Shown: piece after piece, positions 1 to 36,363 of the stretch
How the letters are laid out: every line of letters starts with the position of its first letter
Position numbering within the stretch: the first letter of the stretch is position 1
The notes under the pieces: model-generated
What the model saw: the letters and a program-made list of their open reading frames with translations, nothing else
Databases searched by the model: none
What the model was told of the DNA's origin: nothing
Position numbers and translations under genes: made by a program
Source of the DNA: an uncultured Clostridium sp.
GTDB lineage: Bacteria; Bacillota_I; Bacilli_A; RF39; UBA660
Length of the DNA stretch: 36,363 nt
Direction of reading: 5' to 3'
NCBI GenBank assembly: GCA_946402315.1
Contig: CAMIWC010000011.1
Span: 1 to 36,363, forward strand

Positions 1-1030
1 CTCCATCAAAGAAGAAAGTAACATGTGGATATTTTTCTGTTTCAGCTATTCTTAATTGAGATAATCCGTGTTCATGTAAGAAATCTACCATTATATTTTT
101 AAGATCAAGATCATTAAAGGCATGAGGAGATAGAACTGTTTCAGTAACTGGATACATTGTAAGAGTCTTAAGATTATTGTAATGTTTTACCTCTAAACTT
201 TTTTCATTAGCTTGTCCTTCATATTCACTAGGATTAGATAAAAGCGTAAACATTTCTCTTAAACGATCTTTTCTAAAGTTAAAAGCAATAACTCCATCAT
301 TATCATTTATAGGCATCTTTGTAATTATTCCAGGAATAACAAATTCATCAAATTTACCATTATTATAGTTCTCTTCTATTAATTCTTTATAAGAACTAAA
401 TTCCTTAGCTTTTCCATAACAAATTGCATCATATGCTAGTTTTAAACGATCAAAGTTATTATCACGGTCCATTGCATAATATCTTCCTGAGATAGTTGCA
501 ATTTTATAACCATATTCATCTAGTTTAGTTTGTAATTTATCTAAATAAGTTAAAGCACTCTTTTCATAAGTATCTCTTCCATCTAGACATACATCTATAT
601 AAACATTTTCTAATCCATTTTCATGACACATATCAAGTAGTGACAATAAATGATCTATATGAGAGTGTACTCCTCCATCAGATAATAGACCAAATATATG
701 AAGATTAGAATTATTATTTTTAACATGATTCATTACTTCTAAAATCTTTTCATTTTTAAAGAATGATCCATCTTTAATAGATCCTGAAATAGCTTCAAGT
801 GGTTGAAGAGCTACTCTACCAGCACCTAAATTCATATGTCCTACTTCACTAGTTCCCATTTGTCCTTCAGGAAGCCCTACCGCTGGTCCACTTGCTTGTA
901 AAATAGAATGTGGATATTTTTCCATTAACATATCTAATGTAGGTGTATTAGCATTTTTAAAAGCATTACCATCACTACTTTCTCTTACTCCACATCCATC
1001 TAAAATACATAATACTAAAGGTTTATTCAT
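1..1030 (-). CDS. gpmI: 2,3-bisphosphoglycerate-independent phosphoglycerate mutase, C-terminus outside window
   Basis: This enzyme interconverts 3- and 2-phosphoglycerate in lower glycolysis in the cytosol. The visible 343 codons begin with MNKPLVLCILDG and contain GTSEVGHMNLGAGR, the segment carrying the metal-binding catalytic serine of the alkaline-phosphatase-like domain. They also contain GLLSDGGVHSHIDHL and SGRYYAMDRDNN, which are family signatures. The family is about 510 residues long, so roughly the last third lies beyond base 1. The ATG at 1030 is preceded by AGGAGA at 1038-1043 with normal spacing. It follows the rhomboid gene by 17 bases and is probably the last visible cistron of the unit starting at the promoter near 2910. 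The usual W in LDGWG is C here. Identification is firm. Confidence 0.95.
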   Translation of the reverse strand, partial: MNKPLVLCILDGCGVRESSDGNAFKNANTPTLDMLMEKYPHSILQASGPAVGLPEGQMGTSEVGHMNLGAGRVALQPLEAISGSIKDGSFFKNEKILEVMNHVKNNNSNLHIFGLLSDGGVHSHIDHLLSLLDMCHENGLENVYIDVCLDGRDTYEKSALTYLDKLQTKLDEYGYKIATISGRYYAMDRDNNFDRLKLAYDAICYGKAKEFSSYKELIEENYNNGKFDEFVIPGIITKMPINDNDGVIAFNFRKDRLREMFTLLSNPSEYEGQANEKSLEVKHYNNLKTLTMYPVTETVLSPHAFNDLDLKNIMVDFLHEHGLSQLRIAETEKYPHVTFFFDG

Positions 1031-1047
1031 AACATCATCTCCTAACA

Positions 1048-1590
1048 TCAACTAAAATAAAACCCAAAAGCTACACCACATACAGCACCTAAAAGATGTC
1101 CCATATGTGAAACATTATCAAACTTTAAAAAAGCACCAATTATTTCATTTACTAAATAGAAAATAAATATAAGTATTAAAGTAATAGGTATCTTTCCTGC
1201 TTCAATATTTACAAAAGATGAAAGGGCAATCATCATATAGACTATTCCACTCGCACCTAATAAGATATTTCTACTAAATATATTATGAATTAATCCAATT
1301 ACTACTGCTGTTATTCCCATCATCATAATCAAATTCATACTTCCATACTTCTCTTCTATCATTGGTCCAATTAATAGTATTGTAAGAAAATTACTCATAA
1401 AATGAGTCCATCCTTGATGACCAAAGATATGTCCAATTAATCTTACATACATTAAAGGAGATAGAATAGATGCTCTATAAGTAGAGAATAATAACATATT
1501 TAGTATTCCTTTAGATAAAGTATTAATTATTAGTATTCCTAAACATATAAAAAAGAAAGTTAAAACAACAGGTGAATTATAATATACCAT
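1048..1590 (-). CDS. Rhomboid-family intramembrane serine protease
   Basis: This is a 180-aa multi-helix membrane protein of the rhomboid family, which cleaves transmembrane substrates within the bilayer. The catalytic serine lies in GASG (S114) and the histidine is in SHMGHLLG (H162 is the likely base). The GHxxxxN-type segment GHQGWTHFMSNF around 57-68 is the usual oxyanion and gating region. The start codon overlaps the stop of the upstream ATPase gene as TAATG, and GGAG sits seven bases before the ATG, so translation is probably coupled. The length fits minimal six-helix rhomboids with no extra soluble domain. The substrate is unknown. Its position between an ATPase and gpmI does not indicate a function. 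Confidence 0.88.
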   Translation of the reverse strand: MVYYNSPVVLTFFFICLGILIINTLSKGILNMLLFSTYRASILSPLMYVRLIGHIFGHQGWTHFMSNFLTILLIGPMIEEKYGSMNLIMMMGITAVVIGLIHNIFSRNILLGASGIVYMMIALSSFVNIEAGKIPITLILIFIFYLVNEIIGAFLKFDNVSHMGHLLGAVCGVAFGFYFS

Positions 1591-2873
1591 TATTTAACTC
1601 CTTCATTTAAGCAGAACAATGCATATATTGGAATATATTTGATACCTTTCTTTTTAGAGAAGTTTTCATCAGTAACTCTAATAGCTTCAGTTATTCCTGT
1701 CTTATTCATAAATAAAGTTAATGATTTAGATTTAGATAAATTCTTATTTACTAGTTCAATAGGAATAATTTTTCCATCTCTTGTTTGAATAACAAAGCTT
1801 ACTTCAGCTTTACCTTCAGATTGATAGTAATAAATATTATATCCCATATTAACTAGATTAATAGCAATACTATTTTCGTAAATAATATTACGGTAATTAA
1901 TATCTGATAAGAATCTTATTTGATTAAGATTTAATTTATTATATAGAAGACCAGTATCATTTAAATATAGTTTAAAACTCTCTGGATCTTTACAATTAGC
2001 TAGTGGTACTTTAGCATCACTTACTTTATAACATTTATAAGCAAATCCATTATTATGTAAGAAATTAATAGGTTTATCATAATCTTTAGATCTACTACCA
2101 TTTTTAATAATTCCATATTGGAACTTTCTATTACTCTTATTTAATTGATATGGAATACTATCATAAGCTTCATTTGTACGAATATTATCAATTATGTTAT
2201 CAAAGTAGATAAACTCTTTTTTATTAGCATTATTAATTTTATTAAATACTGTATTAAGTAATAATTTATTCTTATTGTTAAGACTCATTTCTACTGCTTC
2301 AGGAAATCCTCCAGTCATTAAATAATCATTATAATAATCAAGTGCAACACTATGAAAAGGCATAGGTGTATCATTCTTATAAGAAGTTTTAATAAAGTCT
2401 ATTAATTGACGATTATCAAGCGCTACTAAGTATTCTTCAAAATCAACTGCATGCATTACTTTAAATTGTAATTCTTCACATTTAAATTGATTTATATTTT
2501 CTCTTAAAGAACTAATTAAAATAGTATGATATTTTAACTCTTCATTTCCTTTCTTAAAGTTTTTCATAGCATTGATTATTTCTATATCTTTAACATTATC
2601 AATAATAATTAAAGTATCATTCTCAATAATTGTTTCATTAGCAATTAAAGATAAGTGTCTTATTATCTTTTCTGGATTTTTTTCAGTTTTAAATATATCT
2701 AATAACTCTTTATTGTTTTCAGAATCTAAATAAACTGTATTCTTATATTCCTTTTCTCCAAATTTTAAAGCAGCATATGTCTTACCTACTTGTTTATTTC
2801 CGTATAATACTAATACTTTCCTTTCAGGATCTCTTTTCCAACGATTTAAATATGTATAAATTTTTCGTTCCAT
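1590..2873 (-). CDS. AAA ATPase with DUF4143-like C-terminal domain
   Basis: This 427-aa P-loop ATPase has Walker A GNKQVGKT (25-32) and a Walker B-like TLIIIDN. The DYLMTGGFPEAV motif in the middle is typical of the AAA_14/DUF4143 family. The C-terminal part has the layout of the family's PD-(D/E)XK-like domain. However, the usual acidic-Asp-Phe and E-x-K positions read EVSFVI and PIELV here, so nuclease activity is doubtful. The start at 2873 (MERKIY) is chosen because GGAGGT lies 6-7 bases before it. An in-frame ATG at 2888 exists, but the Shine-Dalgarno would then fall inside the coding region. The family's role is poorly defined and often linked to mobile or defence-type loci. The gene has its own promoter near 2910. 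Confidence 0.8.
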   Translation of the reverse strand: MERKIYTYLNRWKRDPERKVLVLYGNKQVGKTYAALKFGEKEYKNTVYLDSENNKELLDIFKTEKNPEKIIRHLSLIANETIIENDTLIIIDNVKDIEIINAMKNFKKGNEELKYHTILISSLRENINQFKCEELQFKVMHAVDFEEYLVALDNRQLIDFIKTSYKNDTPMPFHSVALDYYNDYLMTGGFPEAVEMSLNNKNKLLLNTVFNKINNANKKEFIYFDNIIDNIRTNEAYDSIPYQLNKSNRKFQYGIIKNGSRSKDYDKPINFLHNNGFAYKCYKVSDAKVPLANCKDPESFKLYLNDTGLLYNKLNLNQIRFLSDINYRNIIYENSIAINLVNMGYNIYYYQSEGKAEVSFVIQTRDGKIIPIELVNKNLSKSKSLTLFMNKTGITEAIRVTDENFSKKKGIKYIPIYALFCLNEGVK

Positions 2874-2909
2874 AAAATGACCTCCCACACTAATTATTCT
2901 AACTTTATT

Positions 2910-2918
2910 ATATTATCA
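2910..2918 (-). promoter_or_regulatory. Extended -10 promoter for ATPase-rhomboid-gpmI
   Basis: TGATAATAT on the minus strand, 37 bases upstream of the ATPase start codon. It matches TGnTAnnnT, the pattern seen before most transcription units in this window. No good -35 hexamer is visible. Confidence 0.5.
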
Positions 2919-2931
2919 AACTACAAATTAG

Positions 2932-3399
2932 TCAATTTAAATGTAAATTTATATACTCTGATACCATTAAAATATACTGAGTATTAGTTGGAATATCCCT
3001 AATACTATAACCAAAAATATTGTGAATAAGATTTATATCCCCAATATCAAAACTAATACTTATAGATTTTCTAATTGCATGTTCAATTGAATTAATTGAT
3101 ACATTATACTTCTTAGATATCTCTCTATAAATATCATTAGTATTATAAATATTATTTCTTAAAGTAATCTTAATAGCTTCGATTAAATAATTATACCCTT
3201 TTAAATTAGAAGCAACACCTAAATTATGTATAACATTTCTTATAAAACTATCATCAAAAAAAGAGCTAATTTCTACTTTTCTACCATATTTAGAAACCAA
3301 CTCTTCAACACTTGATCTGAGCACTAATAATTCAATACTAAAATTATCTTCTTTTGAAGACAAAGAGAGTTTTATATACTCATCTTCATCACCAATCAT
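2932..3399 (-). CDS. Spo0A C-terminal DNA-binding domain protein without receiver
   Basis: This 155-aa protein has residues about 55-155 that read like the Spo0A effector domain: LGVASNLKGYNYLIEAI, then SKKYNVSINSIEHAIRKSI in place of the recognition-helix segment AKKYNTTPSRVERAIRHAI. These are followed by IFGYSI and PTNTQYILMVSEYI, matching Spo0A's LFGYT and PTNSEFIA. The N-terminal 50 residues show no phosphoacceptor receiver domain, so the usual phosphorelay input is absent. The start ATG follows the tpiA stop by three bases and has no clear Shine-Dalgarno, so it probably depends on coupling to tpiA. It is likely a DNA-binding regulator at the end of the glycolytic operon. Targets are unknown. 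The family call is confident; the function is inferred. Confidence 0.78.
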   Translation of the reverse strand: MIGDEDEYIKLSLSSKEDNFSIELLVLRSSVEELVSKYGRKVEISSFFDDSFIRNVIHNLGVASNLKGYNYLIEAIKITLRNNIYNTNDIYREISKKYNVSINSIEHAIRKSISISFDIGDINLIHNIFGYSIRDIPTNTQYILMVSEYINLHLN

Positions 3400-3402
3400 A
3401 TA

Positions 3403-4113
3403 TTATGCACACTTTTCAATTATATATTTAAGTTCATCTATTTTAGCAGATGATCCTCCTATTAAGTAACCATCTACTTCTTCTATTTCATTTAACTCAT
3501 CTATATTTTTAGGACTAACACTACCTCCATATAGAACTACACAATCAAAATAATATTTTTCAGATATATATTTTTTTATTGCAACAATTGTATCTCTTAT
3601 TTCATCATTTGTAGGAGTTTTTCCTGTTCCAATAGCCCATACTGGTTCATAGGCAACAATTAACTTAGATGGATTAGTTACATGTGCTAGTACAAAATCT
3701 AATTGATTAGAAACTATATCTAAAGTAATACCTTGTTCATATTGCTCTAGATTTTCTCCAATGCAGAATACAGGAGTAATATCATTTTCTAATAATTTAT
3801 TAATCTTTTTAGTTAATAATTCTGAATCTTCAGAATGATATTTTCTTCTTTCAGAATGTCCTACTATAGTATAAGATGCACCTACTGATTTAATTTGAGA
3901 AGCAGATACTTCACCAGTATAAGCACCATTATCATTAATAGATACATCTTGAGCTCCAAATTTAACTACTCCATTATAAAGTCCTAAATATAGATAACTA
4001 GGAAACATAGTAACATGATTTTTCTTATCAATACTATTTAATCCTTCTATAAAAGATAAAACATTATCTCCATTCATATACATTTTTTGATTACCAAATA
4101 CAAGTTTAGTCAT
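3403..4113 (-). CDS. tpiA: Triosephosphate isomerase
   Basis: This enzyme interconverts dihydroxyacetone phosphate and glyceraldehyde 3-phosphate. At 236 aa it has the expected TIM-barrel residues: N8 and K10 in FGNQKMYM (the usual GNWKMN has Trp where Gln is here), H86 in VGHSERR, E156 in AYEPVWAIGTGKTPT with the flexible loop 6, and the phosphate-binding LYGGSV near the end. The start at 4113 is chosen because AAGGAGAA lies just upstream and MTKLVFGNQK matches the family N-terminus. A longer frame is open upstream but lies inside the glycosyltransferase gene. The first eight bases overlap the end of that gene, suggesting coupled translation. It belongs to the pgk-led operon. Confidence 0.96.
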   Translation of the reverse strand: MTKLVFGNQKMYMNGDNVLSFIEGLNSIDKKNHVTMFPSYLYLGLYNGVVKFGAQDVSINDNGAYTGEVSASQIKSVGASYTIVGHSERRKYHSEDSELLTKKINKLLENDITPVFCIGENLEQYEQGITLDIVSNQLDFVLAHVTNPSKLIVAYEPVWAIGTGKTPTNDEIRDTIVAIKKYISEKYYFDCVVLYGGSVSPKNIDELNEIEEVDGYLIGGSSAKIDELKYIIEKCA

Positions 4114-5335
4114 TAGAGTCTTCTCCTTTATATTTAATCTTATTAATAATCTTTTTAAGAGCACTAGGATCTCTCTTAGTCATTTCATATACTTCTAATA
4201 CTCTTTCTGCATAATATTTAGAACTATGTACTTCTGAATGTAATCTAGCATGATAAGATAAGTTAGCTAGTTTTTCATGATCATTATATAAATCAAGAAT
4301 AGCTTTAATATAACCATCTTTATCTTTAAAAATCTTACCATCTAAATCATCAGTAATAACATTTCTAAAACATTCATCATCAATACATACAGGAGCTAAA
4401 GAAGCAGCCATTGCTTCAATTACTGTAAGTCCTTGAGTTTCAGAAAGAGATGCGGTAGTAAAGACATCCGCTATATGATAATAACTTGGCATATCATCAT
4501 ATGGTACTTTACCAGTCATAATAATATTGTTTTCCATATGATTCTTTTCTATAAACTCTTTATATTTAGGGGCATCAGGTCCATCTCCTACAATAACTAG
4601 TTTAATATTTTTATGTTTCTTTACTAAATCTAATTGAGCATCTAAAAGGAACTCAATATTTTTTTCTTGAGCTAATCTTCCTACAAATATAATAATGAAG
4701 TCTGTCTTTTTAAAACCTAGATCTTTATTAATCTTCTTTGTAGTTTCTTCGTTCATATTCTCTAGATAAAATCTATCTAATTCTATTCCAGTTGGAATAA
4801 TATGAATTGCTTTATTGTATTCATACTTTTCTTTGAACAAATCATATGTCTTTTTAGTAGGAACAATTAAAGCATTAGCTGTTGTATCACAGTAAAACAT
4901 AGTAAGATACTCTACTATCTTTTTACTAGATTTATTAAAATATCCCTTTGTTATATAGTGAATATAATCTTCATACATAGTGTGATAAGTATGTACTAAT
5001 GGAATATTAAATTGTTTAGAAAATACTCTAGCAAAAGTACCGATACCAAACTCTGTATGAGAGTGTATTACATCTAATTTCCACTTACGAATAATATTAA
5101 CAGCTCTAACAGGATAAATACCAGTTAAACGATAATCATATAATCCTATTGGTATTCCCGGAATTCTAAGAACTGTTCCATCTTCTTCTAAATGATACTT
5201 TAAATCTTTATTATTAACAGTTACTACATATACTTTATGTCCTTGTTTTTCTAAAGCTTTTTTAAGCATTAAAACACTTGTAGAAACTCCATTAATAAAA
5301 GGAGGATAAGTATCTGTAAATAAACCTATTCTCAT
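4106..5335 (-). CDS. Glycosyltransferase family 4, probable diacylglycerol glucosyltransferase
   Basis: This 409-aa GT-B enzyme has the N-terminal acceptor-domain motif MRIGLFTDTYPPFINGVSTS, FVGRLAQEKN at the start of the nucleotide-sugar domain, and the EX7E motif in SLSETQGLTVIEAMAA (E299 and E307). Its N-terminus and length resemble the 1,2-diacylglycerol 3-glucosyltransferases that make monoglucosyl-diacylglycerol in Acholeplasma and related Firmicutes. It would act at the cytoplasmic membrane face. The ATG overlaps the stop of the upstream membrane-protein gene as ATGA, with AAAGGAGTG as Shine-Dalgarno inside that gene. The pairing with a polytopic LPG-synthase-like protein supports a role in glycolipid synthesis. 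The exact acceptor is inferred, and other GT4 substrates remain possible. Confidence 0.85.
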   Translation of the reverse strand: MRIGLFTDTYPPFINGVSTSVLMLKKALEKQGHKVYVVTVNNKDLKYHLEEDGTVLRIPGIPIGLYDYRLTGIYPVRAVNIIRKWKLDVIHSHTEFGIGTFARVFSKQFNIPLVHTYHTMYEDYIHYITKGYFNKSSKKIVEYLTMFYCDTTANALIVPTKKTYDLFKEKYEYNKAIHIIPTGIELDRFYLENMNEETTKKINKDLGFKKTDFIIIFVGRLAQEKNIEFLLDAQLDLVKKHKNIKLVIVGDGPDAPKYKEFIEKNHMENNIIMTGKVPYDDMPSYYHIADVFTTASLSETQGLTVIEAMAASLAPVCIDDECFRNVITDDLDGKIFKDKDGYIKAILDLYNDHEKLANLSYHARLHSEVHSSKYYAERVLEVYEMTKRDPSALKKIINKIKYKGEDSND

Positions 5336-6330
5336 TTATCTTTCACTCCTTTAAATGTTGTAAATAGTATTCCTCCTAGAATCATAGCAAAATAATAAGT
5401 TACGCATCTCCATAAGATAACTGTAGCTGATAAAACTGCTCCAGTAACATATCCTCCAAAGAATTGTAGGAAACTATATTCAATTCCACCACTACCTCCA
5501 GGAATAGGAACAAATGAACCAATAATACTAACATAAGAACAACATACATATACTACTATTGGATCCATTTTTACTCCTAAAGCAAAGAATACAAATAATG
5601 GCGTAATATAGTAACATAATAGTCCTACTATATTATACAAATATCCTTTTAAAATAATAGATTTATGTTGTCTAAGTATAATTGCACTTTCATGGAACTC
5701 TCCTAATTTAGTACGTAATTTTTCGATAGATTTTTCTTTATTCTTAAACATCTTAAATTTAGAAAAGAACCATATTAATGTATTAAGTACAAAAGTATTA
5801 AACTTAGTAGAAAAACTGACTATTAAAAGACCTAGTCCTACTAAAGCATTGATGGTAAATCCTATAATAGTTAAGTTTCTAAGTAATACATTATTTACAA
5901 TATAATTAAATTTTAAATTAAGTAGTACCGCAACTATTCCATGAGTAATCAATGCCATTTGATAAAGCAAAAAGTTTTGAACAATGATATTTGTACTATG
6001 AGCTATCTTTAATCCACTTTTCTTAAGCATATATACTTGCATAGGTTGTCCACCTGATGCGAAAGGAGTTACTCCATGAAAGAATTGCGTAATAATTGTT
6101 TGTTTTAAAATAGATCTACGCTTTATCTTTTTATAGTTATTAACTATACCGTGAAGAGCTAAAGCTTTACAAAACCAATATAGAAAAGCAAATCCCATTC
6201 CCACTAATAGGAAAACAGGATTAGCACTTCTTAAACTATCTAATATATTTGGAATATCATCTTTAATAACAAAATATAAGACAGTTAAGGTTATTGCTAG
6301 TAATAATAAAACTTTTCTAAGTCTTTTCAT
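5332..6330 (-). CDS. LPG-synthase-type transmembrane protein (YbhN/UPF0104 family)
   Basis: This 332-aa polytopic membrane protein has about eight hydrophobic segments. Family signatures are SGGQPMQVYMLKKSG (about 92-106) and PIPGGSGGIEYSFLQFF (about 275-291), as in the membrane part of lysylphosphatidylglycerol synthase/flippase MprF and the stand-alone YbhN proteins. The soluble aminoacyl-transferase domain of MprF is absent, so it cannot itself add lysine. A lipid flippase or lipid-binding role together with the neighbouring glycosyltransferase is plausible but inferred. The ATG is one base after the pgk stop codon. Only a weak Shine-Dalgarno (AGAAG) precedes it, so it is probably translated by coupling to pgk. 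Confidence 0.82.
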   Translation of the reverse strand: MKRLRKVLLLLAITLTVLYFVIKDDIPNILDSLRSANPVFLLVGMGFAFLYWFCKALALHGIVNNYKKIKRRSILKQTIITQFFHGVTPFASGGQPMQVYMLKKSGLKIAHSTNIIVQNFLLYQMALITHGIVAVLLNLKFNYIVNNVLLRNLTIIGFTINALVGLGLLIVSFSTKFNTFVLNTLIWFFSKFKMFKNKEKSIEKLRTKLGEFHESAIILRQHKSIILKGYLYNIVGLLCYYITPLFVFFALGVKMDPIVVYVCCSYVSIIGSFVPIPGGSGGIEYSFLQFFGGYVTGAVLSATVILWRCVTYYFAMILGGILFTTFKGVKDK

Positions 6331-6331
6331 A

Positions 6332-7516
6332 CTAGGCTTCTGGTATACAACTTACTCCAGGAAGTTCTTTTCCTTCCATATATTCTAGAGTTGCTCCTCC
6401 ACCAGTTGATGCATGAGTAACTTTATCTTTATATCCTAAATTAGCAGCTGCAGCAACAATATCTCCTCCACCTAAGATAGTAGTTGCATGACTTTCTACT
6501 AATGCTTTTAATACATCTTCAGTACCTTTAGTACATTTAGAGAATTCATATACTCCTAAAGGTCCATTCCAGAATATGGTTTTAGAAGTACTAATAATAT
6601 ATTTGAAATTTTTAACTGTTTCTGGTCCGATATCAAGTCCCATTTCATCTTCTTGTAATTCATTCATATTAACTATTCTATTAGGACTATCATTATTAAA
6701 TTCTTTGAATGCATTAACATCTCCAGGAAGAATTATTTTATTACCAAATTCATTTAACATTCTCTTAGCAAATTCTAAGTTTTCTTCATCAAGTACTGAT
6801 TTACCTATATTAGATCCTTTTGCTTTTAAGAAAGTAAATGCCATTCCTCCACCTATTAATAAATAGTCACATTTTTTAATAAGGTTTTCAATTACACCAA
6901 TCTTATCTTCTACTTTACTTCCTCCTAAAATAAGAGTAAATGGTCTTTCTGGATCATTAAGTTTTTCAAGTTCTGTTAATTCTTTTTCTACAAGGAATCC
7001 TACTCCTACTTCAGATAAGTTAGATGCTATACCTACATTTGAAGCATGTGCACGATGTACTGTACCAAAGGCATCATTTATAAATACATCTCCTAGACTA
7101 GCCCAATATTTAGCAAGTTCAGGATCATTTCCACTTTCTTTCTTACCATCTAAATCTTCATATCTAGTATTTTGTACTAAGATAACATCTTTAGGATTCA
7201 TAATTCTTACAGCATCCTCTAATTCTTCTCCACGAGTTACTGGTATAAATTTAACTTCTTTTCCTAGTAATTCACTTAAACGAACAGCAACTGGTTTTAA
7301 ATCATTTTTAGCAAGATCAGCTTCTTCTTTAACTCTTCCTAAATGAGAGAAGAGAATTACTTTAGCATTATTTTCTAAAGCATATTCAATAGTAGGTAAA
7401 CTCATTACTATTCTATTATCATCTACTATTTTTCCTTCTTTAATTGGAACGTTAAAATCACATCTAATTAATACTCTTTTATTATTTAAATCAAAGTCTC
7501 TTATACTTTTTTTCAT
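6332..7516 (-). CDS. pgk: Phosphoglycerate kinase
   Basis: This enzyme transfers the acyl phosphate of 1,3-bisphosphoglycerate to ADP, the first ATP-forming step of glycolysis. At 394 aa it is full length. It has the N-terminal substrate-binding segment VLIRCDFNVP, the FSHLGRV basic-patch region, LGGSKVEDKIGVI at the domain junction, and the nucleotide-binding tail STGGGATLEYMEGKELPG. Shine-Dalgarno AAGGTGA precedes the ATG. It leads an operon of pgk, LPG-type membrane protein, GT4, tpiA and the Spo0A-like regulator. Its promoter (near 7543) lies between it and the gap terminator, so it can be expressed independently of gap. Confidence 0.98.
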   Translation of the reverse strand: MKKSIRDFDLNNKRVLIRCDFNVPIKEGKIVDDNRIVMSLPTIEYALENNAKVILFSHLGRVKEEADLAKNDLKPVAVRLSELLGKEVKFIPVTRGEELEDAVRIMNPKDVILVQNTRYEDLDGKKESGNDPELAKYWASLGDVFINDAFGTVHRAHASNVGIASNLSEVGVGFLVEKELTELEKLNDPERPFTLILGGSKVEDKIGVIENLIKKCDYLLIGGGMAFTFLKAKGSNIGKSVLDEENLEFAKRMLNEFGNKIILPGDVNAFKEFNNDSPNRIVNMNELQEDEMGLDIGPETVKNFKYIISTSKTIFWNGPLGVYEFSKCTKGTEDVLKALVESHATTILGGGDIVAAAANLGYKDKVTHASTGGGATLEYMEGKELPGVSCIPEA

Positions 7517-7542
7517 AAAATCACCTTATTCCTTCATTATTA

Positions 7543-7551
7543 ATTTTACCA
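7543..7551 (-). promoter_or_regulatory. Extended -10 promoter for the pgk operon
   Basis: TGGTAAAAT on the minus strand, 27 bases upstream of the pgk start codon and downstream of the gap terminator. The -35 region is poor (TATTAT-like), so recognition probably depends on the TG extension. Confidence 0.55.
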
Positions 7552-7576
7552 TATTTAGGATTAAAATAATATACAT

Positions 7577-7600
7577 AAAAAAAGAACACCTAAGTGTTCT
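7577..7600 (-). terminator. Rho-independent terminator after gap
   Basis: On the minus strand AGAACAC-TTAG-GTGTTCT forms a 7-bp stem with a 4-base loop followed by a run of six or seven T. It lies 5 bases past the gap stop codon. Confidence 0.85.
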
Positions 7601-7605
7601 AATTT

Positions 7606-8610
7606 TTATTTTTCAGCTAATACTTTAGCAGTTCTAACCATTTGTGCAGAGTATCCCATTTCATTATCATACCATGCTACAACTTTAACTAATTGTTTTC
7701 CATCTACTTCAACAATTGATGTAGAAAGTCCATCTACTAAAGCACCACAAGTTTCACCAATAATATCACTAGATACTACTGGATCATCTGTATAATTTAA
7801 TGTTTCATTAGTATTATTTTTAAGTACTGCATTAATTTCTTCTACAGTAGTATTCTTCTTAAGTTCTAGTACTAAGTCTACAACTGATCCTGTAGTAGTT
7901 GGTACACGCATAGCAATACCATCTAATTTTCCTTTTAAATCAGGAATAACAGCACCAATAGCAGATGCAGCTCCAGTTGAAGTTGGAACAATATTTGCAG
8001 CAGCAGCTCTACCACGACGAGTCATAATTCCTTTTTTATGAGGAACATCTAATGTAGCTTGGTCATTAGTATAAGCATGAACTGTTGTCATATATCCTTT
8101 TTCAATACCAAAGTTATCATTTAATACCGCTAGTACTGGTGCTAAACAGTTAGTAGTACAACTAGCTGCAGAAATAACTTCTTCAGATCCATCTAATGTA
8201 TCATGGTTAACATTATAAACAATAGTCTTTAAATCACCTTTAGCAGGAGCACTAATAATAACTTTTTTAGCTCCAGCATTAATATGTGCCATTGCTTTAT
8301 CTTTATCAGTAAAATGTCCAGTACATTCAAATACTACATCTACTCCTAATTCTTTCCAAGGTAAGTTTGTAGGATCTGTTTCAGCATATACTTTAATTCT
8401 TTGATTTCCTATAATTATTTCATCTTCATCATGACTAATTTCAGTAGTACGATATCTTCTATGACTTGTATCATATTTAAGTAAATATGCTAATTGTTCT
8501 GCATCAGTTAAATCGTTGATTGCAACTACTTCTAATTCAGGATCATCCTCCATAATTCTAAATACTAAACGTCCAATACGTCCAAAACCATTAATGGCTA
8601 CTTTTTTCAT
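7606..8610 (-). CDS. gap: Glyceraldehyde-3-phosphate dehydrogenase, type I
   Basis: This NAD-dependent glycolytic enzyme oxidises and phosphorylates glyceraldehyde 3-phosphate. At 334 aa it is full length, with Rossmann motif [12 protein letters not shown] at the N-terminus and the catalytic cysteine in [12 protein letters not shown] near residue 150. The active-site histidine is in [10 protein letters not shown], and [14 protein letters not shown] is near the end. A strong Shine-Dalgarno (AGGAGG) precedes the ATG. It lies 10 bases downstream of the nucleoside kinase-like gene, so the two are probably co-transcribed from the promoter near 10306. A clear terminator follows. It is separated from pgk by both a terminator and a promoter. 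Confidence 0.98.
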
Positions 8611-8620
8611 TTTAATCCTC

Positions 8621-10282
8621 CTAATTTACTTTAAAACAACTTCCACCAATAAATTCTCTTAGAATTGAATCATCTGGAATTTCTTCAGATGGTATTGGTA
8701 AAAATGTTTTTAACATATTTAATAATCTTTTAGCCTCTGGATAGTAATCACTATTATAATCTACTGAATATAACAAAGGCTCTACATAAGTTTTTAATAC
8801 TCCTAATTCATAATTTAAAGCAGTATTAAATATTACATTAGCTTCATCTTGATATGGGAAAATATATTTTTCTTCTCCCTCTCTAACATTCTTCCAAGCT
8901 TTTAATGTTTGTTCAACAGAATATCCTCTTGTTCTATTATCTCTAATTATTCTTCTTAGTAATCTATTATCAGCAGTTGAAATACGATTATGATTATCAA
9001 TACTTAACGCTGTTAATGGAGAGATATAAATCTTATATTTTTTGCTTCTAGGTATACTTTTTAATATCTCAGGATTAAGTCCATGAATACCTTCCATGAT
9101 AATAATATCGTTCTTTTCTAATTTTAATTTCTTAGTAAATTCTGGTTCCCCTTTAATAAAGTTAAATACAGGTCCCATTATTTCTTCTCCATTTAATAAT
9201 CTATCAATATTATCATCTAATAATTCTAAATTCATTGCTTCTAGACATTCATAATCATAAGATCCATCCGGTTTCTTAGGATTCTTTTCTCTAGGTACAA
9301 AATAATCATCCATTGTTATTTGAACTGGATTAATACCAAACATAGTTAAATAGTTAGTTAACTTCAATGAAGTAGTTGTTTTACCAGAAGATGATGGACC
9401 AGCTATTAGAATAACTTTAACTCTATCTTTATGTTCGTAAATATCTTTAGCTATTTCAATTAATCTATATGTTTTAATAGCTTCATCTATTCTAATAACA
9501 TCTCCTATTTTTCCACTACTAACCTTTTTATTAAGAGCAGAAGCATTTGGAACATTCATTATTCTAGCCCATTCTTGGTACTTATTATAAACATCAAATC
9601 TTTGTGGATGATGTTGATATTTACCAATTGCTCCTCCATTATAACGGTCTGGATACATTAAAACAAATCCTTTTTCATTAATGTATACTAGATCAAAATA
9701 CTTAAGTACTCCTGTTGATATAGGCATAATAGTAAAGAAGTAATCATACATATTACCAAGCTTATATAAAGTAATATAACTATTGGTATTATATTTAAGC
9801 ATTTCTACTTTATCATTATCTCCTAATTTTTCAAAATATTCCATGGCTTCAATTCTAGAAACATTTTTAGGAGTAATACTTAAATCTTGAGCAACTAACT
9901 CTTCCATTTTCTTTTTAATATCTTTAATTATTTCTTTAGTAAGAGTTAAATTAGTTTCAATATATAATCCTTTATCAATAGAATATCTAACATAGATCTT
10001 AGTACTTTTACCATATAATTCTTTAATAGCGTATATAGTCATAAATACTAATCCATTTAAATAGATTCTATTACCATTTCCTGTTAATAAATCATATATT
10101 TTTATTTTTCCACCTACAAGAATTGGTTCATTTAATTCTTTAAAGGCACCATTATGTTTAACAGCAATTATAGGAAATTCAAAACGATTTTGATAATCTT
10201 TAGTAACATCTAAATAGGAAGTTCCATAGGCAACTTCTTTTTCTTCATCAAAAATATCTATTTTCAAATCTTTCTCTATCAC
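8621..10282 (-). CDS. Uridine kinase-like nucleoside kinase with ThrRS-like N-terminal region
   Basis: This 553-aa protein has a C-terminal half with the P-loop GPSSSGKT (295-302) and the phosphoribulokinase/uridine kinase features [14 protein letters not shown] and GIHGLN. The N-terminal 270 residues contain [15 protein letters not shown] and other segments of the ThrRS/TGS-like region found in a family annotated as nucleoside kinase in Firmicutes. It may phosphorylate uridine/cytidine or a related substrate, but the true substrate of this two-part family is not well established. Translation starts with GTG at 10282, eight bases after AGGAGGG. It forms an operon with gap. Confidence 0.85.
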
Positions 10283-10305
10283 TTTTACCCTCCTATTCTA
10301 AGATA

Positions 10306-10314
10306 ATTCTATCA
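10306..10314 (-). promoter_or_regulatory. Extended -10 promoter for nucleoside kinase-gap
   Basis: TGATAGAAT on the minus strand, 24 bases upstream of the GTG start codon and directly after the whiA terminator T-tract. Confidence 0.5.
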
Positions 10315-10320
10315 TAAACA

Positions 10321-10347
10321 AAAAAAAGTAAATATCATTTTACTTTT
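10321..10347 (-). terminator. Terminator after whiA
   Basis: AAAAGTAAA-ATGATA-TTTACTTTT on the minus strand gives a 9-bp AT-rich stem running directly into more T residues. It lies 13 bases past the whiA stop. Confidence 0.7.
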
Positions 10348-10360
10348 ATTTTTAATTAGT

Positions 10361-11284
10361 TTACTTTATTTTGTCAGCAATTTCCTTTAATTTACGGAAA
10401 CGATGATTAAGTCCAGATTTAGTTATATGAGAATCAGTCTCCATAGATATTATCTCGCTTAATTCACTAAGAGATGTTTCTGGATATTTTTTACGATATG
10501 TAGCCGCTACTAGAAGTTTCTCATCTAAGATATCTAAACCAAGTTCTTTTTCTATTTTTTCAATGTCTCTTAATTGATTAAGACCAGTTTGAATAATCTT
10601 TTCAGTATTAGCTTGTTCACAATTATTAAGACGATTAATTACATTTTTCTCTTCTCTAAAGGCACGTATATTTTCATAATAAAGTACTGATTTATAAGCT
10701 TTAATTAATTTCAAAAAATCAGCAATCTTTTCTGAATCTTTTATATAAACCATGAACTTATTATCACGTAATAAAATCTTACAATTTAAATCAAATCCAT
10801 TAAGTAATCTTTGAATAAGTACTGATTCATATTTCTTATCAAATAAGAATTCTAGATGATATTGACTAGTTTGAGGATCATTAATACTTCCTTTAGCTAG
10901 AAAAGCACCTCTAATATAGGCTTTAATCTCATCATCTGAACCAATTATATATTCTTTAGGAGCATCTAAATAATTACCATCTTCATCTATTACTGATAAA
11001 TCTTTAAGAATATAATCTACTTTTTCATCTACTTCCATATAATAAACATTATTCTTATTAAATGTAGTATTTTGTTTAGTTTCCATTTTAGTATGAATAC
11101 CATATATTCTTTTTAAAAGAGCATATATTCTTTTTGCAGTAAACATATTTTCAGTATATAGAAGTAGATTGTCGTCTATCATATGTTCATTATTTCTAAT
11201 AAATCCCGATAATTCTGCGATGTATTCAGAATTAGATAAAGTAATATTACTTATTTCATCTTTAACATCAGTTGCGAAAGACAT
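10361..11284 (-). CDS. whiA: DNA-binding protein WhiA
   Basis: WhiA is a DNA-binding protein of Gram-positives. In Streptomyces it controls sporulation, and in Bacillus it affects cell division and chromosome segregation. This 307-aa copy starts with MSFATDVKDEISNI, has the homing-endonuclease-like part around AYIRGAFLAKGSIN, and ends with a helix-turn-helix region (SLSELSEIISMETDSHITKS, then GLNHRFRKL). The ATG at 11284 is preferred to one at 11290, because AGGA of GATGAGGAAT is six bases from the former and touches the latter. The gene overlaps the end of yvcK by 17 bases, a conserved neighbour pair. The rapZ gene that normally precedes yvcK is not present here. Confidence 0.95.
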   Translation of the reverse strand: MSFATDVKDEISNITLSNSEYIAELSGFIRNNEHMIDDNLLLYTENMFTAKRIYALLKRIYGIHTKMETKQNTTFNKNNVYYMEVDEKVDYILKDLSVIDEDGNYLDAPKEYIIGSDDEIKAYIRGAFLAKGSINDPQTSQYHLEFLFDKKYESVLIQRLLNGFDLNCKILLRDNKFMVYIKDSEKIADFLKLIKAYKSVLYYENIRAFREEKNVINRLNNCEQANTEKIIQTGLNQLRDIEKIEKELGLDILDEKLLVAATYRKKYPETSLSELSEIISMETDSHITKSGLNHRFRKLKEIADKIK

Positions 11285-12236
11285 GATCATTCCTCATCAT
11301 ATAAGAGAATATTAAACTAGCTAAGAGAATACTATTATGTTTTAAAGTACCTCTTTCATCTAATTCAATTAAATCTCCTTCTATTAATTTAACTTTCAAT
11401 TTCTTTAATTCATCATGATCTATATTAACTTTATCTTTTTCTTCCTTACGATGATATTTATCAAGCATTTCTTGAGATATTTTAGTATTACTTGCAATAA
11501 CTACATCAATAGGTCTAACTAAGTATTTATTAAGTACTTTTAAATGATCACTTACATTAAAACCATCTGTCTCTCCTGGTTGTGTCATAGCATTACATAT
11601 GTACATTATTTTAGCATTACTTCTCTTAATAGCTTTCTTCATATCTTTGCCAATTATATTAGGTAATAAACTAGTATAAATACTACCAACACTTAATATT
11701 ATTAAATCTGCTTCTTCTACAGCTTTAATAGCTTCTTTAGTTATATGTGGTTCTTCTTTATAGTAAAGATTTGTTTTAATATCATTATTAGCAGTTATTT
11801 CTTCTTCACCTTCAATAATATCTCCATTAATTGTCTCAGCTATAATAGTTAAATTGTCTTCAGATATAGGATATACTTTATGACGTACATCTAATAATTC
11901 ACTTAAATGTCTAATCGCAGTACATAAACTACCAGTTCTTTTAATATCAGCAACTAAGAATAAGTTCCCTAAAGCATGTCCATTTAAATCACTAGAAGTA
12001 TCAAATCTATAATTCATTAAGTCTCTAATTTCTGAACTAGTACTAGATAGATTAGTAATTACTTGTCTGATATCCCCCACCGCAGGAATATGGAATTCAT
12101 CTCTTAATCTACCAGTAGAACGTCCATTATCAGATACCGAAATAATTGCAGTAATATCTACTGGGAAATCTTTAAGTCCTCGAAGAACATAACTTATTCC
12201 TGTTCCTCCTCCAAATACAACAACTTTTTTATTCAT
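11268..12236 (-). CDS. yvcK: YvcK/CofD-like protein (gluconeogenesis factor family)
   Basis: This 322-aa member of the CofD-like YvcK family is needed in Bacillus for growth on gluconeogenic carbon sources and for peptidoglycan-synthase localisation. It starts with VVVFGGGTGISYVLRGLKDF and continues with SVSDNGRSTGRLR and PAVGDIRQVI, the family's nucleotide-sugar-binding signatures. The HALGNLFLVA segment and the SIYTSLLPNI segment are also family-typical. GGTGAT precedes the ATG. It is the first gene of a two-gene unit with whiA, with which it overlaps by 17 bases. It has its own extended -10 near 12257. Confidence 0.93.
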   Translation of the reverse strand: MNKKVVVFGGGTGISYVLRGLKDFPVDITAIISVSDNGRSTGRLRDEFHIPAVGDIRQVITNLSSTSSEIRDLMNYRFDTSSDLNGHALGNLFLVADIKRTGSLCTAIRHLSELLDVRHKVYPISEDNLTIIAETINGDIIEGEEEITANNDIKTNLYYKEEPHITKEAIKAVEEADLIILSVGSIYTSLLPNIIGKDMKKAIKRSNAKIMYICNAMTQPGETDGFNVSDHLKVLNKYLVRPIDVVIASNTKISQEMLDKYHRKEEKDKVNIDHDELKKLKVKLIEGDLIELDERGTLKHNSILLASLIFSYMMRNDHVFRN

Positions 12237-12256
12237 ACCATCACCATCTTTATATT

Positions 12257-12265
12257 ATTTTAACA
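12257..12265 (-). promoter_or_regulatory. Extended -10 promoter for yvcK-whiA
   Basis: TGTTAAAAT on the minus strand, about 20 bases upstream of the yvcK start, giving a very short leader. It sits just past the T-rich tract that ends the upstream gene. Confidence 0.5.
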
Positions 12266-12270
12266 AATTA

Positions 12271-12300
12271 TAAAAATAAAATAAAGGTTCAAAGAACCCT
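12271..12300 (-). terminator. Probable terminator overlapping the stop of the 216-aa gene
   Basis: AAGGGTTC-TTT-GAACCTT on the minus strand forms a short stem with one bulged base, followed by TTATTTTATTTTT. The hairpin includes the TGA stop codon of the 216-aa gene. Confidence 0.55.
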
Positions 12301-12939
12301 TATTAATATCATAAATGCATAGGCCATTATCGCAAATACAGCCAGTATAATTGGATAGAAAACTATATCTATAAATGCAGCTTGTCTGTTACTTAATTCA
12401 TCTTTTGGAATACCCATAGCTGGATCTTCTTTAATAGTATTAGGTTTTCCATAAGTACCTAAACTTTTTACTACTGATTTGGTATTAGTTCTATTTCTAC
12501 TTTGAGCCTCTTTTAGATGAACAAGATAATCATTATAGTATATATTATTTTTTCCTTCTACAATTACATCACGATAATAACTATCTCCTTCAGTAGCTTT
12601 AAGAATAGCACTGTCCATTTGTAATGGATCATAATGTTCTCTTAAATAATCATTAGAAACCTTTGTATAATCCATAAAAGTAGTAGGTATAGAATAATAA
12701 GTACCAGCTGCTAATTTAGCAAGATCAGTAATATTTTTTTCTCTACCATCTTCAGTCAATTCAGGAGAAAAACTAGAAAAGACAAACATGTCATCAGAAT
12801 AAACTATTTTAGATGGTCTAACTTCTACAACGTATCCTTTATTATGGAAAGAATGCATTACGTGATCTAATTCTAAAAAGATATCCCTAATTCTTTCAGG
12901 ATCTTTTTCATATGAAAAACGTTGTTCTAATGTTTCCAT
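12289..12939 (-). CDS. Tail-anchored protein of unknown function
   Basis: This 216-aa protein is not recognised. The first 190 residues are polar and probably cytosolic, with an acidic and aromatic N-terminus (RFSYEKDPERIRDIFLELD) and a region TYYSIPTTFMDYT around 80-92. Residues about 192-214 form a single hydrophobic helix (YPIILAVFAIMAYAFMILI), so the protein should be tail-anchored with its bulk in the cytoplasm. AGGTGAT precedes the ATG, and a near-perfect extended -10 lies 30 bases upstream. It sits between sigH and yvcK, where no gene of this kind occurs in Bacillus, and appears monocistronic. No function can be assigned from sequence alone. Confidence 0.8.
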   Translation of the reverse strand: METLEQRFSYEKDPERIRDIFLELDHVMHSFHNKGYVVEVRPSKIVYSDDMFVFSSFSPELTEDGREKNITDLAKLAAGTYYSIPTTFMDYTKVSNDYLREHYDPLQMDSAILKATEGDSYYRDVIVEGKNNIYYNDYLVHLKEAQSRNRTNTKSVVKSLGTYGKPNTIKEDPAMGIPKDELSNRQAAFIDIVFYPIILAVFAIMAYAFMILIRVL

Positions 12940-12969
12940 AACATCACCTACTAATCCTATTCTAAAAAA

Positions 12970-12978
12970 ATTATATCA
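12970..12978 (-). promoter_or_regulatory. Extended -10 promoter for the 216-aa gene
   Basis: TGATATAAT on the minus strand, a perfect TGnTATAAT, 30 bases upstream of the start codon. It overlaps nothing except the region just after the sigH stop. No clear terminator hairpin separates it from sigH. Confidence 0.65.
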
Positions 12979-12981
12979 AAC

Positions 12982-13554
12982 TTATATTCTCTCTTGGATA
13001 TAATTGACTAATTTTTTCTTAATTATACGCCAACTATTGTCAACTGATTTATAAGGAATAGCTAAAAGTAAAGATATTTCTTTATTACTAAAATTATTAA
13101 CTTTTAATTCATAAATAGTAGAGTCTTTACTACTTAATTCATATTTAAAATTATAAATAAGGCTTTCATAATAATTAGATAGGACCTTTTCTTCAACTAA
13201 GTCTTTCTTATCATATAAAGCTTCCTCTAAAAATAATTCGTTTTCAAAAATATCATCAGAAATAGACTTAGACAATGTAAGTATTAAATTCTTCCCACGT
13301 GAACATTTCTTTATATGTTTATACATTTCTCTTTTTATTAAAACTAAGGCATAAGTATAAAAAATGCAATTTCTTCTTTCTGTAAAAGAATTAATCGCAT
13401 TTAATAAACCTAATATACCTTCTTGGATAAGTTCATCTTTATCCATATTATATGATGGGTACTTTTTCATACATACGTCAGCCATACTTTTAATTATAGG
13501 TATATATTTATCTATCATTAAATAGTAAGCATCTTCCGACTTTTCCTCAATCAT
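12982..13554 (-). CDS. sigH: Sigma-70 family sigma factor, SigH (Spo0H) orthologue
   Basis: This 190-aa sigma factor has region 2 features (DELIQEGILGLLNAINSF then FYTYALVLIKREMYKHIKK) and a C-terminal region 4 helix-turn-helix (FSNKEISLLLAIPYKSVDNS, then WRIIKKKL) of the SigH type. Its place downstream of cysS-mrnC-rlmB matches the Bacillus sigH locus. Coordinates use the first ATG, but that start has no Shine-Dalgarno. The same frame stays open upstream and encodes NDYELLY just before MIEE, which resembles the normal SigH N-terminus. A likely true start is the ATT codon at 13590, six bases after a run of six G; there is no ATG, GTG or TTG in that extension. The regulon is unknown. Confidence 0.87.
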   Translation of the reverse strand: MIEEKSEDAYYLMIDKYIPIIKSMADVCMKKYPSYNMDKDELIQEGILGLLNAINSFTERRNCIFYTYALVLIKREMYKHIKKCSRGKNLILTLSKSISDDIFENELFLEEALYDKKDLVEEKVLSNYYESLIYNFKYELSSKDSTIYELKVNNFSNKEISLLLAIPYKSVDNSWRIIKKKLVNYIQERI

Positions 13555-13574
13555 ATATAAAAGTTCATAATCAT
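13551..13574 (-). other. Possible seven-codon leader ORF overlapping sigH start
   Basis: ATG at 13574 reads MIMNFYI then TGA, with AGGA six bases upstream of the ATG. Its stop overlaps the sigH ATG (13554) as ATGA. It could feed ribosomes to that ATG by coupling. It is an alternative to an ATT start at 13590 and could equally be chance. Confidence 0.25.
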
Positions 13575-13601
13575 TAAGATTCCTATAAATAGTAATCCCC
13601 C

Positions 13602-14300
13602 CTATTTTTTAGAACGCATCACCTCATAAATCATAATTCCGGCAGCAACAGATGCATTCAAACTATTGATTTTTCCATACATAGGGATTTTAGCAATAAA
13701 GTCACATGCATTAAACATAGACTTAGACATTCCAGATCCTTCACTACCTATTACTAAAGCAATCTTACCACTATAGTCTATCTCACGATAATCAGTACTA
13801 TTTTCCATCGCAGTACCAACTATCCAGAACCCTTCTTTTTTTAATTTTTCTACTGTTTGACTAAGATTAGTTACCATAGCAATACGAACATTTTCTAAAG
13901 CTCCTGCACTTGTTTTCATAACAGTAGAATTAACTGATACACTTCTATCTTTTGGAATAATAATTCCACTTATTCCCGCTGCTTCACAAGTACGAATAAT
14001 CGCACCTAAATTATGAGTATCTTCTAAGTGATCAAGTATAACTACTTTAGCATCTTCTTCATAGATAAAATCTTCTAGGTCTGAATACTTAAAATCCTCT
14101 ATGTCTAGGATTATACCTTGATGAGAATATTTATCAAACTTAGAAAATTCTCTTTTAGATAGTTCTTCAACCTTATAATTACCTTTTTCTATTAAAGAAA
14201 GTATACTTTTATCATCAAAATCTTCTCTAATTATTATTTTATATACTTTTTTATTATTGTTTATTACTTCTTTAGCAACATTTCTTCCATATACTAACAT
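13602..14300 (-). CDS. rlmB: 23S rRNA 2'-O-ribose methyltransferase RlmB (TrmH/SpoU family)
   Basis: This 232-aa SPOUT enzyme corresponds to the one that 2'-O-methylates G2251 of 23S rRNA in E. coli. It has the short N-terminal substrate-binding domain beginning MLVYGRNVAKEVI and the knotted catalytic domain with LDHLEDTHNLGAIIRTCEAA (motif 1). The motif 2/3 segments are ALVIGSEGSGMS and IPMYGKINSLNASVAAGIM. AGGAGAG at the end of mrnC provides the Shine-Dalgarno, and the start lies two bases after the mrnC stop. The TAG stop is immediately followed by the G-run upstream of sigH. The conserved mrnC-rlmB-sigH order strengthens the orthology call. The yacP gene found between rlmB and sigH in Bacillus is missing. 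Confidence 0.93.
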   Translation of the reverse strand: MLVYGRNVAKEVINNNKKVYKIIIREDFDDKSILSLIEKGNYKVEELSKREFSKFDKYSHQGIILDIEDFKYSDLEDFIYEEDAKVVILDHLEDTHNLGAIIRTCEAAGISGIIIPKDRSVSVNSTVMKTSAGALENVRIAMVTNLSQTVEKLKKEGFWIVGTAMENSTDYREIDYSGKIALVIGSEGSGMSKSMFNACDFIAKIPMYGKINSLNASVAAGIMIYEVMRSKK

Positions 14301-14302
14301 AA

Positions 14303-14677
14303 TTACTCTCCTAATATATATTTCATTATTTCATCTATTCTATCTTTATTATTACTTAGTTCTAAATAACCAATAAGTGCTTCTAAAGCAGTCGCATATC
14401 TATACGTAACAACATCACAATTCTTAGGATGAGTTTTACTACTATTATTACGAGCACGTTTAATTATAGATAGTTCTTCTTCAGTAAAAAAGTTATTATC
14501 TAACATCTCATTTATATACTTTGCTTGTCCTTTAGCAGATACATATTTTAATGATTCAGTTTGAAGATCATTAACATTAGCAATACCCTTCATAATTAAA
14601 TATTTCCTAATATAATCTTCATAAATAGTATCTCCTAAATAAGCTAGAACTAATACATTAATTTCATTTATATTCAT
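14303..14677 (-). CDS. mrnC: Mini-ribonuclease 3
   Basis: This 124-aa RNase III-like catalytic domain lacks a dsRNA-binding domain. In Bacillus it processes the 3' and 5' ends of 23S rRNA precursor. The signature NVLVLAYLGDTIYEDYIRKY carries the conserved aspartate and glutamate near the N-terminus. The segments VSAKGQAKYINEML, RARNNSSKTHPKN and ALEALIGYLEL follow in family order. GAGAGGT precedes the ATG. It is probably the first gene of an mrnC-rlmB-sigH unit, with an extended -10 at 14703. In Bacillus it directly follows cysS; here two other genes have been placed in between. Confidence 0.95.
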   Translation of the reverse strand: MNINEINVLVLAYLGDTIYEDYIRKYLIMKGIANVNDLQTESLKYVSAKGQAKYINEMLDNNFFTEEELSIIKRARNNSSKTHPKNCDVVTYRYATALEALIGYLELSNNKDRIDEIMKYILGE

Positions 14678-14702
14678 ATAAACCTCTCAACAAGAATACT
14701 CT

Positions 14703-14711
14703 ATCATAACA
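14703..14711 (-). promoter_or_regulatory. Extended -10 promoter for mrnC-rlmB-sigH
   Basis: TGTTATGAT on the minus strand, 25 bases upstream of the mrnC start and just past the T-tract of the preceding terminator. Confidence 0.5.
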
Positions 14712-14718
14712 ATACTAA

Positions 14719-14741
14719 TAAAAAAAGAGCATTAAGCTCTT
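14719..14741 (-). terminator. Terminator after the zinc-ribbon membrane protein gene
   Basis: AAGAGC-TTAAT-GCTCTT on the minus strand followed by seven or eight T. The stem begins at the TAA stop codon of the 474-aa gene. Confidence 0.8.
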
Positions 14742-16164
14742 ATATATTTTCTGTGATAGGTACAATATACCATTTATCTTCTATTTGTACTACCCAAAAT
14801 TCTACATTATTAGTAGTTCTTTCATCTGTAATTAAAGTTTGTTCTACAAAAATATGTTTATAATTAGTAATTTCTGGTATATTTTCTAGACCACAATAAG
14901 TACCTAACATAGTAGTTTTAATACTATCTTGATCTACCGAATTAACTACTTCTGTAGAAGTAATTTTATATTCTATTTTTAAAGATTCATATATATTTAA
15001 TGCCGCTAAAGAAACTGCAACTTCATTATTAACATTTTCATCAGCTCTAGTACAAGGTACATAAGTATTTAACAATTTATCTTTATCCTTTTTATTTAAA
15101 GCAGCATAATACTCTTCTATTGGAGTTTCATATGTATCTTCTTTTATAGTTTCTTTCTTCATAAAGAAGAAATAATATATACCTGCAACTGCTAACATTA
15201 AGATAAGAATAATAAAGAATGTAGGTAAGAATGATTTTTTCTTTTTATTCTTCTTTCCACTAGAAGAAAAATCTTCATCATTAATATAATCTCTAGCTAA
15301 TAAATCTGGTTTAGGTTCCATCTTTTGTTTTTCTAATTTTTCTGCTTCTTCTCTAACAATTCTTTCTGCTTCTTGTTTAGCAAGAATTGCTTTATTGTCT
15401 TCATTCTTCTTTTCTGCTTCTTCATACATAGATGTTAATAAACTAGGATCTATTTCACCAACAGTAGCTTCTGGTAATACTACTTGTTGAACTACTTCTT
15501 CTACTGGGGTTTCTTCTTCAACTACTTGAACAGATACACTTTCAATATCAGTATTAATTAGATTTTCAGCAGATACTTCTTCTATACCATTAGATACTTC
15601 TATAACTGTATTAGCATTTAATACTGGTTCAGTATTAGGAGCTTCTTCAACTATAGTTTCTTGTACTGGTTCAGGTACTACCTCTTCTACAGTAGATGTT
15701 TCAACAGGAGTTGGAATTACTGCTTCTACTGGTTGTTCTACTTTAGGAAGAGCTTCAACAACTGGTTCGCTAAATGATGGTTCTTCTGCTTGTACTTGAA
15801 CTTCTTCAACTACAGTTGCAGGAACTTCAGTAACTTTAACTTCTTCTGCGGCAGGAGTAGATACTTCAACAACTGGTGCTTGTTCAACTATAGGTAATGT
15901 TTCTACTACAGGTTCACTGAAGGAAGAAATTTCTACTTTTTGAACAGGAGTTTCTACTGTTTCTATTACTGGTGCTTGTTCAACTACTGGTGATTGTGGT
16001 TGTTCTTCAGTTAGATCCAATGTTTCTATTTCTTCAATTGGAGTTGTTACTGCTTCTACTACATTATCATTTTGAACTAATTCTGGTAATGCTGTTCCAC
16101 AATGACTACATACAGTAGAATTATCATCTGATAACATTCCACAAGTAGGACATAATTTACTCAT
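14740..16164 (-). CDS. Zinc-ribbon membrane protein with Pro/Val/Glu-rich stretch
   Basis: This 474-aa protein begins with a zinc ribbon (C5-x2-C8 and C19-x2-C22). A long acidic low-complexity region (about 27-240) follows, with repeated PVVEQAPV-type units, then a predicted coiled coil rich in E, K and A (244-282). A lysine cluster and one transmembrane helix follow (about 312-335). The last 140 residues are then extracellular and fold-like, ending VEFWVVQIEDKWYIVP. The start at 16164 is chosen because GAGGTGG is six bases upstream; an in-frame TTG at 16170 is less likely. The architecture suggests a surface-exposed sensor or adaptor with a cytosolic metal-binding head, but no function is known. 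It interrupts the cysS-mrnC neighbourhood seen in Bacillus. Confidence 0.85.
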   Translation of the reverse strand: MSKLCPTCGMLSDDNSTVCSHCGTALPELVQNDNVVEAVTTPIEEIETLDLTEEQPQSPVVEQAPVIETVETPVQKVEISSFSEPVVETLPIVEQAPVVEVSTPAAEEVKVTEVPATVVEEVQVQAEEPSFSEPVVEALPKVEQPVEAVIPTPVETSTVEEVVPEPVQETIVEEAPNTEPVLNANTVIEVSNGIEEVSAENLINTDIESVSVQVVEEETPVEEVVQQVVLPEATVGEIDPSLLTSMYEEAEKKNEDNKAILAKQEAERIVREEAEKLEKQKMEPKPDLLARDYINDEDFSSSGKKNKKKKSFLPTFFIILILMLAVAGIYYFFFMKKETIKEDTYETPIEEYYAALNKKDKDKLLNTYVPCTRADENVNNEVAVSLAALNIYESLKIEYKITSTEVVNSVDQDSIKTTMLGTYCGLENIPEITNYKHIFVEQTLITDERTTNNVEFWVVQIEDKWYIVPITENI

Positions 16165-16188
16165 TTCCAACCACCTCTATCGTAATTA

Positions 16189-16217
16189 AATATACTATAA
16201 TATTTGAAATTAAACAA
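16189..16217 (-). promoter_or_regulatory. Promoter for the zinc-ribbon membrane protein gene
   Basis: A -35 TTGTTT (16212-16217) and -10 TATATT (16189-16194) are separated by 17 bases on the minus strand, 25 bases upstream of the start. It is one of few promoters here lacking the TG extension. Confidence 0.4.
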
Positions 16218-16218
16218 T

Positions 16219-16251
16219 AAAAAAGAATATTACTATACTAATAATATTCTT
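16219..16251 (-). terminator. Terminator of the gltX-cysS-YugP-like operon
   Basis: AAGAATATTA pairs with TAATATTCTT (10 bp, 9-base loop) on the minus strand, followed by T residues. The stem overlaps the stop codon of the 202-aa gene. Confidence 0.75.
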
Positions 16252-16858
16252 ATTTAAGTAAATTAAAAGACAAATTATTATATAAAATTATAACCGTATA
16301 ACTATATATTTTTTCTATATCTTTATCATTTATTTTATATTCTTTTTTAATAATGTCTATATCATTATTAATTATATCTATTGATTTCTTTAGATTAATA
16401 TATTTGAATACTAAACATGCTAGTAAAAAGATCATACCAAATGTAAGAAACACTCCATCTAATAAATAGATACAAATACAACATAATAGTACCGCTATCT
16501 TATTAATATATTTTACTAGTAAAAAGATAAATCTATTACCACTATTTGTTACTACTGCATCAATTGCTAAAGCCATAGAATTAGCAATAGAAGAAACGGT
16601 GTTACTATCATAATCTCTATCATCTAATCTAATCGCATTTCTTCTAATATCATAATGACTTCTTCTATTATTGTTTGTTTTAACAAGATAAATATTAGTT
16701 TTATTATTCTTTAATATCGATTGAGCAATAGTAATAGAATTAGTCTTTTTACTATTTACTTCTTCTTTATTATTTAGAATTAATAAATATCTAAATTGAT
16801 AATAAAGTGAGTAAACAAATAATAATAGAAATATTACTACTAAAACTCCATAAAACAT
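16250..16858 (-). CDS. YugP-like membrane protein lacking the protease motif
   Basis: This 202-aa membrane protein has one N-terminal helix (about 4-26) and two later helices (about 108-152). Residues 40-105 resemble the YugP family of zinc metallopeptidases: ITIAQSILKNNKTNIYLVK, then SHYDIRRNAIRLDDRDYDSN, matching the family's DHYDPR..VRLS segment. Where YugP has the metal-binding HEVGH, this protein reads NSMAL just before AID, so it should be catalytically dead. The start overlaps the cysS stop as TAATG, implying coupled translation. It could act as an inactive regulator or scaffold; this is inferred. The alignment was done by eye and covers one conserved region only. Confidence 0.6.
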   Translation of the reverse strand: MFYGVLVVIFLLLFVYSLYYQFRYLLILNNKEEVNSKKTNSITIAQSILKNNKTNIYLVKTNNNRRSHYDIRRNAIRLDDRDYDSNTVSSIANSMALAIDAVVTNSGNRFIFLLVKYINKIAVLLCCICIYLLDGVFLTFGMIFLLACLVFKYINLKKSIDIINNDIDIIKKEYKINDKDIEKIYSYTVIILYNNLSFNLLK

Positions 16859-18252
16859 TATAGAACCTCGTAAGTAGTACCTTCTCTAGTATCGTTAAGC
16901 TTAATTCCTTTAGCAAGTAATTCTTCTCTAATAGAGTCTGCTTTAGCAAAATCTTTATTCTTTTTAGCTTCAGCTCTTTCTTCTATTTTAGATAGAATAA
17001 ATTTTTCTAAATCTTCATCTACTTCTTTTTCTTCTTCTATTAGATTTAATCCTAATACTTGATCAAAATTATCTATTAGATATAGTTTAGAAAAATCAGA
17101 TAAACCTTCATCTTTTAAAACATCATATACAAGAGTCATCATAGATGATGTATTTAAATCATTTTCAATAGCTTGTTTAAATCTAACTTGATAAGCATCT
17201 GTTTTATTTTCATTTAAATCAGGAGTTTTATCTAATTGTTTAATTCTAGATTTAAGCTTCTTATAGGCAGATTCTGCTCCGTCTAAGGCATCCCATGTAA
17301 ATACTAATTGATTACGATAATGACTATTTAAGCAAAAATATCTATAAGATAATGGGTCGTATCCTTTTCCTTCTAAAAGAGATACTGTTAAAAATTCTCC
17401 TTTAGATTTAGACATCTTACCTTCAGCATCATTTAAGTGTTCTCCGTGCATCCAATAATTACACCATTTATGTCCAAAATATGCTTCAGATTGCGCTATT
17501 TCATTAGTATGATGTGGGAATATATTATCTACTCCTCCACAGTGAATATCTAAGTATTCTCCTAAGTATTCAGCAGATATTCCAGAACACTCTATATGCC
17601 ATCCAGGATATCCTACTCCCCATGGTGAATCCCATTTCATTTCTTGATTTTGGAATTTTGAAATAGTAAACCATAAAGCAAAGTCAGCAGGATTTCTTTT
17701 AGCTTTATCTTCTTCAACTGAATCTCTTGCTCCTATTATTAAATCTTCGGGATTTTTTCCAGATAAACGATAATAGTCTTTAGCCTTACTTATATCAAAA
17801 TAAATATTTCCATTAGATTCATAAGCAAATCCATCTTCTAAAAGTTTCTTAATCATCTTAATATATTGATCAATATGTTCACTAGCAGGAGATACTACAT
17901 TTGGTTTTTTAATATTTAACTTAGCACAGTCTTCAAAGAAGGCATCAGTATAAAACTTAGCAGTTTCCCTAACTGTTTTACCTTCTCTTAAAGCACCTTT
18001 AGCCATCTTATCTTCACCAGTATCTCCATCACTAGTCAAATGTCCAACATCAGTAATATTCATTACTCTATAAACATTATATCCAAGATACTTTAAAGAT
18101 TTCTCTAATACATCTTCAAATATATAAGTTCTTAAATTACCTATATGAGCATAATTATAAACAGTAGGTCCACAAGTATACATTCTAACTACTCCTTCTT
18201 CAAAAGGAATAAAATCTTCTACTTTTTTAGTTAATGTATTATATACTCTCAT
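16858..18252 (-). CDS. cysS: Cysteinyl-tRNA synthetase
   Basis: This class I synthetase charges tRNA-Cys. At 464 aa it is full length. It carries MYTCGPTVYNYAHIGNLRTY with the first zinc cysteine and the HIGH-type motif (HIGN). The zinc-binding segment GWHIECSGIS and GGVDNIFPHHTNEIAQSEA follow, and the adenylate-binding KMSKSKG is present. The C-terminal DALR-like part and the small end domain (RAEAKKNKDFAKADSIREEL) are intact. AAGGAGGA precedes the ATG, 14 bases after the gltX stop, so it is co-transcribed with gltX as in Bacillus (where cysE lies between them). Confidence 0.98.
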   Translation of the reverse strand: MRVYNTLTKKVEDFIPFEEGVVRMYTCGPTVYNYAHIGNLRTYIFEDVLEKSLKYLGYNVYRVMNITDVGHLTSDGDTGEDKMAKGALREGKTVRETAKFYTDAFFEDCAKLNIKKPNVVSPASEHIDQYIKMIKKLLEDGFAYESNGNIYFDISKAKDYYRLSGKNPEDLIIGARDSVEEDKAKRNPADFALWFTISKFQNQEMKWDSPWGVGYPGWHIECSGISAEYLGEYLDIHCGGVDNIFPHHTNEIAQSEAYFGHKWCNYWMHGEHLNDAEGKMSKSKGEFLTVSLLEGKGYDPLSYRYFCLNSHYRNQLVFTWDALDGAESAYKKLKSRIKQLDKTPDLNENKTDAYQVRFKQAIENDLNTSSMMTLVYDVLKDEGLSDFSKLYLIDNFDQVLGLNLIEEEKEVDEDLEKFILSKIEERAEAKKNKDFAKADSIREELLAKGIKLNDTREGTTYEVL

Positions 18253-18266
18253 AAGTCCTCCTTGTA

Positions 18267-19691
18267 TTATTTTAATCTTTCAATTACTAAATCTTTTCCT
18301 AATAAATAGATTGTATTAGCAAGTTCTGGTCCATGCATTTGTCCAGATGTTTTAATTCTAATTGGCATAAATAACATCTTTCCTTTATTACCAGATTTTT
18401 CTTTAGTATTATTAATAGCTTCACTAATACTTTCTATTGTCCAATCTTTCATATTATTTATTTCTTCTCTAAAGGCATCAATAGTAGCATCTACTCCATC
18501 TTGTGCCATAAATTCTTTAGCTTCATCATCAGGATTATATTCATTATTAAAGAATAATCTAACTTCATCTACTATTTCTACTCCATTAGATATATGATTT
18601 TGATAAATATTTAATAATTCATCTAACCATTCAGTACTCTTAGTACTTAAATCATATTCTTTTTCTAAGAATGGCATAATAAACTTTTTAAAATCTTCTT
18701 TGGATAATTCTTTTATATAATGAGCATTAATCCAATTTAATTTTTTGATATCATATACTGCTGGTGAATTATTAATTCTTTTAACATCAAACTTCTCAAT
18801 TAAATCATCCATACTAAATATTTCTTGATTATCAGCAGGACTCCATCCAAGAAGAGCTAAATAGTTAATAATTGCTTCAGGAAGATATCCCATATTATAT
18901 AGGTCCATAAATGTAGAATCTCCATCTCTTTTAGAGATCTTTTTACCACCTTCTTTAATAATATGTGGTAAATGTATATATTCAGGAGATTCCCATCCAA
19001 AAGCTTTATATAATAATAAGTATTTAGGAGTAGAACTTAAATATTCATTCCCTCTAACTACATGTGATATTTCCATTAAATGGTCATCAATAACATTCGC
19101 AAAATTATATGTAGGATATCCATCTGATTTAAGAAGAATTTGATCCTCTAAAAGTTTGTTTTCAACAGTAATCTTTCCATAAACCATATCTTCATAAGAA
19201 GTAGATCCTTCTTTAGGCATTTTTTGTCTTATAACATATGGTTCCCCATTATTTAACTTTTCTTCTATTTCTTCTTTAGTTAGTTTTAAACAATGTCCAT
19301 CATACATAAAAGCTACTTTTCTAATATCAGCTTCTTCTCTTAATTTCTCTAATCTCTCTTCAGAACAGAAACAATAATATGCTTCACCTTTATCTATTAA
19401 TTCTTTAGCATATTTCTTATAAATATCTACTCTTTCACTTTGTGTATATGGTCCATAGTTACCACCTTCTTGAGGTCCTTCATCTATGTGCATATTACAT
19501 ACTTTTAAAGTATCATAAATAACTTGTACTGCACCTTCTACTTCTCTTTTTTGGTCAGTATCTTCAATTCTTAAAATAAATGTACCATTTTGTGACTTTG
19601 CAACCAAATATTCATATAAAGCACTTCTTAAGTTACCTATATGCATAAATCCTGTTGGAGATGGTGCAAATCTTGTTCTAACTTCTTTCAT
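18267..19691 (-). CDS. gltX: Glutamyl-tRNA synthetase
   Basis: This class I synthetase charges tRNA-Glu (and in many Firmicutes also tRNA-Gln, for later amidation). At 474 aa it is full length, with TRFAPSPTGFMHIGNLRSAL holding the HIGH-type motif. It also has RIEDTDQKREV, LGWSPADNQEIFS, and KISKRDGD as the KMSKS-type loop. GNEYLSSTPKYLLLYKAFGW is the usual discriminating segment. AGGTGAT precedes the ATG. It heads the gltX-cysS-YugP-like operon, from the extended -10 near 19710. No gatCAB genes are in the window, so the discriminating versus non-discriminating question cannot be settled here. Confidence 0.98.
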   Translation of the reverse strand: MKEVRTRFAPSPTGFMHIGNLRSALYEYLVAKSQNGTFILRIEDTDQKREVEGAVQVIYDTLKVCNMHIDEGPQEGGNYGPYTQSERVDIYKKYAKELIDKGEAYYCFCSEERLEKLREEADIRKVAFMYDGHCLKLTKEEIEEKLNNGEPYVIRQKMPKEGSTSYEDMVYGKITVENKLLEDQILLKSDGYPTYNFANVIDDHLMEISHVVRGNEYLSSTPKYLLLYKAFGWESPEYIHLPHIIKEGGKKISKRDGDSTFMDLYNMGYLPEAIINYLALLGWSPADNQEIFSMDDLIEKFDVKRINNSPAVYDIKKLNWINAHYIKELSKEDFKKFIMPFLEKEYDLSTKSTEWLDELLNIYQNHISNGVEIVDEVRLFFNNEYNPDDEAKEFMAQDGVDATIDAFREEINNMKDWTIESISEAINNTKEKSGNKGKMLFMPIRIKTSGQMHGPELANTIYLLGKDLVIERLK

Positions 19692-19709
19692 ATAATCACC
19701 TACACGCTT

Positions 19710-19718
19710 ATTTTATCA
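19710..19718 (-). promoter_or_regulatory. Extended -10 promoter for gltX-cysS
   Basis: TGATAAAAT on the minus strand, 18 bases upstream of the gltX start, leaving a very short leader. No room exists for a T-box leader, so tRNA-sensing control of this operon is unlikely. Confidence 0.5.
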
Positions 19719-19728
19719 TAATAATTAA

Positions 19729-19766
19729 TAAAAAAACTATAATATTATTCATTTATTATAGTTTTT
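19729..19766 (-). terminator. Terminator after the HD-domain gene
   Basis: AAAAACTATAATA pairs with TATTATAGTTTTT on the minus strand (13 bp, 9-base loop), followed by T residues. The upstream arm is inside the coding end of the HD gene. Confidence 0.75.
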
Positions 19767-20665
19767 AATCTTGTACCATTTACTAATGGATTTAAATCTC
19801 TAATCTTAATATTAGGTAAACTTATCTTTTCTATTTCATCTATCTTAATATTTTCAAATTTATATATTAGTTTTTCTAAATGAATATCATCTATAGATTT
19901 TAATCTATTATATAAAGTATCTTCATCTAAAATATATAGTTCTTCATAAGTAATATAGTTATTATTAATCGAAAATCTAGTTATTTCAGCAAGTAATTCC
20001 ATCATAAAATTATCGTAATCTGAATGACAATATCTATCTATACTATTACTCTCTTCTAATACTCTTTTTGCTATTTCTAGATCTTTAAAACCTATTTCAT
20101 CTTCATTATTTTCATTCTTAAACACTTTAATATTTTTAACAATCTTTTTAATAGTAGATATATCTAAATCTTTAGTCCAATTAATACCAGAAAGAATCAC
20201 TCCATCAAATCTATCTGCACATAATTTAGGTCTATTATTATCAACAATAGTATATTTCTTAAAATCAATTATATCTTCTATATCAATGTTATCTTCTTTT
20301 AGATATTTTAATAATTTCTTATCTTTTTTAAGAACTGCTTCTGTATATTCCTCAGTACTTTCTTGTTTAGAATAGTCTTTATTCATATAATCTATTACAT
20401 GAGAAAAGCAAGGAGTAGATATATCATGAAATAGTCCTGCAAGAGTTGCTTTTTTATCTTTAGTTAATTTATAAGTAATTAATGCAACATCTAATGAATG
20501 ATCAAATCTAGATATATATTCTGGAAAATAATAAACATCATCTGAAGCATAGTCCATTCCACATAGATAACTAATCTTTTTTAATCTTTTAAGTGATTCT
20601 AATTCTAAATATTTATTTAAAAATTCAGGGATTGTTCCTAAGTATGTTAAATATTCTTTATACAT
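19745..20665 (-). CDS. HD-domain phosphohydrolase-like protein
   Basis: This 306-aa protein has the ordered metal ligands of the HD superfamily: H56 in SRFDHSLDVA, H80-D81 in LAGLFHDIS and a later aspartate in LCADRFDGV near 150. The superfamily includes dNTPases and nucleotide or (p)ppGpp phosphohydrolases. The HSLDVA...FHDISTPCFSHVID spacing resembles the deoxynucleotide triphosphohydrolase-like and YedJ-like branches, but the substrate cannot be assigned. AGGATG precedes the ATG, eight bases after the lipoprotein stop, so both are probably one operon. The last codons form one arm of the terminator. Confidence 0.8.
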   Translation of the reverse strand: MYKEYLTYLGTIPEFLNKYLELESLKRLKKISYLCGMDYASDDVYYFPEYISRFDHSLDVALITYKLTKDKKATLAGLFHDISTPCFSHVIDYMNKDYSKQESTEEYTEAVLKKDKKLLKYLKEDNIDIEDIIDFKKYTIVDNNRPKLCADRFDGVILSGINWTKDLDISTIKKIVKNIKVFKNENNEDEIGFKDLEIAKRVLEESNSIDRYCHSDYDNFMMELLAEITRFSINNNYITYEELYILDEDTLYNRLKSIDDIHLEKLIYKFENIKIDEIEKISLPNIKIRDLNPLVNGTRLKTIINE

Positions 20666-20673
20666 ATATCATC

Positions 20674-21183
20674 CTATATTGTAAAATAATACTCATTTTT
20701 AGCTTCATAATATTTATCATAACTATTACTTAATGCTCTTAACATTTTTAAATAACTATCATCTACACTTAATGAATATAAGTCCCCTTTATTAGTAGAT
20801 AAATGATCTCCCTTTAATTTTAAATTCTTAAATACTATTTTATAATTAACTTCTTTTTTATCTAAATCATCCCATATATCATAGGCTCTTGTAGTTCTTT
20901 CTTCTTCAAGTACAGTAAGTATTAATTTATTGTCTTCAATTTTCCAAGTTCCTCGATAAGTAACTAATCCATTAAGTTCTACATCTACCATTTCTCCTAC
21001 ATAATATGAAAAGTTACCATTACCATTGAAATAGTAACCACTAGGATAACCAGAACCAACTACTGATGAATCTGATATAAATCCTGATAATAAGAACTCT
21101 TCTTCATTATCATAATTACTTTTATTTAAAGGAGAACAACCTGTTAATAAAATAATACATATAATAAAAATAAATTTTTTCAT
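20674..21183 (-). CDS. Small lipoprotein of unknown function
   Basis: This 169-aa protein has a type II signal peptide: MKKFIFIICIILLTGC, with the lipobox LLTGC and lipidated C16. The mature part is an acidic, beta-rich small domain with glycine/aromatic segments (SGYPSGYYFNGNGNFSYYVG) and a TYRGTWKIEDNKLILTV strand pair, similar in feel to small beta-barrel lipoproteins of Firmicutes. No named family is recognised. GGTGAT precedes the ATG. It is the first gene of a unit with the HD-domain protein, which is a cytosolic-type enzyme, so the two products need not interact. Confidence 0.8.
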   Translation of the reverse strand: MKKFIFIICIILLTGCSPLNKSNYDNEEEFLLSGFISDSSVVGSGYPSGYYFNGNGNFSYYVGEMVDVELNGLVTYRGTWKIEDNKLILTVLEEERTTRAYDIWDDLDKKEVNYKIVFKNLKLKGDHLSTNKGDLYSLSVDDSYLKMLRALSNSYDKYYEAKNEYYFTI

Positions 21184-21198
21184 AATATCACCAAGAAA

Positions 21199-21207
21199 AG
21201 TATAACA
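21199..21207 (-). promoter_or_regulatory. Extended -10 promoter for lipoprotein-HD operon
   Basis: TGTTATACT on the minus strand, two bases past the T-tract of the preceding terminator and 15 bases before the start codon. Confidence 0.5.
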
Positions 21208-21208
21208 T

Positions 21209-21233
21209 AAAAAGGAGTTATAAAATAACTCCT
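21209..21233 (-). terminator. Terminator after the 646-aa surface protein gene
   Basis: AGGAGTTAT-TTT-ATAACTCCT on the minus strand, a perfect 9-bp stem with a 3-base loop followed by TTTT, six bases past the stop codon. Confidence 0.85.
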
Positions 21234-21239
21234 CTCTTA

Positions 21240-23180
21240 TTATTTATGAATTGTTCCTCCCCATTCAACAGCAGTAAATCCAGTTCTCTTAAATGTAGTA
21301 AGTTTTTGTTCTTTTATCTTAGTATATTTATCTACTTTCTTAATATGGATTGCTACTCTTAACATTGAATCCGGATTTGGATTAATATTTAGTTTATTAT
21401 ATTTATTTCTTTCTTCAGTTAATTCAAAATAAACTAAGTTCTTTTCATTCTTTTCAAGTATTGGTAACCAATACATTATAAATTCATTTCTTTCTTTAGC
21501 ATTAAATCCTATAGTAGTTAATTTCTCTTCTAAGAATTCTATAGCATTATCTTTAGTTACATAGAATCCTTCACTAAAATCTATACTGTGATTCTCTTTT
21601 TCTTCCCAATATAGAGCATAATAGTAATTACCATCTTTATCATATAAATCTCCATTTGGATATGCAGTTACATTCCAATTATTAATATATTTAGGATAAG
21701 TAGTAGTTAATGCTTTAGGATTTGCAAAAGTAACTGTTACATTAGTTTTCTTAGTTGGATATAAGTATAATACTGGTTTAGCATAACCACCTTCATTTTT
21801 TACATCTTTTGATACAGTAACTTCTTTTGTTTTAATATTATAATAATACTCATCAAAATAATCACTTGATTTATCAAATATTACATATATTCCAGAACCA
21901 GTTTTTTCGTTTTCTCCTAATTCATCTTCATCATAATATCCAGACAAATATTGATTATATGAATAATTCTTATTCCAGTCACCTAATTCTTTTTCATATC
22001 CATCTAAAGTAGCTATGTAGATTTTATTAGATCTTACAGCAATAAAATAATCTCCTACAATAGCAACAGTTTTATCATAACTATTACTTGATTTTAATTC
22101 TTTACCAGAATAATCCATCTTAACTAGTTTTTTGCCTTGTAATAGTAACATATAATCATCTTTTAATACATATTGATAATCTTCTCCTTCAAATATCTCT
22201 TTATTATCAAATGTAGTTATTCTTGCTGATCCGTTATCGTAACATGCATCATACGTTTCTTCAATTAATCTATTGTTCTTATTACCAATAAATCTTATCC
22301 ATGTACATTCTCCTTTAGTTGTTTTTAGAACTTTTTCTGTACTTATTTCTATTAGATAAGCTGTTTGAATTGTAGAATCTTTGGAATCTTCTTTTAATGC
22401 TACAACGTAGCCATAATTTGCACTGCCCATATAATCGTATTTTCCGACAAATTGTTCTTTTTTAGTTTTATAATTATAAAAAGTTAAATCTGTTAATACA
22501 GGTTCTTCTGATTCTCCTTCTTCATAATTACCAATTTTATAATTTTTATAATAAGTTACTCCTGATATTTCTTTATTAATATTATCGTATACTAATCCAT
22601 AATCATAGTAATAACCTTTTACATCTAATTTTTCTTCTTTTTTAGTATCAATGTAATAAGCATATACATCCATACCTTTTCTGTATAAAACTATATTTCC
22701 ATCAAATGAGTCTAAAATCAAATCTTTCTTATTAGATTTTTTTTCAAAAGCTTTTTTACAATTATCATCGAAACAACCATATAATGTTAGTTCACCATCT
22801 TCTTCATAAACGGCAATATAATCTGTTTTTTCTTCAATTGTCTCATTATAATACTCTGGTCCATCAACTATTGGTGTTTCTGTATCATCTGGGATATCAG
22901 TATCATCTTTATCTTCTTTTTCTTCAGTAGGTGTATCCTTTTTAGTATCTTCTTTCTTATCTTCATCTTTGTTAGATAAAAGTAAGAATACAGCAACTGC
23001 GACAGCAATTAATACTACAATCGCAACTATAATAATTCCTTTTTTGGATTTTTTTAGTGATTGAACTGGTTCTACTGGTACTTCTCCTTGTTCTACGACA
23101 GGAGTTTCAGTTATTGGTTCTTCAGTAGGAACTACATTTTCTTCAATTACCGGTTCTTCAATTTTATTTTCTTCTTCCAT
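21240..23180 (-). CDS. Membrane-anchored surface protein with C-terminal KPVLYLYP domain
   Basis: This 646-aa protein has an acidic Pro/Glu/Val-rich cytosolic N-terminus (1-40), a lysine patch and one helix (47-68). A charged D/E/K/T linker (70-105) and a large extracellular part follow. Residues about 120-455 look like a repetitive beta-structure with short strand-turn units. The C-terminal domain from about 460 begins KPVLYLYPTKKTNVTVTF and ends FTAVEWGGTIHK. I have the impression that this KPVxYLYP domain recurs in Firmicutes surface proteins, without a known function. GAGGAG precedes the ATG. The promoter is not clear; a weak TATTAT lies about 30 bases upstream. It shares its overall plan with the 474-aa zinc-ribbon protein at 14740-16164. 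Confidence 0.82.
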   Translation of the reverse strand: MEEENKIEEPVIEENVVPTEEPITETPVVEQGEVPVEPVQSLKKSKKGIIIVAIVVLIAVAVAVFLLLSNKDEDKKEDTKKDTPTEEKEDKDDTDIPDDTETPIVDGPEYYNETIEEKTDYIAVYEEDGELTLYGCFDDNCKKAFEKKSNKKDLILDSFDGNIVLYRKGMDVYAYYIDTKKEEKLDVKGYYYDYGLVYDNINKEISGVTYYKNYKIGNYEEGESEEPVLTDLTFYNYKTKKEQFVGKYDYMGSANYGYVVALKEDSKDSTIQTAYLIEISTEKVLKTTKGECTWIRFIGNKNNRLIEETYDACYDNGSARITTFDNKEIFEGEDYQYVLKDDYMLLLQGKKLVKMDYSGKELKSSNSYDKTVAIVGDYFIAVRSNKIYIATLDGYEKELGDWNKNYSYNQYLSGYYDEDELGENEKTGSGIYVIFDKSSDYFDEYYYNIKTKEVTVSKDVKNEGGYAKPVLYLYPTKKTNVTVTFANPKALTTTYPKYINNWNVTAYPNGDLYDKDGNYYYALYWEEKENHSIDFSEGFYVTKDNAIEFLEEKLTTIGFNAKERNEFIMYWLPILEKNEKNLVYFELTEERNKYNKLNINPNPDSMLRVAIHIKKVDKYTKIKEQKLTTFKRTGFTAVEWGGTIHK

Positions 23181-23223
23181 AATCTTTTCTCCTCTATTGT
23201 AATAATACTACTTTTTTGATTAA

Positions 23224-23250
23224 TAAAAAAGAAGATTATTTCTAATCTTC
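23224..23250 (-). terminator. Terminator after the S66 peptidase gene
   Basis: GAAGATTA-GAAA-TAATCTTC on the minus strand followed by six T; the upstream arm contains the last codons and the stop of the gene. Confidence 0.8.
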
Positions 23251-24315
23251 AAATATTTTTTCCATAACAGTAATTTTTTTATTATTGTAATCTACTTCAA
23301 CTGTTCTATCATATGGTAATACACATCTTGGATAAGCATGCCCAAAATTAACATTAAATAGCACAGGAGTATCTAAATCACTAAATACTTTTCTATATAC
23401 TTCTTTATATTCATCATAATATGCTTCATCTATAGGTTTACCTACTATAATACCTTTTACTGATTCAAGGATCTTTTTCTCTTTAAATAGTAATAAAGCT
23501 TTTTCTAAATCTTCTGGTTTAATCTTTTCTTCAGATGTTTCAATGAACAGTACTTTTTCTTTCCATTCATCAATAGTAGGTAATATATGATATTTTTCAT
23601 ATACTTCTTTTTCTTCAGGATATCTGCTTCCAGTCATTGTATCATATAAACTTTCTATACAACCACCATACAATTTACCAGTAACTACACCACTACCATT
23701 TAATACTTCATAACCATGAATTTCTTTATTTTCTTTTCTAGGTATTCCTAATTGATCAGGTCCAAAACTTTCTCTATCGTTATACCAAACTGGACTAGAT
23801 ACTATTTCAAATGAATCATCATTTCTAAAATATCTCATAAAACAATCCTTAGTATATGGAAGCATATCTTTATCTAGTTCAGCAATATCTACAATAAAAC
23901 ATGGTCCATAGAAAGTAGATAATCCTAATCTATTTAATAAGATATGATTATTTGTAGTATCAGAAAATCCAGTAAATAGTTTTGGATTATTTTTTACAGC
24001 ATTAATAAATTCCTCATCTTCCATAAGATAAGGTACTAATTTAAACGTATCATCTCCACCAATAGCAGTTATAATTCCTTTGATTTCAGGATCCATAAAA
24101 GCTTGTTTAAGATCAGCTGCTCTTGCTTCTGGGTGATTAAATAAGTAATCCATATCTTTTAAAGCATTAGGCATTAAAACTGGTACTAATCCCATTTCTT
24201 CTAGTCTTTTTAATCCTAAATCTAATTCATGTTTTGCAAAAGGCATTCCAAGCAATCCTCTAGATAAGGATACAATTGCTACTTTATCACCTTTATTTAA
24301 TTTTTTTGGTTTCAT
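23242..24315 (-). CDS. S66-family peptidase (LD-carboxypeptidase/MccF-like)
   Basis: This 357-aa protein of the S66 serine peptidase family includes LD-carboxypeptidases that trim muropeptides and MccF, which cleaves microcin C-type peptide-nucleotides. It begins LNKGDKVAIVSLSRG, has GIITAIGGDDTFKLVPYL where the family loop precedes the nucleophile, and LFTGFSDTTNNH holding the serine (GxSD). VNFGHAYPRCVLPYDR holds the catalytic histidine near the C-terminus. The IGGDD version and the length resemble the MccF branch more than LdcA. No signal peptide is present, so it acts in the cytosol. AGGAGATG precedes the ATG. It is monocistronic, from a perfect extended -10. Confidence 0.9.
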   Translation of the reverse strand: MKPKKLNKGDKVAIVSLSRGLLGMPFAKHELDLGLKRLEEMGLVPVLMPNALKDMDYLFNHPEARAADLKQAFMDPEIKGIITAIGGDDTFKLVPYLMEDEEFINAVKNNPKLFTGFSDTTNNHILLNRLGLSTFYGPCFIVDIAELDKDMLPYTKDCFMRYFRNDDSFEIVSSPVWYNDRESFGPDQLGIPRKENKEIHGYEVLNGSGVVTGKLYGGCIESLYDTMTGSRYPEEKEVYEKYHILPTIDEWKEKVLFIETSEEKIKPEDLEKALLLFKEKKILESVKGIIVGKPIDEAYYDEYKEVYRKVFSDLDTPVLFNVNFGHAYPRCVLPYDRTVEVDYNNKKITVMEKIFED

Positions 24316-24334
24316 AATATCATCTCCTAAAAAA

Positions 24335-24343
24335 ATTATAACA
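24335..24343 (-). promoter_or_regulatory. Extended -10 promoter for the S66 peptidase gene
   Basis: TGTTATAAT on the minus strand, three bases past the preceding terminator T-tract and 19 bases before the start. The place where a -35 would lie is inside the terminator stem. Confidence 0.65.
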
Positions 24344-24344
24344 T

Positions 24345-24374
24345 AAAAAAAGAAGATTATTTATCTTCTTTTTT
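24345..24374 (-). terminator. Terminator of the NlpC-like/esterase operon
   Basis: A 12-bp stem (24346-24357 with 24363-24374, 5-base loop) with GAAGAT/ATCTTC at its core, ending in a T-run on the minus strand. It includes the last codons and the TAA stop of the esterase gene. Confidence 0.85.
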
Positions 24375-25380
24375 GACTTAATAACCAACGTATGTTTTCT
24401 TTAGTATAGGCTTTTTTAGGTGTATCTCCATGACTAACATTTACTGGATAGAAAGTACATTTTCCACCAGCATTAGCAATTGCATCACAATTAGATTTAG
24501 AGCCTGTATAACACCAGTTATCATTTTGATAAGTACCATTAAATACTCTTGTTGGTATATGTTTCCATTTTTCAATATCTAGAGTAGTTCCACCAGTATC
24601 TCCACTCATAATCATAGCAGCTGCAAACTTATTTGGATATTTATTAACTACATTCCAAACACCTATTCCACCTCTACTATGACCAGTCATATATATTCTA
24701 GTAGAATCTATTTTATAATCTTCTTGTACTTTACCTATAACACCCATTAATTTATTAATTACGGAATCAGATTTCCAATCACAAGCACCATTATGGCATA
24801 CTGATCTAGGTGCGATAAAAATAAATTCTTCTCCTACATAAGCATCTCCAGATTTAACAAAAGTAAATGGATGTAACGTCTTAACTAATTCAAAGTCTCC
24901 TGTATCTCCATGTAAGAATATTACTAATGCCATATTAGGTTTAGGATTAGGAGGAATTATTTCAAAATATTCCATACCATTATATTCTTTCTTATGTACA
25001 CCAGGAGAGACAGATATAGATTCCTCTTCTTCTCTTCTTCTTTGTTCTATTTCCCATTCTATTAATTCTTTTTCTCTTAATTTATCAATATTATCTAAAG
25101 TAGCTTGAGCAAAGCACTCATCATAAGTACCAATACCAGTTATACCAAGAATTAGATTTACTAAGAAAGGAGTTACCATTAATAGTCCTGATATAATTAT
25201 TCGTTTCATAATATTATAAGTAGCACTATTTAAATCATCATTATCACCAGTAGTAACTGCTTTAAATAAGTCTATTACTCCTAAAATAATAAATATTATA
25301 GGGACAACAACAAATAACAAATTTTTACCTATTTTAGCATAGTAAAATATAGTTAAAATTTCAGAAGTATCACACGTCAT
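24361..25380 (-). CDS. Membrane-anchored alpha/beta hydrolase (esterase-like)
   Basis: This 339-aa protein has two helices (about 19-40 and 61-82) separated by a short charged loop. A YDEC segment and a charged coiled-coil-like linker (95-120) follow, then an alpha/beta hydrolase domain (about 130-339). That domain has LVIFLHGDTGD as the oxyanion region, the nucleophile S235 in GHSRGG and H317 in VSHGD. It resembles PHB-depolymerase/feruloyl-esterase-type serine esterases. The catalytic acid is not certain. AAAGGAGGGA precedes the ATG, 15 bases after the NlpC-like gene, so they form an operon. The N-terminal module closely matches that of the upstream protein. With this topology the hydrolase should be outside the cell; its substrate is unknown. 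Confidence 0.85.
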   Translation of the reverse strand: MTCDTSEILTIFYYAKIGKNLLFVVVPIIFIILGVIDLFKAVTTGDNDDLNSATYNIMKRIIISGLLMVTPFLVNLILGITGIGTYDECFAQATLDNIDKLREKELIEWEIEQRRREEEESISVSPGVHKKEYNGMEYFEIIPPNPKPNMALVIFLHGDTGDFELVKTLHPFTFVKSGDAYVGEEFIFIAPRSVCHNGACDWKSDSVINKLMGVIGKVQEDYKIDSTRIYMTGHSRGGIGVWNVVNKYPNKFAAAMIMSGDTGGTTLDIEKWKHIPTRVFNGTYQNDNWCYTGSKSNCDAIANAGGKCTFYPVNVSHGDTPKKAYTKENIRWLLSQKRR

Positions 25381-25395
25381 ATTATCCCTCCTTTA

Positions 25396-26967
25396 TTATG
25401 CTTCACAATTTCTAAATAATGATGCTTTATCAGACCATTCTTTTGGTATAGTTATAGCTTTACCACTACTATTTTTATTACAAGCATAATTACTACTATG
25501 AGAATAATATCCCTCCATTTGAGTTAGGGCATAGTATTCATTTTTATATAACCAATCATAAGTATATTTAGCCATACCTACAGGAGTAGTACCTTCATAT
25601 ACATAGATACCATTATTAAATGTACCAATTATTAACATTACATGTGCATTATTAGATATTTGATCTCCCATTTGGGCTTTAGCATACATTTCAAAAGCAA
25701 CATCTTTACTCTTTAATTTAATACATTTCTTTCCATCATAAGAAGCACACACTTTTATTTGAGATGCTTTATTTGTACCTACATAAGACCCAGCAGTATT
25801 TTCCGCTTTAAATCCACCATTATGAATAGACCATCCTACAAAAGAAGCACAATCTAATCCACCATGATCTCCTTTACAAAAAGTTTTTAGTCCAACTTTA
25901 TTAGCTTCTGCTTGAGCACTTGAAGAAAGATTACCCATAGTAATAGGCTTTCCCCAATTAGGATTACTTCCAAAATAAACATTATATCTTTGACTAAAAC
26001 ATTGATGATTACTAATATATGGAATATTAATTCCGTGTTTATATAATAAATAATTAGGTCCAGCTATACCAGCAGTAACTACACCTTCTTTGGTAAATAA
26101 ACCAGCACTTTTAACTGAATTAAAAATAAATGAATCCATATTCTCTATACTATCTGTTTCACCAAATAAATATGAATCTAATTTAGTATATAAAGTATAT
26201 GCGTTTTGATTTCTAGATCTAGGTCCATCATTATATAAATCATCATATGTAATAGTTAAACTAGAAGGTGAACTAAGTCTACCTTGTGAATCTTTTACAT
26301 AAACCAAATATTGTCCTGGAATTTTTGCTATTTCTAAAGTAGTATTATTGATTAGAACCCATCTATCATCATTAATACTAGGTACATTAGAATTAGTTGC
26401 GAAATAATATCCTGCAATATCCGAATCACCTTTTCTTGCTTTAACGGTTACAAAAGCAGATTTATGATCAACTGATACTATAGATGGTGCTCCTTCTTCT
26501 TCTTCAATTTCTGGAGGATCTATATCGGGTGGTAATTCAGGTATCTCTACATCCAAATCTACTTCCTCAGGATCTGTTAATTCTACTTCACATTTAGATG
26601 AATTAGCAATACATTCAGAATATTCATTCCAGTTAGGACCAATTCTAATAATAGATAGTAGTAAAGACAACATTATTGGTAAAAAGAATATTGCTACGGC
26701 AGCTACTATTCTAATAGATGATGTTTTAATTAAATTATATAATTCACTCTCATCTTTATAAGAAACCATCTTAAAAATATCTATACCTATTTTCACTATT
26801 AATACAGCCGGAACAATAATTCTAATTAATTGAAGAGCTACACTTACTACATATAAGAAATGTAGTTTTAGTTTACCATTATTTTCTTCATCTTCAGCAA
26901 AAACTAACATAATAGGATATAAATATAAAAACAATGATAATAATAAATATTTTTTCTTTATTCTCAT
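25396..26967 (-). CDS. Membrane-anchored NlpC/P60-like hydrolase with Ig-like domain
   Basis: This 523-aa protein has an N-terminal signal-like helix (7-24), two more helices (about 45-66 and 86-108) and a YSEC segment. A Pro/Glu/Asp-rich linker (127-160) and an Ig- or fibronectin-like beta domain (about 160-242) follow. The C-terminal domain has C373 in GGLDCASFVGWS and H442 in NNAHVMLIIG, the Cys-His pair of NlpC/P60-type peptidoglycan amidases. Many cysteines in the outer part suggest disulfides. The start at 26967 is chosen because AGGTGA is five bases upstream; an in-frame GTG at 26976 lies within that Shine-Dalgarno. It is the first gene of an operon with the esterase-like protein. It probably cleaves peptidoglycan stems; self or foreign target is unknown. 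Confidence 0.85.
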   Translation of the reverse strand: MRIKKKYLLLSLFLYLYPIMLVFAEDEENNGKLKLHFLYVVSVALQLIRIIVPAVLIVKIGIDIFKMVSYKDESELYNLIKTSSIRIVAAVAIFFLPIMLSLLLSIIRIGPNWNEYSECIANSSKCEVELTDPEEVDLDVEIPELPPDIDPPEIEEEEGAPSIVSVDHKSAFVTVKARKGDSDIAGYYFATNSNVPSINDDRWVLINNTTLEIAKIPGQYLVYVKDSQGRLSSPSSLTITYDDLYNDGPRSRNQNAYTLYTKLDSYLFGETDSIENMDSFIFNSVKSAGLFTKEGVVTAGIAGPNYLLYKHGINIPYISNHQCFSQRYNVYFGSNPNWGKPITMGNLSSSAQAEANKVGLKTFCKGDHGGLDCASFVGWSIHNGGFKAENTAGSYVGTNKASQIKVCASYDGKKCIKLKSKDVAFEMYAKAQMGDQISNNAHVMLIIGTFNNGIYVYEGTTPVGMAKYTYDWLYKNEYYALTQMEGYYSHSSNYACNKNSSGKAITIPKEWSDKASLFRNCEA

Positions 26968-26983
26968 ATCATTCACCTATTCT

Positions 26984-26992
26984 ATTATAACA
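26984..26992 (-). promoter_or_regulatory. Extended -10 promoter for NlpC-like/esterase operon
   Basis: TGTTATAAT on the minus strand, 16 bases before the start codon and two bases past the upstream terminator. Confidence 0.65.
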
Positions 26993-26994
26993 AA

Positions 26995-27017
26995 TAAAAA
27001 AGGATTTAACATCCTTT
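26995..27017 (-). terminator. Terminator after the 19-codon ORF and rarA
   Basis: AAAGGAT-GTTAA-ATCCTTT on the minus strand followed by TTTTT. The upstream arm contains the last codons and the loop the TAA stop of the 19-codon ORF. Confidence 0.8.
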
Positions 27018-27065
27018 CATTGCGTCTATTCTTTGTATTCCTATTTTCTTTTCCTTTTCAGCCAT
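27006..27065 (-). CDS. Possible 19-aa small protein downstream of rarA
   Basis: ATG at 27065 has an excellent Shine-Dalgarno (GGGAGG, five bases upstream) and reads MAEKEKKIGIQRIDAMKGC before TAA. It begins 25 bases after the rarA stop and its stop sits in the loop of a strong terminator, so it is the last cistron of the rarA transcript. The peptide is basic with a charged N-terminus and a single C-terminal cysteine; it has no helix long enough to cross the membrane. No family is recognised. It could be a true microprotein or the left-over start of a lost gene. Confidence 0.5.
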   Translation of the reverse strand: MAEKEKKIGIQRIDAMKGC

Positions 27066-27090
27066 AAAAACCTCCCTAAGTCAAATACAA

Positions 27091-28410
27091 TTATTTATGT
27101 TCACTTTTCCACTTTTTTATAGCTTCTAATCTTTCTTTAAACTTTATTTCGTTACCTAATACTCCTGGATTATAGTATACTTTTCCTTTTAATGATGGTG
27201 GCATACATTCCATATTAGTTAACTTATCTTTAGTATCATGTGCATATTGATATCCTTTACCATAACCTAAATCTTTCATTAATTTAGTTTCACCATTTCT
27301 TATAACTAATGGTACTGGTTCAGATAACATATTTCTAGCATCATTAGCTGCCATATTATAAGCCATATAACAAGAATTAGATTTAGGTGCTAAAGACATA
27401 TATATAACAGCTTCTGCAAGATGTACATTACATTCAGGAACTCCTATAAAATGACATGCATGATATACATTAATTGCTACATTTAAAGCATTAGTATCTG
27501 CAAGTCCTATATCTTCTGAAGCAAAACGACATATTCTTCTTGCTAAATAGATTGGATCTTCTCCTGCTTCTAACATTCTAGATAACCAATATACAGCAGC
27601 ATCTGGATCACTATTACGCATAGACTTATGAAGTGCAGATATTATATTATAATGCTCTTCTCCATTTTTATCATATAATAAACTTTTTTTAGATATACAT
27701 TCTTCTATTATTTCTTTAGATATCTTAATAGTACCTTTTTTATCTATATCTCCATTTATAACAATCATATCTAAAGTAGTTAAAGCAGTTCTAGCATCTC
27801 CATTAGCAAATTCAGCTATAATATGAAGATCATCATCACTAATCTTTACTTTTTCTTTTCCAAAGCCTCTTTCATCAGTAATTGCTCTTTTAAGTAAATC
27901 AAAAATATCTTCAGTAGTAAGTTCTTTTAATACAAATACTCTACATCTAGATAATAAGGCATTATTTACTTCAAAAGAAGGATTCTCTGTAGTTGCACCA
28001 ATAAGTACAATAGATCCTTTTTCTACATAAGGAAGAAAAGCATCTTGTTGAGCTTTGTTAAAACGATGTATTTCATCTACAAAGACTATTGTCTTAATAC
28101 CAAGGCTTCTATTTTTATCAGCATCTTCCATTACTTTTTTAATATCTTTAATACCAGAAGTAACTGCTGAAAAAGTAATAAATTCTGATTGTGTTTGTGA
28201 AGCAATAATTCTTGCTAAAGTAGTTTTACCTACCCCAGGAGGACCCCAAAATATCATAGATGATACATTATCGCTTTCAATCATTCGTCTTAATAATTTA
28301 CCTTCTCCAATTAAATGTTTTTGTCCGACAAACTCTTCTAAATTTCTAGGACGCATACGATATGCTAAAGGTTCTTGTAGAGGCATTTCAAATAATGATG
28401 ATTGTTCCAT
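27091..28410 (-). CDS. rarA: Replication-associated recombination protein A (RarA/MgsA)
   Basis: This 439-aa AAA+ ATPase acts at stalled replication forks. It has the N-terminal LAYRMRPRNLEEFVGQKHL and Walker A WGPPGVGKTTLAR. Walker B is IVFVDEIHRFNKAQQDA and sensor 1 is IGATTENPSFEV. The lid region includes ALLSRCRVFVLK, and the C-terminal tetramerisation part has ARRICRFASEDIGLAD and PPSLKGKVYYNPG, characteristic of MgsA/RarA. AAGGAGGG precedes the ATG. It has its own perfect extended -10 and shares a transcript with the 19-codon ORF behind it. Length and motifs are intact. Confidence 0.96.
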   Translation of the reverse strand: MEQSSLFEMPLQEPLAYRMRPRNLEEFVGQKHLIGEGKLLRRMIESDNVSSMIFWGPPGVGKTTLARIIASQTQSEFITFSAVTSGIKDIKKVMEDADKNRSLGIKTIVFVDEIHRFNKAQQDAFLPYVEKGSIVLIGATTENPSFEVNNALLSRCRVFVLKELTTEDIFDLLKRAITDERGFGKEKVKISDDDLHIIAEFANGDARTALTTLDMIVINGDIDKKGTIKISKEIIEECISKKSLLYDKNGEEHYNIISALHKSMRNSDPDAAVYWLSRMLEAGEDPIYLARRICRFASEDIGLADTNALNVAINVYHACHFIGVPECNVHLAEAVIYMSLAPKSNSCYMAYNMAANDARNMLSEPVPLVIRNGETKLMKDLGYGKGYQYAHDTKDKLTNMECMPPSLKGKVYYNPGVLGNEIKFKERLEAIKKWKSEHK

Positions 28411-28432
28411 AATAACCCTCCTTAATACTTAT

Positions 28433-28441
28433 ATTATAGCA
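28433..28441 (-). promoter_or_regulatory. Extended -10 promoter for rarA
   Basis: TGCTATAAT on the minus strand, 22 bases before the start codon and two bases past the terminator T-tract of the upstream gene. Confidence 0.65.
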
Positions 28442-28442
28442 T

Positions 28443-28467
28443 AAAAAAACGGATTAATATCCGTTTT
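28443..28467 (-). terminator. Terminator after the PH-domain gene
   Basis: AAAACGGAT-ATTA-ATCCGTTTT on the minus strand (9 bp, 4-base loop) continuing into a T-run, eight bases past the stop codon. Confidence 0.85.
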
Positions 28468-28475
28468 AACTATTA

Positions 28476-29093
28476 TTATTCACCTTTATATTCTGTATTA
28501 TATCCATGATTTTCTTTAGGTCTCTTATCATTAGGATACATTATATCTGTATATATATCTTGTTGTAATTTTTTAATCATATTATATACACTAACATAAT
28601 TATCAATACTATCTATCCTAGCAGATGAAGTAACACCTTCAACTGATCTTTGACTAGAAGTTAGAATAATATCTCCAACATTAAATTTTTGATCAAAGAA
28701 ACCTCTATGTAATTCAACATGAGACATCTCAGCAAATGGTTTTTGAGTATAACTCTTATGTATTATTCCTGATGAAATATATACTGCTCTATCAGTAACA
28801 ATATAATAAGTATTCTTATGTCTTTTTGAAGCAAGTAATACTCCTCCTAAATATAACCATACAGGCATTAAATGTATAGCAAAAAATGGAATAATAAATA
28901 AAAGGAAACTTTTATCAGCACTTTGACTAAAAATAGATAATCCTATAAAACTAAAATCAAATAATGCCCAAATAATAGCAAATGGCATTAAAGGATTAAA
29001 AATACTTTCAAAAATATAGCATTTTCTACTAGGTCTACCTTCGTACATGATTCTTTCATCAGTACCAATTAAAGCTTTTAAATCTTCTTTCAT
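28476..29093 (-). CDS. Membrane protein with bacterial PH domain
   Basis: This 205-aa protein has two helices (about 31-52 and 63-88) followed by a bacterial pleckstrin-homology-like domain (about 92-175) with the typical YYIVTDRAVYISSGIIHKS strand pair and GDIILTS. Proteins of this type (YdbS/bPH2-like) sit in the cytoplasmic membrane with the PH-like fold inside the cell; their role is mostly unknown, with some links to envelope stress. The C-terminal 30 residues are polar and probably disordered. TTGGAGGCG precedes the ATG. It is monocistronic, between an extended -10 at 29112 and a strong terminator. Confidence 0.82.
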   Translation of the reverse strand: MKEDLKALIGTDERIMYEGRPSRKCYIFESIFNPLMPFAIIWALFDFSFIGLSIFSQSADKSFLLFIIPFFAIHLMPVWLYLGGVLLASKRHKNTYYIVTDRAVYISSGIIHKSYTQKPFAEMSHVELHRGFFDQKFNVGDIILTSSQRSVEGVTSSARIDSIDNYVSVYNMIKKLQQDIYTDIMYPNDKRPKENHGYNTEYKGE

Positions 29094-29111
29094 ATTATCG
29101 CCTCCAAGATA

Positions 29112-29120
29112 AATATATCA
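29112..29120 (-). promoter_or_regulatory. Extended -10 promoter for the PH-domain gene
   Basis: TGATATATT on the minus strand, 18 bases before the start codon, in an AT-rich gap with no obvious terminator for the Ada-like gene. Confidence 0.45.
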
Positions 29121-29164
29121 TATATATAATAATTTTATTTAATAACTATAAAATACTATGTAAA

Positions 29165-29422
29165 CTATAATGTTTTTTGCTTTGATTTCCACTTCTTATA
29201 TTTTTCAGGCATGCATACTGCACATGGTCTATATCCAGCTTCAATAGCTGTTTCTTCATCAATAAAGAATACTCTATTTACTACATATTTTCCTTTAGCA
29301 ATCCATCTTAAAGCAGAAGGACAATCTAACCTACCATATATCCTTAATCTTTTATTTCCACCAAAAGTTCCGGGAGTGGAACTCAAATATTCTTTATTAT
29401 TACCATCTCTTAGTTTATACAT
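29165..29422 (-). CDS. Ada-type zinc-binding domain protein
   Basis: This 85-aa protein resembles the N-terminal metal-binding domain of the Ada DNA-repair regulator. It has the segment RLRIYGRLDCPSALRWIAKG, the strand VVNRVFFIDEETAIEAGYRP, and the C67-x2-C70 pair in PCAVCMPEKYKKW. In Ada the zinc ligands are Cys38, Cys42, Cys69 and Cys72; aligned by the IYC/IYG segment, the methyl-accepting Cys38 is Gly30 here and C34 replaces Cys42. Methyl phosphotriester repair by that cysteine is therefore not expected. The start at 29422 (GAGGG just upstream, overlapping the phosphatase stop) is preferred to an in-frame TTG at 29449. A nucleic-acid-binding role is plausible but inferred. Confidence 0.72.
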   Translation of the reverse strand: MYKLRDGNNKEYLSSTPGTFGGNKRLRIYGRLDCPSALRWIAKGKYVVNRVFFIDEETAIEAGYRPCAVCMPEKYKKWKSKQKTL

Positions 29423-29429
29423 AAACCCT

Positions 29430-30050
29430 CTAGAATTTAATATTCTCAATATTAATTAAATTATTATTATCATCAAACTCTAATTTAAATGTTTCACAAT
29501 AATTCCATACTCCATTAAATATTTCTTTTTCATTAAAGGAATAATTTCCAGAATAATTTATATTCATCCAATTACTTAAAAGAAAAGCTGTAGCAGTAGC
29601 ATGTCCAACTACTATTATTCTTTTACCCTTATTATTATCTAATAATCTATTTATAAAATTTAGTAATCTTTCTTTTACTTCATTTCCACATTCACCAGTA
29701 CCAATTTTATAATTAAAGTCTTCAAATTGATGACGTTCAAAATCTTCTGGTAATTGATCCCAAGAATCTACTCCATGAATTCTTTCTCCTAATTGATCTG
29801 AAATATTTACTTTTAAATTATTTTTATAAGCAAAGTATTTAGCAGTAGACATAGCTCTAACATAATTACTAGACCATACTATATCTATATTACTAAATTC
29901 ATCATTTAAACTAATCTCTTCTGCATACTTTTCACCATATATAGATAAAGGGGTTTTTATATTCTTAAATAATAAAGATTCATTATCTTCTTCTATACCT
30001 CTATGATCTTTAAATGGTTCAGAATGTCTAATTAAATATATAGTAGTCAT
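29430..30050 (-). CDS. Histidine phosphatase superfamily protein
   Basis: This 206-aa protein is of the phosphoglycerate mutase-like histidine phosphatase superfamily. The nucleophile H9 is in TIYLIRHSE (RHG-like motif RHS). SSNYVRAMSTAKYFA holds the second arginine, a GERIHG segment carries the acidic residue, and the second histidine is in IIVVGHATATAFLL. It probably dephosphorylates a small metabolite; whether it is a cofactor-dependent mutase is unlikely, because the window already has a GpmI-type mutase. AAGGAG precedes the ATG. It is the first gene of a pair with the Ada-like protein, seven bases apart. Confidence 0.88.
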   Translation of the reverse strand: MTTIYLIRHSEPFKDHRGIEEDNESLLFKNIKTPLSIYGEKYAEEISLNDEFSNIDIVWSSNYVRAMSTAKYFAYKNNLKVNISDQLGERIHGVDSWDQLPEDFERHQFEDFNYKIGTGECGNEVKERLLNFINRLLDNNKGKRIIVVGHATATAFLLSNWMNINYSGNYSFNEKEIFNGVWNYCETFKLEFDDNNNLINIENIKF

Positions 30051-30072
30051 ATTATTCTCCTTATCTAATTAA

Positions 30073-30081
30073 ATTATATCA
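30073..30081 (-). promoter_or_regulatory. Extended -10 promoter for phosphatase-Ada-like pair
   Basis: TGATATAAT on the minus strand, perfect TGnTATAAT, 22 bases before the start codon and shortly after the upstream terminator. Confidence 0.65.
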
Positions 30082-30086
30082 TTATA

Positions 30087-30113
30087 TAAAAAAAAGAATC
30101 TATATAGATTCTT
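30087..30113 (-). terminator. Terminator after the small membrane protein gene
   Basis: A 20-base perfect palindrome (30094-30113, core ATCTATATAGAT) followed on the minus strand by eight T, two bases past the stop codon at 30116. Confidence 0.8.
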
Positions 30114-30115
30114 AA

Positions 30116-30421
30116 TTATAAATGAATAACAACTAATGTAATAGCAAAAGCTAAACATCCTAAAGCAAGTGCTGCTGAAAGAGCCATTAGAACTGCATTT
30201 TTTTCTTTATAATATTTCTTAGCTAATAACAATGCACCAATAATAGTAAACGCAAACCCTATAAGGACTATTATTCTTTCTAATAGTCCACCTTCAGAGT
30301 AATTATTAATGAATGTTAATAACATACCAAGAAGTAAACAAGTAGTAGCTAAATCATCATTTTTAACAACGTTTTTCTTCTTTATATTCTTTTTAATCGT
30401 TTTCTTAGTTTTTTTAGCCAT
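30116..30421 (-). CDS. Small membrane protein with basic N-terminus
   Basis: This 101-aa protein has a very lysine-rich cytosolic N-terminus (MAKKTKKTIKKNIKKKN) and three hydrophobic segments (about 24-41, 48-67 and 74-99). No family is recognised. The start at 30421 is chosen because GGAGG lies five bases before it; an ATG at 30433 overlaps that Shine-Dalgarno. The leader is unusual for this window: about 90 bases with a hairpin-forming stretch, where most leaders are 15-30 bases. The basic tail may bind nucleic acid or acidic lipids, but this is only a composition-based guess. Confidence 0.72.
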   Translation of the reverse strand: MAKKTKKTIKKNIKKKNVVKNDDLATTCLLLGMLLTFINNYSEGGLLERIIVLIGFAFTIIGALLLAKKYYKEKNAVLMALSAALALGCLAFAITLVVIHL

Positions 30422-30460
30422 TTTAGCCTCCATTATATTATTCTTTTTTACTATATTTTA

Positions 30461-30506
30461 AATATTACTTCTATGAATTATTTAATGTATTAAATGAAGT
30501 ATTTCT
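30461..30506 (-). promoter_or_regulatory. Structured leader of the small membrane protein gene
   Basis: Inside the 5' leader an inner inverted repeat (ATTTAAT-GT-ATTAAAT, 30480-30495) is framed by TACTTC (30466-30471) and GAAGTA (30496-30501). It could fold into a long hairpin in the transcript. No riboswitch class is recognised. Confidence 0.3.
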
Positions 30507-30512
30507 ATTTTA

Positions 30513-30521
30513 ATCATAACA
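30513..30521 (-). promoter_or_regulatory. Promoter for the small membrane protein gene
   Basis: TGTTATGAT extended -10 on the minus strand, with TTGTAT as a fair -35 sixteen bases upstream of TATGAT. It gives a leader of about 85 bases. Confidence 0.5.
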
Positions 30522-30553
30522 TGAGAATCCCTACATACAACAAAAAATAATTA

Positions 30554-30858
30554 TTAATTTGTAAATAAAAAATTAAAGAATTCAAACATAATAGTAAAAA
30601 CAAAAATACCCATTAAAGAAAATGTTAATATTTCAGATATTTTATATAATTTCTTATTATCATAAACCTTTGCTCCTGCACCAATCATTCCTAAAACAAA
30701 GAATATTATGAATGGTATAACATACATCTTAGCAGTTGTTCCTCGTACATTAATAAATACATATAATAGTATTCCAAACATAGGCAATCCAGATAATAGT
30801 ATTAAAACCATCATTTTTCTTTTAACACTTTTATCAATATTATTATTTGTGTTATCCA
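30554..30858 (-). CDS. Small three-helix membrane protein
   Basis: This 101-aa protein has a short polar N-terminus (MDNTNNNIDKSVKRK) and three predicted helices (about 16-36, 43-63 and 76-98). It has no recognised family or conserved catalytic residue. The start at 30858 is chosen because AGGAG is seven bases upstream; an extra 11 in-frame codons lie before it but include the Shine-Dalgarno. A TATAAT lies about 13 bases upstream of the AGGAG without a TG extension or clear -35, so whether it has its own promoter or depends on the flavodoxin-like gene is unclear. No hairpin terminator is evident after it. Confidence 0.65.
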
Positions 30859-30903
30859 TATTAATACTCCTATTACTTATTATAGAGAACAAATTGCTTT
30901 ATA

Positions 30904-31452
30904 TTAATTATTAATTCGATTTTTTATATTTTCAACAATCTCTCGCAATTGTTCTTTTGAATAAACTAAATCAATATCATCCTTATCAAAGATATCTCCA
31001 CTAGAGAAATAATGCAAAAACTCAAAATCAAAATATAAGAATTCTGATATACTTTGAAAATATTGATCTATTTTGTCTGCTACTTCCTGTTGTTCTGATT
31101 CGCTCATTTGACCAACAACTAAAAGAAATAATTTTTTACCTTTTAATTTTTCACTAGCACAATACGGATTGAATCTATCAATTACATTTTTTAAGATTCC
31201 TGTAATAAAATTCATATAAACCGGTGACATAATTATTATTTTGTCACATTTTTCAATTAGATCATAAATTTTATACATATCATCGTTCAATACACATTTA
31301 TTTGATTCATTACTTTGGCAAGCATTACATCCTAAACAATTTTTAATATTTAATTCAGCTAATGATATTAAAATATCATCTTTTTCTTTTATCTCTTTTA
31401 AAAAATTGTAAGAGTTATGCTTTCTGTTACTTCCACTAATATATAAATTCAT
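30904..31452 (-). CDS. Flavodoxin-like NAD(P)H-dependent FMN reductase family protein
   Basis: This 182-aa flavodoxin-fold protein has ISGSNRKHNSYNFL as the flavin-phosphate loop at the N-terminus. The pair of CxxC-type cysteines in CLGCNACQSNESNKC is common in iron-sulfur flavoprotein/NADPH-dependent reductase relatives. The SPVYMNFITGILKNVIDRF segment is the typical dimer and flavin-stacking loop. It probably reduces quinones, azo compounds or another small acceptor using FMN; the substrate is unknown. AGGAGAAA precedes the ATG. Its promoter is not clear; a 13-base palindrome lies 65 bases upstream of the start. Confidence 0.85.
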   Translation of the reverse strand: MNLYISGSNRKHNSYNFLKEIKEKDDILISLAELNIKNCLGCNACQSNESNKCVLNDDMYKIYDLIEKCDKIIIMSPVYMNFITGILKNVIDRFNPYCASEKLKGKKLFLLVVGQMSESEQQEVADKIDQYFQSISEFLYFDFEFLHYFSSGDIFDKDDIDLVYSKEQLREIVENIKNRINN

Positions 31453-31516
31453 ATTTTTCTCCTATTTATAATTTAATAATTCTTTAAACTCTGAATAATT
31501 AGATTATCCTGTTTTT

Positions 31517-31529
31517 ATTACAATGTAAT
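31517..31529. promoter_or_regulatory. Palindrome, possible operator
   Basis: ATTACA-A-TGTAAT is a perfect 13-base palindrome between the SDR stop and the flavodoxin-like gene. It is not followed by a T-run, so it is not a good terminator; an operator for the reductase gene is possible. Confidence 0.3.
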
Positions 31530-31532
31530 TAT

Positions 31533-32267
31533 TTAATATCCACCGTCAACTTTAATTACTTCATCATTAATAAAGTCTGCATCTTCACTAGCTAAAAAGC
31601 AAACTACTCTTCCTATTTCACTAGGTTCAGCAAATCTCTTTTTATATATTTTTGAAGTTTCTTCTTCAATTAAATCTTCTGGTAATAATTTATTCATTTC
31701 AGTATTAACCCAACCAGGAGCTACACAATTAACATTTATATATGGTGCAAATTGAATAGCTAAATTATGAGTTAAATTAATTACCCCTGCTTTAGAGGCA
31801 TCATAGTCAATACTTGTTGGGAAAAATGAATTAATTCCATTAGTACTCGATATATTAATTATTCTTCCTTCTTGTTGATTCATCATTACTTCTCCAACAT
31901 ATTTACTAACCAAAAATGTTCCAATTAAGTTAGTTGATAAAGTTTGTTTCCAATCTTCAACTGTACGATCTTCAAATTCTTTATCAATAGCTATTCCTGC
32001 ATTATTTACCAATACATCGATATGTTTAAATTCATCAATTATTCTTTTAACCATATCTTTTACATCATTTTCATTTGATACATCAGCTTTTGCAACTATT
32101 GCTTTAATGTGATAATTAGTTTCTAATTCTTCTTTTAAGGCTTCTGCTTCTCTATCACTATTTTTATAATTAATTACAACGTTATAACCTTTTTTCGCAA
32201 ATTCAATTATTGTTGCTTTTCCAATTCCTCTAGAACTTCCTGTTACTAAAACCACTTTATTGTCCAT
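31533..32267 (-). CDS. Short-chain dehydrogenase/reductase (FabG-like)
   Basis: This 244-aa classical SDR has the cofactor motif TGSSRGIG (about 10-16) and VLVNNAG. The catalytic set is S140 in IINISS with Y155 and K159 in YDASKAG. The PGWVNTEM segment and a C-terminal VDGGY are typical of FabG-like 3-oxoacyl-ACP reductases. It is far from any fatty-acid synthesis genes, so a secondary-metabolite or sugar-alcohol substrate is equally possible. The start at 32267 is chosen because AGAGGTG is six bases upstream; an in-frame GTG at 32276 lies in that Shine-Dalgarno. It sits next to the flavodoxin-like reductase, 80 bases apart. Confidence 0.88.
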   Translation of the reverse strand: MDNKVVLVTGSSRGIGKATIIEFAKKGYNVVINYKNSDREAEALKEELETNYHIKAIVAKADVSNENDVKDMVKRIIDEFKHIDVLVNNAGIAIDKEFEDRTVEDWKQTLSTNLIGTFLVSKYVGEVMMNQQEGRIINISSTNGINSFFPTSIDYDASKAGVINLTHNLAIQFAPYINVNCVAPGWVNTEMNKLLPEDLIEEETSKIYKKRFAEPSEIGRVVCFLASEDADFINDEVIKVDGGY

Positions 32268-32285
32268 TATATTCACCTCTATTCA

Positions 32286-32294
32286 ATTATATCA
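32286..32294 (-). promoter_or_regulatory. Extended -10 promoter for the SDR gene
   Basis: TGATATAAT on the minus strand, perfect TGnTATAAT, 18 bases before the start codon. Confidence 0.6.
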
Positions 32295-32331
32295 TACAAA
32301 CCATAGTTTCTCTCGGTTTATACATCTTGTT

Positions 32332-32465
32332 TTATTTAATATTCTTATGCCAACAACCTATTGTATCTTCTGTAACAAAACCACCACTTACTCTTGATGG
32401 TTTTGAAATTATTTTTCCAAGATTTAATTCATTTGTTATTTTATAAAAAACTCATCTATATTCAT
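32332..32465 (-). pseudogene. Decayed fragment of an aminoglycoside phosphotransferase-like gene
   Basis: This is the main content of the 250-base gap 32277-32526. ATG at 32465 with GGTGAC upstream reads MNIDEFFIK then a stop. Adding one A to the AAAA run restores NELNLGKIISKPSRVSGGF, which resembles the N-terminus of phosphotransferases of the APH family in Firmicutes. After GGF the frame reads VTEDTIGCWHKNIK and stops. The glycine-rich loop, catalytic HGD and metal-binding residues are all gone, so it cannot be active. A frameshift plus a large internal deletion is inferred. Promoter and Shine-Dalgarno are intact. Confidence 0.55.
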
Positions 32466-32480
32466 ATTGTCACCAATTAA

Positions 32481-32489
32481 ATTATAACA
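32481..32489 (-). promoter_or_regulatory. Extended -10 promoter for the decayed phosphotransferase gene
   Basis: TGTTATAAT on the minus strand, perfect TGnTATAAT, still present 16 bases before a now useless start codon. It is part of the 40-bp direct repeat. Confidence 0.55.
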
Positions 32490-32494
32490 TAATT

Positions 32495-32515
32495 AAAGCC
32501 CAATTAATGGGCTTT
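32495..32515 (-). terminator. Terminator-like hairpin after the 282-aa gene
   Basis: AAAGCCCA-TTAAT-TGGGCTTT, an 8-bp stem. Only TTTAATTAT follows, so this copy has lost much of the T-run that the matching hairpin at 33404-33428 keeps. Confidence 0.55.
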
Positions 32516-32526
32516 ATTATACATGA

Positions 32527-33375
32527 TTATTTATTACCTACAATTACTTTTCCATCTAAATTACAAATATAACAATCAGGTAATTTTTCTTTAATATATT
32601 TTAAAGCAGATTTATCTTTTTCTATTTTTCTACCAACAAATACTCCTTCTATTAGTGATGCTGGTAAACCAAACATAATTGCACTTTCTCTATCAGTGGT
32701 AGAAGCATCTCTATTTAGTCTTTCATTACTAAGGAATTTCTCTGCATATCTATAATCTAGAAACGGTTTTAAAACGTCTTCTTCAAAATCTAAATTCCAT
32801 ACATCGTTATATGATAACTCTTTTGCATAATTAGAATTCATGTTTAAGATAAACGCTATTTGTCTTTTATCAGAAACTAAGCTAGGAATAAATGATACTT
32901 CTTTCGTTTTATCTCCCCAATATGACCATATTTCTTCGTCATTATTAATCTCTTCAGTAACTTCATCAAATTTATGATAAGGAATTAATTTACTTACTAT
33001 TTTAGAACCTGGACCACGACCAATAGAATATGATATAGTAAACCCACTATATAAATTAATATAATCTTTTAATAATATATCTTCCTTTATGTTCCACATT
33101 CCAACACTATTACATATTTTATTTGGTCTTGATTGATCTGTAAAATCAGTTGCGATGAAGCCATTATTAATAGTGAAATCAAAATTATCTAATTCTCCAA
33201 AAATACCATGCATAAAAGTACCTTTTAATAGTTTAACATACTCACCTATATCATACTTTGTTTTCTCAATTCTTTGATTATCATAAAATAATTCAACCTG
33301 TCTTAATAATAGTTCTCTTGTCTTTCCTTCAAATCTATCATTAATATCTTTTATATATTTTTCTTTATTATTCAT
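32527..33375 (-). CDS. Unrecognised 282-aa protein
   Basis: This 282-aa soluble protein is not recognised, with no signal peptide or helix long enough to cross the membrane. The N-terminus is charged (EKYIKDINDRFEGKTRELLL). Notable segments are FMHGIFGELDNFDFTINNGF near 54-73, YSIGRGPGSKIVSKLIPYHK in the middle, and a C-terminal part with MFGLPASLIEGVFVGRKIE followed by LPDCYICNLDGKVIVG. GGAG precedes the ATG at eight bases. It is flanked on both sides by copies of a 40-bp direct repeat, which suggests it moved or was gained by recombination. No function should be assigned from sequence alone. Confidence 0.75.
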   Translation of the reverse strand: MNNKEKYIKDINDRFEGKTRELLLRQVELFYDNQRIEKTKYDIGEYVKLLKGTFMHGIFGELDNFDFTINNGFIATDFTDQSRPNKICNSVGMWNIKEDILLKDYINLYSGFTISYSIGRGPGSKIVSKLIPYHKFDEVTEEINNDEEIWSYWGDKTKEVSFIPSLVSDKRQIAFILNMNSNYAKELSYNDVWNLDFEEDVLKPFLDYRYAEKFLSNERLNRDASTTDRESAIMFGLPASLIEGVFVGRKIEKDKSALKYIKEKLPDCYICNLDGKVIVGNK

Positions 33376-33393
33376 ATTACCAACTCCAATAGA

Positions 33394-33402
33394 ATTATAG
33401 CA
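33394..33402 (-). promoter_or_regulatory. Extended -10 promoter for the 282-aa gene
   Basis: TGCTATAAT on the minus strand, 18 bases before the start codon; it lies in copy 2 of the 40-bp direct repeat. Confidence 0.6.
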
Positions 33403-33403
33403 T

Positions 33404-33428
33404 AAAAAAAGCCCAATTAATGGGCTTT
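33404..33428 (-). terminator. Terminator after the SEC-C remnant
   Basis: AAAGCCCA-TTAAT-TGGGCTTT on the minus strand followed by a full T-run (seven), four bases past the stop codon. Confidence 0.85.
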
Positions 33429-33432
33429 ATTA

Positions 33433-33648
33433 TTATTTGTTTTTACCACAACAGTTTTTATATTTCTTTCCGCTTCCACATGCTCCCTTTTTGAGCATAT
33501 TATCACTATATTTGGTACATATAGTATTATGGCTTTTAGCCTTATTTTATGGGCATTTAGTACATATTATTATCAGTATTATTTGTATTATAAATATTAC
33601 TAATAATTTGTTCAATGTGGACAAAATGTGGACAAGGTCATCATCCAA
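33433..33648 (-). pseudogene. Small SEC-C zinc-motif protein broken by an in-frame stop
   Basis: This accounts for most of the 393-base gap 33376-33768. The last 37 codons end KKGACGSGKKYKNCCGKNK, a SEC-C metal-binding motif (as at the SecA C-terminus) in which the first cysteine of CxC is Gly. Going upstream in the same frame there is one TAA (33547-33549), then 33 open codons with a hydrophobic stretch ending ICTKCP. These begin at a TTG (33648) after AAAGGA. If the TAA is a mutation, the original was about 71 residues. A 21-codon ORF from ATG 33498 could still be made, but it has a weak Shine-Dalgarno. Confidence 0.5.
33615..33635. repeat. Two ATGTGGACA repeats 11 bases apart
   Basis: ATGTGGACAA occurs at 33615 and 33626, and the inverted form TGTCCACAT at 33700-33708 abuts the -35. 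The 11-base step is one helical turn. They lie downstream of the promoter at 33671 and may be regulator sites, though they also fall within the broken reading frame. Confidence 0.6.
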
Positions 33649-33651
33649 TTT

Positions 33652-33670
33652 ATCCTTTGTTTACAAGGAT
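33652..33670. promoter_or_regulatory. Inverted repeat over the expected transcription start
   Basis: ATCCTT-TGTTTAC-AAGGAT, 6-bp arms and 7-base spacer, touching the -10 and covering the expected start of transcription. It is operator-like by position. Confidence 0.35.
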
Positions 33671-33699
33671 ATTATACTACATATTGATTAAATAGACAA
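33671..33699 (-). promoter_or_regulatory. Promoter upstream of the SEC-C remnant
   Basis: A -35 TTGTCT (33694-33699) and a perfect -10 TATAAT (33671-33676) are 17 bases apart on the minus strand. No TG extension is present, unlike most promoters here. Confidence 0.6.
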
Positions 33700-33754
33700 T
33701 GTCCACATCGTATTTTCTCTCAACTCAAAGTGTTGTGATATTTTTATAAAACAT

Positions 33755-33775
33755 AAAAAGAAGTATTGCTACTCC
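33755..33775 (-). terminator. Terminator after the zinc-ribbon repeat nuclease gene
   Basis: GGAGTA-GCAA-TACTTC on the minus strand (6 bp with one G-T pair) followed by TTTTT. The upstream arm contains the TAG stop codon. Confidence 0.65.
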
Positions 33776-36252
33776 TTTGTCTTACAAATTGGACATTTTG
33801 CGCCTCTATTGCGTGCCCTAATTTCTGCATTCCATTCGTGACCTTTGTCACATTTCCACCATACTTGCTTTCCACTATTTGCAGTAAACATTGTTGGCAT
33901 TAAATCATTGTTTTTTTCATAATTCCACTCTTTTGCAAGTTTTGGATTAGCGGTTGCAAGATCATTATATCCTTCAAGAACTTTAGCATTTGAGCAAATT
34001 GGACATCTTGTTCCTATAGTTCTATTATGAATACTTGTCTGCCACTCATGCCCTTTTTCGCATTTCCACCATACCTTTTTTTTGCTTCCTGCTGTAAACA
34101 TATCAGGTTTTAGATTTCCATTTCTATCATTATTCCACTCTACTACAAGTAATGGATTAGTTGTTGCTAAATCATTATAACCTTTTAATACTTGTTTATT
34201 AGAACATATCGGACATCCGACTCCTCTATTTCGCGATTTTATTCTAGAATACCATTCATGTCCTCTTTCACATTTCCACCATACTTTTTTCTCTGTTGTT
34301 GCTGTAACCATGTCTGGTTTTAAACTAATATTTTTTTCATAATTCCATTCTTTGGATAATTCTGGATTAACTGTTGCAAGATCATTATATCCTTTTAAAA
34401 CTTGTTTATTAGCACATATAGGGCATCCGTTTCCTTGGTTTCGACTATTTACACTTGATTCCCATTCATGTCCTCTTTCACATCTCCACCATACTTTTTT
34501 CCCACTTGTTGCTTTTAATTTTGTTGGTTCAATACTAATATTTCTTTCATAATTCCATTCTTTTGCTAGCTCTGGATTAACTGTTACAAGATCATTATAT
34601 CCTTTTAATATTTGCATATTAGCACATATAGGGCAACCTGTTTTTCCATATTTTCGATTACTAATGGTTGCTTGCCATTCGTGACCTTTGTCACATTTCC
34701 ACCATACTTTTTGTATACTGCCTGAAGTAACCATATCCGGTCTTAACTCTCCATTCTTTGGATAATTCCATTCCTTTGCTAGCTCTGGATTAACTGTTAC
34801 AAGATCATTATATCCTTTTAATAATTGTTGCCCAGAACAAAATGGACATCCAGTTCCATTATTTCGACTGCTTATACTTGTTTGCCACTCATGTCCTTTA
34901 GGGCAAACCCACCATACTTTTTTATTACTATTTGACATAACCATATCGGGCTTTAAATTTCCATTTTTCTCATAATTCCATTCTTTTGCTAGTTCTGGAT
35001 TATTATTTTGCAATGATTGCTCTTTTTGACTTAGAATAAATGTTGAATATATGTCAGTTCTATCCTTCTTTAAATCAATATTTAATTTTTTACCTAGAAA
35101 ACTAATTATTTTTTTTGTAACTTCTTCAATACTAGAATCAGATCCTGTACAATAACAAATTTTTAAATAATCATTTTCAGTCCAAGGACAATTTTTATCT
35201 TCTCTAACTCTAAAAAGAACTATCTTGTTTTCTTTACAAATATTATTTTTTCTTTCATCTCTTTTTTTATCTTTATGCCAGAAAATACCATCATATTCAA
35301 TCGCAAATCTTAACGAAGGTATATATATATCTAATTCTATATCTAAATGCCTATCTCCGTTAATAGCATCCGGAAATAATTTTTTTATATAATAATAAAT
35401 AGCTTGTTCAGGGAAAGATGTTTGTAATTCTTTTGTACAAATAGGACATTTTGACCCACTAGCATTTCTACCAACAATACTTACTTGCCATTCGTGACCT
35501 TTGTCACATCTCCACCATACTTTTTTATTACTATTTGATGTGACCATATCTGGTTTTAGATTTCCATTTTTTTCATAATTCCATTCTTTTGCTAATTCTG
35601 GATTAACTGTTACAAGATCATTGTACCCTTTTAAGACATTCCTATTTAAACATATAGGGCAACCAGAACCATTATTTCTATCATATATGCTTATTTCCCA
35701 TTCGTGACCTTTGTCACATCTCCACCATACTTTTTTATTACTATTTGATGTGACCATATCTGGTTTTAGATTTCCATTTTTTTTGAAATTCCATTCTTTT
35801 GCAAGTTTTGGATTTATCGTTAATAAATCATTATATCCTTTTAAAGCTAATCTATTGGAACATATAGGACAGCCAGAGCCATTATTTCTATGGTGAATAC
35901 TTGCTTGCCACTCATGTCCTTTAGGGCAAACCCACCATACTTTTTTATGCGAACCATATGAAACCATTGTTGGATTAAAATCTTTGTTCTTGGAATAGTT
36001 CCATTCTTTCGTAAGTTCTGGATTAGTTGTTGCTAAATCATTATATCCTACTAAAATTATTTTATTAGAACATATTGGGCAACTATTTTTCTTCCTTGAA
36101 TGAATTGTTGCTTGCCACTCATGCCCTTTTTCGCATTTCCACCACACTTTTTTATTAGATCCTAGAGTGATTTTATTTATATCAACATCTTGATTTTTTG
36201 AATAGTTCCATTCTTCTTTTAATGTTAAATTATTAATTAATAAATCAGACAA
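33769..36252 (-). CDS. Ten zinc-ribbon repeats with an embedded PD-(D/E)XK nuclease-like domain
   Basis: This 827-aa protein has four zinc-ribbon repeats (1-67, 68-137, 138-207, 208-277), then an inserted domain (about 278-416), then six more repeats (417-827). Each repeat is about 70 residues with the pattern NPELAKEWN...KKVWWxCxxGHEW...CPIC, the DUF4379-type probable zinc ribbon. The insert begins TSFPEQAIYYYIKKLFPDA and has LDIELDIYIPSLRFAIEYDG with WH following, which resembles the Vsr/DUF559-like PD-(D/E)XK fold; D308, E319 and D321 are candidate metal ligands. It starts with TTG at 36252, seven bases after AAAGGAG. A DNA-targeting or defence role is plausible but inferred. Its DNA repeats are very similar, so repeat number may vary. 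Confidence 0.88.
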   Translation of the reverse strand: MSDLLINNLTLKEEWNYSKNQDVDINKITLGSNKKVWWKCEKGHEWQATIHSRKKNSCPICSNKIILVGYNDLATTNPELTKEWNYSKNKDFNPTMVSYGSHKKVWWVCPKGHEWQASIHHRNNGSGCPICSNRLALKGYNDLLTINPKLAKEWNFKKNGNLKPDMVTSNSNKKVWWRCDKGHEWEISIYDRNNGSGCPICLNRNVLKGYNDLVTVNPELAKEWNYEKNGNLKPDMVTSNSNKKVWWRCDKGHEWQVSIVGRNASGSKCPICTKELQTSFPEQAIYYYIKKLFPDAINGDRHLDIELDIYIPSLRFAIEYDGIFWHKDKKRDERKNNICKENKIVLFRVREDKNCPWTENDYLKICYCTGSDSSIEEVTKKIISFLGKKLNIDLKKDRTDIYSTFILSQKEQSLQNNNPELAKEWNYEKNGNLKPDMVMSNSNKKVWWVCPKGHEWQTSISSRNNGTGCPFCSGQQLLKGYNDLVTVNPELAKEWNYPKNGELRPDMVTSGSIQKVWWKCDKGHEWQATISNRKYGKTGCPICANMQILKGYNDLVTVNPELAKEWNYERNISIEPTKLKATSGKKVWWRCERGHEWESSVNSRNQGNGCPICANKQVLKGYNDLATVNPELSKEWNYEKNISLKPDMVTATTEKKVWWKCERGHEWYSRIKSRNRGVGCPICSNKQVLKGYNDLATTNPLLVVEWNNDRNGNLKPDMFTAGSKKKVWWKCEKGHEWQTSIHNRTIGTRCPICSNAKVLEGYNDLATANPKLAKEWNYEKNNDLMPTMFTANSGKQVWWKCDKGHEWNAEIRARNRGAKCPICKTKE
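35488..35573. repeat. 86-bp perfect repeat inside the zinc-ribbon gene, copy 1
   Basis: It is identical to 35698-35783, exactly 210 bases (70 codons) away. It covers the W-W-x-C-x-x-G-H-E-W part of repeats 3 and 4, and points to recent duplication or gene conversion. Confidence 0.9.
35698..35783. repeat. 86-bp perfect repeat inside the zinc-ribbon gene, copy 2
   Basis: Second copy of the 86-bp repeat at 35488-35573. It lies in repeat 3 of the protein. Confidence 0.9.
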
Positions 36253-36276
36253 TATATCACTCCTTTCGTTAAATAT

Positions 36277-36285
36277 ATTATACCA
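36277..36285 (-). promoter_or_regulatory. Extended -10 promoter for the zinc-ribbon nuclease gene
   Basis: TGGTATAAT on the minus strand, perfect TGnTATAAT, 24 bases before the TTG start. The -35 region is weak. Confidence 0.65.
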
Positions 36286-36315
36286 CGATTTTACGGCATC
36301 CTAACACGATAAAAT

Positions 36316-36326
36316 ACGTGGCACGT
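36316..36326. promoter_or_regulatory. Palindrome upstream of the zinc-ribbon nuclease gene
   Basis: ACGTG-G-CACGT, an 11-base perfect palindrome about 35 bases upstream of the -10, within a stretch with several CGTG/CACG words (36288-36335). It is a candidate operator or activator site. Nothing else was seen between here and the window end. Confidence 0.35.
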
Positions 36327-36363
36327 TTTGTTACGAAGTAATGAAAGTGGCGATAGTATTTTT

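Follow-up and report, generated by a model that had tools for sequence, protein, structure and literature searches.

VirB2/TrbC-like T4SS pilins (PF18895) occur in the T4SS of Patescibacteria, where they are reported to be encoded in arrays of 2-11 pilin genes (PMC12102498), and the bacteria-killing T4SS of Xanthomonas and Stenotrophomonas has X-Tfe effectors together with X-Tfi lipoproteins that inhibit them (PMC6536674). The polymorphic toxins, of which the LXG proteins of Firmicutes are an example (PMC5555719), combine a constant N-terminal trafficking-type domain with a variable C-terminal toxic-type domain and a co-varying adjacent gene, and T4SS also possess peptidoglycan hydrolases of the VirB1 type. 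The locus described here resembles each of these in part. It lies in a window of 36,363 nucleotides (the whole stretch of DNA that was analysed) and encodes two adjacent enzymes whose shared N-terminal segment is very probably a T4SS pilin-type module of T4SS origin. No description of such pilin-enzyme fusions was found in the literature searched, which covers part of the published work.

The NlpC/P60-type gene is followed on the minus strand by the esterase gene after a gap of 15 bp and then by a gene for a peptidase of family S66 (Table 1). The most likely start of the NlpC-type gene is ATG 26967, the start originally assigned, which is preceded by AGGTG 8 bp upstream; the esterase has a GGAGG ribosome site within the intergenic gap. 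A terminator-like hairpin between rarA and the NlpC-type gene, which a consensus terminator scan did not list, suggests that the pair begins its own transcription unit. The narrow gap, the Shine-Dalgarno site of each gene and the upstream hairpin make it likely that the two enzymes are produced from one operon, as had been proposed from the sequence alone.

Table 1. Features of the module enzyme pair and its surroundings (positions in the window)
Feature	Position	Strand	Remarks
NlpC/P60-type module enzyme	25396..26967	(-)	523 aa from ATG 26967; 526 aa from GTG 26976
Signal-peptide-like N-terminus (MRIKKKYLLLSLFLYLYPIMLVFA) preceding the module, NlpC-type protein	26896..26967	(-)	Inferred from sequence pattern
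T4SS-pilin-like two-helix module, NlpC-type protein, residues 33-130	26587..26880	(-)	Sequence comparison and model
FN3-like beta domain, NlpC-type protein, residues ~165-242	26251..26484	(-)	AlphaFold model and Foldseek
NlpC/P60-type catalytic region	25476..25899	(-)	Borders approximate; homology to T4SS-operon hydrolases and Cys/His motifs
Cys motif GLDCASF and His motif NAHVMLI, NlpC-type catalytic region	25860-25840; 25650-25630	(-)	
Module esterase, 339 aa	24361..25380	(-)	Putative alpha/beta hydrolase of PHB-depolymerase/feruloyl-esterase type
T4SS-pilin-like two-helix module, esterase, residues 2-97	25090..25377	(-)	Cys3 and Cys89 at the ends
Charged helical linker, esterase, residues 98-127	24999..25089	(-)	Model helix 95-118; rich in Glu/Lys/Arg, likewise in relatives
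Catalytic domain, esterase	24361..24998	(-)	Nucleophile motif GHSRGG 24684-24667; His motif SHGDT 24435-24421
Peptidase S66 (LD-carboxypeptidase)	23242..24315	(-)	45 bp 3' of the esterase; may form part of the unit as its third gene
Terminator-like hairpin and T run, AAAGGAT-GTTAA-ATCCTTT-TTT	26996..27020	(-)	Between rarA and the NlpC-type gene

Comparison of the two N-termini by BLASTP gave 28 identities over 94 positions (43.1 bits, single-comparison E-value 7e-12). The real score of 109 stood far above that of shuffled sequences (mean 36.6, sd 8.1, z 9.0), with none of 1000 shuffles scoring as high; the shuffles preserved the hydrophobic/polar pattern, so membrane-helix character alone cannot account for the score. 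The Pfam model T4SS_pilin (PF18895) matched the two window modules weakly, with 15.5 and 12.6 bits under a cut-off of 26.6 bits, and fusions of relatives scored above this cut-off (L103, 29.2 bits; L098, 28.3 bits). Across 33 aligned fusions the only invariant residues were C3, P27, P71 and C89, that is a cysteine at each end of the hairpin and one proline per helix, and we infer that this pattern would fit a hairpin whose two ends lie outside and may be linked by a disulfide. A sequence search of the PDB with the module profile returned nothing credible and a plasmid search with the esterase module returned no match. A PF18895 match at C9 (L004) was dropped, as it proved to be an HdeD-like multi-pass protein. 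The sequence-only reading had held that the two N-termini share a two-helix module of TrbC/VirB2-like pilin-type layout and that the outer domains are unrelated. Each of these points was upheld, the pilin-type layout by homology of the module to the pilin-like gene heading a T4SS operon of the same genome; the outer domain is an alpha/beta hydrolase in one protein and a putative FN3-like plus NlpC/P60-type domain in the other.

This genome (961,591 bases, 74% complete) was searched with PF18895 and then with an alignment of the matches, and seven module proteins were detected by this profile search. Two are standalone proteins of approximately 100-130 aa, and another, which is secreted, has a C-terminal module and is encoded directly 5' of a second VirB6-like gene. 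The remaining four carry the module at the N-terminus: the NlpC-type protein and three esterases. A T4SS operon begins with one of the standalone copies (C2:34776) and also encodes TrbL/VirB6-like and PrgI-like proteins, a VirB4-like protein split over two genes, SpoIID plus glucosaminidase, a lipoprotein and a VirD4-like protein. A VirB4 of this type occurred in 32 of 36 family genomes, mostly at 67-97% identity. Among 75 related virB4 loci with at least 3 kb of upstream sequence, 73 had one to three module genes upstream, and all 137 of these genes were on the virB4 strand (104 standalone, 33 with a C-terminal module and none with an N-terminal module). The N-terminal fusions are scattered in the genomes, with none inside a T4SS operon. 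The same-strand module genes upstream of virB4 indicate that the module is a pilin-type subunit of the T4SS, the window enzymes being fusions to such a subunit.

No match to the relaxase family PF03432 was found in the genome itself (74% complete) or in 18 of 22 family genomes, a result which, like the lack of a partner gene beside some fusions reported below, may reflect gaps, as the MAGs are incomplete and fragmented. Genomes G004 and G016 do have a relaxase, located close to a second VirB4 that is divergent. The family would seem, on these searches, to possess a chromosomal T4SS without relaxase in nearly every genome. A seven-sequence profile found the module in all 36 family genomes sampled, at 1 to 17 copies each. 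In a wider draw from the class at an E-value of 1e-7, 50 of 54 family genomes matched and none of ~341 others did; the corresponding figures for a draw from the phylum were 18 of 19 and none of ~373. The module thus appears to be restricted to one family, which probably falls within order RF39 or a neighbouring order. The arrangement is like that of the VirB2-like pilins of Patescibacteria in its two-helix hairpin beside VirB6, PrgI and VirB4, its relaxase-less chromosomal T4SS and its several copies per genome (PMC12102498). It differs in that the pilin domain bears large enzymes C-terminally or ectodomains N-terminally.

By its modelled fold and its nucleophile motif (GHSRGG) the window esterase is predicted to be an alpha/beta-hydrolase. 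It matched Peptidase_S9 with 23.5 bits (cut-off 22.6), and its AlphaFold model (mean pLDDT 86) shows hairpin helices at residues 6-44 and 47-81, the linker helix and an alpha/beta hydrolase domain, with Foldseek matches to esterases 3doh and 3wyd; the NCBIfam PHA-depolymerase score of 51 was under the cut-off of 150. Pfam gave no NlpC/P60 match (PF00877) in the NlpC-type protein, and a phage search with this protein gave no match. However, its catalytic region is homologous to hydrolases which relatives encode 3' of virB4 in their T4SS operons (L190, L175, L187), of which L190 was matched with a phmmer E-value of 3e-11 and itself scores 26.5 bits with PF00877, over the cut-off. The original NlpC/P60 label therefore holds through PF00877-matching homologues and the Cys and His motifs GLDCASF and NAHVMLI, but not through a direct Pfam match. 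In the AlphaFold model of this protein the module helices (35-72 and 76-110) are of moderate to low confidence, and the FN3-like region has a pLDDT of ~90 or more and gave only FN3/Ig-like Foldseek matches, none below an E-value of 0.001. The closest relative of the enzyme, at 55% identity, is a module-less lipoprotein encoded beside and 3' of a virB4-like gene (L208 of G174). As module and catalytic domain are both related to the T4SS, the enzyme is tied to it twice. In the homology of its catalytic domain to T4SS-operon hydrolases of relatives it is like the VirB1-type hydrolases, whereas those operon hydrolases have other N-terminal regions and lie within the T4SS operon.

A sample of ~80 long module proteins from relatives showed the N-terminal module joined to at least 15 kinds of catalytic domain: CHAP, VanY/M15, C39-like, SleB-like, esterase, SGNH/GDSL, YkuD, NlpC/P60, GH99, GDPD, S11, phage tail lysozyme, glucosaminidase, GH24 and M23, with some proteins left without assignment. 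SleB-like was assigned from sequence without a Pfam match, and this and some other domain names rest on weak similarity. Nearly all of the fused enzymes are expected to target the envelope, either its peptidoglycan or other polymers or lipids in it. One 1.2-Mb genome had as many as 14 different fusions. An apparent single cluster of 42 'esterase' fusions was an artefact of the shared charged linker, and separated into many enzyme classes once the linker was trimmed. The suggestion in the sequence-only reading that the module is reusable was thus supported: the profile match between the two window N-termini is significant, and module proteins with varied C-terminal domains are abundant in relatives.

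A slot beside a CobW-type GTPase gene illustrates how these enzymes vary. The upstream GTPase gene is 72-90% identical between genomes, and the module enzyme next to it is an esterase in the window's genome (C5:41277), VanY in G006 and SleB-like in G001, G004 and G007, which is domain exchange at one locus between species. The window pair varies likewise, as G006 has the esterase behind rarA with the NlpC-type gene absent and G002 has neither gene. Between the window's genome and G006 identity is 60% for the esterase, 93% for RarA, 97% for VirB4 and 77% for the T4SS pilin, and the module esterase appears to diverge fast relative to RarA and VirB4.

Many of the fusions are accompanied by a second gene. 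A partner was defined as a protein of 150-300 aa with an N-terminal membrane anchor or lipobox, encoded no more than 60 bp downstream of the fusion, and such a gene lay directly 3' of 29 of 46 fusions without signal peptide, whereas among control genes 11 of 279 had one (Fisher p 1e-20). The figure of 29 is conservative, as the definition misses several partners which are encoded upstream or whose ORFs were given too early a start. No partner was found for the 11 fusions that begin with a signal peptide or another N-terminal extension (0 of 11). Most often the partner is a lipoprotein that also has a membrane helix at its C-terminus. A tree of partners, a small sample of 20 in which some rows are near-copies, required five changes of enzyme class, the minimum possible, versus seven for the module tree and a mean of 11.3 for shuffled labels, and all CHAP partners formed one group (93/97) despite different slots and gene orders. 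Partners would thus seem to sort by enzyme class better than modules do. All 20 close relatives of the partner lipoprotein within the genus adjoin a module enzyme, and no orphan partner gene was found in the genus. In polymorphic toxin systems, immunity genes are commonly seen as orphans too. More distant partner relatives sit in T4SS operons, for example flanking the NlpC/P60 hydrolase L190 on both sides. The partner lipoproteins gave no direct profile link to the T4SS-operon lipoprotein of the window's genome, but the orthologue of the latter in G006 was found from them with an E-value of 3.5e-14. The partner lipoprotein fits a putative inhibitor of T4SS-linked hydrolases and would fit an accessory factor too. 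It should also be noted that ancestry from a T4SS lipoprotein points to an accessory role as readily as to immunity.

The window pair itself consists of one fusion of the signal-peptide type and one without signal peptide, and no lipoprotein partner gene adjoins it. Self-protection would here be either unnecessary or supplied from elsewhere, and with no such partner beside the pair a role in antagonism is a weaker reading for the two window genes than for their relatives.

As in polymorphic toxins, exemplified by LXG (PMC5555719), there is a constant N-terminus of trafficking type, variable enzymatic C-termini with a different domain at the same locus, and a co-varying adjacent gene. The N-terminal domain and secretion machine are other than those of LXG toxins, nearly all of the C-termini are hydrolases of the envelope, orphan partner genes were not seen, and protection by the partner is putative. 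The X-Tfe/X-Tfi system (PMC6536674) is alike in its chromosomal T4SS, scattered effector-type genes, peptidoglycan- or membrane-degrading enzymes and adjoining lipoproteins, which are inhibitors in Xanthomonas and presumed partners here. However, X-Tfe proteins depend on a C-terminal XVIPCD signal, to which VirD4 binds, and on a VirB7-VirB10 core of diderm type, in place of which a constant N-terminal pilin domain and a host of the Bacilli are found here, and since the C-termini of the module fusions are catalytic domains they were not classed as X-Tfe.

It is proposed that the shared segment is the VirB2-type subunit domain of the relaxase-less chromosomal T4SS. This domain would form a membrane hairpin of two helices, with its N- and C-terminus outside, and would carry interchangeable envelope-degrading enzymes on its outer C-terminus by way of the charged helical linker. 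Most probably the fusions would insert in the membrane like pilin subunits and expose the enzyme on the outer side. The T4SS would then display, incorporate or pass them on at contact sites, where the hydrolase would act on the envelope of touching bacteria, and the lipoprotein or membrane-anchored partner would inhibit its cognate enzyme at the surface of the producer. As the family synthesises peptidoglycan, wall hydrolases would require self-protection; an earlier supposition that the hosts are wall-less, and that the hydrolases could act on others only, was rejected on the finding of MraY and PBPs. This proposal, in which hydrolases linked to the T4SS are anchored by a pilin domain, have cognate inhibitors and presumably serve antagonism between bacteria, is considered evenly balanced as a whole. 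Antagonism as the purpose of the module hydrolases may come close to that balance at best, and a previously undescribed system of contact-dependent antagonism or predation in uncultured gut Bacilli, with a T4SS pilin domain as carrier of a swappable envelope-degrading arsenal and T4SS-derived lipoprotein immunity, is put forward tentatively, as somewhat less probable than its converse. Against antagonism are the window pair and 11 signal-peptide-type fusions without partner, the lack of orphan partner genes in the genus, the position of the N-terminal fusions outside the T4SS operons, and the peptidoglycan synthesis of the family, by which the hydrolases could serve its own wall.

The module could instead be a mere membrane anchor of T4SS-pilin descent, tethering extracellular hydrolases to the surface of the producer, where they would maintain the wall, scavenge muropeptides or digest polymers under regulation by the partner lipoprotein. 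This is thought unlikely, though it is the foremost competitor. MraY (22 of 24) and PBPs (24 of 24) are present in the family, some of the fused enzymes are of housekeeping type (VanY, S11, L,D-transpeptidase, SleB-like), an S66 LD-carboxypeptidase adjoins the window pair, and the lack of N-terminal fusions within T4SS operons agrees with it too. Related orders such as RF39 are reported to be without the customary sortase gene and perhaps to depend on muropeptides that they scavenge (PMC10868615), which also counts in its favour. Peptidoglycan synthesis by the family likewise keeps a housekeeping role alive. Yet it would be unusual for housekeeping wall enzymes to number up to 14 different fusions in 1.2 Mb of genome, to replace one another at one slot and to be 60% identical where their neighbours are 93-97% identical, and the partner families follow enzyme class.

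The fusions might also be minor pilins or VirB1-like hydrolases which open the wall of producer or target for the T4SS, and are not toxins. The homology of the window NlpC catalytic domain to hydrolases 3' of virB4 agrees with this, as do the partner-homologous lipoprotein that comes after such hydrolases in the T4SS operon and the C-terminal-module proteins in T4SS operons; but esterase, SGNH, GDPD and GH99 domains would be superfluous for opening peptidoglycan and the operon already has its own hydrolase, so that this role is judged improbable. Every comparison does involve membrane helices and the Pfam matches of the window modules are under the cut-off, but chance similarity between hydrophobic helices is hardly credible and was considered refuted by the pattern-preserving shuffles and the genome scans, in which the profile matched seven proteins in the window's genome and none at an E-value of 1e-7 in ~700 non-family genomes rich in membrane proteins, with the invariant Cys, Pro, Pro and Cys of the 33 fusions as a further argument.

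The link to the relaxase-less T4SS, the partner lipoproteins, the domain exchange at one slot and the apparent restriction to one family go beyond the sequence-only reading. The hosts are gut Bacilli with genomes of ~1 Mb, essentially unknown neighbour interactions and a T4SS without relaxase in nearly every genome, for the cargo of which the fusions offer a direct and testable answer; a similar question of cargo exists for the relaxase-less T4SS of Patescibacteria (PMC12102498). If the proposal of T4SS-linked antagonism is correct, bacteria-killing T4SS would extend beyond the Proteobacteria and a secretion pilin would serve as enzyme carrier, comparable to the T6SS with its evolved Hcp/VgrG. 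The repertoire supplies a ready set of candidate enzyme-inhibitor pairs. The named virB4 relatives came from MAGs of gut and rumen origin that carry the labels Bacilli, Erysipelotrichaceae, Tenericutes, Candidatus Onthousia and Candidatus Faecimonas.

The VirB4 component of the chromosomal T4SS operon is encoded by two separate genes in the window's source genome (194 and 597 aa) and is split likewise in the relatives G006 and G007. A second VirB4, approximately 27% identical and with a relaxase match close by, was found in each of G004 and G016. Both loci probably represent integrative conjugative elements that are distinct from the core T4SS.

In G007, the Tad-type pilus genes, a standalone gene for the T4SS-pilin-like module and the T4SS operon lie in one contiguous stretch, and in the source genome the Tad-type genes lie approximately 12 kb from the module gene and T4SS operon. 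It is possible that Tad and T4SS work as a joint machine. Each of the large secreted paralogues is preceded by a secreted protein of approximately 250 aa.

The secreted protein preceding the second VirB6-like protein (892 aa) consists of a domain of approximately 300 aa with the module at its C-terminus. As it shares only 33% identity with a comparable G006 protein, it may possibly represent an adhesin-like pilin. The enzymes of the G006 array, separated by gaps of 3–17 bp, are almost identical at their N-termini but differ in their C-terminal parts, which are SGNH in one, C39-like in another and unassigned in the other two.

Within the window, the 827-aa protein is built from numerous repeats of zinc-ribbon-like type (WWKCxxGHEWxxxxxxR...CPIC), and its central part contains a nuclease-like segment. 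The tiny ORF has a strong ribosome-binding site, with its end contained in the terminator-like hairpin.

Locations of the features described (C2, contig of the source genome; G, relatives; L, loci studied)
Feature	Location	Strand	Remark
Tad-type pilus genes, standalone module gene and T4SS operon, G007	L205 (G007:C7:26000-42000)		
Tad-type pilus genes, source genome	L008 (C2:15602-23193)		
Two paralogous secreted proteins	L022:4596-12504 (C2:4596-12504)		~1040 aa each; near Tad locus
Chromosomal T4SS operon, source genome	L009:4777-14960 (C2:34776-44959)		
Second, divergent VirB4 and relaxase match	G004:C15:109673-114309		
Second, divergent VirB4 and relaxase match	G016:C32:6237-10883		
Four signal-peptide-type module enzymes	L079:2255-7936 (G006:C1)		tandem array
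Secreted module protein and second VirB6-like gene, source genome	L010:8142-12066 (C2:76141-80065)		
Zinc-ribbon-like repeat protein	window 33769-36252	-	827 aa
Tiny ORF (MAEKEKKIGIQRIDAMKGC)	window 26998-27066	-	between rarA and NlpC-type gene
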